From Rhodocytophaga rosea (GTDB taxonomy: Bacteria; Bacteroidota; Bacteroidia; Cytophagales; 172606-1): a stretch of DNA of 64,000 nt. Under the pieces are notes generated by a model. It was not told the origin of the DNA. It saw nothing but the letters and a program-made list of their open reading frames with translations, and made no database searches. Location: positions 3,366,501 through 3,430,500 of the forward strand of contig NZ_CP048222.1 of assembly GCF_010119975.1 (NCBI RefSeq). The letters are read 5' to 3'. Each line of letters opens with the position of its first letter. Position 1 is the first letter of the stretch. The translations under genes were made by a program, and so were the position numbers. Below, piece after piece: positions 1 through 64,000 of the stretch.

Positions 1-1962
1 ATACAGCTTCCGCTTAATATCGAGAATGCGTAAGCCATTAATTACGCCTTTTTTGCTCTGTAGTAAAATGCCCGGTACAATTTCCCGCAATACTTCAATC
101 ATGTCTGGAAACTCATTGTAATTATCAAGTTCAATGTTATGATCCGGAGCAGCATCTATCAGGGTATAGGGATTTTTTTTGTTTTTCCCGGGTGTGGCAG
201 CTTCTACAAATATAGTATCAGTATCCTCCTGCTTATACATCGTTTCTATTTGTATCCGCTTCTTGCTTTTTTCTGTAAATTCCTTTGCCTGAGCCGCATC
301 AATGGCACTTATATAAGTGCCGGCAAAACCCACCTCCATTGTAGTATCTACTTCTGCTTTTACTGCAACATCATTAATAGTTGATGGAACTTGCAGGAAT
401 ACTTCTTTATCATCGTTAAAATGCAGGTCTGAAAAATAGAAATTGCCAGACTGGTCGGTGTACTGCTGCTGAAAGGGTGGAACAGCCCCTGGTGCGGATA
501 GTATCACAAGCTGGTTAGGTACGACTGCCGCATCATTTGCATTCTTCAGGCGGCCACCAATGGAAATTCCGCCTTCCATTTCGAATTTCTGTTCGGGAAA
601 TATATTATTGTTGAGAATATCCTGCCAGGTAAATCGCCGCCAGCCTTGTGTCATCAGCAGATAGTCCAGGGCTTGTTTGGCTTTAGGATCTTCGGAAAAA
701 TAATAAGAAGGCTGTTCGATATTTCCTTTCAGATCAGAACTAAGCAGCAGATAACTCAATATGTCGGGCTGATGTACCTGTGGCAATCCGGCATCTGTAA
801 CGGCCATCGACAGGTTAGCACTTACCGGATTTCCCTGGGCATCGGTTACTGAAATATCAAGGGTGATTTTTTCCCTGGGCTCATATATTTTTTTGTTGGG
901 ATTTACCTGTATGCGCAGATTCTGTTGTTTGTTCACGAAACTCAATCGTTCGGCTTGCGGATTTCCCAGTTCGTCAAAAAGAGTAATGGCCAGAATACCG
1001 TCTGGAATAGTGGCAGTAGGAATATCATATACTTGTTTAGCAGCCAGGTCTATCTGTTCTGAGAAATAGAGCGTACCCCTGCTTTGCGCTACTAATATTC
1101 CTTTTTGCCGCGCATTTGATTGTATCCGTACTTGTATAGTGCCTGGTGTAGTATTACTCGCATGTAAAACCATGCCACTGCTAAGGGCTTGCCCTAATGC
1201 AAAAGTGGCGGCTGTACTATCTGTCAGCCGGACGCTAGCCAGGTATTTCTGGCCGGAAACAGGCTGTAATTCAAAGGCACCCATGCCTGCATGGAAGCTT
1301 TTAAAACTGGTAATAGTATCTCCTTTGGCTGTCACAATGGTCCCTTCTACCGGAATACTTTCTCCTGCTGTATTTACGGCTTTAAACGCAATGCTACTTT
1401 TCAGACCTTCTATAAGGTTGCCGCCTTCCGGGAAAAATTGCAGGTCGAATGTAGAATTAGTGGCGAGTGGAAGTGTGTTGGTAGGTTCTGTCTGAGCGAG
1501 ATTAAACACTCGAATTGTTTTAGTAAAAAAGAAATCATCAGATGAATTACGCATCCAGTTATTAAATGCCCGGAGTATATAGGTGCCGGAAGGCAGATTG
1601 TCAGGAATGGTGAATTGTCCGTAGCCATAGCCATTTTCTACCCTCATTTTCTGCTTCAATACAGCCTGGTTCCGGGAATTAAGTAACTCAATATAGATCA
1701 CCCTGCTCAAGGCATGGGGCCGGTGGTCAGCCGCATGTACCTGGTAGGCTTTCAGCCAGAGTGTTTCGCCATTTGTATAGGCCGCTCTATCCGTGTGCAG
1801 GTAGACTTTATCCGGCCGGGCATAATCCTGATAACTTTCCAGCCTGGTTTTTATCCGGGCAATAAATCCATTATCTGGAAGCTGAAAGGCAGATATTGCC
1901 AGAAAGCATAAGATAAAGGTTGCTAAAATTAAGTTCTTCGGTGATTTTCTAAATTCTTGCAT
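1..1962 (-). CDS. MG2-domain-type secreted protein, C-terminus cut by window edge
   Basis: I translated this frame by hand from an ATG at 1960-1962; it stays open for 654 codons and runs off the left edge. A short hydrophobic signal segment (ILATFILCFLAISAF, about residues 12-26) is followed by a region typical of Bacteroidota proteins with alpha-2-macroglobulin MG2 domains (PDKVYLHTDRAAYTNGETLWLKAY at about 50-73 in two halves: a tether-like start, then extension domains). The last 50 residues (EVLREIVPGILLQSK) resemble the TonB plug-like domain that often follows MG2 repeats in these proteins. It lies 38 bp downstream of a DUF4249 gene on the same strand, so it is probably the last visible gene of the operon that begins with the TonB receptor at 7010. 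Role: probably a periplasmic or surface partner of that receptor (inference). Substrate unknown. Confidence 0.72.
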   Translation of the reverse strand, partial: MQEFRKSPKNLILATFILCFLAISAFQLPDNGFIARIKTRLESYQDYARPDKVYLHTDRAAYTNGETLWLKAYQVHAADHRPHALSRVIYIELLNSRNQAVLKQKMRVENGYGYGQFTIPDNLPSGTYILRAFNNWMRNSSDDFFFTKTIRVFNLAQTEPTNTLPLATNSTFDLQFFPEGGNLIEGLKSSIAFKAVNTAGESIPVEGTIVTAKGDTITSFKSFHAGMGAFELQPVSGQKYLASVRLTDSTAATFALGQALSSGMVLHASNTTPGTIQVRIQSNARQKGILVAQSRGTLYFSEQIDLAAKQVYDIPTATIPDGILAITLFDELGNPQAERLSFVNKQQNLRIQVNPNKKIYEPREKITLDISVTDAQGNPVSANLSMAVTDAGLPQVHQPDILSYLLLSSDLKGNIEQPSYYFSEDPKAKQALDYLLMTQGWRRFTWQDILNNNIFPEQKFEMEGGISIGGRLKNANDAAVVPNQLVILSAPGAVPPFQQQYTDQSGNFYFSDLHFNDDKEVFLQVPSTINDVAVKAEVDTTMEVGFAGTYISAIDAAQAKEFTEKSKKRIQIETMYKQEDTDTIFVEAATPGKNKKNPYTLIDAAPDHNIELDNYNEFPDMIEVLREIVPGILLQSKKGVINGLRILDIKRKLY

Positions 1963-2000
1963 TGAGTATGTATTTGCGTAGAGAATTTTTTAAATATCTA

Positions 2001-3047
2001 TTAATCTTCCCAGAAAGGTGGGGTAATGGCTGTACGAATATTACTTTCGATACAGGGATAGCAAGGGATAGGAGGTCCTCCTGATGGTGGAATAAGTGTA
2101 ACCAGGGGATTAGAAGGAGGTTTGTTTACAACCGAACGATCCACATTTATAAATCCTGGTTTTACATCAGATGCACCAAAAAAGCCCAATACTATCTCAT
2201 CTTCGTCGGCTACATTGAACATATTGCCCCGGATAATGGCCGGAGGTGCATCAAAAATGCCTCCTACATTGTTAATCTGCTGATCCAACCCTTTCCAGAA
2301 CTTATAGGCATCTTTGGATAAGGAAAGTTGTTCATAATAGAGAAAATACTTGGAACGGGAATTATAAGGAACAATGGCCAGCAATTGCCGGCTGATAGCA
2401 CTTCCATTGGAGTATACATCTGAGGCAACGTTCACACAGCCATTACACCTGATTATATTCCAGCATTGCCCGCAACAATTCACAATATGGATTTCAGCAT
2501 TTGGCCTGACAACTTCTTTTATACAATACTCCTCCCGTTCATAGTGTATCCAGTTCCAGCGGTAAAAATCTTCGGTTTCTACCGGATCTTTGGTGTCTAC
2601 ATACACATAAAAGCTTTCTTCCACCCCATCCTTAAATTCAGCATAGATATTTTCTACGCCGCTTGTCGGACGCAGCAATTCGGGCATAGACTGATATTGT
2701 TTGCCTTCGGTTTCTATGTGTAAAGTATAGGTCCTGCCAATCTGGCCCTGAATGCCATTTGCATTTGTGCTATAAGATCCGAGTGAAACTTCGGTTAATT
2801 GTTCGCTATAGCCTGTATCATCGCTAATACTTACCTTAGCACCTCTTACCAGATAGTTGGTTCCTTCAGACCCGATATTATATTTAGCGGTAGTGGTGAG
2901 TTTTACAGTATAAGGCCCTGGTTTTGTGGTGATCATTCCATCTACGACCAATCGCTTAACAGGCTCTCCCAGATTTACATTCACCGGTTCCACGCAGGTA
3001 GTAAACAGGATAAGAAGTGAAAGCAAGATGGTAGAAAAAACGCGCAA
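2001..3047 (-). CDS. DUF4249 family lipoprotein, copy A
   Basis: 348 residues, starting at TTG; the upstream codons in this frame reach a stop without an ATG. The N-terminus is a lipoprotein signal (LSLLILFTTC, Cys at about 18), and the following EPVNVN...KRLVVDGMITTKPGPYTVKL is the hallmark of DUF4249 proteins, which are encoded beside TonB-dependent receptors in Bacteroidota. A Cys-rich patch (CCGQCWNIIRCNGC) lies near residues 190-205. It is a close paralogue of the next gene (3157-4218), with several stretches almost identical at DNA level. The 109-bp gap to its neighbour has no obvious terminator, so co-transcription is likely. Function of the family is unknown; a surface-exposed accessory of the receptor is a reasonable inference. 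Confidence 0.85.
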   Translation of the reverse strand: MRVFSTILLSLLILFTTCVEPVNVNLGEPVKRLVVDGMITTKPGPYTVKLTTTAKYNIGSEGTNYLVRGAKVSISDDTGYSEQLTEVSLGSYSTNANGIQGQIGRTYTLHIETEGKQYQSMPELLRPTSGVENIYAEFKDGVEESFYVYVDTKDPVETEDFYRWNWIHYEREEYCIKEVVRPNAEIHIVNCCGQCWNIIRCNGCVNVASDVYSNGSAISRQLLAIVPYNSRSKYFLYYEQLSLSKDAYKFWKGLDQQINNVGGIFDAPPAIIRGNMFNVADEDEIVLGFFGASDVKPGFINVDRSVVNKPPSNPLVTLIPPSGGPPIPCYPCIESNIRTAITPPFWED

Positions 3048-3156
3048 AGGACTTATAATTTAAAGCTGTTGTGTACGAAGTTTAAACACATTAATAACCA
3101 AAAGACCGTAAGCTGATAGTAGACATATGAATTTCTTTCCAATATTTTTCTGTGAA

Positions 3157-4218
3157 TTAATCCTGCCATAAAGGAGGCGTATTGGGTGTACGAATAATAC
3201 TTTCAATACAAGGATAACAAGGAGGTGGCGGACCTGAAAGCGGAGGTCTCATAACAGGCGGTGGTTCATTAGGCGGTTTAGGAATACCCGACCGGTCGAT
3301 GTTTACAAATCCTGGTTTTACATCAGAGGCACCAAAAAAGCCTAATACTATCTCATCTTCGTCGGCTACATTGAACATATTGCCCCGGATAATGGCCGGA
3401 GGTGCATCAAAAATACCTCCTACATTGTTAATCTGCTGATCCAGCCCTTTCCAGAACTTATAGGCATCTTTAGAAAGAGAAAATTGCTCGTAGTAAAGGA
3501 AATACTTGGAACGGGAAGTATAGGGAGCAATGGCCAGCAATTGCCGGCTAATGGTAGTTCCATTTGCATATACATCAGAAGCTATATTCACACAGCCATT
3601 GCAGCCATATATATTCCAGCAATTTCCGCAACAGTCCAAAACGGTTGGTTGTGTGCCAGGGGGTACGATATCATTGAAACAAATCGTTTCTCTCGCGTAA
3701 TGCACCCAGTTCCAGCGGTAGAAGTCTTCGGTTTCTACCGGATCTTTGGTGTCTACATACACATAAAAGCCTTCTTTCACCCCGGGTGCTTCGTATTTAA
3801 ACTCAACAGATACATTTTCTACCCCAGTGGTAGCCCGCAGCAGTTCGGGCACAGATTGATACTGTTTGCCTTCGGTTTCTATATGCAAGGTATACGTTCT
3901 GCCTACCTGCCCCTGAATGCCATTTGCATTTGTGCGATAGATTCCAGAAGAAACTTCAGTCAATTGTTCGTTATAGCCTGTATCGTCACTAATACGTACA
4001 GTGGCTCCTTTCAGCAGAAAGTTAGTTCCTTCCGAACTAACGCTATACTTAGCAGTAGTGGTGAGTTTTATAGTATAAGGCCCTGGTTTTGTGGTGATCA
4101 TTCCATCTACGACCAATCGCTTAACAGGCTCTCCCAGATTTACATTCACCGGTTCCACACAGGTAGTAAACAGCAATAAAGAAAGTATAAGAAAAATTGA
4201 TAATCGTTTCAAAATCAC
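3157..4218 (-). CDS. DUF4249 family lipoprotein, copy B
   Basis: 353 residues. The GTG start overlaps the TAG stop of the upstream TonB receptor gene by one base (TAGTG), so the two are probably translationally coupled. It has a lipoprotein signal (LSLLLFTTC) and the DUF4249 opening EPVNVNLGEPVKRLVVDG. A Cys patch CCGNCWNIYGCNGC is present, as in copy A. The C-terminal Pro-rich tail and the region before the Cys patch differ from copy A, while the segment around DAPPAIIRGNMFNVADEDE is the same. The pair therefore looks like a tandem duplication that has diverged unevenly. The biochemical role is unknown; linkage to the receptor suggests work at the outer membrane. Confidence 0.87.
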   Translation of the reverse strand: MILKRLSIFLILSLLLFTTCVEPVNVNLGEPVKRLVVDGMITTKPGPYTIKLTTTAKYSVSSEGTNFLLKGATVRISDDTGYNEQLTEVSSGIYRTNANGIQGQVGRTYTLHIETEGKQYQSVPELLRATTGVENVSVEFKYEAPGVKEGFYVYVDTKDPVETEDFYRWNWVHYARETICFNDIVPPGTQPTVLDCCGNCWNIYGCNGCVNIASDVYANGTTISRQLLAIAPYTSRSKYFLYYEQFSLSKDAYKFWKGLDQQINNVGGIFDAPPAIIRGNMFNVADEDEIVLGFFGASDVKPGFVNIDRSGIPKPPNEPPPVMRPPLSGPPPPCYPCIESIIRTPNTPPLWQD

Positions 4219-7010
4219 TAGAATTTAAAATTATAGGTAATAGAGGGAAAAATAGAAGCGAAGATAGACAGCTTGTAAGCTTCAGGTAAAAACCCGTTTT
4301 TAGCCTTGAAAAATACGGAGAATGCATTATCCCGGCTGTACACATTGTACACAGAAAAAGTCCAACTGCCATCCCATTTTTTATTTTTGCGGTGGTTGCC
4401 ATCTACGGTAGCTGATATATCGAGGCGGTGATAATCCGGAATTCGGTACTGGTTGCGGAGGTAATAATTGGCAATGCTTACTCCGTTTACTACATATTTA
4501 GATTCCGGATACGTTACCGGCCGGCCAGTACTATACACGAAATTTGCAGATAAGTTCCAGCGGCGGTTTTTCTGGAAGGTAAGTACCATATTGATATTAT
4601 GCGGCTTATCGTAATTGGCCGGATAATAGGCTCCATTATTAATACGTTCTTCCGGGTAATCACCATTTACAGAAATCTGTGTGCGGGAATAGGTATAACT
4701 CGCCCATCCGGTAAGTTTACCAATGGTTTTCTTCACCTGTAGTTCCATGCCATATGCCCTTCCTTTGCCGGCCAGCAAATCTGCTTCTACTGTCTGGTTG
4801 AGCAGCAAACTGGCTCCATCCTTATAATCGATAATGTTTTCTATCTGTTTGTAGTAAAACTCAACAGAGGTTTCGAAGGTGTTGCCAAAAAAATTCTTAA
4901 AAAAGCCTACAGCCACCTGGTCGCCTATCTGAGGTTTAATGTAGCGGCTGCTGGCTTTCCAGCGGTCGGTAGGCGCTGCAGCAGTTGTATTCGAGATCAG
5001 GTGAATATATTGCCGCATGCGGTTATAACTCAACTTAACCGAACTGCTTGGATTAAGCCCTATTTTCACGGCTAAACGAGGCTCTACTCCCTGATATTGT
5101 TTGGTAACCTGGCCGCTGGAATAATCGGTGGTATCTATAATGGAAAAAACTTCTCTGGGCATTCCTTCCTGATAGGTATATACCGGACCAGGACCCAGGT
5201 TCTGGAAGACAGAGTATCGCAAGCCATATTGCACTGTAATGGCCGGACTCACATTGTATTCATCACTGATATACAAAGCCGACTCCATGGCATTTTCACG
5301 GGTTAAGCTAACGGGTGATATTACTGTACCAGGCTCTGGTTTTAAGCTTCCAGGGTCTATGCGGTAGCGGATGGTGCTGGCTCCCAGGTCTATTTTGTGT
5401 TTATCACTGGCGAAGTAATTAAAATCGGCTTTTACATTTTCATAGATAATCCCGGAAGGCAGCGTAAATGCATTTGGTCCATCGGGATTGATGATACTGG
5501 ATTTATAATTGCTATATACAGCCGTTACATTTGAAAAAAGCCGGCTATTGAAAGCATGACTCCACCGCAAGGTAGCATTGGAGTTTCCCCAGCGGAATAC
5601 GGTACTGGATGCATTAATGGCCACTGTTGCAATCGAATCGGCAGGCAGTTTATATACATCCCTGCCCAGATACCCAGATAGGGAAATCCGGTTTCTTTCA
5701 TTAAGGATATAATCTATTTTTACATTGGTATCATAATAATGCGCCTGCGTGCCTTTTACTGACTGATTAGGTACCTGTTTCAGAATCCAGTCGGCATAGG
5801 TTCCTCTTGCTGCGGCTATGATGGAGAGCTTATCTGGAATAATAGGTCCTTCTAAGGCTAAACGGTTAGAAACCAAGCCAATCCCTCCTTTGCCGCTCCA
5901 TTTGTTAATGGTTGCCTCTTTCAAAGTAACGTCCAGTACGGAAGAAATTCTGCCGCCAAATTCGGATGGAATTCCGCCCCGGTATAAGGTAACATCTTTC
6001 ACCACATCTGGATTGAACACTGAAAATAGGCCAAACAAATGTGAAGAGTTATATACTGGCGCATCATCCAGCAAAATCAGGTTCTGATCGGTACTGCCGC
6101 CACGCACATTAAATCCGGTGGATGCTTCTCCTACACTGGTTACTCCTGGCAATAGCAATAAACTTTTTACAACGTCTACTTCACCCATCAGGGCAGGCAT
6201 TTTCCGAATGGTTTTGATATCGAGGCGGTTTACACTCATTTCTGGTTTAGATACGTTCCGGTCGGCGGCTTCCCCCCAAACCGTTACCTCATTCATCTGG
6301 ATAGATTGATCTGTTAATTCCACATGGATGGTCTGGCTTGTTTTAAGGGTAAGTTCTTTTTTCTCCTGCTGATAACCGATAAAATTATAGGTGATGGTAT
6401 AAGTTCCGGAAGGAACAACGAGGGCATAAAATCCTCTGGCATCAGTAACTGTACCGGTTTTGAGTTCCTGCACATATATTGTCGCTGACAACACTGGTTC
6501 AGCAGTGCTTTTCTCCCGTACATATCCGCTAATTCTGACTTTTACACCGCTTTTATCAGGCCCAAACCTTCTGCCTGCAGTTCTTCCAGCAGGCTGGGGA
6601 GTAGTAGCGGCACTTTGTGTAACGGTGTCTGACTGAATTTGTATATCTGTAGTATCCCGGCGGTTAATCACTTGTGCATTTGTGTCTCTTAATAGTACCA
6701 CCGAATAGGCATCATACGAAAGAAAAGTAAGTCCTGTATTAGCGAGAATTTTTTGCAAAGCACTACTTAAAAGCTCTTTATCGAACCTGGCTTGTACCCG
6801 TATACCTGATATCCAGTTTTCCTGGTAAAAAAAACGTACCGGATGTTTTTGTTCTATATCAGCTAATACTTCCTGCAAAGGCTGGTTCTGGTAATTGCCT
6901 GTAATGTATACTTGCGGAGTATCCTGGGCTATTGCGGATAGGTGGAAGGCAAAGGTAAAAAGTAAGAAAAATAATGCATGGAATGCAGGCAGGGGTAAAT
7001 AATCCTTCAT
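4218..7010 (-). CDS. TonB-dependent outer-membrane receptor with STN and carboxypeptidase-regulatory-like domains
   Basis: 930 residues. Signal peptide ending near AIAQ (about residue 29), then an STN domain (about 33-110, YITGNYQNQPLQEVLADIEQ) of the kind used to contact anti-sigma factors. A linker follows, then a CarboxypepD_reg-like domain (about 155-240, ISGYVREKSTAEPVLSATIYV), a TonB plug (about 255-380, LLLLPGVTSVGEASTGFNVRGG) and a 22-strand-type barrel ending in the aromatic-rich SITYNFKF. It is the first gene of a minus-strand operon with two DUF4249 genes and an MG2 protein. No FecI/FecR pair is next to it, although the STN domain would suit one. The insertion sequence at 7158-8021 lies about 150 bp upstream of its start and may have replaced or altered its promoter. 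The transported substrate cannot be read from the sequence. Confidence 0.9.
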   Translation of the reverse strand: MKDYLPLPAFHALFFLLFTFAFHLSAIAQDTPQVYITGNYQNQPLQEVLADIEQKHPVRFFYQENWISGIRVQARFDKELLSSALQKILANTGLTFLSYDAYSVVLLRDTNAQVINRRDTTDIQIQSDTVTQSAATTPQPAGRTAGRRFGPDKSGVKVRISGYVREKSTAEPVLSATIYVQELKTGTVTDARGFYALVVPSGTYTITYNFIGYQQEKKELTLKTSQTIHVELTDQSIQMNEVTVWGEAADRNVSKPEMSVNRLDIKTIRKMPALMGEVDVVKSLLLLPGVTSVGEASTGFNVRGGSTDQNLILLDDAPVYNSSHLFGLFSVFNPDVVKDVTLYRGGIPSEFGGRISSVLDVTLKEATINKWSGKGGIGLVSNRLALEGPIIPDKLSIIAAARGTYADWILKQVPNQSVKGTQAHYYDTNVKIDYILNERNRISLSGYLGRDVYKLPADSIATVAINASSTVFRWGNSNATLRWSHAFNSRLFSNVTAVYSNYKSSIINPDGPNAFTLPSGIIYENVKADFNYFASDKHKIDLGASTIRYRIDPGSLKPEPGTVISPVSLTRENAMESALYISDEYNVSPAITVQYGLRYSVFQNLGPGPVYTYQEGMPREVFSIIDTTDYSSGQVTKQYQGVEPRLAVKIGLNPSSSVKLSYNRMRQYIHLISNTTAAAPTDRWKASSRYIKPQIGDQVAVGFFKNFFGNTFETSVEFYYKQIENIIDYKDGASLLLNQTVEADLLAGKGRAYGMELQVKKTIGKLTGWASYTYSRTQISVNGDYPEERINNGAYYPANYDKPHNINMVLTFQKNRRWNLSANFVYSTGRPVTYPESKYVVNGVSIANYYLRNQYRIPDYHRLDISATVDGNHRKNKKWDGSWTFSVYNVYSRDNAFSVFFKAKNGFLPEAYKLSIFASIFPSITYNFKF

Positions 7011-7157
7011 ATAAAACAGAAGCTGGAATGGTAAGGTTAAGGCCCCTTAAAATATGAATAATTTTTGTAAAATGTATTATACTCTACAGATAAAATATTC
7101 ATATTCTTATGTAAAATTTACCCAAGCCAATAAGAAGGAATTAAAAAGCTAATTTAA

Positions 7158-7172
7158 GAGAATGTTTTGAAA
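7158..7172 (+). repeat. Left terminal inverted repeat of the IS element
   Basis: GAGAATGTTTTGAAA; pairs with 8007-8021 with one mismatch (T versus C at position 6). The match stops after 15 bases. Confidence 0.9.
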
Positions 7173-7236
7173 GGATAGAAATAGGGTAAAAGAAAGAATC
7201 AGTGAGTAAACTTGTGGTGTCCAACCAAAAAGTTTT

Positions 7237-8004
7237 ATGCAAGAAAGATTCTTCGAACTCACTGATTGTGAGTGGGAAATTATCAAGGAAGTAGTAGATA
7301 ACCAAAGAAAAATCAAACATGACAAACGTGTTATTCTTAATGCTATTCTATGGCTACTTACTACAGGTAGTCAATGGCGCAACATGGAAAGTAAATACCC
7401 ACCCTGGCAAACCATTTATTACCATTACAGGCAGTGGAAGAAGCGAGGCATCATCGAAGAGCTGTTGGCTTTTTTAGCAATCAGAGAAAGAAAAAAAGCA
7501 GGCCGACAAGCCTTGCCAAGCGTGTTAGCTATTGATAGTCAAAGTGTAAAGATTGTACAGTTTACTTCCCAAGACAAGGGCATAGATGGCAACAAAAAGG
7601 TGAATGGCAGAAAAAGACATCTAGCAGTGGATTGTTTAGGTATTCCTTGGGCTGTGCATGTAACAGCCGCCCATGTGTCAGACACTACAGCCGGTTATGA
7701 GTTAGCAGCTAAGCTGAAGGGTAAGTCTTGCCGCCTACATACACTAAAAGCAGATAATGGCTACAAAGATACCTTTGTAGAAGAGATAGAAAGAGACTAT
7801 GGATGGAAGGTAGAAATTGTACAAAAGCCTGAAAGCGTAAAGGGCTTTGTGCCGGCAGGAGGCCGTTGGGTGGTAGAACGCAGTTACGGATGGCTCAATT
7901 TTAAGCGTAGATTGAGCCGTGACTTTGAGAAAAGCACAGAAAGTTCGGAAGCTATGCTACAATTAGCCTTTATTGACACACTGCTTAAAAGAAAACCAGT
8001 ATAA
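7237..8004 (+). CDS. IS5 family transposase
   Basis: 255 residues, full length for a single-ORF IS5 transposase. The N-terminal part (about 1-85, LTDCEWEIIKEV...GSQWRNMESKYPPWQTIYYHYRQW) matches the DUF4096-type DNA-binding region. The DDE catalytic residues are visible as Asp in LAIDSQSVK (about 102), Asp in LKADNGYKD (about 169) and Glu in VVERSYGWLNFKRRLSRDFE (about 209), the last being the conserved E-R-x-x-x-W-x-x-x-x-R pattern. It fills almost the whole element, from 65 bp inside the left repeat to just before the right repeat. No frameshift or stop is present, so it should make an active enzyme. Confidence 0.93.
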   Translation: MQERFFELTDCEWEIIKEVVDNQRKIKHDKRVILNAILWLLTTGSQWRNMESKYPPWQTIYYHYRQWKKRGIIEELLAFLAIRERKKAGRQALPSVLAIDSQSVKIVQFTSQDKGIDGNKKVNGRKRHLAVDCLGIPWAVHVTAAHVSDTTAGYELAAKLKGKSCRLHTLKADNGYKDTFVEEIERDYGWKVEIVQKPESVKGFVPAGGRWVVERSYGWLNFKRRLSRDFEKSTESSEAMLQLAFIDTLLKRKPV

Positions 8005-8006
8005 TA

Positions 8007-8021
8007 TTTCAAAACGTTCTC
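8007..8021 (-). repeat. Right terminal inverted repeat of the IS element
   Basis: Read on the minus strand this is GAGAACGTTTTGAAA, the partner of 7158-7172. It begins three bases after the transposase stop codon. Confidence 0.9.
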
Positions 8022-8076
8022 TAAGAATAGAACTCATTTAGTAATCCGAAATAGTGCGCCCGATAAAGCTAACTCG

Positions 8077-9919
8077 CTAATGCTTACTGCTGTACATTAC
8101 CATACTCCAGGAATGCACTGTTAACTCATTTCCAATACTGATTTCATCAGGCAAAGTACTTCCGGAAAGTAAGGAGTTTTCTTCCGGATTCTGCCATTGT
8201 TGCCCACAAGAATCTAGATTTTTTTGCCAGGTATGGTATTTTTCATCCACTGTATAAGTAGCCATGGCATCGGAAAAATTATATAAACATATACAAGCCT
8301 GATCGCCGGATTGACGCCGAACCAGAATCAATGTTTCCTGCACTACTTTTGCCTGAATGGTACTTTTATCATAATTATGTAAGGCCGGATGCGTTTTTCG
8401 CAAACGGATTAATTCTTTGTACCAGGATAATAATACCTGATGTTTGCCTTCTGTCCGCTTATGCCACTGTAGTTTGGAAGATTGAAAAGTTTTGTCAGCC
8501 TGTGGATCTGGCGCTTCGCCCTCAAAATTAAACTTGGCAAAATCACTTTTACGGCCTTCCTGTACTGCTTTAATTAACTCAGGTTCTGAGTGGCTAATAA
8601 AGTATAAAAATGGATTTTCTTCCCCATACTCTTCCCCATAAAAAACATTGGAATATAGGGAGAAAGTATAACCGCTGCTGCTGCCAGCTTTAAGGCTTCA
8701 AAAGAGATCAGGATGGATAAGCGTTCACCCAGCATACGGTTGCCAATCTGGTCGTGGTTTTGCGAAAACACAATGAATTTATCGCCAGGAATTCCTTCCG
8801 AAGAACGGCCATATTTTCGTTTGCGGAACTGTACATATTCACCGCTAAGCACAAATCCTTTCTCAATCGCTTTGCATAATTGCTCCATTGCTCCAAAGTC
8901 GGAAAAATACTGTTGCCCTTTTTTATCGAGCAGCACATATAAAGCATGGTGAAAATCGTCGAGCCACTGGGCATCAAAGCCAAATCCTCCCATTTTCGGA
9001 CTATTAATCACTTTTGGGCTGTTCAGATCGCTCTCTGCAATCAGGTGTATAGTGCGACCTGTTTTTCTGGACAATTCCTTTACCTTTTCTGAAGTATATT
9101 CCCAGAAATGGATAGCTCCATTGTCGTACACGGTATGAATGGCATCCAGACGCAGGCCATCCAGGTGGTAGGCAGAAAGCCAGAACAAAGCATTTTCTGC
9201 AAAGAAATCCCGTACGCCATCCGAGTAGTCACCGTCAAAATTGATAGCCGAACCCCAGGGGTTTTGTAGGCATCGGTGAAATATGGCCCGAATAAACCAA
9301 AATAATTTCCTTCCGGACCAAGATGGTTATACACCATATCCAGAATTACGGCAATTCCATGGGCATGACAAGCATCTACCAGTTGCCGAAGGTCATCGGG
9401 AGTGCCATAAGAATTTTGAACGGAATAGGGATGAACCCCATCATAGCCCCAGTTGCGGTTACCAGGGAACTGCGAAATAGGCATAATTTCAATGGCATTT
9501 ATACCAGTATCCGCCAGATCAGCCAAACGGTCAATCATAGAATTAAATGTGCCTTCCGGTGTGAAGGTACCCAAGTGCATCTCATAGAGAATCATGTCTT
9601 TCGACTCAATTCCTTTCCAGACCTTATCTTTCCACTGGTAGTTTGAATGGTCAATCACCTGAGAAGGGCCATGTACACCTTCTGGTTGAAAATGAGAAGC
9701 CGGGTCAGGGAGATCCTGACCGGAATCGAGGCGATAGAAATAGGTTGCCCCAGGATAAATATTTTCAACTGTCAGTTGAAAATAGCCTTCCTTCGTTTTG
9801 TTCATCTCCAGAAACTGTTCTTTTGGAGAGACAATATGTACTGTAGCAGTATTTTTTTCAGGTGCCCACACTGTAAATGAGCATTTCCCATCTCCCAGAT
9901 ATTCCGTGCCGACTTTCAT
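8077..9919 (-). pseudogene. treZ: Malto-oligosyltrehalose trehalohydrolase, two single-base frameshifts
   Basis: Read in three successive frames this gives a TreZ-like protein of about 614 residues, the usual family length. Frame 1 runs from ATG 9919 to about 9257 (CBM48-like N-terminus, LYEMHLGTFTPEGTF, NWGYDGVHPYSVQNSYG, DMVYNHLGPEGNYFG). Frame 2 runs from about 9257 to 8636 (nucleophile Asp in DGLRLDAIHTV, acid/base Glu in LIAESDLN, transition-state Asp in NHDQIGNRM). Frame 3 runs from 8636 to TAG at 8077. Each shift is one missing base in a run of four C or G where the family reading needs five: KTPWG at 9253-9256, MGEEYG at 8634-8637. The enzyme would release trehalose from malto-oligosyl-trehalose. 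All catalytic residues survive across the frames, so recent mutation or sequencing error is more likely than old decay. No TreY partner is in the window. Confidence 0.85.
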
Positions 9920-10047
9920 GTATAGCTAAGGATTCTTAAATTAATCGCTTGTTTTGTCGCATTTTATACTTGTAAAATGATAAAAAGGTTAGAAGTGAGT
10001 TTATGAAGCTTATTCGATCTAACTAGCCTTGTTTTTATTTACCGTTA

Positions 10048-11652
10048 TTAAAATAACTCAATCAGTAGGCCTTCATCACCGTTTAAAGTGATTTTTCCCT
10101 GTACCTCATTCAACTGGCGGTCAGCACAGGTACTGAGTAGAATACGGCCATGAATTTCAACATCAGTTGGGGTAAAATATCCGGGGGCATGGCTCAGATT
10201 CAACACAACCAGAAAACGCTTGTCGGCTTCCCGGATAAATGCCAGCAAATCATTTTCTGTATAAACCGGGATATAATTGCCAATGTGTAAAGCCGGTTCC
10301 GTATTACGTAATTCAATCAACCGGCGGTATAAGGTCAGCATAGATTCAGCGTCATCTTTCTGCGCCTGCACGTTATTGCGCTTGTAATCCTCTGCCAGCC
10401 GAAGCCAGGGTTTTCCGGTAGTAAATGCGGCATTCAGGCTATCATCCCATTGCATAGGAGTACGGAAAGGGTCACGGCTTAAATTTAATCCAGGCATGTT
10501 TAATCCTTGTGGATCTTGTACTTCTTCCTCCGGAATGGCTACATCGTGCATGCCAATTTCGTCGCCATAATAGATAGTGGGTGTTCCCCTAAGCGTAAGC
10601 AATAGCATAGCTGCCACCCTGGCCTGAGATTTGCCTACCCGGCTTGCAATACGTGATTGGTCATGGTTGCCTAATACCCAGTTAGGCCATCCATTTGCGG
10701 GCAATGCACCTTCATACTGGTCTATAGTTGAGGAAATCTGGCGGGCATTCCAGGGAAGTGCAATCAACTGGAAGTTGAAAGGCAGGTGAGCCCCCTGATT
10801 ATTAATGCCATAATAGGTAACCAGTTTGTGTATAGGCAGATAAATTTCTCCGATGATTAACCGGTCTTCATACTCATCCATCAGGCGGCGCATCATGCCT
10901 ACAATCTCATGTACTTCAGGCTGGTCGGTAGAATACGCAGGAGTCAGTTTTTCGTAGGTAGCCATATGGGGCTTATAATCTGGATTAGGTGGATTATTCC
11001 GCCACTGGTTATCCTTAACCATATGCCACATCACATCAACCCGGAAACCATCTACACCCCTATCCATCCAGAAACGCATCGCATCCAGCATGGCTTGCTG
11101 CACCTCCGGATTGCGCCAGTTTAAGTCTGGTTGTTCTTTCAGAAAGGCATGGTAATAATACTGGCTGGTAGTTTCATCCCATTCCCATCCGCTGCCGCCA
11201 AATACGCTCAGCCAGTTATTGGGCGGACCACCATCTTTACCCGGATCGTGCCACAAATACCAGTCACGTTTGGGATTATCTCTGGAAGAACGTGATTCCA
11301 GAAACCAGGGGTGCTGATCGGAACTATGATTGGGAACCAGATCCAGAATGAGTTTCATCCCTCTGCCATGTACCTGTTTCAGCAAGGCGTCAAAATCTTT
11401 AAGGGAGCCAAACAAGGGATGAATGCCGGTATAATCGGCAATATCGTATCCGAAATCAGCCATGGGAGAAGGGTACACCGGAGAAACCCAGATAGCCTGT
11501 ATGCCAAGCCATTGCAAATAATCGAGTTTGGTAATAATTCCCTGAATATCGCCCACCCCGTCGGCATTGCTGTCCATAAAAGAACGGGGATAAATCTGGT
11601 AGATAATTCCTTTTTGCCACCAGAGGTGCTTAGGTTGTTGTGTTTGATCCAT
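10048..11652 (-). CDS. GH13 alpha-glucosidase / oligo-1,6-glucosidase-like enzyme
   Basis: About 534 residues from ATG 11652 (MDQTQQPKHLWWQKG); an in-frame ATG at 11688 would add 12 residues that lack family similarity. Conserved GH13 regions are in order: I (DLVPNHSSDQHPWF), II with the nucleophile Asp (GVDGFRVDVMWH), III with the acid/base Glu (LIIGEIYLP), IV with Asp (VLGNHDQSRI). The start WWQKGIIYQIYPRSFMDSN is typical of exo-acting alpha-glucosidases and oligo-1,6-glucosidases. No signal peptide, so cytoplasmic. It lies 128 bp upstream of treZ on the same strand, consistent with a small alpha-glucan/trehalose operon. Exact specificity (alpha-1,4, alpha-1,6 or sucrose-type) cannot be fixed from these motifs. 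Confidence 0.88.
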   Translation of the reverse strand: MDQTQQPKHLWWQKGIIYQIYPRSFMDSNADGVGDIQGIITKLDYLQWLGIQAIWVSPVYPSPMADFGYDIADYTGIHPLFGSLKDFDALLKQVHGRGMKLILDLVPNHSSDQHPWFLESRSSRDNPKRDWYLWHDPGKDGGPPNNWLSVFGGSGWEWDETTSQYYYHAFLKEQPDLNWRNPEVQQAMLDAMRFWMDRGVDGFRVDVMWHMVKDNQWRNNPPNPDYKPHMATYEKLTPAYSTDQPEVHEIVGMMRRLMDEYEDRLIIGEIYLPIHKLVTYYGINNQGAHLPFNFQLIALPWNARQISSTIDQYEGALPANGWPNWVLGNHDQSRIASRVGKSQARVAAMLLLTLRGTPTIYYGDEIGMHDVAIPEEEVQDPQGLNMPGLNLSRDPFRTPMQWDDSLNAAFTTGKPWLRLAEDYKRNNVQAQKDDAESMLTLYRRLIELRNTEPALHIGNYIPVYTENDLLAFIREADKRFLVVLNLSHAPGYFTPTDVEIHGRILLSTCADRQLNEVQGKITLNGDEGLLIELF

Positions 11653-11914
11653 GCATTCGTGTACGATGTCGCTCCATATTGGATACATTCGCCTCTCAAT
11701 TTCCCCATTTTGCTGAGAATAATATTTGTTTTGTGCAGAAAAATAGCAGAAATTTATTATTAGTTTAGGAGTTATAGAGAACAGGGAAAGGTGGTCATCA
11801 GCATATATATTCTCTTTAAAAGGAGGCGCAGAAATGTAGTTTCCTTAAAGAAATTGTGACAACTCTACCAACAGAATTATTAATTTCTAAATCTTTCAAT
11901 CTTCTGAATCAATT

Positions 11915-12802
11915 ATGCATACTACACCCTCCAAAGTAAAAGACCTTTCCAAAGTTCAGGGCTTGATCAGCGATCTATTCCGGAAGCCGAAAACCGGGCA
12001 GGAATGGGAAGCTTACAGAATTTCGCAGGAACAAATTAATTTTTTTCATGAAAATGGCTATCTGGCAGGAATCAAATTACTTACGGATGAGCAGATTGAA
12101 GTACTACGGAATGAGTTGAGTTGGCTGTTTGATCCGAATTATCCGGGGAATGAATTATTTTATGAGTACCATTCCAACGAATCAAGTGATCCGAATGCCG
12201 TACTGTTTCATGCACTAGGTGCCTGGCGCATTACGCCTGGGTTTCATGATGTACTCTGGAATCCGGCTTTTGTGATGGCAGCCAGCCAGTTGCTGGGTGG
12301 CTCGGTACGTTTCTGGCACGACCAGCTGTTTTGCAAACCGGCAAAACATGGAGGTGTAGTGGCCTGGCACCAGGATTATTCATATTGGACCCGCACTAAA
12401 CCCATGTCGCATCTTACCTGCTGGACGGCCCTGGATGATGCAGATATACAGAATGGCTGTTTATATTATATTCCTGGTAGCCACAAATGGAACTTGCTGG
12501 ATATGCCGGAACTGGCCGGAGATATGAATGGCATTCAGCGTTTTCTTTCCGAAGAACAAAAAGCACAATTTAAACCGGTAGCTATTGAGTTGAAAAAAGG
12601 ATATGGCACTTTTCACCATCCGCTAATGGTACATGGTTCCTACGAAAATAAAACCGACCGCCCCAGAAGAGCCTTTGTGATCAATGTGTTTAAAGACGGC
12701 GTGATTTCAGATTCTGATCAGGAATTACTGGCTGGCGTACCGGCTATTCACAAAGGGCAGAAGATGCAGGGCGATTTTTTTCCATTACTATACGAGGCAT
12801 AA
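11915..12802 (+). CDS. Phytanoyl-CoA dioxygenase (PhyH) family protein
   Basis: 295 residues. The PhyH fold is recognisable from [21 protein letters not shown] (about 41-61) onward. The Fe(II) ligands are the His and Asp of [10 protein letters not shown] (about 155-157) and the distal His of [13 protein letters not shown]; the 2-oxoglutarate-binding Arg is in RPRRAFVIN. Members are Fe(II)/2-oxoglutarate-dependent hydroxylases acting on very different small molecules, so the substrate is open. No signal peptide. The next gene starts 19 bp downstream, suggesting a two-gene unit that ends at the hairpin at 13397-13441. Confidence 0.9.
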
Positions 12803-12821
12803 TGCTTTTTAAGCCGGTTTT

Positions 12822-13352
12822 ATGAAAGAATTCAGGATACTATTCTTTGTGGCGACTTTCTTAATGGTTGTGCTGGCTATCCAGATAGAAATAGCCTGGT
12901 TGCTGTATGTAGTGGCAGGTTTTTATCTGATGGAAGGCATAGTGGAACGTATCCATGAGGAAAAAAAGAGAGCCAAAGCCATTTTCTTTTTAAAAGATCT
13001 ACATAAAACGATACTGAACTACGCTATTGTTTTAGGTATGCTCGCCATAAATTTTGTTTTCCTTTTAAAACAAGATGCAGTTTCAGTTTCAGTCACTTTT
13101 TATATTACTTCATTACTTTGGATTATTATATCCAGAGGGGGAGAGGCTTACTTTCTTTTCGATCAGGAAGGAATCAAAACAGCGAGAAAATTGCTGAATT
13201 ATTCACAAATCCAGGAATTGCAATTAACTGACAAAGGCCTTACCATAGAGACGAATGACAGATCGGAAGGAATAGAGATAGGCAAGAAATTATTAAATGC
13301 TGATGTATTAAGTTTTCTGGAGAGTAAGATAAAGGTTATTCATTCTGCCTGA
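12822..13352 (+). CDS. Unknown membrane protein with PH-like tail
   Basis: 176 residues, not assigned to a named family. Four hydrophobic segments are visible, in two pairs: about 6-21 and 24-38, then about 65-81 and 89-102. After them comes a soluble tail (about 108-176) with the pattern YFLFDQEGIKTARKLLNYSQIQELQLTDKGLTIE, reminiscent of the PH-like tails of bacterial integral membrane proteins. It follows the PhyH gene by 19 bp and precedes a strong terminator, so it is probably co-transcribed with it. There is no evidence for a specific function. Confidence 0.7.
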   Translation: MKEFRILFFVATFLMVVLAIQIEIAWLLYVVAGFYLMEGIVERIHEEKKRAKAIFFLKDLHKTILNYAIVLGMLAINFVFLLKQDAVSVSVTFYITSLLWIIISRGGEAYFLFDQEGIKTARKLLNYSQIQELQLTDKGLTIETNDRSEGIEIGKKLLNADVLSFLESKIKVIHSA

Positions 13353-13396
13353 TACTTCGGATGGCACAAGCTAAATATGCTTATAGCAGAGAAAAG

Positions 13397-13441
13397 TTTA
13401 AACAGAAAAGCCAGCTCTGATTGCTGGCTTTTCTGTTTAAA
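13397..13441. terminator. Bidirectional intrinsic terminator
   Basis: A perfect 19-bp stem (13397-13415 with 13423-13441), loop TCTGATT, GC-rich at the loop side (GCCAGC) and A/T runs at the outer ends on both strands. It sits between convergent genes ending at 13352 (plus) and 13457 (minus) and can serve both. Confidence 0.9.
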
Positions 13442-13456
13442 GGACAAAATCATAAT

Positions 13457-16400
13457 TTATCTTCTGGATTTTTTGAGTTCGATTTCCAGATGTGAGATTT
13501 TTTTCAGCAGTTCTGCTTCTTTCTCACTGGCTTTTTTAATCTGTGCCTTGAAATGATTCTCCATTCTTTCTTTTTCGATGCGTTTTATCGCCTGTATTTC
13601 TTTATCTTTTTGTGCTAACTCTTTTTGTGCAGATGCCAGAGCATGTATATGTTGCTGCATTTGTGTTTCCTGAGATTTCAGTTCTTCCGCTTTTTGCTGA
13701 GCTTCTACAAGTAATTTCTCTGCTTGCTTCTGGTCTACTATAGCCTGTGTTACGGTCTTACTCAATATAGCTATACCTATGATCTCGCCACTACCATCTT
13801 TCAGGGGCTGTAGGTAAGGTTAACATAGGAATCTATTTCCCCATTTTTGAAATGATTGGATACTTCCACAGTTTCTCCGGCTAATGCCCGGTCAAAATAG
13901 GATTTATATAACGCTTTTTCCTGCTCAGGAATTAAAAGCATCATATCAAATCCTATATCTACTTTGATGTTGTATTGAAGATAGGTGTCTCTTAAAACCT
14001 GGTTACAGCAAATAATCTTATACGCTTTGTCGAGTGCCACAATCGAATCGTCTGTGATATTGATCAGATTATTGAGCATATCTTCTTTAGACTGTACTTC
14101 TGCTAACAGTTTTTCTGTTTTCTTATGGGCAGCAACAGATTGCGTTACATTTCTTGAAATAAACAATACACCTGTTACCTGGCCGGCATTATTTTTTAGC
14201 GGGCTATACGTAGCTGTAATGTGTAATTCGTTGCCTGCTCCCAGGTCATAGGTTTCATTTTCCTGAAAACCTTCTCCTGCTATAGCTCTGTCATACTTGC
14301 TTTTTATTCCCGGACGCTGATACTCCTCATACAAATGCAAAATATTAAAGCCTTTTTCTACCTTCAGATTATAGCTTTTTTCTAATACTTCATTCCAGGT
14401 AATAACTTTGTAATCGCAGTCTACCGTATAGATCACATCAGGCATGGCATTAATTACTTCACGCAGATAGGCTTCTTTCTCCTGCGATTCTAATAATACC
14501 CGCTGTATCTCTTCCTGGGTAGCAGAAAGTTCCTCCATGTTCTGGCGTAACTCTTCTTCTTGCGCCTGCAATTCATGGGTTCTTTCTTTTACTTTTTCTT
14601 CTAACTCTAACTGAAAGGCATTCAAATCTTTTAAGGCCTGAATATCGATCAAGGTGCCGGCTATCCGTAAAGGCTTGCCTTGTTCATCCCTTAATGTATT
14701 ACCTACCGCCCTGAACCATCTATACTGACCATTCTTTAATTTGAGTTGATATTCTACATCATAAGGAGTGTTACCTGAAAAATCTATCAGGTGAGCGTTG
14801 AAAGCAGCCAGCGTGTATTCTTTATGATCGGGATGCAACAAATTTGCCCATGAATCCAGACGATTCGGAAAATCGGTTTCATTGGAATAGCCTACCATCT
14901 GCCTGAACTTGTCTGCCCACCAGAATGGAGTATCATCATTAAATTGCATGCTACTGGGAACAATCATATCCCACAAGCCTTCGGTAGTAGTTTTTACAAC
15001 CAGATTAAATCTTTGCAGCAAATGGGTTAACTCTTCCTGCCTTCTGTTCATCTCTTCCTGGGTGGTAGAAAGCTCTTCCAGATTCTGATGAAGTTCTTCT
15101 TGCTGTGCTTTTAATTCTTCGTTCTGAAACTGATTTTCCTTGGCCAGTTGGTCTGCCTGATTTTTGGCAAGTATGGTTTCAGTAATATCCTTTCCAAAAG
15201 CAGCAGCGCCAATAATCTCGCCCTCAGTGTTACGAAGGGGGCTATAAATAGTAGAGAAATATTGCTCAACCTCTCCAAAAAGGTATTTTTGTGTAATTTC
15301 AAAATACTCACCTCCCAAAGCCCGGTCGTAATAGCTCTTATACGTTGCTTTCTGCTCCGGATTAAATAAACTTAGAATATCATATCCTTTTTCCAGCGTA
15401 ACCCCCATCTGCTGATAGGCTTCTTTAGTGGTCTGGTTACAGATTATAATTTTGTACGTTTTATCTATCGTAAATATCCGGTCCTTGGTCGCATTCATGA
15501 TTTCATTCATGAAACGCTCTTTGCCCTGCACCTCATCCATTATGCCTTTCATCACTTCCTGGGTAGAAGAAAGTTCTTCTGTCTGCCGCTGGGTCTCCAC
15601 TAATAAACGTTCTGCTTTTTTCTGGGCAGCCATCGTTGGCGTTATGTTCTTCGAAATAAGGAGCGCTCCGATTATTTCACCCGAGGTATCTTTTAAGGGG
15701 CTATACGCAGCCGCAATGTATAACTCATTTTCTTCGCCTCCCTCCAGATTATAAGTCTCTGTCACCTGAAAAGTTTCTCCGGCCAATGCACGCCCGAAAG
15801 CAGCTTTGGCTTGTGATTTTCCCTCCTGGGGATAGAGATGTAAGGCATCGAATCCTTTATGTACGGTTATATTATAGTTTCTTTCTAAGGCTTTGTTCCA
15901 GCTAACTATTTTATAACTCAAATCAATCGTTAGAATAGTATCATTTATAGAGTTGATTAATTCATTCAGGTACAGTTCTTTTTCCTGCGATTGCCTTACA
16001 ATCCGCTGCATTTCTTCCTGGGTAGCAGAAAGTTCCTCCATGTTCTGGCGCATTTCTTCTTCCTGCGAGCGCATGCTTTCTGTCTGCAGTTGGGATTCTT
16101 CCAGCAGTTTGCGGGTTTTATCGTTTATTTTTACACTGGAAATAGCAGAGGCTATACTTTCGCCCAGTTTCTCTACAAATTCAATCTGGTATTTCTTAAT
16201 AGAATGGAAAGAAGCCAGCTCTACTATGCCAAAAACCTGATCATTTAGTTTAAGCGGAACAATCAGTATATTCCTGGGCAAGGCATTTCCTAAGCCAGAT
16301 GTAATTTGTACATAATCATCCGGAACGGCAGTCATATAAATGGTATCCTTTTCCAGATATGCCTGTCCTGCTAGTCCCTGGCCAATGGAGATTTTTTTAT

Positions 16401-16854
16401 CAACAAATTTTTTTCTGTCATAAGCATAACAGGCTACCAGCTCTAAATAAGGATTATCCTGGTCGTCTTCGTTCACTATAAACAGGCCACCCTGGTTGGC
16501 ATTCATGTATTTTACCAGATGGCTGATGATATCGTCGGCCAGTGATTGATTTTCGTTGGTATTAGACCTGAGGATTTCTACAAACCTGGCAAGCCCTTCG
16601 GTTACCCATTTTCTTTCTTTTTCATCTTCTGCTACCTTTTTCATCTGGTCACGCATACTCAGCAACGATACCGCCAGGCCATTTGATTGAGCAGAATCAG
16701 TTTGTGAATAGGTAAATTCCAGATTCCCCTTTTCGATTTCCTTGATAAAATCAGTAGCAGATTTAATTTCTGATTCTCTTTGCTCAATAATCAGTTTGAG
16801 GTTTTCTAAGGTAGTGGATTTAACTACCCGAAATGAAAGTAAATTGCTTTTCAT
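13457..16854 (-). pseudogene. GAF and multi-PAS signalling protein without output domain, one frameshift
   Basis: From ATG 16854 the first frame encodes 1017 residues and stops inside a PAS domain at TGA (13800-13802). Adding one C to the CCCC run at 13803-13806 restores TYSPLKDGSGEII and joins a 102-residue coiled-coil tail ending at 13457, giving about 1132 residues. Domains: HAMP-like N-terminus (about 30-75), GAF (about 95-250), then five PAS domains (about 290-410, 440-560, 600-735, 775-890, 910-1040) separated by coiled coils with the repeated theme EEEMRQNMEELSATQEEMQR. No transmembrane segment, histidine kinase, GGDEF or chemoreceptor domain is present even after repair. The same coiled coil and PAS type occur in the chemoreceptor at 55873-59139. 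It is probably a soluble sensory scaffold (inference). Flagged as broken because of the frameshift, which may be a sequencing error. Confidence 0.8.
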
Positions 16855-17343
16855 ACTATTTTATAATGAACACCTGTTGTTTATTTTAACATGATAAAAA
16901 ATAGTAGCGCCAAAAAGGATTTACCTGAATTTGGAGCAGGTAAATGTAGAGCTAATATCTGTTATGAAATTTCTTTTGAAATTATAGCCTGCCAGAGTCT
17001 TAGAAAAATCGTTATTGGCAATAATTATAAGCTAGTAATGAATTTGGGGAATGCAGCAGGATAGAAGAGCATTTAATAAGAGAATGACCTCATTTTCTAC
17101 GGTTTGTATCGTATTTGCTAAAAAAGTATCCAGTTTTGGCCTTACGTCCGTTCTTTTTGTTACAGACAGCCGTTTTGTAAGTATTCATTTTTATAACATA
17201 TAGAGATGAATCTTACAAGCGCATGGCTGTAAGCCTCTCACACAAAAGATACAGTTAACCCATTATTATATTGATTTAGGTATTAAGCTCTGCCATGTTT
17301 TATTCCAGCCGGGAGCCATAGCAACCTGAATAAATAATCAGAT
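16855..17343. other. 489-bp intergenic region with an imperfect dyad
   Basis: No gene is convincing here. It must contain the promoter of the multi-PAS gene near 16855-16950. The only structure I see is a dyad at 17175-17218: TTGTAAG-T-ATTCAT pairs with ATGAAT-CTTACAA, 13 pairs with a one-base bulge around an 17-base AT-rich loop. It lacks a following T-run on either strand, so it is not a clear terminator. Confidence 0.5.
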
Positions 17344-18252
17344 TTACTCAATAATTGCATCCAGCCAGTGAATGGCGTTTAACAGAAATTGAGCGTTTTG
17401 CTTGGCTGAAGAAGCGTTCATTCCCACTTTATTTTTGCCCCCAGCGAGCTGGGCTGTAAACATGGCTGCTTCTCCGAATACAACGATTCTTCCTCCTCCA
17501 AAAGGCATATAAGCGCCTTGTACAAAGTTGCTCGCCGGAATAACGGGTGTTTCTTTGGTAAATTCCCAGGCCATTTGGGGCATCAGAATCTGATACTCGT
17601 CATTAAGGATAACTACTGCTTGCGCTGTTGTCGGGATTTGAAAAGCCTGCCCGGTAAAAGATTGTAGAGAAGAAACCTTTTCCGATTCATTTCTGCCAAG
17701 CGTTAAAGCACAGGATTGTAAGCCATTCTTATTAGTGAAAATATCTTTGCCATGATTTCTCTTTTGCATAGCAAATCCATTGTAAAATTTTATTCCAAAG
17801 GATGCAGCCAGCTTTTCAGCCGCGCCAGGAAACGGCATATGGTCGGCGATCAGAAATAGCGAACCTCCATTATTTACCCATTCTGTTACGGCTGTTATTT
17901 CTTCCTCTGTAAAAGCGGAAGGAGTAGGCAATTTCCATTGGGTTTGATTATCTGGATGTAAGGAGTTGGCAATGACGAGTATTTTTCCCTGGGCCAGTGT
18001 TTGCGGTGAAAACGCTTGTGATAAAGATTTTATCGTATACCCATCCCGTTCTAAAAAAGAAGCAAAAGGCTTAAAACGGCCATTGGCTGTGTGAAAATTC
18101 TGGTGTGCTTCATCTATAAGTATAACCGGACCTTGCCCTTGTGAATATGCAGGATTGGGTATAATCGGATTAAATAAAGTATCTGCTACTTGCTGTGCTG
18201 GCAGATAAATTGACAAGAGAAGAAGAATAACTGTTAGCAGTGTTTTGGACAT
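17344..18252 (-). CDS. Secreted DUF4350-like protein
   Basis: 302 residues with an N-terminal signal peptide (LLTVILLLLSIYLPAQQ). The body has a class-I amidotransferase-like or GldG/IFT52-like fold: VILIDEAHQNFHTANGRFKPFASFLERDGY at the start (two adjacent short motifs), then KILVIANSLHP and VTEWVNNGGSLFLIADHMPFPGAAEKL, and later GGRIVVFGEAAMFTAQ. This order matches DUF4350-type proteins, which bind or sense something unknown rather than act as proven enzymes. It is 58 bp downstream of the PD40 gene on the same strand and probably co-transcribed with it. The export signal puts it in the periplasm or on the surface. Confidence 0.7.
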   Translation of the reverse strand: MSKTLLTVILLLLSIYLPAQQVADTLFNPIIPNPAYSQGQGPVILIDEAHQNFHTANGRFKPFASFLERDGYTIKSLSQAFSPQTLAQGKILVIANSLHPDNQTQWKLPTPSAFTEEEITAVTEWVNNGGSLFLIADHMPFPGAAEKLAASFGIKFYNGFAMQKRNHGKDIFTNKNGLQSCALTLGRNESEKVSSLQSFTGQAFQIPTTAQAVVILNDEYQILMPQMAWEFTKETPVIPASNFVQGAYMPFGGGRIVVFGEAAMFTAQLAGGKNKVGMNASSAKQNAQFLLNAIHWLDAIIE

Positions 18253-18310
18253 GTGGATTGTTTATACCTCTTAAAGTAGATTCAGATCGAAAGATTGCTA
18301 TAAGTAAAAA

Positions 18311-19186
18311 TTACAATTTGGGTATATTTTCCAGACTTTGGGAAACAATGGAAATGGTTTTGCGTTGTTTAATATTGTATACCATAAGCTTTGCCTCCGC
18401 TGACAAACTTACCCTGGCATGTTCTTCTCCTGACTTTGTCTTTGTTAATTGTTGTTTGGCCGTGCCATCTGGTTTAATCCTATAAATGGAGTATGTTCCC
18501 TTTTCCATGGAAGAATAATAGATCCATTGCCCATCGGCGCTGAACACCGGCCATCCGTGGTATACATTCGGTGTGTTACTGAGGTTTGTAAGTGCTTTAG
18601 AACTGGCATCTACCAGAAAAATATCGTCGGAGAGCTGGTTGTTTTTCAGCAATACCAGGGTTTTCATGTCAGGGGAATACCGGGCACAGGTTTCTTCGTC
18701 GGATGAGTGAATGAGCCGTTCGGTCTGGCCGGTTTCCAGCGTATAACGGTATATGTCTAAAGAAGGACCTTCCCGGTCTGAGTTGAATAACAAGTATTTT
18801 CTATCCGGACTAAAGTAAGGATGAATATCTCTGGATGTATCCTGCGTCAATCTTTTCAAACTGGTCCCATCTGGCTTCATCAGGTAAATTTCTTCATTGC
18901 CATCCCGGTCACTTACAAAAGCAATCCATTCATTATCGGCACTCCAGTCGGGGAAATTGTTATTAAAAGTATCGTTAGTAAGCCTTTGTTGAGACTTATC
19001 GGCAACAGTCATCACATATAACTGCCATGTGCCAGTACGGTTCGACTGGTACAAAATACGTTTCCCATCCTTTGATAAACGAGGATAAGCGTTTTCAATA
19101 CCATTTTCAGACAGCAACACAGTGGGAGATTGTGCGAAAGCTTGTGCATACGCCAGCAGCATCCAGACAATAGCATAGGTTCTCAT
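18311..19186 (-). CDS. Secreted PD40/TolB-like beta-propeller protein
   Basis: 291 residues, signal peptide ending at AFAQ (about residue 19). At least five PD40 blades are visible: YPRLSKDGKRILYQSNR, FPDWSADNEWIAFVSDRDG, HPYFSPDRKYLLFNSDREG, CARYSPDMKTLVLL and WPVFSADGQWIYYSSMEKG. Such propellers are found in TolB and in many periplasmic binding or scaffolding proteins. There is no TolB N-terminal domain and no peptidase domain, so it is a stand-alone propeller. It precedes the DUF4350-like gene on the same strand. Binding partner unknown. Confidence 0.85.
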   Translation of the reverse strand: MRTYAIVWMLLAYAQAFAQSPTVLLSENGIENAYPRLSKDGKRILYQSNRTGTWQLYVMTVADKSQQRLTNDTFNNNFPDWSADNEWIAFVSDRDGNEEIYLMKPDGTSLKRLTQDTSRDIHPYFSPDRKYLLFNSDREGPSLDIYRYTLETGQTERLIHSSDEETCARYSPDMKTLVLLKNNQLSDDIFLVDASSKALTNLSNTPNVYHGWPVFSADGQWIYYSSMEKGTYSIYRIKPDGTAKQQLTKTKSGEEHARVSLSAEAKLMVYNIKQRKTISIVSQSLENIPKL

Positions 19187-19262
19187 ACAATTTAACTTTA
19201 GTGTGGAGTGTTTTCACTTATCAGCAATTTCCTATGTATGGGTATCAAAACCTTCCGGTAGC

Positions 19263-20093
19263 TTAATTCAGCTTAAAAGCGATCGGCACAGACATCCGTA
19301 CGTTTACCGGTTTCCCTTTTTGCTTGCCAGGTTTCCAGGAAGGCATCATTTGCAGGGTTTGCACCGCCGCTTCGTCGCAGCCATATCCTAAAGATTGTAC
19401 CACTGCAAAACTACCAGGTTTTCCATCTTCGTGGATTATAAATTCGACCAGCACTTTCCCTTCAATCCCTTTTTTTCTGGCTTCCAGCGGATACTTCTGC
19501 TTCCTGCGTATCATTTGACCTAAAGCTTCGATTCCACCAGGATATTGTGGGGCAATTTCTACTTCTGTATAAACAGGAACATCCAAAAGGCTTGCTTCTA
19601 TATTATTTTCAATCTCCGGGGTGTAGGTGAGGGTATATTTGTAACTGGCATCTTCCGTTTGTACTGCCAGGCTCAGCACCATTTTGAAAGGAGTTAAGGC
19701 CAGTATAGCATAATGGTCTGTAGACTGATTGAAAGTAAGGCTTAGTACAGCTTCTTTTTCCTGCAGTTGCCAGGTTCCTCTCTGGTATTTCTGGGCGCTG
19801 TTGCTGGTGAACTTAGATTTTCCTTCTTCAAACAGAAAAGTACCATCCGGATAAAACACGGTATAATCATCCCGGTCAACGGAGGCAAATTGTTTGGTAA
19901 TGTCGTATTGGATGGTATCTCCTTTAATAAATTTATGTACTTCTACCGACATTTCTTTCCAGGTATGTGCGGTAAGTAACCTGCCCTTTTGAGTTAAAGG
20001 CAGGTTATTATATGCGGCAGGAAAAGAAGTTTTCTTTGTACAGCCAGCTAAACTCAGAAAAACAATGCATAGAAATAGATACTTTACTCTCAT
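19263..20093 (-). CDS. Lipoprotein with lipocalin-like region and TonB C-terminal domain
   Basis: 276 residues. The lipobox LSLAGC places the acylated Cys at about 18. Residues about 35-160 form a beta-rich region (TVFYPDGTFLFEEGKSKF, RGTWQLQEKEAVLSL) of the lipocalin-like type found in Bacteroidota. The C-terminal 90 residues are a TonB C-terminal domain (QYPGGIEALGQMI, GIEGKVLVEFIIHEDG, SWKPGKQKGKPVNVRMSVPIAFKLN). Its last 25 residues are very like those of the next gene upstream (20141-21622), 47 bp away. A normal TonB is anchored by an inner-membrane helix that meets ExbB/ExbD; this one has a lipid anchor instead, so energy transduction is doubtful. It is probably the last gene of the BlaI-M56 operon. 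Confidence 0.85.
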   Translation of the reverse strand: MRVKYLFLCIVFLSLAGCTKKTSFPAAYNNLPLTQKGRLLTAHTWKEMSVEVHKFIKGDTIQYDITKQFASVDRDDYTVFYPDGTFLFEEGKSKFTSNSAQKYQRGTWQLQEKEAVLSLTFNQSTDHYAILALTPFKMVLSLAVQTEDASYKYTLTYTPEIENNIEASLLDVPVYTEVEIAPQYPGGIEALGQMIRRKQKYPLEARKKGIEGKVLVEFIIHEDGKPGSFAVVQSLGYGCDEAAVQTLQMMPSWKPGKQKGKPVNVRMSVPIAFKLN

Positions 20094-20140
20094 ATTCAGA
20101 TTAGTTTAAGTAGCTATACATTCCTGATTCAGATAGTATT

Positions 20141-21622
20141 TCAATTCAGCTTAAAAGCAATCGGCACTGCCATGCGTACATTTACTGGCTGCCCATTTTT
20201 CATACCTGGATTCCATTTGGGTGCATTGGTGATCACTTTCACTGCTTCCGCATCACATCCACTTCCGATACCTTTCAATACCTGCACATTTCTTATGCTG
20301 CCATCATTGTGTACCACAAACTGCACAAATACTTTTCCTTCAATGCCTTTTAACCTAGCCTCTTGTGGATAACTAATATTTTCGCTGATGTATTTGAAGA
20401 AGGTATCATATCCTCTAACCGGAGTTGGTTGCTCATCTACTTCCTGAAATATTTCTTCCGCTAAAGGAGCATCTGGAGCATTTGGGGCTGTAGGCGGAGG
20501 AGATACTGCTAATTGACTAGCTAAAAAGGCCTGGGCTGCCTGAGATATTTCTTCCTCTATTTTCAGTTTATCAGTAATATTATCTACATTTTTGATTGTT
20601 AATCTTGGATTGGACGTACCATCAGGATTTTTGAACATATTGATGTCACCTACAGTAATATTTGGATATTTTGAACGGTACTTTTCAAGTATTTCCTCTA
20701 TGGTTAGCTGTGATTTAGTACTGGTTATATTTTTATCCACCTGCAGATCAGATAAATCACTTTTCTGACATGAATACACAAATACCAGCGCAACAATAAT
20801 AGGTAAGCTAAGCGCAATCTTCCAGAAAGCTGGCCTGGCTTGTTTGAGTTTTTGTAACATATAGATTCTGTTTTTGATGGGAGGTTGATGAAAAGACGTA
20901 CTTATAGATATAGATTGGGTATGTAAAGTTTGTGAAACCAGCAGTTGAATATAATTTCCGGCAGGATATTGCTGTACGACAGCGGCATCGGCTAAGTATT
21001 CATGTACCTGCTGAACAGATTGTTTGAATAAATACACAGCTGGATGAAACCAGAAAAAGGCTTTTACAATCTCTACAAACAAAATATCTGCGGAGTGCCA
21101 TTGCCGGATGTGGGTAAGTTCGTGTTTCAGGATCTGCGCCTTATCGGTTTCAGAAATATCCTGGCTGTTGTCCCAGAAGAATAGCTTAAAAAACGAAAAG
21201 GTAGGCAGTTTTCCTTCGGTAAGGATGAGCTTGTAGTTGGTAGCCCGGCTGGCGCTGAAATTTCTGGAATAATACCATAGTTTTGTGATCTGAAAAGCCA
21301 GCTTGCCAAGTAACAGCAAACTAATAGATAGGTAAATATACAATATCCATTCCTGCCAGCTGAATGAATAAGTTCCGCCGGATGAAGTTACAGTAGTACC
21401 TTGCAGTTGAATAACAAATACCTCTTGAAGGGCTATGCCTTGCGTAGTTTGTAGGGGAATATTAATGGCTGGGATAATCAATGAAAGCGCCAGTGTTCCC
21501 AGAATGTACATTCGGTTCCAGACAAAGAAAACTTCTTTCCACAATAATAGCCGGAAAAACAGGTAAAATATAGCCATGCAAATGCTGGCTTCCAGCAGGT
21601 AAGAGAAAAATTGATTAATCAT
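20141..21622 (-). CDS. BlaR1-like M56 metallopeptidase fused to a TonB C-terminal domain
   Basis: 493 residues. Membrane helices lie at about 8-28, 38-55, 95-112 and 268-285. Between helices 3 and 4 is the M56 zinc site HELTHIRQWHS with the downstream Glu in VHEYLAD. After the last helix comes a periplasmic linker rich in Pro/Ala (PPPTAPNAPDAPLAEE) and a TonB C-terminal domain (GYDTFFKYISENISYP, GIEGKVFVQFVVHNDG, KWNPGMKNGQPVNVRMAVP). BlaR1/MecR1 relatives cleave a BlaI-type repressor after sensing a signal outside the membrane; here the sensor is replaced by a TonB domain. It lies 57 bp downstream of the second M56 gene in one operon. The signal is unknown. Confidence 0.9.
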   Translation of the reverse strand: MINQFFSYLLEASICMAIFYLFFRLLLWKEVFFVWNRMYILGTLALSLIIPAINIPLQTTQGIALQEVFVIQLQGTTVTSSGGTYSFSWQEWILYIYLSISLLLLGKLAFQITKLWYYSRNFSASRATNYKLILTEGKLPTFSFFKLFFWDNSQDISETDKAQILKHELTHIRQWHSADILFVEIVKAFFWFHPAVYLFKQSVQQVHEYLADAAVVQQYPAGNYIQLLVSQTLHTQSISISTSFHQPPIKNRIYMLQKLKQARPAFWKIALSLPIIVALVFVYSCQKSDLSDLQVDKNITSTKSQLTIEEILEKYRSKYPNITVGDINMFKNPDGTSNPRLTIKNVDNITDKLKIEEEISQAAQAFLASQLAVSPPPTAPNAPDAPLAEEIFQEVDEQPTPVRGYDTFFKYISENISYPQEARLKGIEGKVFVQFVVHNDGSIRNVQVLKGIGSGCDAEAVKVITNAPKWNPGMKNGQPVNVRMAVPIAFKLN

Positions 21623-21679
21623 GACTAAGGCTTAGATTTAGGTTGATTATATCGTTTTATGGAGCGCTGGCTTTGTTTA

Positions 21680-23401
21680 TCAAGCGCCAAGCTTAAATGA
21701 AACAGGAAATAATACTTTACTGGCTTGTGCTTGCCCGTTAAGCATTGCTGGTTTCCAGGATAAGCCAGCTTCAGAAACTACCCTGACTACTTCCTGGTCT
21801 AATTCAGGATGCAAAGATTCCGCTATTTCGATCTGGGAAAGGCTGCCATCAATGTTTACCGTAAATTGTACCCATACCTGTCCTTCTATAAAATCTCTTC
21901 TGGGTGCTCCAGGATACCTTACAGTTTTGCCTATTTTCTTATAAAAGGCTTCCAGGCCTTCTATAGGAGCAGGCTGGCTTTCAGTATGTGTTTCAGATAT
22001 AAGTGTGGCTTGAGTAAGTGAAGTTTCAGCATTAGAAGTTCCGAAAGAAATAGGTACTGTTTTCCGTACTGCTACCGATTCTCCATTCTGTTTTCCAGAT
22101 TTCCAGGCAGGAGCATTTTTAATTACTGCAATGATTTCTTCATTATAAGAGGCGTCCGGGCTTTTTACCACCGAAATATCACTGAGGCTTCCATCTGTAT
22201 TGACTGTGAACTGCACCCATACTCTTCCCTGCACTGTTTTGTTTGCCCGTAGCAGATGTTGTATATTCTGGCGTATATAGTGCTGGAAACTGCTCATCCC
22301 ATTAACTGGTTCTGGCATTATCTCTGCCTGGTTATACACTTCTATAACTGGTTTTTTCTCAGAGGTTCCGTAGCCGGTTATGGTTTCATCCAATTGAATT
22401 TCTTTTATATCCGGTTTATTTGAGTAGTAGCCTACCACTACTACCTCACCTAAGCGGTATACCCCTTTTGCATTTGCAAGAGCAGTCGGCTTGGGCTCTG
22501 TAATTTCACTTGTTTTGCAGGAATACATAAATAGCAGTGTAGCCAAGATGGGTAGTGCAAAAGCCAATTTCCATACAGCTGGTTTTGCAGAGTTTCGGAC
22601 AGATTGTATCATAGCAATGCGTTTATTGAGTTGTGACCGGTTGAAGGAGTGTGTAAATGAAAAATTGAATAGATGTAGTTGCTGCTTAACTAACAGTTGG
22701 ATATATGCACTGCTGGCAGTGTTTTGAAGTACTTGCTGGTCGGCCAGGTATTCATGTACTTCCTGCATAGCCTGTTTTAACAGATAAATAGCAGGATTCA
22801 ACCAGAAAATAATTTTTAGCAATTCCAGTAACATAGTCTCCCAGGAATGTTTTTGCCGGATATGCACCAGTTCATGCTGAAGAATCAGATTTTCTTCAGT
22901 TGCAGAAAGAGCCTGGGTATTATTCCAGAATATCCAGTGGAAAAATGAAAAGGTCGGCAGTTTCCCCATCGTAGGAATTAATGTATACCCAACTTTTTTC
23001 TTGCCGCTTTTTCCTGCCATTCTGTACAAATACATTATTTGAAAAAAAAGTCGTCCCAGCAGGAATAAGACAACCATACTATAGCCATAAAATACAAAGT
23101 CCCGGAAGCTGAGTGTGCTTACTTCCGTAGTTTGTATGATTACTGGTGTAGCCAGGTTCTCTTTAAAAGGAATAAAGGCTATATATCTATCAATATCTGG
23201 CTGCTGAGACAAATAGATAGCTTGCCGGCTCAAAGGAATCTCCATTACAGGAATCAGCAGCGAAAACAGTACTGCGAAAAGAATAAATATCCGGTTATAA
23301 GCAAAGAAACGCTCTCTCCGCAATACCAGATAATAGAATGCATAGAATACAGCCAGGCAAATACTGGCTTCCAGCAGATAATTAAGCAGGAGGGTTTTCA
23401 T
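21680..23401 (-). CDS. BlaR1-like M56 metallopeptidase with two TonB C-terminal domains
   Basis: 573 residues. Helices at about 7-27, 37-54, 105-122 and 285-302. The zinc motif is HELVHIRQKHS, with VHEYLAD downstream, as in its paralogue. The periplasmic part contains two TonB-type domains in tandem (about 345-440, FQHYIRQNIQHLL...GRVWVQFTVNTDG; and about 475-573, FYKKIGKTVRYPG...GQVWVQFTVNIDG). Its start overlaps the end of the blaI gene by 20 bp, so the two are surely co-transcribed and probably translationally coupled. Expected role: transduces an envelope signal into proteolysis of the BlaI repressor (known for the family, inferred here). Confidence 0.9.
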   Translation of the reverse strand: MKTLLLNYLLEASICLAVFYAFYYLVLRRERFFAYNRIFILFAVLFSLLIPVMEIPLSRQAIYLSQQPDIDRYIAFIPFKENLATPVIIQTTEVSTLSFRDFVFYGYSMVVLFLLGRLFFQIMYLYRMAGKSGKKKVGYTLIPTMGKLPTFSFFHWIFWNNTQALSATEENLILQHELVHIRQKHSWETMLLELLKIIFWLNPAIYLLKQAMQEVHEYLADQQVLQNTASSAYIQLLVKQQLHLFNFSFTHSFNRSQLNKRIAMIQSVRNSAKPAVWKLAFALPILATLLFMYSCKTSEITEPKPTALANAKGVYRLGEVVVVGYYSNKPDIKEIQLDETITGYGTSEKKPVIEVYNQAEIMPEPVNGMSSFQHYIRQNIQHLLRANKTVQGRVWVQFTVNTDGSLSDISVVKSPDASYNEEIIAVIKNAPAWKSGKQNGESVAVRKTVPISFGTSNAETSLTQATLISETHTESQPAPIEGLEAFYKKIGKTVRYPGAPRRDFIEGQVWVQFTVNIDGSLSQIEIAESLHPELDQEVVRVVSEAGLSWKPAMLNGQAQASKVLFPVSFKLGA

Positions 23402-23786
23402 CGGCCGAAGGATTTTTAGTATCCGGATTTTGCTGGATATGCTTTAACATTTCTTCCAGTTCCTGAACATCCAGGTTATCTTCTTTGGCAAAAAAAGAAA
23501 CCAGACTGGTGAACGAACCGCCAAAATAACTTCCCAGAAAATTCTTAAAGTAGAAATGTGTATAAGCTTTCTTTTCGATCAGCGGATAATATTCATGGGT
23601 TTTGCCGTAAGCCCGGTACCCTACAAAACCTTTTTTCTCCAGAATCCGGACAATAGTAGACACCGTATTGTAAGCCGGTTTGGGCTCAGGCATTTGCTGG
23701 AGAATATCATTTACTACGCCTTTACCCAGTTTCCAGAGTATCTGCATAACCTGTTCTTCCGCTTTGGTGAGTTCTTTTATGTTCAT
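23382..23786 (-). CDS. blaI: BlaI/MecI family transcriptional repressor
   Basis: 134 residues, normal length. The winged helix is at about 5-75: LTKAEEQVMQILWKLGKG, then PEPKPAYNTVSTIVRILEKKGFV, the recognition region typical of BlaI/MecI/CopY. The C-terminal half (YTHFYFKNFLGSYFGGSFTSLVSFFAKED) is the dimerisation part that M56 peptidases cleave. It heads the operon with two M56-TonB genes and a TonB lipoprotein. Two palindromes at 23867-23902 lie 81-116 bp upstream of its ATG and are the likely operators, giving autoregulation. Confidence 0.92.
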   Translation of the reverse strand: MNIKELTKAEEQVMQILWKLGKGVVNDILQQMPEPKPAYNTVSTIVRILEKKGFVGYRAYGKTHEYYPLIEKKAYTHFYFKNFLGSYFGGSFTSLVSFFAKEDNLDVQELEEMLKHIQQNPDTKNPSADENPPA

Positions 23787-24149
23787 AGAAAGGAATATGT
23801 TGGTTGCTATTTAATTCTAATTATAAATATGAATACTGGTTTTGTGTTTGAGTAAAATAAAATTAAAACTAATAATTTAGTTTTGCAACTAATTGTTTAG
23901 TTATTTTTTTTAAATCATTTTGTTATAAATAGGAGTGGAAGTAAAAGCGAAGAAAAGACCTTAGGATCGGTACATAGTATGCTATTTTGCCAACTGCTAG
24001 CAGCCTATAGATACAGATATAATTAGGCAGTTTTATGGGATAAATGTTATATATAATTTAAGAATTCTTAGATTTTACTCGTATCTTTAAGGCATATTGC
24101 CATTTTTTTAATAAGCCTTTTAACCAAATTCTTCAATTACATTTTACAT
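23787..24149. other. Divergent intergenic region of blaI and the ThuA lipoprotein gene
   Basis: 363 bp of AT-rich DNA without a gene. It holds the twin BlaI-type operators described separately. The half towards the plus-strand gene contains TATCTTTA at 24082-24089, a near match to the Bacteroidota -7 element, but with no good -33 partner. Confidence 0.5.
23867..23902. promoter_or_regulatory. Twin palindromic operators, probably bound by BlaI
   Basis: Two 16-bp sites, AACTAA-TAAT-TTAGTT at 23867-23882 and AACTAA-TTGT-TTAGTT at 23887-23902, each with perfect 6-bp arms. Their starts are 20 bp apart, about two helical turns, so two dimers could bind one face. They lie in the divergent gap between blaI and the ThuA-domain gene and could control both. 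Confidence 0.75.
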
Positions 24150-27100
24150 ATGCACCCTTCAAAAATAAAGTTACTTACAAAAAGCCTTTATATACCTTTA
24201 CTGGCGTTTTTAGTGGCTGTAGGCTTTTCTTCCTGCCATAAGGAAGAGAAAGGAGATCCCAGAATTCTGGTTTTCTCCAAAACTACAGGTTTCAGGCATG
24301 CTTCCATTGAAGCTGGTGCGGCTGCACTCATGAAACTGGGTACAGAAAATGGCTTTAAAGTGGATACCACCGAAGATGCCTCCAAATTTACTGAAGCCAA
24401 CCTTAAACAATATAGTGCGGTAGTATTTCTGAATACTACCCAGGATGTACTGGATTATGTGCAGCAATCTAATTTTGAGCGCTATATTCAGGCTGGAGGT
24501 GGCTTTGTAGGCGTTCACTCCGCTACTGATACCGAATACAACTGGCCCTGGTATAATAAACTAGTAGGCGCTTATTTTGATAGCCATCCAGAGCAGCAGG
24601 AAGCAGTTATTCATGTGGCTGATCAAAATCATCCGTCTACCGAAGGTTTACCCAAAGACTGGAAACGTTTTGATGAATGGTATAATTTCAAATCTCTGAA
24701 TCCGGATGTAAAAGTACTCGCCTGGCTGGATGAAAAAACATATAAAGGCGGAAAGAATGGCGATAAACATCCTTTTGCCTGGTATCATGACTATGATGGC
24801 GGACGTGCTTTCTATACGGCTGGCGGCCATACGGACGAGAGCTATAAAGATGCTCAGTTTCTCAAACATCTCCTGGGCGGGCTCAAATATGCAATGGGGG
24901 GAAGCAAGCCGGTAAACTTCACCTTGGCTAAAACGGAAAGTGTACCAGAACAAAACCGCTTTGTTAAAACCGAACTGGCTTTTAAACTGGATGAACCTAT
25001 GGAACTGGCTGTAACCAGCGATGACAGGGTATTTTTTGTGGAAAGAAAAGGCAAAGTTAAAATGTATGATCCCAAAACCGGTCAAACTTCTGTAGTCGGA
25101 GACATTCCGGTAAATACCAAATACAACGGGGGCAAAGAGGCCGAGGATGGATTGCTGGGTATTACTTTAGATCCCGGCTTCGACCGTAATCGTCAGATCT
25201 ATTTGTTCTATTCTCCGGTTGGCAGTGTGCCTAAACAAAATATCTCCAGATTTACGCTTACCAAAGACAATAAAGTGAATCTGGCTTCTGAACAATTAAT
25301 CATCGCCATTCCTACCCAGCGGGATGAATGCTGCCACTCAGGTGGGTCACTTGCTTTTGATAGAGATGGAAATCTGTTTATATCCGCTGGTGATAATACC
25401 AATCCTTTCGCATCGGATGGATATTCTCCGGTAGACGAACGTCCGGGTAGAAGTGCCTGGGATGCTCAGAAATCTTCTGCCAATATGAATGACCTACGGG
25501 GTAAAATCCTGCGGATTCATCCGGAAAAAAATGGCGGATATACTGTTCCGGATGGCAATTTGTTTCCGAAAGATGGTTCTAAAGGGAAACCAGAAATTTA
25601 TGCGATGGGTATGCGTAACCCCTATCGTATCGCCATTGACCATAAGCAGTATTACTTATATTGGGGTGATGTAGGTCCGGATGCGGGCAAAGACAGTCTG
25701 CAAGGTCCTCGTGGGCATGATGAAGTAAACCAGGCACGTAAACCCGGATTTTTCGGATGGCCGTATTTTGTAGGGGATAATAAAGCATATAATAAGGTTA
25801 ATTTTGCTGCAAACCAGATTGGGGCACCGCATGACCCGAAAGCACCTAAAAATACTTCTCCTAATAACACTGGTTTGCAGGATCTGCCTCCGGCACAAAA
25901 AGCCTTTATCTTTTACCCCTATGCCGAATCAGCCGAGTTTCCGGAAGTAGGCAAAGGCGGACGTTCAGCTATGGCTGGTCCTACCTATTATTACGATGAT
26001 TTCAGTGCTGATTCCCAGGTGAAATTCCCCAAATATTATGATGGCAAACTGCTGATTTATGAATGGATGAGAGGATGGATACAGGCAGTTACCTTGAAAG
26101 ACAACGGCGATTTTGACCATATGGAGCCAGTAGCTTCACATATCAAAATGGAGAAACCCAGTGATATGGAATTTGGCAAAGACGGAACTTTATATATAAT
26201 TGAATATGGAACCAACTGGTTTGCGGCCAATGATGATGCTAAACTGATAAAAATTCAATATGTACAAGGGAACCGGGCACCTGTAGTTTTGGCTAAGGCT
26301 GATAATAACGTAGGCGCTGCTCCCTTGAAGGTAAAATTTTCCAGTGAAGGTACCCACGATCTGGATGGAGATCAATTATCCTACGACTGGCGTTTTATCG
26401 ATCAGCGGATTAATTCGAATGATCCTAACCCTGAATTCACGTTTGAAAAGCCTGGTGTGTATAATGCAACGCTTACGGTAACCGATGCCAAAGGCAAAAG
26501 CACTGTTTCTACCATTGAAGTAAAAGCTGGCAATAGTATGCCAATTATTGCCGTAAATACTGGTGGTAACTCTACTTTCTTCTGGGACAATGCGCCCGTG
26601 AATTATACCGTAGATGTAACCGATAAAGAAGATGGCAGCATGAAAGCTGGTAATATTGATGCTTCCCGTATTAAAGTATACCTTGATTACCTGCCACAGG
26701 GCCAGGATATGGTTCAGGTATTGGGCCATCAGACCAAAGATGCAGAAACAGAACCTGCCAGTACACATCCCGGCCTGGAACTGATCAATAAGAGCGATTG
26801 TAAAGCATGCCATTCTATTGATAAGAAATCTATTGGACCGGCTTACCGGGATGTAGCAAAAAAATACAAAGAAGATAAGAGTGCAGCAGACCGTCTGGCC
26901 AGGAAGGTAATTAGTGGAGGAAATGGCGTATGGGGCGAAAATATGATGAGTGCCCACCCACAATTATCTCTGGATGTTACCAAAGAAATGGTAAGCTATA
27001 TCCTTACGCTGGCTGATGAGAAGCAAGCCAAAGAGAGTATTGAGCCGGTAGGTTCTTTTACAGCTAACCAGCATCAGGGCAAAGGCGAAGAAGGTTCTTA

Positions 27101-27599
27101 TGTAATTTCAGCCTATTATACCGACAAAGGCAGCAAAGAAGTAGGTCCGCTGATGAGCCGGGGAATGTTGATTCTGCGCCATCCTAAGGTGCAGGCTGAA
27201 AGCTACGATGAAGCCAGAGCTGCCCAGAAAACCAAATTCGGAGATGAGTTTCTGGTTACCGGTATGACAAACAACTCTTATATTTCCTTCAAAAACATGG
27301 ATCTGACAGATGTAAGCAAACTTACCTTCAGCTATAATGCCATGAAGATCACAGGAACAGTGGAAGTGCGCCTGGATAAACCGGAAGGAAATGTAGTTGC
27401 AAGCGCTAGTGTTTCGCCAAGTGCCGAAATGAAATGGTACGAAATGGCTGCTCCTGTAAATGCTACCAGTGGAAAACATACTCTCTATGTAGTATTTAAA
27501 GCAGAGGGTAATCAGCCAGGCGGAAGCTTTAACCTGAACTGGATTTATTTCCACAATGGTCAAACCCCTGCCAAAAGCCAGACAATATCCATGAAGTAG
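24150..27599 (+). CDS. Multidomain lipoprotein: ThuA, soluble-type sugar dehydrogenase, PKD, cytochrome c, CBM6-like
   Basis: 1149 residues, lipoprotein signal (VAVGFSSC, Cys about 29). Domains in order: ThuA amidotransferase-like (about 38-250, ILVFSKTTGFRHASIEAG, GGGFVGVHSATDTEYNWPWY); a GSDH/PQQ-type six-blade propeller (about 275-695, ERKGKVKMYDPKTG, HSGGSLAFDRDGNLFISAGDN); a PKD domain (about 705-790); a class-I cytochrome c with heme motif CKACH (about 888-892) and a distal Met in a MMSAHPQL context; and a C-terminal CBM6-like module (about 1020-1140). Such fusions are known from Bacteroidota and Planctomycetota and are thought to oxidise sugars at the cell surface and pass electrons to a heme. 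PQQ dependence and substrate are inference. It is a single-gene unit followed by a hairpin at 27632-27659. Confidence 0.9.
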   Translation: MHPSKIKLLTKSLYIPLLAFLVAVGFSSCHKEEKGDPRILVFSKTTGFRHASIEAGAAALMKLGTENGFKVDTTEDASKFTEANLKQYSAVVFLNTTQDVLDYVQQSNFERYIQAGGGFVGVHSATDTEYNWPWYNKLVGAYFDSHPEQQEAVIHVADQNHPSTEGLPKDWKRFDEWYNFKSLNPDVKVLAWLDEKTYKGGKNGDKHPFAWYHDYDGGRAFYTAGGHTDESYKDAQFLKHLLGGLKYAMGGSKPVNFTLAKTESVPEQNRFVKTELAFKLDEPMELAVTSDDRVFFVERKGKVKMYDPKTGQTSVVGDIPVNTKYNGGKEAEDGLLGITLDPGFDRNRQIYLFYSPVGSVPKQNISRFTLTKDNKVNLASEQLIIAIPTQRDECCHSGGSLAFDRDGNLFISAGDNTNPFASDGYSPVDERPGRSAWDAQKSSANMNDLRGKILRIHPEKNGGYTVPDGNLFPKDGSKGKPEIYAMGMRNPYRIAIDHKQYYLYWGDVGPDAGKDSLQGPRGHDEVNQARKPGFFGWPYFVGDNKAYNKVNFAANQIGAPHDPKAPKNTSPNNTGLQDLPPAQKAFIFYPYAESAEFPEVGKGGRSAMAGPTYYYDDFSADSQVKFPKYYDGKLLIYEWMRGWIQAVTLKDNGDFDHMEPVASHIKMEKPSDMEFGKDGTLYIIEYGTNWFAANDDAKLIKIQYVQGNRAPVVLAKADNNVGAAPLKVKFSSEGTHDLDGDQLSYDWRFIDQRINSNDPNPEFTFEKPGVYNATLTVTDAKGKSTVSTIEVKAGNSMPIIAVNTGGNSTFFWDNAPVNYTVDVTDKEDGSMKAGNIDASRIKVYLDYLPQGQDMVQVLGHQTKDAETEPASTHPGLELINKSDCKACHSIDKKSIGPAYRDVAKKYKEDKSAADRLARKVISGGNGVWGENMMSAHPQLSLDVTKEMVSYILTLADEKQAKESIEPVGSFTANQHQGKGEEGSYVISAYYTDKGSKEVGPLMSRGMLILRHPKVQAESYDEARAAQKTKFGDEFLVTGMTNNSYISFKNMDLTDVSKLTFSYNAMKITGTVEVRLDKPEGNVVASASVSPSAEMKWYEMAAPVNATSGKHTLYVVFKAEGNQPGGSFNLNWIYFHNGQTPAKSQTISMK

Positions 27600-27958
27600 T
27601 TTTGGTTTAATACTATAGATCACATATTTTGATAGCGCAGGCTGAAGGGCTTGCGCTATTTGTTTATCCCTTTTTAATCTACAAAGAATTTTTAGCCTTT
27701 TATTATCGCCGGTTACTTATATAAGTTATACACAAACCGGATAATGGTGTTAAGCAGATGTTCGTATGTATTGCATACAACCACTAATACACAGGCACTA
27801 TTGTTGTGGATGCTGTCTTACTGATTCCCGGATAGAAAGTATAGGAATCTTACAAGTACAGAGGCATGAGTTACCAGAGAAGCTATTTAAAAACAGAATT
27901 TTAATGGTACATTTGATGTTCTGACAGTATAAATTTTTTACTGATTCTTTTTCAATCG
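27600..27958. other. Intergenic region with terminator and possible eboD promoter
   Basis: 359 bp. The first part holds the terminator at 27632-27659. TACATTTG at 27908-27915 fits the TAnnTTTG -7 element of Bacteroidota, 43 bp before the next start codon, although the -33 position reads TTT rather than TTG. Nothing else is recognisable. Confidence 0.5.
27632..27659 (+). terminator. Intrinsic terminator after the ThuA lipoprotein gene
   Basis: ATAGCGCAGGC pairs with GCTTGCGCTAT (11 pairs, one G-U) around loop TGAAGG, followed by TTGTTTAT. It lies 32 bp after the stop codon. Confidence 0.7.
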
Positions 27959-29128
27959 ATGCAACCCATACAACAGAAATTTAGTGTGCCTTTTCAGTAT
28001 ACAGTTCATTTTACAAATGGGCTGTTTAAACTAGATAATCCATTATTTAAAAGTATTTTTTCCCAGGATGTAAACGCTGCCATTAGAAAATTGCTGTTTG
28101 TGATAGACAGCGAAGTAGCTAAATATCATCCGTCATTAATAAAAGAGATATTTACCTACACCCAGCAACATACAGATACATTTAAGCTTGCTGCTGAACC
28201 CATTGTGATGCCCGGGGGAGAAGCCTGCAAAAATGACTATGCGTTGGTAGAACAATTACAGCAAGCCGTAAATGATTATGGAATAGACCGGCATTCGTAT
28301 ATAGTGGCTATTGGCGGAGGTGCCTTACTGGATATGGTAGGTTTTGCAGCGGCTGTTTCGCACCGGGGAATCCGGCTTATCCGTATTCCTACTACGGTAC
28401 TGTCTCAGAACGATTCCGGTGTGGGGGTAAAGAACAGCATTAATGCTTTTCATAAAAAGAATTTCCTGGGCACATTTGCTCCCCCGTTTGCCGTATTGAA
28501 TGACTTTGATTTTCTGCTTACCCTTGACGACCGGGACTGGCGGGCTGGTATATCTGAAGCAGTGAAAGTGGCATTAATAAAGGATGTGAATTTCTGGCAA
28601 TTTCTTCGCAAAAATGCCAAAGCATTAGCTGCACGGGATATGCCTGCTATGCAAGTACTGATTCACCGCTGCGCCCAGATGCACATGGACCATATTGCCG
28701 GAGGCGATCCTTTTGAAATGGGTTCTTCCCGTCCGCTTGATTTTGGCCATTGGTCGGCCCATAAACTCGAGCAGCTTTCTGAGTATAGCATTCGCCATGG
28801 AGAGGCAGTAGCGATGGGAATTGCTCTGGATTGCACGTATTCCTATTTTACTGGTCTGCTTTCTAAAGATGAACTAGATGAGATTTTAGAAACGCTGGAA
28901 GAGATAGGATTCTCTTTATTTTCTGAGTATTGGTTAACCAAAGACAGTAATCAGACACTAACTGTTATTAAAGGTTTATCTGAATTCCGTGAACATTTAG
29001 GCGGCAAACTTACTATTATGCTGCTATCAAAGATTGGTAAGGGAGTAGAAGTGAACCAGGTTGATCCGGAGCTGGTAAAAAAATCAATCTATTTTCTACA
29101 GGAATACAGCCTGAAGGTAAAAGTATAA
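27959..29128 (+). CDS. eboD: EboD-like 3-dehydroquinate synthase family sugar phosphate cyclase
   Basis: 389 residues. NAD-binding core VAIGGGALLDMVGFAA (about 118-133), metal ligands Glu in GISEAVKVAL, His in DFGHWSAHKLE and His in IRHGEAVAMG, the same triad as in 3-dehydroquinate synthase. The extended N-terminus, the NDSGVGVKNSINAF motif and the GGDPFEMGSSRPLDFGHW stretch fit the EboD branch of sugar phosphate cyclases rather than AroB; this is from memory of the family and not a computed match. In ebo operons it acts with EboC (UbiA-like), EboA, EboB, EboE and EboF in making or moving an unidentified compound. Only an EboC-like gene (39614) is found in this window, 10.5 kb away. Confidence 0.78.
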   Translation: MQPIQQKFSVPFQYTVHFTNGLFKLDNPLFKSIFSQDVNAAIRKLLFVIDSEVAKYHPSLIKEIFTYTQQHTDTFKLAAEPIVMPGGEACKNDYALVEQLQQAVNDYGIDRHSYIVAIGGGALLDMVGFAAAVSHRGIRLIRIPTTVLSQNDSGVGVKNSINAFHKKNFLGTFAPPFAVLNDFDFLLTLDDRDWRAGISEAVKVALIKDVNFWQFLRKNAKALAARDMPAMQVLIHRCAQMHMDHIAGGDPFEMGSSRPLDFGHWSAHKLEQLSEYSIRHGEAVAMGIALDCTYSYFTGLLSKDELDEILETLEEIGFSLFSEYWLTKDSNQTLTVIKGLSEFREHLGGKLTIMLLSKIGKGVEVNQVDPELVKKSIYFLQEYSLKVKV

Positions 29129-29184
29129 ATCATTTCAAATTAGTAGCAGGCTATATCATTTTCAGCGATATTTGTAATCCGTTT

Positions 29185-29272
29185 AGAGGTCATCCGGCCG
29201 GATCAGGAGCATCACTCGAAATGATGTAGTACGCCCAAAAGTGTATTAGGGGTTCGAGTCCCCTGGCCTCTG
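29185..29272 (+). tRNA. tRNA-Ser (anticodon CGA), atypical D-arm
   Basis: Class II tRNA shape. Acceptor AGAGGTC (29185-29191) pairs with GGCCTCT (29265-29271) with one G-U. Anticodon arm CATCA-CTCGAAA-TGATG is perfect, anticodon CGA. Variable arm TAGTACGC/GTGTATTA has 8 pairs with two G-U. T-arm AGGGG-TTCGAGT-CCCCT is perfect. The D-arm is abnormal: position 8 is A instead of U and only TCC/GGA can pair. CCA is not encoded. A strong hairpin terminator follows immediately. It may be a genuine but divergent tRNA or a degraded one. Confidence 0.65.
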
Positions 29273-29273
29273 C

Positions 29274-29310
29274 ATACAGCCTTATAATCTAGAAAATTAT
29301 AAGGCTGTAT
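29274..29310 (+). terminator. Terminator hairpin behind tRNA-Ser
   Basis: Perfect 15-bp stem, 29274-29288 with 29296-29310, loop CTAGAAA, then TTATTC. It also stands before the convergent gene ending at 29365. Confidence 0.8.
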
Positions 29311-29364
29311 TTATTCTGGGGTAACATCAAGGAATTTCTCTTGTTAACTTTTACAGTTAATCAA

Positions 29365-30666
29365 TTACAAGCCACTAATTTGGGTTAACATCTCACCTGT
29401 TACAACCTGGTAATACACCTGGTTTAGTTTTTCCCCTTTCTTTGTATAGGCCACTACAATACGTTCTTCGTCCGAAACTGTTAATACCGGGTGTGTGGTA
29501 ACTATGGTATCTGCATGGATAAAGCTTCTGTGAATAGGCTTTCCTTCCTTACTTCTTAGCTGAAATCCAATCCGGAATGTGTTATCCTCACCGGTTTGCT
29601 CCCGCTCATCCCATACAATGGCCAGGCGGTTGTCTGGTAAGGTGGCCATCTGCGGATGTTTGGCAGAAGCAAGCGCACTTATATTCTCTCTGTCAGAAAA
29701 TGATTGTCCTTGCTGATCTGCATTTGCATAAAATACGCCATGTCCGTTTCCCATCGTATACCAGGCAAAATGCAAACCCATCTCATTGCTTGCCATACTC
29801 GGACCAGTATGCGGACAGCCTTTAATTATCCAGTTATCAGCACTAATACGTTTAGGTTGAGAAAAATTTTTACCCATGTCAGCAGAAACTACATGCATCA
29901 TATCGCGAATGCTGTCATTTAAAATAGCCCGGTAAACTACATGTAAAGCCTCTTTCTGATCTACATACAAATCGGTTCGGCAGCACTGACAGGTTTGTTT
30001 GTCTATTACTTTTTCTCCTTCAAACCCATTTCTGCCTTGCGTAACTGAAAAATATAAGGATGAACCTTCTTTATTGGTATCTTTTCTGGAATCCAGCCAG
30101 ACTGCCCCTATTTCTCCATTGGGCAAAAGAGCAATATCAAAATAGCGTTCATCTATACTATTGATGGTATCCCCAGCTAGTTGCCTGGCTTGAGTCCAGG
30201 TTTTTCCGCCATCAAAAGACTGGGTATAGCGCACCAGTCCGGCATAATTGTTTTCAGGATTAGGATTACTTACGGCAAACATGGCCAGCATATCGCCATT
30301 GGGTTTGTAGATGATTTTCGAAAGATTTTCATCATGGGGGTACACACCTTTGGTTTGGGCAATAGCCTGAGGTCTATTGAAATTAAGCCCTCCATCGGTA
30401 GAAATAGCATAAGTAATCAGATATGTTCCGGCACTGTCCTGGGCTTGTATCCAGCTTAACACAATATTCCCCTGGTGGTCTTTTGTCAGATAAGGGCAGG
30501 AAGCATTTTTATTTGCCTCAGAAATCAAAACTGGCTTTTCAGGGATAACCGCTGTAGCTGTATTCGTCTGTTTCTCTTGATCCTGGGTTTGAGTGGTATT
30601 TCCACAAGCGTTCAGGAGGAATAATACCAATATGATGCTTAATATATTATTAATAATTGATTGCAT
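29365..30666 (-). CDS. BNR-repeat (sialidase-fold) lipoprotein with CxCC and CPHTGP motifs
   Basis: 433 residues, lipobox LLNACG (Cys about 21). Asp-box/BNR motifs STDGGLNF and SFDGGKTW and a third weaker one show a six-blade sialidase-like propeller. The catalytic Arg triad and Tyr/Glu pair of true sialidases are not evident. Instead there is a cysteine patch KQTCQCCRTDLYVD (about 205-218) and IIKGCPHTGPSMA (about 265-277), suggesting metal binding. It is 11 bp downstream of the TonB receptor gene, with which it forms an operon, and upstream of both is a small Cys-containing protein. I read it as a surface lipoprotein partner in metal (perhaps copper) uptake; an exo-sialidase role is less likely. 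Confidence 0.75.
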   Translation of the reverse strand: MQSIINNILSIILVLFLLNACGNTTQTQDQEKQTNTATAVIPEKPVLISEANKNASCPYLTKDHQGNIVLSWIQAQDSAGTYLITYAISTDGGLNFNRPQAIAQTKGVYPHDENLSKIIYKPNGDMLAMFAVSNPNPENNYAGLVRYTQSFDGGKTWTQARQLAGDTINSIDERYFDIALLPNGEIGAVWLDSRKDTNKEGSSLYFSVTQGRNGFEGEKVIDKQTCQCCRTDLYVDQKEALHVVYRAILNDSIRDMMHVVSADMGKNFSQPKRISADNWIIKGCPHTGPSMASNEMGLHFAWYTMGNGHGVFYANADQQGQSFSDRENISALASAKHPQMATLPDNRLAIVWDEREQTGEDNTFRIGFQLRSKEGKPIHRSFIHADTIVTTHPVLTVSDEERIVVAYTKKGEKLNQVYYQVVTGEMLTQISGL

Positions 30667-30677
30667 GGCTGGGTGGT

Positions 30678-32969
30678 TTAGTTAGATTTTCCTGTGAAAT
30701 TGTAGGCGATACCTATATTGAAAGTACGAGGAATGCCCTGACGGTAACTCTTTCCAAAGGCCGTTTTGTCTACCGTAGTGGCATAGAGTTCATTGGTCAG
30801 GTTGATGGCATTTATCCAGAGTTCTGCTCCTTTCCAGGTATAGCCCACCCTGGTGTTAAATAAGTGATACCCATTATACTGCTCAGTATTGGCTGCATCC
30901 ATGTAAAACTTTCCGATGCGCTGCCACTCCGCACTGAGGCGAAGCCCTTTCAAAAAAGCAGGTTTGTAAATTACTTCCGCATTAGCCATAAACTCAGGAG
31001 CCGTATTCATGGTTTTGTCGGTATAATCTGCTCCTCTTTCGATGTACTGCACAAAAGTATGCCTTGCATTAGTCCCGCTGAAACGTAGAGACACAGATTC
31101 TACCGGCGCATATTTGATGGTATATTCTACGCCTCGATGCCTGGTTTTTCCTGCATTCTGGTTTTCATAGGAACCATCAGGCAGCCTGACAGAAACAATT
31201 TCATTGCGTCCATCCATCTGATAGAAGCTTATATCCAGATATCCTTTTCCCTGCATCAGATTAAGCCAGCCGCCTACTTCATAATTGTTGAAATAGGCTG
31301 GTTTCAGCGTTGGTACTTTTACTCCTCTATATAAATCTGTAATCTGTGGTGGCGCAAAGCCTACACTATAGTTGGCATACATCCCTTTGTCTTTTCCAAA
31401 ATCATACGTCAAGCCTAACTTGGGTGTCAGGTTAGCAAAATGGTTGGTTTCATCGGGAGCACCAGTAAATGCACTTGGAGCAAGATTATTGTCAAATCTA
31501 TAATCCAGGCGGTCATAGCGTAGCGCACCCACTATTTTTAAGGCCTCCATCGGACTGAGTTCCAGCTGACCATACACAGCTGTATTGAGTAAATTAACTG
31601 AGTAATCTGTAAGCAGGGAATCAGTTTTAGTAAATCCGGTATATACGCCATCTGCATTTCTGTCTACATCAATAAAGCTAGCTATATAACTTGCCGGACT
31701 GTAATCAGCACTTACCCCGACAATCAACCTTCCTTTCCAGAAAGGAAATGATTTGCGGTGCTGGGCAATTAAGCCATAGCTGTCAAATGCATCGTCATTA
31801 ATTTCGCCTCTGGCTTTCAGCGGATTTCCCTGCACATTCCGGATGGCATAAAACGGGTTCTGGCCAATGCTATTATGGCGGAAGAATGCTGTGATTTTAC
31901 TGCTGTTGTTTTTATTCCAGGTATGATCAAAGGTGCTCTTGATGCGTAAGGCTTTTACCTTCCTGTAAGAAAATGTGTGCAGGCTGGAATACTGTTTTCC
32001 ATAAAAATTAGCACTATCTAGTCCACCTGTCTGGTCGGTAATGTAATCAATAAGGCTGGCTGTGGTAATCAGTTTGCTTTTTTCATTGATCAGGTAATCG
32101 AGGCGGAATGTTAACGCCAGCTTATCAAAATCGCTGTGACTGAAATAGCCTTTGCGCTGTCCAGTATAATAGCCTCCGGCAAATATCCCAACTTTTCCAA
32201 TCGTGGTAGAAGCACTAAAATCTGTCCGGCGGTATCCCCGGTTACTCATCTCTAACTGAAGCTTAGCTGTAGGTAGCAGGGAAGGTGCCTGGGTAATAAA
32301 ATTGATGGCTCCCCCAATGGCTTCACTTCCATACAAAGACGAGGAAGGCCCCCGGATCACTTCTATGTTTTTTAAGGCGGCCATATTAATTTCAATCAGC
32401 GCATTGTGGTTAAAATCTCCGGTCGTGCGGATAGGAACACCATCTTCCAGGTACAGATACAAACTTTTGGTGCCAATTGGCTGGCGTATGGCCATTGAAT
32501 GCTGCTCATTTCCTAAATTCACCATATACACCCCACTTACTTTGTTTAAAAGCTGGTCCAGCGAAACGGCTTTGGTTTGAGTAATTAACTCTCTGGAAAT
32601 GGTACTGATGGCAACAGGTGCTTCTGTTCTGGATTCTCCTTCCCGGCTGGCAGACACAACAATCTGATTCAATTGTAAAGAGGAAGGTTCCAGGGAAATA
32701 AGCATATTTTGTCCGGAGGTAGATAAGGTTTTAGTTTTGTAACCGACAAATGAAACGGCAATTTCCGGAACAGATTGATCGGTTTTTAAAACAAAGCTGC
32801 CATTCGAAAGCGAAGTACTTCCCTGGCTCGAATTGGAAATAAGAATGTTTACACCAGCTAAAGGTTCTTTGGTTTGGGCATCAATAATTCGTCCGGAAAT
32901 GGTAGTTTGGGCAAAAGTTAATGTATAGAGGGAAAACAGAGCCAGCAGGCAGCTCATGAGCTTTTTCAT
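30678..32969 (-). CDS. TonB-dependent receptor, probably metal or siderophore type
   Basis: 763 residues from ATG 32969 (MKKLMSCLLALFSLYTLTFAQ, a clean signal peptide); an in-frame start at 33002 adds 11 residues before it. Then a CarboxypepD_reg-like domain (about 22-105, ISGRIIDAQTKEPLAGVNI), a plug (about 115-235, LDQLLNKVSGVYMVNLG, LEDGVPIRTTGDFNHNALIEIN, IEVIRGPSSSLYGSEAIGGAINF) and a barrel ending with IPRTFNIGIAYNF. The length and the plug IRGPSSSLYGSEAIGG are of the siderophore/metal class, not the SusC class. Its neighbours are a Cys-rich BNR lipoprotein and a small secreted protein with a CxGKC motif, so a transition metal is the likely cargo (inference). Confidence 0.88.
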   Translation of the reverse strand: MKKLMSCLLALFSLYTLTFAQTTISGRIIDAQTKEPLAGVNILISNSSQGSTSLSNGSFVLKTDQSVPEIAVSFVGYKTKTLSTSGQNMLISLEPSSLQLNQIVVSASREGESRTEAPVAISTISRELITQTKAVSLDQLLNKVSGVYMVNLGNEQHSMAIRQPIGTKSLYLYLEDGVPIRTTGDFNHNALIEINMAALKNIEVIRGPSSSLYGSEAIGGAINFITQAPSLLPTAKLQLEMSNRGYRRTDFSASTTIGKVGIFAGGYYTGQRKGYFSHSDFDKLALTFRLDYLINEKSKLITTASLIDYITDQTGGLDSANFYGKQYSSLHTFSYRKVKALRIKSTFDHTWNKNNSSKITAFFRHNSIGQNPFYAIRNVQGNPLKARGEINDDAFDSYGLIAQHRKSFPFWKGRLIVGVSADYSPASYIASFIDVDRNADGVYTGFTKTDSLLTDYSVNLLNTAVYGQLELSPMEALKIVGALRYDRLDYRFDNNLAPSAFTGAPDETNHFANLTPKLGLTYDFGKDKGMYANYSVGFAPPQITDLYRGVKVPTLKPAYFNNYEVGGWLNLMQGKGYLDISFYQMDGRNEIVSVRLPDGSYENQNAGKTRHRGVEYTIKYAPVESVSLRFSGTNARHTFVQYIERGADYTDKTMNTAPEFMANAEVIYKPAFLKGLRLSAEWQRIGKFYMDAANTEQYNGYHLFNTRVGYTWKGAELWINAINLTNELYATTVDKTAFGKSYRQGIPRTFNIGIAYNFTGKSN

Positions 32970-33057
32970 AGCAAAAGGTTTAATAGATGTTGAAGAATTC
33001 ACATGAAAGCAGGTGAACTACGATGGTAGCTACCAGACAAGAGGAATCAGTTGTCCA

Positions 33058-33423
33058 TTAAACTTTAGGAGGGGTAAATACAGCCTGCGAAGGTGCCGTA
33101 TATGTGCAGGACAGATAGAAGGATACCGGCGTTATTAAAGCAATCAATCCTGTAAAGCGGAAATTTATCCCCTGATGAATAAATAATACATCTGCTTTTG
33201 CTTTGACATTTCCAGAGGGGAGATGTTCATGTTTGTCGGCTTGCTTTAGCTGTTTGGCCAAGTAACACTTTCCCTGACAGGTATTCTCTGGTTCGGCTTT
33301 ATTGATGCAAAGTACCCTGGCAATAATATCTTTATTTAGCTCATAGCCGGCAATAATAGAAAGCCTGCTGAAGCTTTGCATCAGCACACAGAAAATCAGC
33401 AATATGGATATGGCTCTCTGCAA
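33058..33423 (-). CDS. Small secreted protein with CxGKC motif
   Basis: 121 residues, signal-like N-terminus (AISILLIFCVLMQSFS). The core ARVLCINKAEPENTCQGKCYLAKQL has a spacing (C-x2-N...P...C-x-G-K-C-x-L) found in small Bacteroidota proteins encoded just ahead of TonB receptors; I do not know a Pfam name for it. It is followed by a His-containing stretch (ADKHEHLPSG). It is the first gene of the operon with the TonB receptor (88 bp further) and the BNR lipoprotein. Three cysteines and nearby histidines make metal binding plausible. A perfect palindrome lies 64 bp upstream of its start. Confidence 0.65.
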   Translation of the reverse strand: MQRAISILLIFCVLMQSFSRLSIIAGYELNKDIIARVLCINKAEPENTCQGKCYLAKQLKQADKHEHLPSGNVKAKADVLFIHQGINFRFTGLIALITPVSFYLSCTYTAPSQAVFTPPKV

Positions 33424-33486
33424 GGTATGATTGATCGTTCAAAGATATGAATCTGCCTGTTAATTAAACGTTAAATTATTTTAAAG

Positions 33487-33502
33487 TTAAGATATATCTT
33501 AA
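33487..33502. promoter_or_regulatory. Perfect 16-bp palindrome upstream of the putative metal-uptake operon
   Basis: TTAAGATATATCTTAA, fully self-complementary, 64-79 bp before the start of the gene ending at 33423. Size and position fit a dimeric repressor or activator site. The regulator is not identified. Confidence 0.5.
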
Positions 33503-33617
33503 TTTTTGGGTTCTAACTACACGAATCCAATACGGATACAAACCTAAGGTAAGATTCTGTATGGTAAAATGGTACTTTTATACTAATACTTACCACCCAC
33601 CGTTCTTCCAGCGGTAG

Positions 33618-35390
33618 CTAATCTTCGAAAATTTTAATTCTGCTGGAGGTGTAAAAAAGGACAGCGGCTGAGGCAACGACTATAACCAGGTAGATTAATA
33701 CCCTTGCCCATTCCATAAAAATGAGTTCTCCAATCAGAAAAAGCATAGAATAGGTCATAACCACCGAACTGATCCAGCAAACAAATAAAATTCCGATACG
33801 GCCTGAACTTCCGCTATTGGCCTGTTGAAAAGGCCCCCAGGCTCCATCTGGCTTGATCTTATTGTAAAAACTAGCCAGTACTGACCTATCTGTTGGCTGT
33901 GTCACAAACGTGATTACCAGCCAGGATATGGTGGTTACCCCTACGGTGAAAAAGAAACTTCTCGGGTTTTCGATGATAGGTTCTGTCCAGCCTAATACAA
34001 ATTTAGAAACGCCATAGGCGATAAAAGGCACCAAAGTCGCCGTAATCTCGGACCAGGCATTAATACGCCACCAGTACCACCGTAAAATTAAGACAAGCCC
34101 CAGTCCGGCACCGCATTCTATGATAAACTGCCATACAGCTGAAATAGAATTAATACGGGAAGTAGCAAACAAAGCCACCAGCATCATAATCAGTGTAGCC
34201 ACTCTGGAAGCAGTCACCAGAGATTTTTCGCTGGCATCTGGTTTTACAAAGCGCCTGTAAAAATCATTGACTAAATAACTGGTACCCCAGTTCAACTGGG
34301 TAGAAATAGTACTCATATAGGCTGCCAGGAAAGCCACCAGCAGCAAGCCTTTCAGTCCGACCGGCAGAAAATCCTTCATGGTCATCACAAAACCTAATTT
34401 TTTATCTGCCACACTTAGTTCAGGATATAACACAAGAGAGCAGAGACCCACCAGAATCCAGGGCCAGGGACGCAGGCAATAATGGGCAATCTGAAAGAAT
34501 AAGGTGGCAATAATGGCATGACGTTCATTTTTGGCGCTCATCATCCGCTGGGCTACATAGCCTCCGCCTCCGGGTTCAGCACCAGGATACCAGGCGGCCC
34601 ACCATTGTACGCCTACAAATGCCAGAAACGAACCTAAACTTAAGGTTAACGTAGTGAGATTGGAGGCAGTACCATCTGTCGTTTTTCCGCCAATATTTGG
34701 AAAGAAGCTTAATGACCAGGAAGGTAGTTTTTCTTTCAGACCTGTAATTCCCCCTATCTCATCGGAGCTTACCACAATGATGGCCAGAATAATACAGCCT
34801 CCCATAGCTATGATAAACTGCACCACATCGGTAATAGCCACCCCTAGTAAACCCGACATACTGGTATATATTACCACAATAAACATTGCTGCTGCTACAT
34901 ACCATAAAGATTGCTCATTGGGAATATTAAAAAAAACCTGTAAGATGGCAACGAGCGCTACATTTACCCAGCCGATAATAAGTGCATTCATAAAAATGCC
35001 CATATAGATCGCCCTAAAGCCTCTCAGAAAAGCAGCTGGTTTGCCTGAATACCGAATTTCAATCAGTTCAATATCCGTTAAAATATTAGCTCTCCGCCAG
35101 AACTTGGCAAAGAAAAAAGTAGTAAGCATTCCGCCAGCCAGCATGTTCCACCAGAGCCAGTTACCGGCAATTCCTCCCGTAGCTACCAGTTCGGTTACTG
35201 CCAGAGGTGTATCAGCGGCAAAGGTGGTAGCCACCATAGAAGTACCCGCAATCCACCAGGAAAGATTTCTGCCCCCAAGAAAAAAATGACTGGTATCCTG
35301 GCCTGCCTGTTTGGTGTATTTTAATCCAATCAAGAGTGAAATAACAAAAAAAGCAGCGATGATCAGCCAGTCCAGTAGTGCAAGTTCCAT
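33618..35390 (-). CDS. Sodium/solute symporter family (SSS) transporter
   Basis: 590 residues with about 14 hydrophobic helices from LLDWLIIAAFFVISLLIG onward. SSS features include the early YTKQAGQDTSHFFLGGRNLSWW segment, the GTSMVATTFAADTPLAVTEL helix and the ELIEIRYSGKPAAFLRGFRAIY loop. It belongs to the branch of SSS proteins annotated as Na+:solute symporters in Bacteroidota, whose substrates (sugars, sialic acid, amino acids) vary. It stands alone on the minus strand, 194 bp after the upstream end of the metal operon, with no enzyme next to it that would reveal a substrate. Confidence 0.9.
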   Translation of the reverse strand: MELALLDWLIIAAFFVISLLIGLKYTKQAGQDTSHFFLGGRNLSWWIAGTSMVATTFAADTPLAVTELVATGGIAGNWLWWNMLAGGMLTTFFFAKFWRRANILTDIELIEIRYSGKPAAFLRGFRAIYMGIFMNALIIGWVNVALVAILQVFFNIPNEQSLWYVAAAMFIVVIYTSMSGLLGVAITDVVQFIIAMGGCIILAIIVVSSDEIGGITGLKEKLPSWSLSFFPNIGGKTTDGTASNLTTLTLSLGSFLAFVGVQWWAAWYPGAEPGGGGYVAQRMMSAKNERHAIIATLFFQIAHYCLRPWPWILVGLCSLVLYPELSVADKKLGFVMTMKDFLPVGLKGLLLVAFLAAYMSTISTQLNWGTSYLVNDFYRRFVKPDASEKSLVTASRVATLIMMLVALFATSRINSISAVWQFIIECGAGLGLVLILRWYWWRINAWSEITATLVPFIAYGVSKFVLGWTEPIIENPRSFFFTVGVTTISWLVITFVTQPTDRSVLASFYNKIKPDGAWGPFQQANSGSSGRIGILFVCWISSVVMTYSMLFLIGELIFMEWARVLIYLVIVVASAAVLFYTSSRIKIFED

Positions 35391-35781
35391 AAATGAATTA
35401 ATAGTAAGTGTTTAAGGTATAATAATCAACCTAGTTTTCAATAGTTTACTTATCTCCGCTTTTACCTTTTAGCTTTCGCTTACAAAGAACAGGGATACAT
35501 TTATTGATTGTTTATTGCCGAAAATTAGAGATTAAATGCCAATAAATAGTAAATCCATTCAAATATCAAAAGAAATTATTTGAGGAAGATCATTACTGGC
35601 AAATGGAGGAAAACTGTGCCTTTGTCAAATGCTAAAACTAGCATTCACTTTATAAACTTATGTTTGAGCCCTTTCTTATTGAGATTTGTAAGGTTTAAAA
35701 TGGTTCTAGTGAAATAATTACAAAATTATTGTGCATATTTTGCCTTTTAAAGCTTACTATCGCTCATACATCGTCTACTGA
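35391..35781. other. 391-bp divergent intergenic region
   Basis: AT-rich and without a gene. It should hold divergent promoters for the symporter and the aspartoacylase-family gene. I see no hairpin, strong palindrome or full Bacteroidota promoter match. Confidence 0.4.
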
Positions 35782-36717
35782 ATGGATAAAGTAGTAATCA
35801 ATGGCATAAATATTCCCAGAGAAAAAACGGTACAGATTAATATCACCATTTCTCAATTACCGTCCCATACCGTAATAGACTTGCCTGTATTTGTAATGAG
35901 AGGTAAAGAAGATGGCCCTTCTCTCTTGCTTACTGCTGGTATCCATGGTGATGAAATTAATGGCATTGAAGTAATACGTAGGCTGCTGGTAGAAGGTGTG
36001 CTGATGCCTGACAAGGGTATGGTGATTGCTATTCCGCTGGTAAATGTATACGGATTCATTTACAATTCCCGAAATTTGCCTGATGGCAAAGACCTGAATC
36101 GTTGTTTTCCTGGCTCTCCGAATGGATCTCTGGCCAACCGGGTAGCTTACATTCTGATGAATGAGATACTTCCCCATGTTGATTATGGCATTGATTTCCA
36201 TACAGGAGGCTCCCGTATTACCAATTATCCCCAGATCCGGTGTGTACTCAGCCAGGATGTAAACCGGGAACTGGCAGCGGCCTTTGGTGCTCCCTATATC
36301 GTTAATTCCAACCTGATTGACAAATCGTTCCGTAAGGAAGCAGCCAGAATGGGAAAGACGATTCTGGTATACGAAGGCGGCGAATCTCTGCGTCTGGATG
36401 AATTTGCCATCAATCTTGGAAAAGATGGGATCAGGCGGTTAATGCAATACCTGGAAATGAAAAACTACCGGCAAAAACCTCAGGTTTCGGTGGTACTGCA
36501 AACCACTACCTGGCTTCGGGCTAAAATCTCAGGCATCTTCAACTGTTTTGTAGAATACGGAACCGCTGTCAGGAAGAACCAGCCTCTGGCAAACATCACC
36601 GACCCTTACGGAAACACACAAATGATCATGAAAAGCCCTCATGATGGCTATGTGATCGGGCTCAATAATATGCCTGTGGTGAATGCCGGCGATGCATTGA
36701 TTCATCTGGGAGTATAA
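35782..36717 (+). CDS. Succinylglutamate desuccinylase/aspartoacylase family (M14-like) zinc hydrolase
   Basis: 311 residues. Zinc ligands are visible as His and Glu in GIHGDEINGIEV (about 53-56) and His in DFHTGGSRITNYP (about 138). DLNRCFPG (about 106) is the conserved substrate-binding segment and YEGGES carries the catalytic Glu region. The C-terminal 80 residues (VSVVLQTTTWLRAKISGIFN...DPYGN) form the beta-rich domain of this family. Enzymes of the family remove acyl groups from amino acids or related amines. Specificity is not evident; the neighbours (SSS symporter, TetR regulator) do not settle it. It is probably monocistronic. Confidence 0.88.
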   Translation: MDKVVINGINIPREKTVQINITISQLPSHTVIDLPVFVMRGKEDGPSLLLTAGIHGDEINGIEVIRRLLVEGVLMPDKGMVIAIPLVNVYGFIYNSRNLPDGKDLNRCFPGSPNGSLANRVAYILMNEILPHVDYGIDFHTGGSRITNYPQIRCVLSQDVNRELAAAFGAPYIVNSNLIDKSFRKEAARMGKTILVYEGGESLRLDEFAINLGKDGIRRLMQYLEMKNYRQKPQVSVVLQTTTWLRAKISGIFNCFVEYGTAVRKNQPLANITDPYGNTQMIMKSPHDGYVIGLNNMPVVNAGDALIHLGV

Positions 36718-36796
36718 TTATATCAGATTTTTACTTTCCTGCAAAGAATCTAAGATTTATGTATAATGATTAAAATATAATCGCAGGAGTATGATG

Positions 36797-36822
36797 AAAA
36801 ATATACCAATTGGTATATTTTT
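36797..36822. promoter_or_regulatory. TetR operator overlapping the -7 element of its own gene
   Basis: A perfect 26-bp palindrome whose core is ATATACCAATTGGTATAT (36801-36818) with flanking AAAA/TTTT. It overlaps TATTTTTG at 36816-36823, which fits TAnnTTTG, and ends 16 bp before the tetR ATG. The same core recurs before fabF. Confidence 0.85.
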
Positions 36823-36837
36823 GCAGTAAAGATTCTT

Positions 36838-37431
36838 ATGTCTAAATCGGAACGGACAAAAAAGTTTATCATCGAAAAAGCAGCGCCCATTTTCAATACT
36901 AAGGGCTTTGCCGGTACTTCTTTGTCCGATCTCACAGAAGCAACTGGTTTAACGAAAGGGAGCATTTATGGCAATTTTGAAAACAAAGAAGAAATAGCTA
37001 TTCATGTTTTCAAATATGGTGTAGCCAGAATGAAACAGGCTATGGAAATAAAGCTAGATACAGTAGCTCAGCCATCCCAGCAAATCTATGCTTTTCTGGA
37101 TTTCTTTCTGGAATATGTTTTTGAACCTCCTGTAAGTGGTGGATGTATCATATTAAACACGGCCGTAGAAGCAGATGATAACCAGCCTGTTCTAAAAAAA
37201 CATGTTTCCCAGCAACTCACTTCCTTAATTAAATATGTACAGTCGTTGCTGGAAGGAACTTCCATTGATTGGGAACAAAAGTATGAGTATAAGCCCGAAA
37301 CTTTATCCTATGCTATATTTAGCTCGATTGAGGGCGCTGTCATGATATCTAGGGTACAAAATAATATCCGTCCCATGCAACAGGTGGTTAGTTACTGGAA
37401 AAAGCAGCTTAAACAATTAGAAACCCAATAA
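36838..37431 (+). CDS. TetR/AcrR family transcriptional regulator
   Basis: 197 residues. N-terminal helix-turn-helix about 8-55 (FIIEKAAPIFNTKGFAGT, SLSDLTEATGLTKGSIYGNFENKEEIA), ligand-binding helices after that with a Cys in SGGCIILNTAVEADD, a pattern common in regulators of this branch. The C-terminus (FSSIEGAVMISRVQNNIRPM) is typical. It precedes fabF by 46 bp, and identical palindromes flank the gene (36801-36818 and 37449-37464). It probably represses itself and fabF. The inducer could be an acyl-CoA, an unsaturated fatty acid or a xenobiotic; this cannot be read from the sequence. Confidence 0.9.
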   Translation: MSKSERTKKFIIEKAAPIFNTKGFAGTSLSDLTEATGLTKGSIYGNFENKEEIAIHVFKYGVARMKQAMEIKLDTVAQPSQQIYAFLDFFLEYVFEPPVSGGCIILNTAVEADDNQPVLKKHVSQQLTSLIKYVQSLLEGTSIDWEQKYEYKPETLSYAIFSSIEGAVMISRVQNNIRPMQQVVSYWKKQLKQLETQ

Positions 37432-37448
37432 TTTTTTTTATCACAAAA

Positions 37449-37464
37449 TATACCAATTGGTATA
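37449..37464. promoter_or_regulatory. Second TetR operator, in front of fabF
   Basis: TATACCAATTGGTATA, a perfect 16-bp palindrome identical to the core at 36802-36817. It lies 14 bp before the fabF start and 18 bp after the tetR stop, so the repressor can block fabF separately from tetR. Confidence 0.85.
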
Positions 37465-37477
37465 AAAATTCAATATT

Positions 37478-38731
37478 ATGAAAATCAGAAAAGTCGTTGT
37501 AACAGGTTTGGGTGCGCTAACGCCCCTGGGTAATTCATATCAGGCATTTTTCAGCCAGTTGCTGGCTGGCAAAAGTGGAGCTGCTCCCATTACTAAATTT
37601 GATACTACCCATTTCAAAACAAAATTTGCCTGTGAGATAAAGAACTTTATTCCAGCTGATCATTTCGTTGTGAAAGAGCTTCGGAAAATGGATTTGTACA
37701 GCCAGTATGCGATGGTAACGGCTACGGAAGCGATGAGTGTATCGGGCCTTGATCTGCAAAAAATTAATCTGGATCGGTTTGGGGTTATCTGGGCATCGGG
37801 CAACGGAGGATTCAAAACATTTGAGGAGCAGATTGCTGAATTTACCCTCAATAACAATGTACCCAGATTTAATCCTTTCTTTATTTCCCGGATGATTGCC
37901 AATATGGCTGGCGGATTAATTTCTATTAAATATGGCCTCAGAGGCATCAATTATTCAACAGTTTCGGCATGTGCTTCCGCTACCAATGCGATTATTGATG
38001 CGTATAACTATATTAAATGGGGAAAAGCCGATTTTTTTATTACCGGCGGTTCTGAAGCGCCAGTTACCCAGGCATCAATTGGGGGCTTTAATGCGATGAA
38101 AGCATTATCAACCAATAACGACAATCCACAAATAGCTTCCCGGCCATTCGACAAAGAAAGAGATGGATTTGTGATGGGAGAAGGAGCAGCTGCTTTGGTG
38201 CTGGAAGAATATGAGCATGCCATAAGCAGGGGTGCGACCATTTTTGCAGAAGTAGCAGGTGGAGGTATGTCTGCGGATGCTTATCACATGACGGCAACCC
38301 ATCCGGAAGGAATGGGCGCTTATTTAGGAATGAAAGCAGCTTTAGAAGATGCAGAAATTCCGGCCAGTGAGATTGATTATATTAACGCCCATGCAACCTC
38401 TACGCCCTTAGGGGATGTATCTGAATTAAAAGCGATTGCCAAATTGTTTCAGGAGCATGCCGGGAAACTTCATATTAGTGCGACCAAATCTATGACCGGG
38501 CATTTATTGGGAGCTGCTGGTGCCATTGAGGCAGTGGCAAGTATACTATCTGTGTACCAGAATGCCATTCCTCCGACCATCAATACGAGCGAAGTTGATC
38601 CGGAAATACCCTCCGGCTTCAACCTGACATTAGGGAAAGCTGTGGCAAAAGAAGTGAATTATGCCCTAAGTAATACGTTTGGTTTTGGCGGACATAATGC
38701 AACAGCTATTTTCAAAAAACACACTGATTAG
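37478..38731 (+). CDS. fabF: Beta-ketoacyl-ACP synthase II (KAS II)
   Basis: 417 residues, the full length of FabF. The catalytic triad is Cys165 in STVSACASATNAI, His at about 305 in NAHATSTPLGD, and His at about 342 in SMTGHLLGAAGAIE. Other conserved parts: VVVTGLGALTPLGN at the start, RPFDKERDGFVMGEGAAAL, and SNTFGFGGHNA near the end. The enzyme elongates acyl-ACP with malonyl-ACP in fatty acid synthesis. It is not beside acpP, fabG or fabD, but is paired with a TetR gene and a shared operator, so it is probably an accessory, inducible copy rather than the main housekeeping one (inference). No polyketide-type partner (chain-length factor, ketoreductase) is present nearby. Confidence 0.92.
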   Translation: MKIRKVVVTGLGALTPLGNSYQAFFSQLLAGKSGAAPITKFDTTHFKTKFACEIKNFIPADHFVVKELRKMDLYSQYAMVTATEAMSVSGLDLQKINLDRFGVIWASGNGGFKTFEEQIAEFTLNNNVPRFNPFFISRMIANMAGGLISIKYGLRGINYSTVSACASATNAIIDAYNYIKWGKADFFITGGSEAPVTQASIGGFNAMKALSTNNDNPQIASRPFDKERDGFVMGEGAAALVLEEYEHAISRGATIFAEVAGGGMSADAYHMTATHPEGMGAYLGMKAALEDAEIPASEIDYINAHATSTPLGDVSELKAIAKLFQEHAGKLHISATKSMTGHLLGAAGAIEAVASILSVYQNAIPPTINTSEVDPEIPSGFNLTLGKAVAKEVNYALSNTFGFGGHNATAIFKKHTD

Positions 38732-39032
38732 ACATATTATGACTTATTATTTAGTAAAGCTTAGGTTACTATTTTAATAATATTTATAACTTTTCAAATA
38801 ATATATATAAATAAGTATAAAAATGATTGATAAAAAAGTAGAATAAATTCTGTAAATAATATAGAATTTTAAACATAAGTTGTTCAAATAAAATAATTTA
38901 TTAACTACTTATCTAAAAAAATTATGTAATTAGTAAAAAAATATTTTATTTTGCACAGTAAACAAAATATAACTTAACTAATAAAGAGGAAAGTTGCTTT
39001 GTTTGCGCTTATTTCTAACCAAAACAAATGTT
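38732..39032. other. 301-bp very AT-rich intergenic region
   Basis: The DNA between fabF and the CBM48 gene is strikingly AT-rich, with runs of A and T and repeated ATAATATA-like words. TATTTTG near 38950 may be part of a -7 element. No gene or clear hairpin is seen. Confidence 0.45.
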
Positions 39033-39341
39033 ATGAGTATTAAGAAAAAATTCCTCAAAGGCAAGCCTGTAGTGAAAATCACTTTCGAAGTAGCGAAAGA
39101 GATAGCAAATTCTGCGAAGTCCGTTTCTCTGGTAGGAGAATTCAATAACTGGGACCCTTCTGCTTCTCCAATGAAATCCACAAAAGAAGGCAAATTTTCA
39201 ACAACTGTAGATCTGGAAAGCGGCAAAGAATACCAGTTCCGCTACCTGATTGATGAAACCCGCTGGGTAAATGATTCTGAAGCTGACAAATTCGTTCCTA
39301 CTGTCTACGGCGATAGCGACAACTCTGTAGTAGTTGTATAA
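39033..39341 (+). CDS. Stand-alone CBM48 (glycogen-binding, isoamylase N-terminal-like) protein
   Basis: 102 residues from ATG 39033 (MSIKKKFLKGKPVVKITFEV); the 13 upstream in-frame codons look like leader. The whole protein is one CBM48/AMPK-beta-type domain: SVSLVGEFNNWDPSASPMKST, then GKEYQFRYLIDETRWVNDSEAD. The Trp of NNWDP and the Trp and Arg of RYLIDETRW are the usual glycan-contact positions. No catalytic domain and no signal peptide. It probably binds glycogen in the cytoplasm or regulates a partner enzyme. It is not in an operon with the glucan enzymes at 8077-11652. Confidence 0.88.
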   Translation: MSIKKKFLKGKPVVKITFEVAKEIANSAKSVSLVGEFNNWDPSASPMKSTKEGKFSTTVDLESGKEYQFRYLIDETRWVNDSEADKFVPTVYGDSDNSVVVV

Positions 39342-39613
39342 GCATATCCGCAATCTTTAAGTTTATTTTTTAAGCTTCCCAACAGGGAATCTATCAGGTT
39401 TGCTATTTTTTATTTCACCTCAGCATTATGGTAGCTTCCCTTTATTTTTTACTTTCAGGGAACTGCCGTAAGCTAATTTCTTATTTGCTTACCGGAAAGA
39501 GCTAAATCTATACGCATAATTTGTAATTTCAGGTTTTATTATCCTACTTCCGGCTGCAAAGGCTAATATTTATATTGGTAGTTATAGTTAGCGGAAAATA
39601 CTTTTATCAGTTC

Positions 39614-40516
39614 ATGCGTGCATATTTACAATTAATGCGGCCTGCCAATATTATTACAGCTATGGCTGATATTATGGCCGGTTTTGCAGGCTCAGGCTTA
39701 ATTACTGAAATTATAGTTCATTGGGAAAAGTTTCCTTTTCCAACGGTTTTACCTCTATTACTACTTTCAACCATTGGCCTGTATGGTGGAGGAGTAGTAT
39801 TTAATGATGTATTTGATGCCAAACTGGATGCTATAGAAAGACCAGAAAGACCTATACCCAGTGGAAGGGCTACTTTGCAAGGCGCTATTTTCTTAGGAGT
39901 AGGTTTATTACTATTAGGAGTACTTGCAGCTTTTATGGTGTCTGCCATCAGTGGAATTATTGCCATCCTCATTTCTGCCTTAGCCCTTTTATATAATAAG
40001 TATGGCAAGCATCATCCTTTTCTAGGGCCTATCAATATGGGCGCATGCAGGGGCGGGAATTTGCTGCTGGGTGTAAGTGCTTTTCCGGATGCGCTTCATG
40101 AATGGTGGTTTATTGCCCTGATTCCGATCGCTTATATTGCTGCTATTACTTCTATCAGCCGGGGCGAAGTACATGGAGGAAATAAATCTGCACTCCTGCT
40201 GGCATTTATATTATATAGCCTGGTTATTCTTAGTATTGCAGTTCTCGGATTGATACAAAGTTCACAATCCTACAAATGGCTACAAGTATTGCCTTTTCTG
40301 GCATTATTTGCCTGGCTAATCTTTCCACCGCTGAGCCGGGCATGGAAAGACCTTAAACCTCAGAATATCGGGAAGGCCGTGAAAGCCGGTATCATTGCCT
40401 TGATCGTAATGGATGCTGCCCTGGCTGTGAGTTTTGGTGTATGGTGGTATGGCCTGCTGATACTGCTGTTACTGCCGGTATCCAGGTTTTTAGCCCGTCA
40501 ATTTGCCGTAACTTAA
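39614..40516 (+). CDS. eboC: EboC-like UbiA family prenyltransferase
   Basis: 300 residues from ATG 39614 (MRAYLQLMRPANIITAMADI); an upstream in-frame start adds 13 residues without similarity. About eight or nine transmembrane helices. The first Asp motif is NDVFDAKLDAIERPERPIPSG (about 58-78), the second half motif lies in YNKYGKHHPFLGPINMGACRGGN and the loop at AAITSISRGEVHGGN. These fit UbiA prenyltransferases, and the opening and length fit the EboC branch of ebo operons (from memory). The likely partner is the EboD-like cyclase at 27959. Substrate unknown. It is isolated from other prenyl-lipid genes. Confidence 0.8.
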   Translation: MRAYLQLMRPANIITAMADIMAGFAGSGLITEIIVHWEKFPFPTVLPLLLLSTIGLYGGGVVFNDVFDAKLDAIERPERPIPSGRATLQGAIFLGVGLLLLGVLAAFMVSAISGIIAILISALALLYNKYGKHHPFLGPINMGACRGGNLLLGVSAFPDALHEWWFIALIPIAYIAAITSISRGEVHGGNKSALLLAFILYSLVILSIAVLGLIQSSQSYKWLQVLPFLALFAWLIFPPLSRAWKDLKPQNIGKAVKAGIIALIVMDAALAVSFGVWWYGLLILLLLPVSRFLARQFAVT

Positions 40517-40530
40517 GCCGTTTGATTGAT

Positions 40531-42201
40531 TTATTGTAATCCTAAAACCTCTTTCCCCTGTTCAAACACTACATCTACCGGAATCTGTGCTTTACTCAGG
40601 CGATCCAGGTCAGTTTGTAATTCTGCATCAATTTTTCCTTTTTCACTTACTAATTTGCCAACTTCAGTATAGTTTCCATCGCCTTGTAAGGTGAGTATGG
40701 TTTCGGATAATTCATTCATGGCTTCCTGCATTTTATCAAAATTCACCCGGTAAGTACCGCTAGAATCCCGTTCAAAGGCTCCTTTCTGCTTGAAAAAATT
40801 AAACCGGATCATATTGGCTGTTCCATGGGCGCTGGCTGCTCCAAATCGTACCGACCGGAAAATGCCTGCCATAAAGGTGGTATAGTAATTTTTAAGATCT
40901 CCCTGCAACTCGCCTTTTTTGTGTAACTGGGTAATCATATACAAACCCAGAATATCCGCTTTGCCTTCTTCCAGCGCAGAACTATGTTCTTTTAAGGCTT
41001 CTCTCACCGTTCCTTTTTTGTTGATTGTATTTTTGATACCTAATCCATGCGCCACTTCATGAAACATGGTGTTGGCAAAAAAAGCATCAAAGTCGATGTA
41101 TTTCCTTTGTTCCGAAACAATCAACATTTCAGCAATGGGTATCATAATTTTATCAAACTTGGCCTGCATGGCATTTTTTAGTTGCAGTCGTCTGGTTCCT
41201 TTTTTTAACTGTACTTCTTCATCGTTGGGCAAGTTGATAGCAATGGTTTTACTGCCTGCATTACAATCTCCGGCATAATATACCACATCATAGGCATTCA
41301 GGTCGGCATCAGTGCCGGGCATTTCTTTTTTGTAGGCATCTTTTACCGGCAAACCATTTTGTAATTCCGGCAGAAAGGCAGCATACTTTGCCAGGCGTTT
41401 GCTCCATTCCTGGTCTTTTATCAGTACATATGCCTCATGGGCCGCTTTATAGCCAAAAAGCCTGTCTTCATAGGTTTCAATAGGGCCAATCACCACATCC
41501 AGTGTATTATTTTTCATGCTCATCCAGGCCAGATCACTGGGCTGATAATTATCGGTGAGTAAGGCATCTGCCCGTAGGGAAAGATATTTTTTTAAACCGG
41601 CATCTTCTGCCAGTTGGGAAGCCTGGCGAAGCAAACCGGCGGCTTTGTCTACCTGGTTTTTGAAAGCTACATGATAAGGTACAGTTCCTAATTTTCCATC
41701 GGTATTTCTGCGCAGTAAGGTATACTGGCTTTTTTTGTCCGGCAAATTCGCTTGTTCAAATTCTTCTTTGGTCATATCTGCCGGATAAAAACCAGCTCCA
41801 TCCGGCTTTTGTCCAACACCCTTAATGAAGGATTCGTTGTTTTCTAGCCTGTCCCAGGGACCATAGTTTATTTGCACATATTGTTTCTGCTCCAAATCAG
41901 TAATGGCTTGAAGCAAAGAATCTTTATTGCTGTATGCTTCCATCCAGAAAAGCTCATCCATCACCTGGGCTGCCTCAATCAATAAAGGGAGCATTTGTTT
42001 TTCTTTGGCAGTAAGGCTCAAAAGAGAAGCGTTTAACCGCACAGATACATATTTGCTAAGTCTGGCTTTCATGGTGGTAGAGATATCAGCAGGCTGGATC
42101 TGAGATGCCTGTTGTTGATTTTCAGTTTCAGTTTGTTTACCTGAACAGCTTCCTAACATAAGAATAGCTATGAAGGCAATAGATGGAAGAAAATTTTTCA
42201 T
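40531..42201 (-). CDS. M49 (dipeptidyl-peptidase III-like) zinc peptidase, lipoprotein
   Basis: 556 residues with a lipoprotein signal (AILMLGSCSG, Cys about 19). The zinc site is HEVAHGLG (about 383-390) with a second motif EEGKADILG (about 412-420) bearing the third ligand. Classical dipeptidyl-peptidase III has a six-residue HELLGH motif; the five-residue HExxH form seen here is known for some bacterial M49 members. The N-terminal half (VMDELFWMEAYSNKD, YGPWDRLENNESFIKG, GAGFYPADMTKEEF) is typical of this branch. It would cleave dipeptides or small peptides in the periplasm. It ends 14 bp from the convergent UbiA gene and is divergent from the SusC gene. Confidence 0.87.
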   Translation of the reverse strand: MKNFLPSIAFIAILMLGSCSGKQTETENQQQASQIQPADISTTMKARLSKYVSVRLNASLLSLTAKEKQMLPLLIEAAQVMDELFWMEAYSNKDSLLQAITDLEQKQYVQINYGPWDRLENNESFIKGVGQKPDGAGFYPADMTKEEFEQANLPDKKSQYTLLRRNTDGKLGTVPYHVAFKNQVDKAAGLLRQASQLAEDAGLKKYLSLRADALLTDNYQPSDLAWMSMKNNTLDVVIGPIETYEDRLFGYKAAHEAYVLIKDQEWSKRLAKYAAFLPELQNGLPVKDAYKKEMPGTDADLNAYDVVYYAGDCNAGSKTIAINLPNDEEVQLKKGTRRLQLKNAMQAKFDKIMIPIAEMLIVSEQRKYIDFDAFFANTMFHEVAHGLGIKNTINKKGTVREALKEHSSALEEGKADILGLYMITQLHKKGELQGDLKNYYTTFMAGIFRSVRFGAASAHGTANMIRFNFFKQKGAFERDSSGTYRVNFDKMQEAMNELSETILTLQGDGNYTEVGKLVSEKGKIDAELQTDLDRLSKAQIPVDVVFEQGKEVLGLQ

Positions 42202-42526
42202 GGGTGGCAGTAGTCAGTATTATTGTTTTTGAACGGCTAAGTTCAAATATTTTTTATTTAAAACTATTGTATTATTCCTGAATAAAATATACTTTCAATT
42301 TCATTACACAAAATTTTTTCTGCTAATTATTCAACCTGCTATTTATATATAATACGTTTGAATAAAGCCAAAATTTACTTTATACGCTTATACCCAACGC
42401 ATTAGTAAATTTTGACAAATTGGTTGGTTACTTATCAGCTTAAGTAATTAATCCGCCACTTTCTGTGCCATTACCATACTTGCTTTCTGATACTTTATTA
42501 TCTATTAAACCTTTAAACCATTCTTT
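42202..42526. other. 325-bp divergent promoter region (M49 peptidase / SusC)
   Basis: No gene. TACGTTTG at 42353-42360 fits TAnnTTTG on the plus strand, 167 bp before susC, without a TTG at the -33 position. No operator-like palindrome was found. Confidence 0.4.
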
Positions 42527-45500
42527 ATGAAAATGAAGTTCTACTTCTCATTTGGCAAAATCTTGCTGCAAATGGGCATTTTTCTTTGGTGCTTCCAGGC
42601 TTTTGGGCAAAGCAGGGTCATTTCAGGTAAAGTAACAGCCCAGGAAGACAATACCCCACTCCCCGGGGTAAATGTAATTGTTAAAGGCACTACGACTGGA
42701 GCAGTTACAGATTCGAATGGTTCTTACTCAGTGACAATACCGGGTAATGATGTCTTCCTGGTATTTACCTTTATCGGTTATACAGCCCAAGAAGTAGCAG
42801 CAGGCAACCGTTCCTCCATAGATATCCAGATGGCGTCGGATGTAAAAGCACTGCAGGAAGTAGTGGTTACGGGCTATACAACCCAAAACCGCCGCGACAT
42901 TACCGGTGCCGTATCAGTAGTAAAACCACAGGAATTATTAGCTACTCCGGCTGGTAATGTGCAACAGCAATTACAGGGACGGGTAGCTGGCGTAGTTACC
43001 AGTGGAACCGGAGTTCCAGGCGCCGGTGCAAAAGTACGTGTACGCGGCTTCGGGTCTTTCGGTAATAACGATCCGCTCTACATTGTAGATGGAGTGCCTA
43101 CCTATAATGTAAACAACATTAACCCACAGGATATTGAGTCTATGCAGGTGTTGAAGGATGCCTCGGCTGCTTCTATTTACGGTGCCCGGGCTGCCAATGG
43201 GGTAGTAATTATGACCACCAAAAAAGGCAAAACAGGGGCACCCACGGTTAGTATAGATTCCTATTATGGCTTCCAGAAAGCACCTAAAGGCCCTAATATG
43301 TTGAATCCTACTCAATTAGGACAGTTATTCTGGGAAAGTCAGTTGAACGCTGGTCAGACACCAAGCCATGCTCAATACGGTTCCGGTGCCGAGCCCCGTT
43401 TTCCGGATTATGTGATTGCCGGCTCTCTTGCCGGAGTAATGGAGGGACATCCAGATACCGACCCTGCACTCTATAATATTGATTATGCTCGGCCCATTCA
43501 CCGGATTGTACGGTTTAATAAAGAAGGCACTGACCAATGGAATGAACTATTCCGGACAGCCCCTATTCAGAGCCACCAGGTAACCGCCAACGGCGGCACA
43601 GAATTCAGTAATTATTCGGTGGGTCTCAACTTTTTTGATCAGCAGGGCTTAATGCATTATACCGGATATAAGCGCTACTCTCTCCGGGCAAACACGCAGT
43701 TTAAGGTGAAAAACAGAATCCGCTTGGGTGAAAATGTGCAGGTGAGTTATAATGAAGCCAAAGGAAGCCGTTCAGGTGAAGAAGGTGGGGAAAGTTTACT
43801 GCTAAATGCCATCCGGATATATCCATTTATACCCAGAAATGACGTTATGGGCAACTGGGCTGGTACGGCTGGAGCCGGAGCCGGTACTGGCGCTAATTCA
43901 TATGCCGACCTTTACCGGAGTAAAGACGATATAAACTCAGCCATGCGTCTGTTTGGTAATGTATATGCAGAGGTCGACATTATCAATGGTCTTACCGCAC
44001 GTACCTCATTTGGAGTGGATTATGAAACCCGTTACGGACAGGACTATGAATTCCGGACCTACGAGAGAGCGGAAAATATAGGTGCGAATGCCTATACCGA
44101 GCAAAACGACTGGACCCGCAACTGGACCTGGACCAATACGCTAACCTATAAAAAGGTATTTGCTGAAAAACATGATATTACTTTGCTTGCCGGTACAGAA
44201 GCCGTAAAAGAAACCGGCCGTGGCGTATCCGGCAGAAGGATTAATTTTTTCTCTGATGATCCTTATTTCCGCGTATTGACCAGAGGTGCCCCTGTAGGCC
44301 AGAACAATGATAGCTATGGCTTTGCCTCTACACTGTCCTCTGTTTTTGGCCGGGTCGATTATACGTTTAACGACAGGTATATAGTTAATGCGACCTTGAG
44401 AAGGGATGGCTCCTCCAGGTTCGGGAGCGAAAACCGGTATGGTGTATTTCCGGCAGCCAGTGTCGGATGGCGTATTTCAAGTGAGAATTTTATGAAAGGA
44501 GTCCCTTTTGTAAACGACCTGAAACTGCGTGTAGGCTGGGGACAGATGGGTAACCAGCTGAATGTAGACCGTGAAAATGCATATAGTTTTTACCGTTCTA
44601 CACCTGGCAACTCTTCCTATGACCTGGGAGGAACAGGCAATTCAGTAATGATGGGCTTTGATATGGACCGGATTGGGTTTAGCCGTACCAAATGGGAAGC
44701 AGCCACTACCACTAACCTGGGAATTGATGCCGTACTGTTCGACAGCCGTCTGGACGTTGCCCTTGATGTGTATAACCGTACTACTGAAGGCCTCCTTGTC
44801 CGGGCACAGGCAGCAGGTACGCTGGGCGATGCTACCCTGCCTTTTGTAAATCTGGGCGATATTCGTAACCGGGGTATCGACCTTACCCTTGGCACCCGCG
44901 GAGATATCGGAGGCTCGGGTCTCAAATATGATGTAGTATTGACCCTGGCCCACTATAAAAATGAAGCTTTACGGGTAGGGGCAAATGCAAAGGATTTTAT
45001 TCAGGGTTCTGTTTTACGGAATGTGGAAATCACCCGCAGCGAAGCTGGCCAGCCTATTTCTTCGTTCCGTGGCTATACTATTGATGGATTCTACAACACG
45101 CAGGAAGAAGTAGACGCTGGGCCGGACCAACCCCAGAAAGGGATAGGTTCCTGGAGAATCCGCGACCGGAATAATGATGGAGTAATCAATGCGGATGATC
45201 AGTCCTATATTGGCAGCCCTCATCCTGATCTTACGACAGGTCTTAATTTTACCCTTGCTTACAAAGGTTTTGACCTTAGCATCTTCCTTTATTCAGTGCT
45301 TGGGAATGAGATCTATAATAACACGAAATGGTGGACCGATTTTAACTCTTTCCAGGGAAACAGAAGTGTGCGGATGCTGGAGCAATCCTGGAGAGCAGGA
45401 GCAGATAATTCCAAAGCAGTACTGCCGATCTTAAATGCTACAGACACTTATAGCAACAGTATTGCCAATACTTATATGGTAGAGAGTGGTTCTTATTTAA

Positions 45501-45742
45501 GAGCCCGTACGATGCAGTTAGGTTATAATTTTCCTAAAACCCTCATAAGCCGCCTGGGTATGAGCAATCTAAGGCTGTACGTGCAAGGCCAGAACATATT
45601 TACCATTACCAATTACACCGGGGTTGATCCCGATGTAAGTTCACAGAGCCAAATAACGGGTCAAGAAACTGGGATGGGTATAGACATGGGATGGTATCCA
45701 AATCCGAAGCAATTTCTTCTGGGATTAAATCTGAGTTTCTGA
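42527..45742 (+). CDS. SusC/RagA family TonB-linked outer-membrane protein
   Basis: 1071 residues. Signal peptide ending FGQ (about residue 28), CarboxypepD_reg-like domain (about 30-115, ISGKVTAQEDNTPLPGVNVIVKG), the TonB box-like VVVTGYTTQNRRDITGAV, a plug with the SusC signature LKDASAASIYGARAANGVV, and a barrel ending in FLLGLNLSF. With the SusD gene 75 bp downstream it forms the outer-membrane uptake pair for oligosaccharides or other oligomers: SusC is the channel, SusD the lid. No glycoside hydrolase, sulfatase or regulator is next to the pair, so the substrate remains open. Unlike the receptor at 4218, it has no STN domain. Confidence 0.95.
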   Translation: MKMKFYFSFGKILLQMGIFLWCFQAFGQSRVISGKVTAQEDNTPLPGVNVIVKGTTTGAVTDSNGSYSVTIPGNDVFLVFTFIGYTAQEVAAGNRSSIDIQMASDVKALQEVVVTGYTTQNRRDITGAVSVVKPQELLATPAGNVQQQLQGRVAGVVTSGTGVPGAGAKVRVRGFGSFGNNDPLYIVDGVPTYNVNNINPQDIESMQVLKDASAASIYGARAANGVVIMTTKKGKTGAPTVSIDSYYGFQKAPKGPNMLNPTQLGQLFWESQLNAGQTPSHAQYGSGAEPRFPDYVIAGSLAGVMEGHPDTDPALYNIDYARPIHRIVRFNKEGTDQWNELFRTAPIQSHQVTANGGTEFSNYSVGLNFFDQQGLMHYTGYKRYSLRANTQFKVKNRIRLGENVQVSYNEAKGSRSGEEGGESLLLNAIRIYPFIPRNDVMGNWAGTAGAGAGTGANSYADLYRSKDDINSAMRLFGNVYAEVDIINGLTARTSFGVDYETRYGQDYEFRTYERAENIGANAYTEQNDWTRNWTWTNTLTYKKVFAEKHDITLLAGTEAVKETGRGVSGRRINFFSDDPYFRVLTRGAPVGQNNDSYGFASTLSSVFGRVDYTFNDRYIVNATLRRDGSSRFGSENRYGVFPAASVGWRISSENFMKGVPFVNDLKLRVGWGQMGNQLNVDRENAYSFYRSTPGNSSYDLGGTGNSVMMGFDMDRIGFSRTKWEAATTTNLGIDAVLFDSRLDVALDVYNRTTEGLLVRAQAAGTLGDATLPFVNLGDIRNRGIDLTLGTRGDIGGSGLKYDVVLTLAHYKNEALRVGANAKDFIQGSVLRNVEITRSEAGQPISSFRGYTIDGFYNTQEEVDAGPDQPQKGIGSWRIRDRNNDGVINADDQSYIGSPHPDLTTGLNFTLAYKGFDLSIFLYSVLGNEIYNNTKWWTDFNSFQGNRSVRMLEQSWRAGADNSKAVLPILNATDTYSNSIANTYMVESGSYLRARTMQLGYNFPKTLISRLGMSNLRLYVQGQNIFTITNYTGVDPDVSSQSQITGQETGMGIDMGWYPNPKQFLLGLNLSF

Positions 45743-45817
45743 GAAAAGCCTTTAGAGAAAAGGAGAAGTTTAATTAATAATTAAAACCATTCGCTTTAAA
45801 ATTAACATTGATAAAAT

Positions 45818-47560
45818 ATGAAAAATATAATCACCATAGTTGCAGGTTTTCTCCTGGCTGGTGCGGTCCTGGTGGCCTGTAAAGAGTCTTTCCTCGAAGA
45901 GCCACCCAGGGGTACATTTAGTGAAAGTGTTTTAAAAAACCGGGCTGGTATTGATGGACTATTAATTGGTTCCTATTCCCTGCTTGATGGGGTAGGAGGG
46001 CCATCGGGAAACTGGGAAGCAGCCGGTTCCAACTGGGTATTTGGTAACGTAACTTCTGATGATGCTTACAAAGGTACAGATGCAGGTGACCAGATTGAGA
46101 TTAATCCTATTGAGCGCTATGAGGCGTTGCCTACTAACGGATACTTTAATTTCAAGTGGCGTCATCAATATGACGGTGTATCCCGGGCAAATGATGTGCT
46201 GCGCCTCTTACCTGAAGCCAAGGATATTCCTGAAGCGGAACAGCTCCAGATTACAGCAGAAGCCCGTTTCCTGCGTGGATATTATCATTTTGATGCGAAG
46301 CGGATGTGGAATAAGGTGCCTTATATTGATGAAAACACAGTGAAGTTCACTGATTTCACTACTGCTAATGTTCCTAATAACACCGATATATGGCCACAGA
46401 TTGAGGAAGACATTAAGTTTGCTTACGATAACCTGCCTGAAACCCAGTTGCAGGTGGGCCGGGTAAATAAATGGGCGGCTGGTGCTTATCTGGGCAAAGT
46501 GTATATGTACCAGCGCAAATTTGCTGAAGCCAAGCAAATATTTGATAATGTGATTGCAAACGGAAAAACCAGTGGTGGTAAAAAGTATGCGCTGAATCCA
46601 CAGTACCACGATAATTTCAGGGTAACCGGGAATAATAGCGCAGAATCTGTATTTGCTGCCCAGACATCTGTGAATGATGGCTCAAATGGAACAAATGCCA
46701 ACTGGGGAGATATTCTTAATTTTACCTATGGAGGTGGTCCGGGAGGTTGTTGCGGCTTTCATCAGCCTTCGCAAAATCTGGTAAATGCCCATAAAACAGA
46801 TGCAACCGGCCTGCCTATGCTGGATACCTTCAACCAGGCAGATGTAAAAAGCGACCAGGGGGTGCTTGCCACCCAGACCTTTGAGCCATACCAGGGTAGC
46901 CTGGATCCCCGGCTTGATTGGTCAGTAGGCCGCAGAGGTATTCCCCACTTAGACTGGGGCAATCACCCTGGTGCTTCCTGGATCCGCGACCAGGTATATG
47001 CCGGTCCATACAGCCCTAAGAAAAACCATTATTACCAATCGGATCTTGGCAAAAACACAGATGGGTCCAGCTGGACTAGTGGGTTAACCAATATTAATAT
47101 TAACCTCATGCGTTTTGCAGATGTGTTGCTGATGGCTGCTGAAGCTGAAGTAGAGGCAGGAAGTTTAGAACAAGCCAGAGCATATGTGAATCTGATAAGA
47201 GAGCGAGCTAAAAATCCGGAAGGCTTTGTAAAGAAAGCCGATGGTACGCCTGCTGCAAATTATGTGATCAATACCTATACTGCTCCATGGGCTGATCAGG
47301 AAACAGCTCGTAAGGCTGTACGCTTTGAGAGAAGGCTGGAGCTGGCTATGGAAGGTCACCGCTTCTTCGACTTAGTCCGCTGGGGTATTGCTGCCGAAAC
47401 GATCAATGCTTACCTGGCCAAAGAGAAGACTTTACGCCAGTACCTGATTGGAGCTACATTTACTGCCGGAGTTGATGAATACTTCCCTATTCCTGAACAG
47501 CAGATTGTACTAAGTACAGTAAATGGACAACCTACCTTGCAGCAAAATCCGGGTTATTAA
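45818..47560 (+). CDS. SusD/RagB family nutrient-binding lipoprotein
   Basis: 580 residues, lipoprotein signal (LLAGAVLVACKES, Cys about 21). The N-terminal SusD-like part (FLEEPPRGTFSESVLKN), the TPR-type helices (ITAEARFLRGYYHFDAKRMW at about 145-165, AAGAYLGKVYMYQRKFAEAKQIFDNVI) and the RagB C-terminal part (VRFERRLELAMEGHRFFDLVRWG) are all present. It pairs with the SusC gene before it. A Cys pair in GGPGGCCGFHQP (about 310) is not a general family feature. A strong terminator follows at 47706-47744. Confidence 0.95.
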   Translation: MKNIITIVAGFLLAGAVLVACKESFLEEPPRGTFSESVLKNRAGIDGLLIGSYSLLDGVGGPSGNWEAAGSNWVFGNVTSDDAYKGTDAGDQIEINPIERYEALPTNGYFNFKWRHQYDGVSRANDVLRLLPEAKDIPEAEQLQITAEARFLRGYYHFDAKRMWNKVPYIDENTVKFTDFTTANVPNNTDIWPQIEEDIKFAYDNLPETQLQVGRVNKWAAGAYLGKVYMYQRKFAEAKQIFDNVIANGKTSGGKKYALNPQYHDNFRVTGNNSAESVFAAQTSVNDGSNGTNANWGDILNFTYGGGPGGCCGFHQPSQNLVNAHKTDATGLPMLDTFNQADVKSDQGVLATQTFEPYQGSLDPRLDWSVGRRGIPHLDWGNHPGASWIRDQVYAGPYSPKKNHYYQSDLGKNTDGSSWTSGLTNININLMRFADVLLMAAEAEVEAGSLEQARAYVNLIRERAKNPEGFVKKADGTPAANYVINTYTAPWADQETARKAVRFERRLELAMEGHRFFDLVRWGIAAETINAYLAKEKTLRQYLIGATFTAGVDEYFPIPEQQIVLSTVNGQPTLQQNPGY

Positions 47561-47705
47561 AGTCACCTGTACTAGCTTTATGAGCTGACAATTGAAACAA
47601 GAGATATTTAAATATATGCCAGGGGGTATACCTGCCTTTGCTTTGGTAGAAATAATGATTCTCTCCAGGTTTATCAGCCGGTAAAAAATAGGGACACTCC
47701 CTATA

Positions 47706-47744
47706 AAACAAAAGTTCTGCCCTCGTAAGGCAGAACTTTTGTTT
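47706..47744. terminator. Terminator after susD, usable on both strands
   Basis: Perfect 16-bp stem (47706-47721 with 47729-47744), loop CTCGTAA. GC-rich inner half, A-run and T-run outside. It separates susD from the convergent gene ending at 47783. Confidence 0.9.
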
Positions 47745-47782
47745 ATGATATAAAGAAGGGCTTTAGTTTTAATACAATTGCT

Positions 47783-48232
47783 TTAACTCTTCTTAAACTT
47801 AACAGGATTAACCAGTTTGAAGCCGGGGTTTGCATAACTATAGGTATGCATATTTTCACTGCTAAACTGTTCTTCCAGCTTAAATGGCCCTATATTGCAT
47901 AATCTCTTACTATCTATCGTAATTTCATACATAGCACCACTTACCGACTTGTACGGAATGTGGTAAATATACATATTTAACCCATTTACAATTCCATAGG
48001 GAAAGCGGTTAGAGATCTGAAAAGCCTGGGCTTGATGTGTGCCTTTCTCTTTTATCTGCAAATCTATTACTTCATAACTAATGTTCTGATGAAGCTGAAC
48101 AGAGATATAAATATGGAGGGAATCGCTTCCTTTTGATTTAGAAAAAGCAATGTAAAAATCGTTTGGATTCTGCGCAGTAGCAAAAAAACATAAAGACTGA
48201 AATAAAAAAACAAAGAATAGTATTCTTTTCAT
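47783..48232 (-). CDS. Secreted protein of unknown function
   Basis: 149 residues with a clear signal peptide (ILFFVFLFQSLCFFATAQ). The mature part is beta-rich (FYIAFSKSKGSDSLHIYISVQLHQNISYEVIDLQIKE in two halves: FYIAFSKSKGSDSLHIYI, then SVQLHQNISYEVIDLQIKE) and has one Cys (KRLCNIGPF). I do not recognise a family. It stands alone between convergent susD and the divergent sigma factor gene. Confidence 0.65.
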   Translation of the reverse strand: MKRILFFVFLFQSLCFFATAQNPNDFYIAFSKSKGSDSLHIYISVQLHQNISYEVIDLQIKEKGTHQAQAFQISNRFPYGIVNGLNMYIYHIPYKSVSGAMYEITIDSKRLCNIGPFKLEEQFSSENMHTYSYANPGFKLVNPVKFKKS

Positions 48233-48425
48233 AAATTATTGACTGTTACCAGCTAATATCAAAAACTGCAAATTATTATCATACAAATAAGCACAATTAT
48301 GAATGCTTTTTGCTGGAAAGATGTATATTATCTTACACAAGAGATGAACCCTTCATATCTGCTGGAGGTTACTATTTTAGAGTAAAACAAAAATATTTGC
48401 AGCATACATTCGTCTACAGTTTTAC

Positions 48426-49004
48426 ATGAAAGCAGCACTTACTATAACTCCGGAAGTTCAGCTCCGGAATAATGAAACAATCAGGCAGACTTTTCAGCAG
48501 GAAAAAAACCGGCTGCTTGCTTTTATTCGTAAAAGAGTAGCCGACCAGACAGATGCAGAAGATATACTACAGGATGTTTTTTTCCAGTTTACGGAAAGTT
48601 TAAGTTTACCTGTCCCTATCGAAAAAGTTACTTCCTGGCTGTTCAGGGTAGCCAGAAATAAGATTATTGACCGTTACCGCAAGCGGAAACCCGAATCGTT
48701 AGACAAGCATTTTCATACGCCGGAAGATGATGAATCGCTGAGTCTGACAGATATTCTTACAGATGCGCAGGACAGTCCGGAAGATATGTATACCCGTGAA
48801 CTGATCTGGACACAGCTGGCAGCAGCTCTGGAAGAATTACCTGTGGAACAGCGCCAGGTATTTGTGTGGCACGAACTGGAAAATAAAAGTTTTAAGGAGA
48901 TTGCCGAAATGACAGGAGCAACTGTAAATACCCTGCTCTCCCGGAAAAGATATGCCGTATTATATCTGCGCAAACGTCTGCAGGATGCGTATAATGATCT
49001 GTAA
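48426..49004 (+). CDS. ECF-type RNA polymerase sigma factor
   Basis: 192 residues. Sigma region 2 about 22-95 (QQEKNRLLAFIRKRVADQTDAEDILQDVF, SWLFRVARNKIIDRYRKRKPESL in two parts) and region 4 about 128-185 (LAAALEELPVEQRQVFVWHELENKSFKEIAEMTG, VNTLLSRKRYAVLYLRKRL). The spacing fits sigma-70 group 4. No FecR-type anti-sigma is adjacent; a small two-helix membrane protein follows 108 bp downstream and may play that part or be a target. Activating signal unknown. Confidence 0.92.
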   Translation: MKAALTITPEVQLRNNETIRQTFQQEKNRLLAFIRKRVADQTDAEDILQDVFFQFTESLSLPVPIEKVTSWLFRVARNKIIDRYRKRKPESLDKHFHTPEDDESLSLTDILTDAQDSPEDMYTRELIWTQLAAALEELPVEQRQVFVWHELENKSFKEIAEMTGATVNTLLSRKRYAVLYLRKRLQDAYNDL

Positions 49005-49112
49005 TCTACATTTTATCGTATAGGATTGTGGAAAATTGCATAGGTATTCTGTAGAAGCAGGAATATATAATAATTAAAAGATTTTTTAGTACAAATTATA
49101 AATATAGAAAAT

Positions 49113-49517
49113 ATGAAAAGTGGATGGATTTCCCGGGCAGCAAAGATTACTGCTTTGGTTGTGCTGAGTATTGCTGGAATGGGTTTTTTACTGATGGTAT
49201 TATGGAATGTGCTGATACCAGATATTTTTAATGGTCCGCAGATCACATTCATGCAATCTCTGGGTCTATTGCTGCTAAGCCGATTATTATTTATGGGTTT
49301 CAAACCCTGGGGCTGGAAACAAAATTATGTGGCCAAAAGTGAATACTGGCGCAAAAAGTTTGAAGAGAAAGTAGCAAATATGCCCCCAGAGCAACGGGAA
49401 AAAATTAAACAAGCCTATGCCCGCAGGTGTGGAGGCTGGTACCGAGAACAAAACAAGCAAGAGGAAATTACAAGTGTTCCACAAACGCCTACCCAGGAAT
49501 ACTCACAAGTTCGCTAA
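49113..49517 (+). CDS. Small membrane protein downstream of the sigma factor
   Basis: 134 residues. Two hydrophobic helices (about 9-32, KITALVVLSIAGMGFLLMVL; about 46-60, MQSLGLLLLSRLLFM), then a charged cytoplasmic or periplasmic tail with WRKKFEEKVANMPPEQREKIKQAY, a helix-forming stretch with the NMPPEQRE theme seen in small proteins beside ECF sigma genes in Bacteroidota. It may act as a regulator of the sigma factor (inference from position). There is no ZAS or RsgI motif. Confidence 0.65.
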   Translation: MKSGWISRAAKITALVVLSIAGMGFLLMVLWNVLIPDIFNGPQITFMQSLGLLLLSRLLFMGFKPWGWKQNYVAKSEYWRKKFEEKVANMPPEQREKIKQAYARRCGGWYREQNKQEEITSVPQTPTQEYSQVR

Positions 49518-49546
49518 ACAAGATATAAAGTTAAATTACTAAATAT

Positions 49547-50143
49547 TTAAGCTTGTTTGCTCCGGATACGGCTTAGGGTTTCTGGAGTTATACCTAGATA
49601 AGAAGCAATATGCAATAAAGGAACCCGCTGAAGCATCTGTGGATACTTTTCCAGTAAGTTCCGGTAGCGAATTTCCGGGGAGTCCAGAAGAAAAGATTCT
49701 TCCCGCAATGTTTTCCGATTAAACATTCCTTCTATCATGATACGTCCGATTTTTTGCCATTTAGGATATTGGTCAAATAAATGGAGAAGCAGCGACCGGC
49801 TGAAACAAACCAGGGTAACTGGTTCCATGGATACTATATTAAATCTGGCTGGCAATATAGCCATATAGCTATGGTATGCGCCTGTCGCCATAGATTCAAA
49901 ATTGAAATCGTTGCTTACTTCTCGTCCGTCTACCAGATAATAGTGCCGTACATAGCCTTGTATAATAATAGCGCATTGCGTACAAATTTCACCTTGCCTG
50001 AGAAAATGCTCTTTCTTTTGTAAGGTTTTTACTTTAGCTTCACTGGCAAAAGCTTCCCATTCTTCATCACTGAGTGGCACAATTTTATCTAAATAAGACC
50101 TTGCTTTTGCCAAGGCTTGCAGGGTTGATAAAGGCGCTTGCAT
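49547..50143 (-). CDS. Crp/Fnr family transcriptional regulator
   Basis: About 198 residues from ATG 50143 (MQAPLSTLQALAKARSYLDKI in part); an in-frame GTG at 50170 adds nine residues. Cyclic-nucleotide-binding-like N-domain (about 20-125, FLRQGEICTQCAIIIQGYVRHYYL) and a short C-terminal HTH (YPQMLQRVPLLHIASYLGITPETLSRIRSK). There is no Fnr-type Cys cluster, and the cNMP phosphate-binding motif is degenerate, as is usual in this Bacteroidota branch. Neighbouring genes give no clear target. Confidence 0.88.
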   Translation of the reverse strand: MQAPLSTLQALAKARSYLDKIVPLSDEEWEAFASEAKVKTLQKKEHFLRQGEICTQCAIIIQGYVRHYYLVDGREVSNDFNFESMATGAYHSYMAILPARFNIVSMEPVTLVCFSRSLLLHLFDQYPKWQKIGRIMIEGMFNRKTLREESFLLDSPEIRYRNLLEKYPQMLQRVPLLHIASYLGITPETLSRIRSKQA

Positions 50144-50226
50144 GCTTCCTAAAGAATGTGATGGCCACACACGTATCTGATATTAGATATGTAAATGAAT
50201 ATCAGCAGATTGGGAAGCGAAGGATA

Positions 50227-50451
50227 TTATACTTTTTTAGGCGGTAAATCAAAAGCAACCGCATTGTGCTCAAAATGGCCTTTGTGAGAGCCATCGCAAA
50301 ACGGTTTATTCTTCGACATCCCACAGCGGCATAACGAAACAAGCGTACGGCCTCCCAAGCCATACGGCTGGCCGTTTTTATCTACGATCTCAAACTCACC
50401 TTCTATTTTTAGGGAACCATTATCGTTTACAGTAATTTTTGTTGTCGGCAT
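50227..50451 (-). CDS. CDGSH iron-sulfur domain protein
   Basis: 74 residues, one domain. The cluster ligands are in CRCGMSKNKPFCDGSH (about 44-59), the C-x-C-x2-S-x3-P-x-C-D-G-S-H pattern that binds a [2Fe-2S] cluster through three Cys and one His. MitoNEET-like proteins with this motif act in electron or cluster transfer. No signal peptide, so cytoplasmic. It stands alone on the minus strand. Confidence 0.93.
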   Translation of the reverse strand: MPTTKITVNDNGSLKIEGEFEIVDKNGQPYGLGGRTLVSLCRCGMSKNKPFCDGSHKGHFEHNAVAFDLPPKKV

Positions 50452-50655
50452 AAGAAAATCAGGTTTAGGTTACGCTTGCATATTATACAAAATAATCCAT
50501 TCCTACGATATCCGGAGAGTTTAAGTTAATGCCTGATCTATCGAAAACAAATAAAAAATTAGCTGAGTTCGTAACCAGTGCCTGTAGCCTGAAGGATTAT
50601 ATAATCATAGTTTCAGCAAAACCATTCAACCCACAGCCATTTGACCATCTTTTGC

Positions 50656-50931
50656 CTACTGGTTCTTTTCCATATATTCCTTGATTTTTCTTTCTTCCCA
50701 CTCTCCGGCAATAGGAGAGAAACTACTAAAGGTAGAAAATGCCTGAAAAGCCAGACCAATTCCCCAGCCAAGCAAAGGCCAGTAAAACCACAAATGGTCT
50801 GGAGAAGTCAGCAGGTTAATAACAATAAGCGCTGTATTGATAATGACAAAAGCAATCAGGTTTCTATAAAAGTTCAGGCGCTTCTTTACGTGTCTATGTG
50901 CTCTTTTATACGTTTCGGGCGTTTCATTCAT
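50656..50931 (-). CDS. 2TM domain protein
   Basis: 91 residues. Starts with the basic helix AHRHVKKRLNFYRNLIAFV, followed by helix 1 (about 24-42), a short loop with SPDHLWFYWPLLGWG and helix 2 (about 48-65), then WEERKIKEYMEK. This is the 2TM family (PF13239) found in Bacteroidota, sometimes fused to LytTR or histidine kinase proteins. Function unknown; here it is stand-alone. Confidence 0.85.
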   Translation of the reverse strand: MNETPETYKRAHRHVKKRLNFYRNLIAFVIINTALIVINLLTSPDHLWFYWPLLGWGIGLAFQAFSTFSSFSPIAGEWEERKIKEYMEKNQ

Positions 50932-51175
50932 AGGATGGGTGCGTTAAATGATTGATACAAATGTATGTGCTCCTGTATGTAATAACATATTAATTCGGAT
51001 AAACCCTGCAAACTATGTGATAAAGCTGCGTATTTTTGGAATGAACTGAAATGGGACGGTTAGCTTTCTAATCAGAAAGTATCTGTAGACAGATAGGAAT
51101 TTATTCTGATAAAACAGGTGTATACTTGCGTCCTATTTCAATCGTATTTATTCTTTAATTTTTTAATTGCATAGC

Positions 51176-52453
51176 ATGTTTGAACCTCAAACCCTACCCC
51201 CTCTGGCCGAACGGATGCGTCCCCAAACTCTTGATGATTTGCTGGGGCAAACCCATTTAACAGGCGATAAAAGTGTACTTCGAAAGGCGATTTCTACTGG
51301 GAGTGTACCTTCTATGATTTTATGGGGACCTCCTGGTGTAGGAAAAACCACCCTGGCTTCTATCGTTTCAAGGCAAGCCAACTTGCCATTTTATACATTA
51401 AGTGCCATTAGTGCCGGCGTAAAGGAAGTGCGGGAAATTATTGATAAGGCCAGGTCAGGTGGGAAAGCTATTTTATTCATTGATGAAATCCACAGGTTTA
51501 ATAAGTCGCAGCAGGATGCCTTACTGGGAGCTGTAGAAAAAGGCGTTATCACCCTGATTGGCGCTACTACCGAAAATCCTTCTTTTGAGGTGAACAGTGC
51601 CTTGCTCTCCCGTAGCCAGGTATATACACTAAAGCCTTTGCAGGAATCGGAATTGATTCAGTTGTTGCACCGGGCCATGAAAGAAGATGAATACCTGCGG
51701 GAGAAAAATATCATTCTCAAAGATACGGCTGCTTTACTAAGTCTTTCCGGAGGAGATGCCAGAAAATTGCTGAACCTGTTTGAACTGGTGGTGAATGCAA
51801 ACCCATCCGACAAAGAAATAATTATTACGGATGAACGGGTGATGGAAATAGCCCAGCGCAAGGTAGTTTTATATGATAAAAGCGGGGAACAGCATTATGA
51901 TGTTATTTCGGCTTTTATTAAATCAATTAGGGGAAGCGACCCAAATGCAGCTGTATACTGGCTGGCTCGAATGATCGAAGGAGGAGAAGATGTAAAATTT
52001 ATTGCCCGCCGCCTGCTGATTTTAGCTTCTGAAGATATCGGAAATGCCAATCCGAATGCTTTACTGATGGCTACCAATTGTTTTCAGGCAGTAAGTATGA
52101 TCGGTTATCCGGAATCTGATATTATCTTGTCACAAACGGTAGTGTACTTAGCCTCTTCTCCTAAAAGCAACGCCTCATATATGGCCATCCGGCAGGCGCA
52201 GGCACTGGTGCAGGAAAAAGGAAGCTTGCCGGTTCCGATTCACCTCAGGAATGCCCCTACCAGACTCATGAAGCAACAAGGCTATGGCAAGAATTATAAA
52301 TATGCCCACGATTATGAGAATAATTTTGTAAATCAGGAATACCTACCGGAAGGACTGGAGAATACAAAGCTGTATGAACCGGGAAATAATGCCCGTGAAC
52401 ATGAACTGCGTAAAACGTTGCGGAATTTCTGGCAGGAAAAATATGGATATTAA
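51176..52453 (+). CDS. rarA: Replication-associated recombination protein A (AAA+ ATPase)
   Basis: 425 residues from ATG 51176 (MFEPQTLPPLAERMRP); a TTG three codons upstream is less likely. AAA+ motifs: Walker A GPPGVGKTTLAS (about 52-63), Walker B ILFIDEIHRFNKSQQ (about 98-112), sensor 1 LIGATTENPSFEVNSALLSR. The C-terminal RarA/MgsA domain (VIGYPESDIILSQTVVYLASSPKSN region) and the tetramerisation tail follow. The protein works at stalled replication forks with SSB. It is a single-gene unit. Confidence 0.95.
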   Translation: MFEPQTLPPLAERMRPQTLDDLLGQTHLTGDKSVLRKAISTGSVPSMILWGPPGVGKTTLASIVSRQANLPFYTLSAISAGVKEVREIIDKARSGGKAILFIDEIHRFNKSQQDALLGAVEKGVITLIGATTENPSFEVNSALLSRSQVYTLKPLQESELIQLLHRAMKEDEYLREKNIILKDTAALLSLSGGDARKLLNLFELVVNANPSDKEIIITDERVMEIAQRKVVLYDKSGEQHYDVISAFIKSIRGSDPNAAVYWLARMIEGGEDVKFIARRLLILASEDIGNANPNALLMATNCFQAVSMIGYPESDIILSQTVVYLASSPKSNASYMAIRQAQALVQEKGSLPVPIHLRNAPTRLMKQQGYGKNYKYAHDYENNFVNQEYLPEGLENTKLYEPGNNAREHELRKTLRNFWQEKYGY

Positions 52454-52546
52454 GAAATGATCCAATACCCATCGTTAAATTATCTGACTAAATGGTACAA
52501 ATAAATAGTTGAAATTGAATTTTAAAAAATAAAGAACCCCGCTTTT

Positions 52547-53257
52547 ATGATCATTCACCTGATTTCTGGTCCCAGAAATATCTCCACAGCCTTAATGTAT
52601 GCGTTCGCCCAGCGCCTGGATACAGCAGTACTGGATGAACCGTTCTATGGATTTTATCTGAAATATACCGGGTTGGTTCATCCGGGCAGAGAGGAAATTA
52701 TTCAATCGATGGAAACAGATACAGAACAGATATTCAATACTATTGCAGAGATAGAAAAGAAAAAGGGCAATGTATTTATCAAAAACATGGGTCATCATTT
52801 GCAAGGATTTGATTATACACCTATTCTGGCATATACCAATGTTTTTCTGATCCGGGACCCTGCGCAAATGCTGACTTCGTATGCAAAAGTAAGAGAGCAA
52901 CCTACCTTGCAGGACATTGGCCTGCAGCAACAAGCTGAATTATTTACCTGGCTGCAGCAATCAGGTAAACAACCTATTGTAATAGATGGCAATCGCATCA
53001 GAACCCACCCGGCAGCCGAACTTAGCGCTTTATGTTCTCAATTGAAACTTCCTTTTACAGAAAGAATGCTCCAGTGGCCAACCGGACCTAAAGCGGAAGA
53101 TGGAATCTGGGCCAGATATTGGTATGATAATGTGCATCAGTCTACAAGTTTTAGCCCGCCTGATAAAAAAGTTTTATCATTGCCCGAACATTTGCGAACT
53201 ATATACGAGGAAGCATTGCCCCATTACCGGTTTCTAAGCAATTACGCTGCAAATTGA
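52547..53257 (+). CDS. Sulfotransferase-like P-loop protein
   Basis: 236 residues. The 5'-phosphosulfate-binding loop is replaced by HLISGPRNISTALMYAF (about 4-20), and the 3'-phosphate motif is FLIRDPAQMLTSYAK (about 100-114), the R-D-P...S pattern of sulfotransferases. LDEPFYGFYL and VHPGREEI follow the family of small bacterial proteins annotated as sulfotransferase family or branched-chain aminotransferase-associated. No signal peptide. The substrate is unknown and no sulfate-activation genes are nearby. Confidence 0.75.
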   Translation: MIIHLISGPRNISTALMYAFAQRLDTAVLDEPFYGFYLKYTGLVHPGREEIIQSMETDTEQIFNTIAEIEKKKGNVFIKNMGHHLQGFDYTPILAYTNVFLIRDPAQMLTSYAKVREQPTLQDIGLQQQAELFTWLQQSGKQPIVIDGNRIRTHPAAELSALCSQLKLPFTERMLQWPTGPKAEDGIWARYWYDNVHQSTSFSPPDKKVLSLPEHLRTIYEEALPHYRFLSNYAAN

Positions 53258-53278
53258 TCTAAACTTCTTGCAAACATT

Positions 53279-53467
53279 TTAGGAAGTGAACTTCGTATGC
53301 AAATTAATATTAGTTCCGCTGCCAAATGCAGATTGGATAGTGAGTTTTCCGTTGATTTCACCTGCCCGTTTATGAAGATTTTGTAAGCCCTTTTCCTGCC
53401 TAACAGCCGCTGGTTTAAAATCTTTTCTATTGACAGTTATGCGCAGAAGCAGGTTTAAAAAAGACAA
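53279..53467 (-). pseudogene. Remnant of a sensor histidine kinase C-terminus
   Basis: The 62-codon frame ends with GLQNLHKRAGEINGKLTIQS and GSGTNINLHTKF, the G2/C-terminal part of a NarX/LytS-type HATPase_c domain. Just before it, VNRKDFKPAAVRQEKG lines up with the family D-N-G-K-G-F-D-P...G-N-G but has lost the Asp, two Gly and other ATP-binding residues. Nothing of the rest of a kinase is present; the DUF4385 gene begins 8 bp away. It is therefore a decayed gene end, not a functional small protein. Confidence 0.75.
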
Positions 53468-53475
53468 ATTCTCTA

Positions 53476-54009
53476 CTACTTCTCATACTTTGCTTTATGC
53501 TCAGCCATGAGTTGACGGTAAAATATGTTTTCTCTGGCAGCTACCCATTTTTGCTTAAATATAGCCGCGGCAGCCGCTTTTACTGGGTCCGGGTCTAGAG
53601 GAAGCAATGCATCTGTTCGGGCTTTTTTTTCTGCTTCAGCCGTAGTTTCATGCTGGGGATTATGCGTGTATTTCCTTCCAGACTTATGATTAGCATACCG
53701 GCGGGCACGGGTATAGCCCATTTGCAGAAATTTTCTTGCCATATCCGCTCCCACAAAATCATGTATTTGTAAATATTCCAGGAACATGTCGTATATCTTT
53801 TCTGAAGAAACAGCCGCAGTTTCAGGATCTTTAAAACGCCAGTGAGGCAGAATTTCTGATTTATAAGGTTCTACCATAAGTACTCCTTGTTCTCCTTTGC
53901 CCACTCTGTACAATTCTGGATGCTCTCGGAAATTTACACCGAATAGCTGCTGGTTGTAATAAGAAGGCAAGCGCTGGTAGTGAGATTCTTTTTTACTTTC
54001 CATACTCAT
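53476..54009 (-). CDS. DUF4385 family protein
   Basis: 177 residues. The opening FRxHPELYRVGKGEQGVLMV, then EPYKSEILPHWRFKDPETA and FVGADMARKFLQMGYTRARRYANHKSGRKY are characteristic of DUF4385, a family of uncharacterised bacterial and phage proteins; this is recognition from memory. No signal peptide or helix. Rich in basic residues towards the C-terminus. It is divergent from pth with 75 bp between the starts. Confidence 0.8.
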   Translation of the reverse strand: MSMESKKESHYQRLPSYYNQQLFGVNFREHPELYRVGKGEQGVLMVEPYKSEILPHWRFKDPETAAVSSEKIYDMFLEYLQIHDFVGADMARKFLQMGYTRARRYANHKSGRKYTHNPQHETTAEAEKKARTDALLPLDPDPVKAAAAAIFKQKWVAARENIFYRQLMAEHKAKYEK

Positions 54010-54034
54010 TTTACGGAAATTCCCTACCGATACG

Positions 54035-54064
54035 TTGCATTCCCATATGCCAAAGGTATATTTG
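54035..54064 (+). promoter_or_regulatory. Bacteroidota-type promoter of pth
   Basis: TTG at 54035-54037 and TATATTTG at 54057-54064 with exactly 19 bp between them, matching TTG-N19-TAnnTTTG. Expected transcription start near 54071, 14 bp before the pth ATG at 54085, giving a short leader. Confidence 0.75.
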
Positions 54065-54084
54065 CGTTTTGAAAAGCTGAATCC

Positions 54085-54645
54085 ATGAAATACCTGATCG
54101 CCGGCCTCGGAAATATTGGCCCTGAATATGAGCTAACCCGCCACAATATTGGCTTCCTCACCTTAGACCAGCTGGCAGATAAAAATGGAACGGATTTTAC
54201 TACCGACCGCCTGGCATATACAGCCGATTTTCGCTATAAAGGAAAAAGTATATACCTTATTAAACCAACCACCTATATGAACCTGAGTGGCAAAGCTGTA
54301 AATTACTGGATGAAGGAGTTAAAAATTCCGCTGGAGCAGGTGCTGGTGGTTACAGATGATATTGCCTTACCTTACGGAAAATTACGCATGCGTCCAAAGG
54401 GCTCGCATGGAGGACATAATGGGTTAAGAAATATTGAAGAAACCTTAGGAACCCAGGAATTTGCCAGGTTGCGGTTTGGTGTTGGGGGAGATTTCCCCAA
54501 AGGAAAACAAATTGATTATGTATTAGGCAACTTTGATAAAAATGAATTTGCTGAACTTCCCCTATATATTGACAAAGCCAACGAAATGGTGCTCTCCTTT
54601 TGCACAGCAGGTATTCAACATACGATGAGTCAATTTAATAGCTAA
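54085..54645 (+). CDS. pth: Peptidyl-tRNA hydrolase
   Basis: 186 residues, the family length. Conserved features: GLGNIGPEYELTRHNIGF with catalytic His (about 22) and Asn, KPTTYMNLSGKAV (about 64-76), VVTDDIALPYGKLRMRPKGS with the catalytic Asp (about 94), and GGHNGLRNIEETLG (about 112-125). It frees tRNA from peptidyl-tRNA released early by ribosomes. It has its own promoter (54035-54064). Confidence 0.96.
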   Translation: MKYLIAGLGNIGPEYELTRHNIGFLTLDQLADKNGTDFTTDRLAYTADFRYKGKSIYLIKPTTYMNLSGKAVNYWMKELKIPLEQVLVVTDDIALPYGKLRMRPKGSHGGHNGLRNIEETLGTQEFARLRFGVGGDFPKGKQIDYVLGNFDKNEFAELPLYIDKANEMVLSFCTAGIQHTMSQFNS

Positions 54646-55099
54646 GCTGTTCAGATCAGCAATTATCTTTCTGTGATTTTTTGATTATTAACCTTTTAGC
54701 AATTGATATAATTTCTATCTGTAGGTATCTACATTATTTTAAGGGTAAATTATGTAATTTTTTTGCAAAATCAGGAGTAATCCAGTTTTTAACATTCCAA
54801 ACATAGAACAAATATCTGCCTGCTGATATTTTACTACTGATTACTCCAGTCGTTCAAAATATGCTCTTAAATATAATAGATCTGCGGAATTATTGTCTGT
54901 TAGCAAGCCGTGAACAGAAAGTTTAGTAACTCCTTCTGCAAACCATTATAAGGGCAATCGGCAGAATATACCAAGTAAGTACTCAAAACCCATAAGTGTA
55001 TGTGCTTAAATACATATGTAGGGTAATACCAGATAAACACCTTCCCATTTTTGCTTTTACCCCTACTTTTAAAAATAATTTTTTACAAGTAGTTCATTC
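54646..55099. other. 454-bp region upstream of the chemosensory operon
   Basis: AT-rich, no gene. GGAGTAATC (54774-54782) is repeated inverted at 54839-54847 with 56 bp between, which may form a long-range hairpin or be two sites for one regulator. The operon promoter should lie in the last 150 bp, but I see no full TTG-N19-TAnnTTTG match. Confidence 0.45.
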
Positions 55100-55846
55100 A
55101 TGGTTATTGCACTGGTTAATCAAAAAGGGGGCACTGGTAAAACAAGCTCTGCAGTAAACCTTGGAAGTGCGTTAGCCAGCTTACATAAAAAGATTCTGGT
55201 CGTTGACCTCGATCCACAGGGAAGCCTGACTTTTTCATTGGGTATACATAATACAAGCCAATCTCTGGCCTCTTTATTTTTAAATGAAGCAAGTGCAGAA
55301 GAGGTAATGGTAAGTAGAGAAGAAATGGATGTGATACCAGCTGATATTAGGCTGGCTGATATCGAAATAAGTTTATCACAATCGGCAGAAAGGGCATTTT
55401 TTCTGAGAAATATCCTCAGTAATCTTCCTCATTACGACCATATTCTGATTGACTGTCCGCCTTCGCTATCGTTGCTTACCATTAATGCGCTAACTGCAGC
55501 TAATCAGGTGATTATACCTTTACAAATGGAAGTGTTGAGTATAAAAGGCTTACATCAAATATTACAAACTGTTGAAAAAGTGAATCTGGCTTTTCAACAC
55601 CAGCTGCAAATACTGGGTGTATTGCCGGTAATGATAGACAGCCGAAAAAATCTGAATGGGGAAGTACTCAGCTATATTAAGCAACATTACCCGGTAAACT
55701 TATTTCAAACGCATATCCGCACCAATGTAAAAGCCTCTGAAGCACCTTCGTTCGGAAAAAGTGTAATCGCTTATGCCCCACAATCTAATAGTGCCAGGGA
55801 TTATATGGCGCTTGCCAGTGAAATTGTCAATCTACATCATAATTAA
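55100..55846 (+). CDS. parA: ParA/Soj family ATPase of the chemosensory operon
   Basis: 248 residues. Deviant Walker A QKGGTGKTSSAVN (about 8-20) with the signature Lys, Walker A' LVVDLDPQGSLT (about 33-44), Walker B ILIDCPPSLSLLT (about 115-127). No ParB partner or parS-like site is nearby, and the next gene, 26 bp away, is a chemoreceptor, so this is not a chromosome or plasmid partition system. ParA-type ATPases position chemosensory arrays: PpfA of Rhodobacter sphaeroides for cytoplasmic clusters, ParC of Vibrio for polar ones. By analogy it should distribute the soluble array encoded downstream (inference). Confidence 0.9.
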   Translation: MVIALVNQKGGTGKTSSAVNLGSALASLHKKILVVDLDPQGSLTFSLGIHNTSQSLASLFLNEASAEEVMVSREEMDVIPADIRLADIEISLSQSAERAFFLRNILSNLPHYDHILIDCPPSLSLLTINALTAANQVIIPLQMEVLSIKGLHQILQTVEKVNLAFQHQLQILGVLPVMIDSRKNLNGEVLSYIKQHYPVNLFQTHIRTNVKASEAPSFGKSVIAYAPQSNSARDYMALASEIVNLHHN

Positions 55847-55872
55847 TTCAGAACTATTAAAATAATATCTGT

Positions 55873-58800
55873 ATGGCTTTAGGTAATAATATCAAAAAGG
55901 ACCAGTTGATTCCTGCCAATAATCAACCAGAAACGAAAAAGGGTGCAAAAAACAGCATGAAATCTTCGGTAAGTGTAGATGATCAATACTCGCAGATTCT
56001 GGAGGCCCTCAGCAAATCGCAGGCAGTTATTGAGTTCAACATGGATGGAACTGTTATTACAGCCAATGAAAATTTTCTGAATCTGCTTGGATATACACTC
56101 GCCGATGTAAAAGGTAAACATCACCGGATATTTTGCCAGGAAAACTATAGTAACAGTACGGCTTATAAAAAATTCTGGGAAAACTTAAATAAAGGCAGAT
56201 TTGATGCTGCCCAGTATAAGCGAATAGGTAAAGACGGAAAAGAAATATGGATTCAGGCAACCTACAATCCAATTTTGGATGGATCAGGAAAACCTTATAA
56301 AGTGGTAAAGTTTGCTACAGATATTACTGAGCAGAAAAAAATGGAGGCCGAAATTAATGAAGCCTCCGGACAATTAAAACGACAAGAAGCAGACTTGCAG
56401 CAGAACATGGAAAAACTGCAGGATATTCAGGAGGATATGAAACAAATCATTCGGGAATCTCAGGCTAAAGAACAGTATCTGAACGACCTGATCAATGTTT
56501 CTAAAGACTCTATTTTTACAGTAGACAGAGAATATAAAATAATTAGTTTTAATGAGACTTTAAAACATTCTTATACAAGTCTGGGCATAGATCTTCAGAA
56601 AGGGACTGACATGCTTCAAATCCTGGGTGAAGAAGAAAGAATCAAACTCATTGTTAATTATCAGAAAGCTTTTCAGGGGGAAACCATAGAAGTTACGCAG
56701 AGTTTTTCAACGAATAATGTTGAAAGCCATTATTTAATGACTTATAGTCCATTGCGTAATGAAAATGGAGACATAATAGCAGCAGCAGTATTCTCTAAAG
56801 ATATTTCTGCTTTGGTACAAGCTCAGAAGCAAGCTGAAAGTTTATTGAAGGAAGCCAGGCAACAGGCTGAAGAAATGAAAGCCCAGGAGGAAGAATTGCG
56901 GCAGAATATGGAAGAGGTACAAGCTACTCAGGACGAAATGGCCCGCAAACAAATTGAGTTAGATGGCCAGATTGCTGCGCTGAACAATGCAGCCATTGTA
57001 TCTGAAGTAGATTTGAAAGGCCATATTCTTGCCGTAAACGACGAGTTCTGCCGGTTAGCTAAATACACCAGAGAAGAACTCATTGGCCAGAAGCAAAGTA
57101 TAGTGCGCCACCCAGATATGCCAGGTGCTGTTTTCGATGATTTGTGGGCAACCATTACCAAAGGCAAAGTATGGAGAGGCGAAGTAAAGAACAGAGCCAA
57201 AGACGGTTCGCACTACTGGGTAGCCGCTACCATTACTCCGGTGCTCAATGAAAACGGCAGGCCGGTTAAGTACATCGGTGTTCGTTTCGATATCACGGCT
57301 CAAAAAGAACAGGAAGAAGAAATTAAGCGGAATATGCAGGAAATGGCCCGCAAACAAATTGAGTTAGATGGACAAATGGCAGCCTTGAATAATGCAGCCA
57401 TTGTATCTGAGGTAGATTTGAAAGGCAACATATTAGCCGTAAACGATGAGTTCTGCCGGTTAGCTAAATACACCAGAGAAGAACTCATTGGCCAGAAGCA
57501 AAGTATAGTGCGCCACCCAGATATGCCAAGTGCTGTTTTCGATGATCTGTGGGCAACCATTACCAAAGGCAAGGTATGGAGAGGCGAAGTGAAGAATCGG
57601 GCTAAAGATGGTTCTCATTATTGGGTAGCCGCTACCATTACCCCTGTGTTGAATGAAAACGGCAGGCCGGTTAAGTACATCGGTGTTCGTTTCGATACTA
57701 CTGCTCAAAAAGAACAAGAGGTAAAAATTAAGGATAATGTAGAGCAGATGCAAAAAGCGGTAGATATGCAAAAAGCAAATCTGCTTGGCTTTGAACAGGC
57801 TACCAAATTTATCCAGGAGCTTACTATAGGTAATTTCAATTCGCAGATGAATGTAGCAGGCCTGGAAATTGATGAAAATGTATCAGGAGTGATTAGTAAT
57901 CTGAATTCATTACGAAATACACTAAAAGAGATCATAAGTGAAGTAAATCAGGTAGTTAAACTCGCCGGCGAAGAAGGTAAACTGAATGCCCGTTTGAATG
58001 TAAAAGAAAACAAAGGCGAGTGGAAAGTATTACTCGACTCTATGAACCTGTTATTGGCTTCTATTTCCGAACCGGTTCTTGAATTTAATTCGATCATTGC
58101 TGAAATGGCCAAGGGAGACCTCACCAACAAATTCCAGATGAAGGTGAACGGAGATATTCTTAATATGGCTAGTTCGCTCAATACAGCTATTACTAACCTG
58201 AGTGACTTGCTAAGTACGATTGGATTGAGTTCAGATGTAGTAGCAGATTCATCTAAAGGCATGATGAAAAAGAGCGAAAGCATGAAGAATAATACAACTG
58301 AAGTAGCTTCTGCTATTTCGCAAATGGCTAAAGGCGCCCAGGAACAAGCTATTAAAACAGATGCCTCTTCTAAACTTGTGGAGGAAGTATTAAGATCTGC
58401 CAATACGATGGAACAGAAAGCCAATGTGATTAATAAAGCGGCTGAAAAAGGGCAGAAAGGCTCAGAAGATGGACTAAAAATCGTAAAACGACTGGTAGAA
58501 AACATGGGTGAAATCGGGGAATCTGCCAAGAAAACGTCTGGTTCGATTGATATTCTTACCCAGCGTGCGGAAGAGATTGCCAGAACCCTGAATGTAATTA
58601 CAGATATTGCAGCTCAAACTAATTTACTGGCACTGAATGCGGCCATTGAAGCTGCCAGAGCTGGAGATGCAGGCAGAGGTTTTGCCGTAGTAGCTGAAGA
58701 GATCCGGAAGCTGGCGGAAGATTCCAGAAGGTCGGCAGTAGATATTGAGAAGATCATTAAAGATGTACAGAAGGATACACTGGCAGCCGGTAAAGCCATA

Positions 58801-59139
58801 GAAACCATGCATTCAAGTGTAAAAATGGGGGATAATGCTTCCAAAGAGGCCGAATCTATTTTCCAGGAAATTGCCAAGTCGAGCAATGAAACCTTTAGTT
58901 TCTCCAAGGAAATTCAGGAAGCTACTTCTGAACAGAAATCTTCTATCAGTGCGGTGGTGAAAAACATTGAGCAAATAGTAGTGGTAGCTGAAGAAACAGC
59001 AGCCGGTACACAGCAGGTAGCCAGTTCCTCTCAACAGTTGAACCAGGGTATGAATGATATTACCGAGGCAAGTGCCAAGTTATCGCAGGTAGCCGCTGAA
59101 TTACAGACAGGTGTAAGCAAATTTAAACTAAAAAAGTAA
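55873..59139 (+). CDS. Soluble methyl-accepting chemotaxis protein with four PAS domains
   Basis: 1088 residues with no transmembrane segment or signal peptide. PAS1 about 35-155, PAS2 about 195-320, a coiled coil ([22 protein letters not shown] in part), PAS3 about 365-485, PAS4 about 500-620. PAS3 and PAS4 are nearly identical and are the Aer type ([19 protein letters not shown], [15 protein letters not shown]). A HAMP-like stretch (about 640-790) follows, then the signalling hairpin with tip [20 protein letters not shown] (about 912-931) and [20 protein letters not shown]. No C-terminal pentapeptide for CheR docking. It should sense an intracellular cue such as redox state or a small ligand and signal to the CheW/CheA encoded downstream. 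Confidence 0.93.
56941..57750 (+). repeat. In-frame tandem duplication of a PAS module, period 405 bp
   Basis: The copy starting at 56941 (GCCCGCAAACAAATTGAG) recurs at 57346. The unit is 135 codons long and covers a short coiled coil plus a whole PAS domain. The DNA of the two copies is almost the same over long stretches, so the duplication is recent or kept alike by gene conversion. The second copy differs in a few codons, for example D-M-P-S for D-M-P-G and G-N-I for G-H-I. Confidence 0.9.
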
Positions 59140-59157
59140 GCGATTGACTTAAGCAAT

Positions 59158-59241
59158 GGTATCAGGCCTCTTCCAGTACAAAAAGAGTCCTGATACCAAT
59201 AGCTAAAATTTAGCTTCATACCAATGAATGAATTATTCATT
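59158..59241 (+). promoter_or_regulatory. Cluster of three inverted repeats between the chemoreceptor and cheW
   Basis: First hairpin: GGTATCAGG-C-CTCTT with AAGAG-T-CCTGATACC (59158-59197), 14 pairs with one internal mismatch. Second: AGCTAAA-A-TTTAGCT (59201-59215). Third: AATGAAT with ATTCATT (59223-59241). None is followed by a T-run. They fill most of the 118-bp gap and may act as a processing or partial termination signal that lowers cheW and later genes relative to the receptor. Confidence 0.55.
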
Positions 59242-59257
59242 TAACTAGAGCGGAATT

Positions 59258-59782
59258 ATGGAAATCAAAGAAGAAGGTATAGTCACAAAGGCAAGTTCAC
59301 ATAAAGAGAATGAAAAGTTTAACCGGCATCAACTTATTGTTTTTAAACAAGGCAATGAGGAGTATGGCCTGGCAATAGATCAGATTAAGGAAGTAGTGCT
59401 AACCCCAAAAATTACAAAAATGCCGCAGACACCGCATTATGTGAAAGGAGTAGCTAACATCCGGGGAAATATCATTGCCATCATTGATCTGGAAGAAAAG
59501 TTTGGTATCACTGACAAAAATACAGAAATCAATACTGAAGGAAAGTATACCCTGGTAGTTGCCAGCGAAGAGTTTAAGGTAGGTATTCTGGTAAAGGAAG
59601 TACCTAATACTCTGGCTGTTTCTCAATCAGATATTGATGAAACTGTTAATATAATTCAGGATGAAATACAGGAGAGTAATTATATCAAAGGAATTGTAAA
59701 AGTAAATAACCGGCTGATCATTCTGATTGATATCTATCAAATTATGAGCAAACAAGAGTTAAACCAGGTAATCCGGAAATAA
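59258..59782 (+). CDS. cheW: CheW-type coupling protein
   Basis: 174 residues, one CheW domain from about residue 25. Core motifs: VFKQGNEEYGLAIDQIKEVV, KMPQTPHYVKGVANIRGNIIAIIDLEEKFG in two parts (PxxPxYVKGVANIRG is the typical CheW turn), and VNNRLIILIDIYQIMSK at the end. A 20-residue charged N-terminal extension precedes the domain. It links the receptor to CheA in the array. Spacing to cheD is 20 bp, so the genes are co-translated or co-transcribed. Confidence 0.95.
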   Translation: MEIKEEGIVTKASSHKENEKFNRHQLIVFKQGNEEYGLAIDQIKEVVLTPKITKMPQTPHYVKGVANIRGNIIAIIDLEEKFGITDKNTEINTEGKYTLVVASEEFKVGILVKEVPNTLAVSQSDIDETVNIIQDEIQESNYIKGIVKVNNRLIILIDIYQIMSKQELNQVIRK

Positions 59783-59802
59783 GGCATATTAAGTTGTTTG
59801 AT

Positions 59803-60297
59803 ATGAATCTGACTAGCGGAGAAAATACAATCAGAGAATTTGTGCTGCAAATGGGAGATATAAAAGTATCTGCTGGGTCAGGTATTTTTACCTGTTTTGG
59901 CCTTGGTTCTTGCGTAGGTTTATTTCTGCATGATAGAGTTCATAAGATTGGCGGTGGCGCTCACATTATGTTTCCTGATTATCATGCCCGTACCGTGATA
60001 CAGGCAAAATCCTACTATGCTGAACCTGCTATCGAAGAAGTGCTTAAGCAGATGAAAGAGGCTGGTGCTGATCTTGAAAAGCTCCGGGCAAAATTAGTAG
60101 GAGGTGCACAAGTAATGGATGCCAAACTATTGGACATGGGTTTTCAAAACACGCATGCTATAAGAAACGCTTTAACCAGGTATAAAATTTATATCGCTGC
60201 TGCGGATTTAGGAGGATATACCAGCCGGACAGCCAGATTCAAAATCGCCGATGGAAGCCTGTCAGTAACCTCACAAACAAATACATATATAATTTAA
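59803..60297 (+). CDS. cheD: Chemoreceptor glutamine deamidase CheD
   Basis: 164 residues from ATG 59803; a TTG three codons upstream is less likely. The catalytic Cys37 is in FGLGSCVGLFLHD and His54 in GGGAHIMFPD, the CheD dyad, with the conserved Thr/Ser region in LVGGAQVMDAKL and THAIRNAL further on. CheD deamidates glutamines on the receptor helices and adjusts adaptation. Its presence suggests that the soluble receptor is under adaptational control together with CheB and CheR of the same operon. Confidence 0.94.
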   Translation: MNLTSGENTIREFVLQMGDIKVSAGSGIFTCFGLGSCVGLFLHDRVHKIGGGAHIMFPDYHARTVIQAKSYYAEPAIEEVLKQMKEAGADLEKLRAKLVGGAQVMDAKLLDMGFQNTHAIRNALTRYKIYIAAADLGGYTSRTARFKIADGSLSVTSQTNTYII

Positions 60298-60317
60298 TCA
60301 ATTTAATTCGAATCAGC

Positions 60318-60683
60318 ATGGCAAAAAATGTTTTAATCGTAGATGATTCTCTTTTTATGAGAGCTGTGATCAAAGATGCACTGGAAAAGGCAGGATACCA
60401 GGTAGTAGGCGAAGCAGCCACAGGTGAAGCAGCTATTGATCTGGCTCTGGAACTCAACCCGGATGTGGTAACGCTTGATAACATTCTGCCGGATATGGTA
60501 GGCACAGATATACTAAAAGTATATAAGCAGGAAAAACTTCCGGCCAAAGTGATTCTCATCAGCGCTGTAGGTCAGGAGTCGGTAATTGAAGAAGGGATGA
60601 GCCTGGGAGCCAGTGCTTACATTGTAAAACCTTTTACATCAGAGCAGCTGGTGCAGTCTATCGAAAAATCATTTACCAGTTAA
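60318..60683 (+). CDS. cheY: CheY-type single-domain response regulator
   Basis: 121 residues, one receiver domain. Acidic pocket D9-D10 in IVDDSLFMR, phospho-acceptor Asp54 in VTLDNILPDM, the Ser of ILISAVGQ and the Lys of AYIVKPFTS. It receives phosphate from CheA. With no flagellar genes visible it could act on gliding, pili or another output. It lies 20 bp after cheD and 16 bp before cheB. Confidence 0.94.
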   Translation: MAKNVLIVDDSLFMRAVIKDALEKAGYQVVGEAATGEAAIDLALELNPDVVTLDNILPDMVGTDILKVYKQEKLPAKVILISAVGQESVIEEGMSLGASAYIVKPFTSEQLVQSIEKSFTS

Positions 60684-60699
60684 ATAATCCCTTATCCTA

Positions 60700-61737
60700 G
60701 TGTCCGGTAAAATAAAAGTATTGTTGATTGAAGATTCCGGGCTGATGCGTCTGATTATCTCTGATATTTTGCGGACAGATAAAGACATAGAAATTGTAGA
60801 TACAGCAGAAAATGGCAAAGATGGGGTAGAAAAAACGCTGAAGCATACACCTGATGTGGTGGTTACCGACTTAGTAATGCCATATTATGATGGAGTATAT
60901 GCTGTAAAGCACATCATGAAACAGAAGCCTACACCCATTGTAGTGCTTAGCAGCCTTGGTAAAGCCGATCCGATAGTATTTGATGCTTTAAAAGAAGGTG
61001 CCGTCGATTTTATAGACAAACCCAAAGAAAAGGTAATTTCTAATATACGTGACGTAAATCATGTGCTGATAGAGGCAGTAAAAGCAGCTCAGAAAGCAAA
61101 TGTTATGGCTTTACCCAAGCAGGATAAAACTATTACTCATGTCCATACTTTTGATACGCAGCTCAATTACGACGTAATAGCCATGGGTGCTTCTACCGGT
61201 GGCCCGGGTGCTGTGGAAAAAGTAATAGATAAATTACCGGCTAATTTGTCCATACCAGTGGTGATTGCCCAGCATATGCCGGAGCGTTTTCTGGAATCGT
61301 TTGCTAAAAGGCTGGATATACTGACACCATTGAAGGTTAAACTTGCTGAAAAAGGCGAGCTTCTCACTGGCGGAACAGTATATATTGTTCCGGGTAATAG
61401 CAATACCAAAGTAGGACGGGATGCTTTTACAGGTAAAATAACTTTCTCCTTTACCAAACGTGAGTTTAGGGAATTTAACTATCCTTCGGTTGATTGCTTG
61501 TTTTTATCAATTGCAGAAACCTATGCCAGCAAAGCCATTGGTGTTATTCTCACTGGCATGGGAAAAGATGGCACAGAAGGAATGAAAGCTATTTACGAAG
61601 CTGGTGGTTATACCATTGCCCAGGATGAGGCGTCGTCAGTAGTATACGGTATGCCCAAAAGCGCTCTTGAAAGTGGTGTGATAAAAAAATCTGTTCCCAT
61701 ATACGACATTTCCTCTTTTATTATCGGATGTCTGTAG
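60700..61737 (+). CDS. cheB: Chemotaxis protein-glutamate methylesterase CheB
   Basis: 345 residues starting at GTG. Receiver domain about 5-125 with E11-D12 and phospho-acceptor Asp57 in VVVTDLVMPYYDG. Methylesterase domain about 155-340 with the catalytic Ser165 in GASTGGPGAVEKV, His in IAQHMPERF and Asp in LTGMGKDGTEGMK. It removes methyl groups from receptor glutamates and can itself be phosphorylated by CheA. It follows cheY by 16 bp and precedes cheA by 16 bp. Confidence 0.95.
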   Translation: MSGKIKVLLIEDSGLMRLIISDILRTDKDIEIVDTAENGKDGVEKTLKHTPDVVVTDLVMPYYDGVYAVKHIMKQKPTPIVVLSSLGKADPIVFDALKEGAVDFIDKPKEKVISNIRDVNHVLIEAVKAAQKANVMALPKQDKTITHVHTFDTQLNYDVIAMGASTGGPGAVEKVIDKLPANLSIPVVIAQHMPERFLESFAKRLDILTPLKVKLAEKGELLTGGTVYIVPGNSNTKVGRDAFTGKITFSFTKREFREFNYPSVDCLFLSIAETYASKAIGVILTGMGKDGTEGMKAIYEAGGYTIAQDEASSVVYGMPKSALESGVIKKSVPIYDISSFIIGCL

Positions 61738-61753
61738 TTTAAATTTTCATTAT

Positions 61754-63646
61754 ATGGATTCCAAAGAAGAAGAATACAGGGAAATATTTCTGGCCGAAGC
61801 CCTAGAAAATTATGAAGAGCTCAACCGCCTGATAACAGAACTGGAAAAAAATACTTCCAACAAGAATGCTATCAATGCAATTTTCCGGATTACCCATACC
61901 CTTAAAGGAAATGCGGCCGGAATGGGCTTTGAAGATATTACTAAAATGTCGCATACGCTGGAGGACTTATTTGTAGAAATCCGGGAGGGTAAATTGCAGG
62001 TAGATGCAGCTATTTTTACAGATATATTTAAAGCCATAGATACACTTGGCGCTTTGATCGATGCCCTCAAAACTGGAAAAACAGTTCGCTACCTGGGTAT
62101 CAAAACCAAGCTGGAAGTTATTTTGAAAAAAGCCGCTGAAGCTGGCATGCCATTATCCACCAATGATAATCACGATTCTCAGAAGAAAAACACAGATCAA
62201 AATCAAATAAAGCAGCAGGTTGAAAATACAATTCCTAATGAAGACCGAGTTGTTAACAATGAACCTGAAAAAATAGCCACAGAAATAGCATCAGATCCAT
62301 TAAATCAGCAAGTGCTGGAAAATACCCAGGCATTATTAGATGATATTTTTGCTGCTAAAGAAATTTTGACCTCTGAAAAATCAGCTGAAGCAGATACGGT
62401 AGACACCAAACTTACTTTCTCTGACCTGGTGCAAGTGCCGGTAAAAAAACTGGATAACCTGCTTAATCTGGTAAGTGAGCTTACCATAGAACGGGACCGG
62501 ATTATAGCCATGAATTCCAATGGATTTAGCCGCAATGAATATTCCCGTTTGCAAAGAATATCCTCAGACCTGCAATATTCTGTGATGGATGTACGCCTGG
62601 TGCAGGTGGGGTTTCTATTCAATAAATTCCATAGAGTAGTCAGGGATGCAGCCGCTCTGGAACACAAAAAAGTAACTCTTAAACTTGAAGGCACCGATGC
62701 TGAGATTGACCGGAATGTCCTGCAAATTATTAGCGATTCTCTTATTCACTTAATCCGCAATTCGGTTGGGCATGGTATTGAAACGCCTGAGGAACGCAAA
62801 AAGGCAGGCAAATCAGAAACTGGTACCGTTACTTTGCGTGCCAGCAACGAGAGTGATGCAGTTATAATAGAAATTATAGATGATGGGAAAGGCATTGACT
62901 CCCGCATTATCAAAAAGAAAGCCATTGACAAAGGACTTGTTTCCAAAGAAACAGCCGATACCATGTCGGAGGCAGATATTATCATGTTCATTTTTGAGCC
63001 TGGTTTTTCGAGTGCTGAGCAGGTTACAGCTATTTCGGGGCGTGGCGTTGGTATGGATGTAGTAAAGCGGGCGCTGGACTCTATTAGCGGCAATATAAGC
63101 GTATTTACAGCTGTTGGCAAAGGTTCTACCATCAGATTATCGCTGCCCTCTTCTATGGCTGTTAAAGGAACTTTATTGTTTGAACTGGATAAATCGGAAT
63201 ATGCTATTCCACTTACCTATACGGAGGCAGTCGTTTCGTTATATAAATCTGATGTGCATAAAGCTGGTAATGGGCTCATTGCCACACATCTGGGTAAAAC
63301 TATTTCCATTGTTTTCCTCAAAGATTTGTTTTCTACAGCAGATTATTCACACCATTCGCAGAACACTATTTTCCACACCAGCTTCGATCAGGTTAATGCC
63401 AAAGAAAAACTGGCCATTATTATTGTTTCCTATAACAACCGCAAAGTAGGATTTGTGGTAGATAAACTTCTGCAACAAAAAGAAATTGTTGAAAAACCAT
63501 TGATGAAGCCTGTAGATCATGTAAAATTTATCAGTGGGGTAACTATTCTGGGAAATGGAAATATCTGCCTGGTGCTCAACATTGCCAATATTATCAGTTA
63601 TATTTTTAAAATCAGCAATACAATTGCCGGTAAAGCCCTCTGTTGA
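61754..63646 (+). CDS. cheA: Chemotaxis histidine kinase CheA lacking a clear P2 domain
   Basis: 630 residues. P1/HPt about 1-125 with the phospho-acceptor His48 in ITHTLKGNAAGMG. Then a low-complexity, Gln/Asn/Glu-rich linker (about 138-215) where P2 would be; no P2 fold is recognisable. P3 dimerisation about 218-285 (VQVPVKKLDNLLNLVSELTI), P4 ATPase about 290-475 with N-box HLIRNSVGHGIE (Asp replaced by Gly in the usual N-x-x-D-H), G1 DDGKGID and G2 GRGVGMDVVK. P5 CheW-like about 480-630. It autophosphorylates and feeds CheY and CheB. CheR follows. Confidence 0.94.
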   Translation: MDSKEEEYREIFLAEALENYEELNRLITELEKNTSNKNAINAIFRITHTLKGNAAGMGFEDITKMSHTLEDLFVEIREGKLQVDAAIFTDIFKAIDTLGALIDALKTGKTVRYLGIKTKLEVILKKAAEAGMPLSTNDNHDSQKKNTDQNQIKQQVENTIPNEDRVVNNEPEKIATEIASDPLNQQVLENTQALLDDIFAAKEILTSEKSAEADTVDTKLTFSDLVQVPVKKLDNLLNLVSELTIERDRIIAMNSNGFSRNEYSRLQRISSDLQYSVMDVRLVQVGFLFNKFHRVVRDAAALEHKKVTLKLEGTDAEIDRNVLQIISDSLIHLIRNSVGHGIETPEERKKAGKSETGTVTLRASNESDAVIIEIIDDGKGIDSRIIKKKAIDKGLVSKETADTMSEADIIMFIFEPGFSSAEQVTAISGRGVGMDVVKRALDSISGNISVFTAVGKGSTIRLSLPSSMAVKGTLLFELDKSEYAIPLTYTEAVVSLYKSDVHKAGNGLIATHLGKTISIVFLKDLFSTADYSHHSQNTIFHTSFDQVNAKEKLAIIIVSYNNRKVGFVVDKLLQQKEIVEKPLMKPVDHVKFISGVTILGNGNICLVLNIANIISYIFKISNTIAGKALC

Positions 63647-63698
63647 TAGTAAAAAATCAAACTGACTTGCCGAAGAACTATTTTTTAATCTTACATAC

Positions 63699-64000
63699 GT
63701 GGTAGAGTTAACAAACGAAGAATTGAACTCTCTGAACAGGGTTATTCTCACCAGATATGGAATCGACTTTACCAGTTATGAAACCGGCTCATTTAAGCGG
63801 AGAGTAGCCAGGGCTATTTCTGTATTTAATCTTGAATCTGTGCATAGTTTGTGGGCGAAACTGCTCAAAGAAAGAGATTTTATCTATCCATTTATTGATG
63901 AACTTACAGTTGGTTTAACGGCCATGTTCCGTGACCCTATTTTATGGATTTCCCTTAAAAAAGTATTGCGTACCTATCATGAAAAAGATCCTATTCATAT
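63699..64000 (+). CDS. cheR: CheR methyltransferase, N-terminal part, cut by window edge
   Basis: About 100 residues are visible, from GTG 63699; the frame upstream reaches a stop with no ATG, so GTG is chosen. VELTNEELNSLNRVILTRYG and FKRRVARAI match the CheR N-terminal helical domain, and ELTVGLTAMFRDP is the junction to the methyltransferase domain, where most CheR proteins read FFRD. It would methylate receptor glutamates with S-adenosylmethionine. It lies 52 bp after cheA and continues past the right edge. Confidence 0.88.
   Translation, partial: MVELTNEELNSLNRVILTRYGIDFTSYETGSFKRRVARAISVFNLESVHSLWAKLLKERDFIYPFIDELTVGLTAMFRDPILWISLKKVLRTYHEKDPIH

Follow-up and report, generated by a model that had tools for sequence, protein, structure and literature searches.

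Operon and host genome

The window, a stretch of 64,000 nucleotides from the Rhodocytophaga rosea genome (one contig, 8,983,451 bases), closes with eight genes on the forward strand: parA, a chemoreceptor gene, cheW, cheD, cheY, cheB, cheA and cheR. Pfam matches bear out this set, its order and its single strand as an earlier, sequence-only reading had given them. parA (55100..55846) encodes a 248-aa member of a dedicated ParA clade with the Walker A motif QKGGTGKT (Pfam AAA_31, E 1.8e-52). The adjoining gene (55873..59139) encodes a soluble chemoreceptor of 1088 aa that comprises a short N-terminal tag, PAS at several places, HAMP_2 and MCPsignal (E 3.3e-39). The 14 codons of the tag (55873..55914) encode a proposed ParA-activating, or cargo, peptide, delimited by a pattern search, a logo of 39 proteins and a comparison with the ParB box. 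Two successive PAS repeats of this receptor are nearly identical by eye, and tagged receptors of relatives reach lengths of up to 2090 aa.

Downstream lie cheW (59258..59782; 174 aa, untagged; PF01584, E 5.8e-31), cheD (59794..60297; 167 aa; PF03975, E 1.2e-20), cheY (60318..60683; a stand-alone receiver of 121 aa; PF00072, E 5.3e-26), cheB (60700..61737; 345 aa, receiver and methylesterase by Pfam) and cheA (61754..63646; 630 aa with Hpt, H-kinase_dim, HATPase_c and CheW by Pfam, and no Pfam match to a receiver domain). The last gene, cheR (63699..64000; PF03705 on the in-window part), continues past the window end, its full ORF of 270 aa ending at about window position 64511 (L007 200-1012). 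Along the operon, the intergenic gaps measure 26, 118, 11, 20, 16, 16 and 52 bp, five of seven being shorter than 30 bp, as the earlier description of gaps mostly under that length implies. In relatives, a gene of about 200 aa with sub-threshold CheC matches lies 3′ of cheA (L037 12701-13363, L089 2315-2938, L022 10579-11181); it is absent between cheA and cheR of the window operon.

The receptor had also been described as devoid of transmembrane helices, and its highest 19-residue Kyte-Doolittle mean of 1.13 indeed predicts none. By the same measure, the other five MCPs of the genome peak at 2.58-2.84, and we regard them as membrane proteins. Altogether, six proteins contain MCP domains (two of the seven match rows fall in one frame), and the four CheW domains of the genome are spread over two che clusters, the second of which, at 4.01-4.03 Mb, has membrane receptors. 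The former claim of a self-contained cytoplasmic array thus keeps its cytoplasmic part, given the soluble receptor, but 'self-contained' is uncertain because of this second cluster. In the two second-cluster membrane receptors (L006 11104-12900, 14587-16263), the signalling region is seemingly identical by eye, suggesting recent duplication or gene conversion.

Two strong ParAs are encoded in the genome, one at 0.56 Mb and one in the window operon, in addition to five weaker AAA_31 matches. The ParA at 0.56 Mb adjoins a ParB with an N-terminal LGRG box (ALGRGLGALL); among the three ParB_N matches of the genome (0.25, 0.56 and 4.76 Mb), it is the only one with an adjoining ParA in the 3.3-kb stretches read. 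The operon's ParA differs from this chromosomal ParA, in keeping with the view that the array has a segregation-type ATPase of its own, and the gene next to it encodes the receptor, with no parB beside it. PpfA/TlpT-type ATPases have a deviant Walker A motif with a signature lysine, both of which the operon ParA possesses; its K9 and K14 are invariant in 12/12 aligned sequences. A parA homolog that adjoins a soluble receptor within a che operon is likewise the arrangement described for PpfA/TlpT of Rhodobacter sphaeroides (PMC3964821, PMC7993993).

The N-terminal tag and its ParA clade

The tag has the rough consensus MALGxN[IL]K[KR][DE][KR]LIP and occupies the extreme N-terminus of its carriers. 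At all 21 fetched loci with che genes beside a parA of the operon's type (window locus included), the next gene starts MALG[DKNE]N[ILMV][KN]. Across the 39 proteins of the logo, the M, A and G never vary, and L3, N6 and K8 are found in 37 each; K8 is followed mostly by [KRL][DESN][KR] and then by LIP or a shifted KLI; information falls past residue 14, and the downstream parts of the proteins differ. Two genomes, G070 and G041, encode the variant MASGKEIKRDRLIP. No earlier description of the tag was found in the open-access literature searched.

Written as LG[KDN]N[IL]KKxKLIP, the tag is alike to the ParB box LGKGLDALIP, the differences being an N in place of ParB's G and two extra residues ahead of LIP. 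The operon resembles the ParABS system (Soj/Spo0J) in the kind of ParA sequence and in the N-terminal box of the partner, which is LG[RK]G-like; unlike ParABS, the window parA has no adjoining ParB domain, and its cargo would be a protein array. A profile search of genome contigs with a ParA alignment provided 80 further loci among its listed matches (L117 and L118-L196). LG[RK]G occurs within the first 70 residues of 68/78 ORFs situated right after the other ParAs (L118-L196), and the tag in 0/78; a tag look-alike at L162 was set aside as a 45-aa frame. Among the matches listed, ParA and tag were found together only at L117, which belongs to a Chryseobacterium gleum MAG.

Across 291 genomes of the order, a degenerate DNA pattern of the tag gave 42 matches in 40 genomes, compared to two matches for the reversed control pattern. 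Clade-type ParA loci account for 31 of the 42, of which 30 lie within 350 bp past the end of the ParA match and the 31st marks a second CheW in L022. Of the remaining 11, three start receptors away from such loci: in G068 and G123 the ORF also contains an MCP domain, and in G147 a contig end truncates a PAS-like fragment. Seven others are short frames (8-39 residues), and the last, a frame of 469 aa bordering a contig edge (G144), was counted as unrelated. Viewed by genome, the tag is encoded in 36/36 order genomes with a clade ParA (two as the variant) and directly follows parA in 30 of them, the six unlinked genomes carrying it elsewhere (G068, G123, G079, G070, G018, G041). A real tag was found in one of the other 255 genomes, by a pattern that would miss variants such as MASGKEIK. 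This genome, G147 (570 contigs, 89% complete), has a single ParA match that begins like a chromosomal ParA, and no clade ParA was found in it. Clade assignment relied on a tree for the best-scoring ParA hits and on score for the rest, meaning that divergent members may be missed; Fisher's p of 2.6e-45 for tag versus clade ParA ignores relatedness and was set aside. In a sample of the phylum, the pattern occurs in 7/395 genomes, own genome included, and as read no array protein begins at any of the other six.

A quick tree built from 65 ParAs places those linked to a tag on one side of a branch (SH-aLRT 99); this side has 33 rows, 27 of which have the tag adjoining. These rows represent 32 order-sample genomes and L117; four genomes of genus g33 outside the tree (G209, G077, G142, G117), with a high-scoring ParA and an adjoining tagged receptor, raise the number of order genomes to 36. 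Fifteen scored positions set the clade ParAs (28 rows) apart from 82 others. Compared with solved structures, the clade profile scores 243 bits against 8ray (annotated 'ParA family protein'), 212-217 against Soj, 101 against MinD, 88 against McdA and 47-52 against FleN. Outside the tag clade, other ParAs at L052-L054 and L059 have short neighbours starting MAKKSFSGGLDSLLGG (L052, L054) or MAKKDFKGGISTLIKR (L059), which makes further ParA/adaptor pairs possible.

Operons lacking the clade ParA serve as natural controls. CheW domains occur in 101/291 order genomes, and 39 fetched che loci without an adjacent parA (L078-L116), several of which hold no receptor, gave no ParA match. In G040, which is of the same genus and lacks the clade ParA, the operon otherwise has the same order and the MCP domain of the receptor is 90% identical, and the receptor N-terminus reads MALTSKKKIDQ. 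Likewise, in genomes without a clade ParA, receptors of genus g14 start MASGKTTKN, MAPGKTTKN or MASPKTPQ and those of g107 start MALDKKENKE, MALEKKEQKE or MALGKNSQKE. Several of these untagged N-termini look like remnants of a tag, which points to a tag that decayed once parA had been lost, even though the tree fits gain or loss equally well. Since the tag sits at the extreme N-terminus of array proteins, it might instead be a feature of array assembly or translation start of receptors that is unrelated to ParA. Yet homologous receptors in the examined operons without clade parA are untagged, and the tag occurs on non-receptors beside clade parA, even in genomes without a CheW match; we therefore give this explanation hardly any credence.

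Independent contrasts between tag and ParA are few. A careful receptor tree of 59 rows, which leaves out L068 with its very long branch, contains seven, with tag and ParA together in 6-7 and opposite in 0 (p 0.016-0.031). Scoring the tag on receptors only, the two go together in 5-6/7 contrasts of the same tree (p 0.031-0.0625), and a quick tree with all 60 rows gives 5-6/6 (p 0.031-0.0625). For these counts, G154 and G203, whose receptor N-termini lie at or near contig ends, were scored untagged because the tag pattern is absent from both genomes, and G147 and G159, with tagged N-terminus and MCP domain on separate contigs, were each scored with the two parts together.

Other carriers of the tag

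The tag is also found on proteins other than soluble receptors. At L022, two CheW proteins carry it, one of them directly after parA, and the receptors, with hydrophobic maxima of 2.72 and 3.29, look membrane-bound, so that the system is not strictly bound to cytoplasmic arrays. Its neighbour in the receptor tree, L111, has no parA and the tag on neither CheW. At L117 (9998-16689), the genes accompanying that of the clade ParA encode a STAS-like protein with the tag, CheY, CheA, CheW and an MCP for which no TM helix is predicted. The carrier here, of 182 aa, matches STAS only weakly (Pfam E 0.017, which misses the cut-off), and it aligns with a counterpart in the second che cluster of the R. 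rosea genome at 28% over 85 residues (E 1e-10). The L117 CheA shows 47% identity to that of cluster 2 and 35% to that of cluster 1; given these resemblances of CheA and the STAS-like protein, L117 represents a different che system joined to a clade ParA. Its nearest receptor looks soluble (maximum 0.93), and another MCP further on reaches 2.56. Finally, in genus g25 (L030-L033, four genomes), the tag begins a protein of 215-216 aa encoded after clade parA; two of these proteins were scanned, and the PAS match of one exceeds the Pfam cut-off. CheW gave no match in these four genomes, none of which is among the 101 CheW-positive ones.

These carriers raise the idea that MALGxN[IL]K[KR][DE][KR]LIP is a portable cargo address of one dedicated ParA lineage, which may have moved between soluble receptors, CheW, STAS-like and PAS proteins; we regard the odds for and against as even. 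If true, signalling bodies of very unlike kinds, one of them not chemosensory, would depend on a single ParA type for their placement. N-terminal stretches that are positively charged and disordered are described as common among the partners of ParA/MinD ATPases, and grafting such a stretch onto an interaction domain can turn that domain into a partner (PMC7993993); a further account, in which the determinants are proposed from docking, characterizes the partner N-terminus in the same way (PMC10241942). The operon fits this pattern; beyond it, the tag sequence is nearly fixed and seems to have been grafted in nature.

The tagged CheWs of L022, lying in a parA locus with membrane-type receptors, resemble ParP, whose N-terminus is reported to bind ParC and whose C-terminus is CheW-like (PMC5706961). 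They speak for an alternative in which the ParA acts off the nucleoid and brings the array to a cell pole or some other landmark, with the tag as a recruitment handle. ParC/ParP of Vibrio and ParC of Halothiobacillus do share with the operon a ParA/MinD-family ATPase, described as needed for array placement; however, theirs are polar arrays in flagellated cells, and Vibrio uses the separate adaptor ParP (PMC5706961, PMC10241942). The window operon, by comparison, encodes no ParP-like protein, its only separate CheW (174 aa) is untagged, a polar flagellum is not indicated in the absence of an FlhA match, and the clade ParA profile is closest to 8ray and Soj. Polar or landmark recruitment consequently seems unlikely to us.

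Array positioning and output

We favour, with a probability of about three in four, the reading that the operon encodes a ParA-carried cytoplasmic chemosensory array in which the receptor tag activates ParA and thereby turns the array into a nucleoid cargo. The array would be built from the soluble PAS receptor, CheW and CheA, with CheR, CheB and CheD as adaptation enzymes and CheY as output regulator, and it would be positioned by the operon's own Soj-like ParA ATPase, which by homology is expected to bind the nucleoid as an ATP dimer. Each receptor tip would contribute one ParB-like peptide, giving the array very many copies, and these may stimulate ATP hydrolysis by nearby nucleoid-bound ParA. 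The array would thereby be transported and divided, with each daughter cell receiving a share, as has been proposed for PpfA/TlpT.

Several observations speak for this reading at the level of sequence: the genes themselves, the lack of TM helices and the conserved peptide, which resembles the ParB box, occurs in the sample almost only together with one ParA clade and is absent from the examined che operons without that ParA. The genes are ordinary; what is of interest is the tag, together with how closely it follows a single ParA clade. The earlier reading of the operon as a ParA-linked cytoplasmic array gains from the missing FlhA, the soluble receptor, the non-chromosomal ParA and the clade-tracking, ParB-like peptide, whereas contact between tag and ParA, ATPase stimulation, nucleoid binding and the positioning of foci are what we infer from these.

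In R. sphaeroides, PpfA is described as positioning the cytoplasmic cluster via the N-terminus of TlpT, which is proposed to stimulate the ATPase much as ParB does (PMC3964821, PMC7993993); the tag may be a counterpart of this N-terminus. Different from PpfA/TlpT are the present host, which lacks FlhA, and the peptide, which is nearly fixed across many genera in the sample and occurs on other proteins as well.

FrzCD of Myxococcus xanthus offers another precedent, being a soluble receptor whose basic tail is reported to bind the nucleoid DNA directly, and for which the authors suggest that a faithful partitioning system is unneeded (PMC5716589). FrzCD serves a gliding host and forms its array on the nucleoid, traits that the present operon would share. 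By analogy, the window receptor, soluble and with Lys in its N-terminus, could bind DNA by itself and leave its ParA another job. However, FrzCD tails are described as basic without a fixed sequence (PMC5716589), whereas the tag is nearly fixed, tracks a ParA clade and is also found on CheW, STAS-like and PAS proteins; moreover, averaged over 19 tagged receptors, the N-terminal 40 residues have a net charge of just +0.9, far from a strongly basic tail. On this charge, direct DNA binding by the N-terminus was set aside, and we consider a FrzCD-like arrangement very unlikely.

How each ParA-type ATPase recognizes its cargo is only partly understood. Here, a defined 14-residue candidate address, a matching ATPase clade, several carriers and sister operons with neither coexist, so that specificity could be tested by short-peptide swaps. 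The favoured reading, a tagged array carried by its own ParA, would also extend ParA-linked arrays to bacteria without flagella.

That the host is probably non-flagellated, and that the output is something other than flagella, had both been surmised from the window; no FlhA match in the 8.98-Mb single-contig genome agrees with either. FlhA was found in 0/38 genomes searched (the 36 clade genomes, own included, G040 and G147), and GldL of the T9SS/gliding motor in 37/38, G110 being the miss; GldL does not prove gliding, since it serves secretion too. Control of the T9SS/gliding motor by CheY is a plausible putative output, which we consider somewhat less likely than not. In Flavobacterium, the CheY-like domain of PorX is reported to bind GldL in a two-hybrid assay, and D54A to abolish this binding (PMC10951265), so that action of a CheY on this motor has a precedent.
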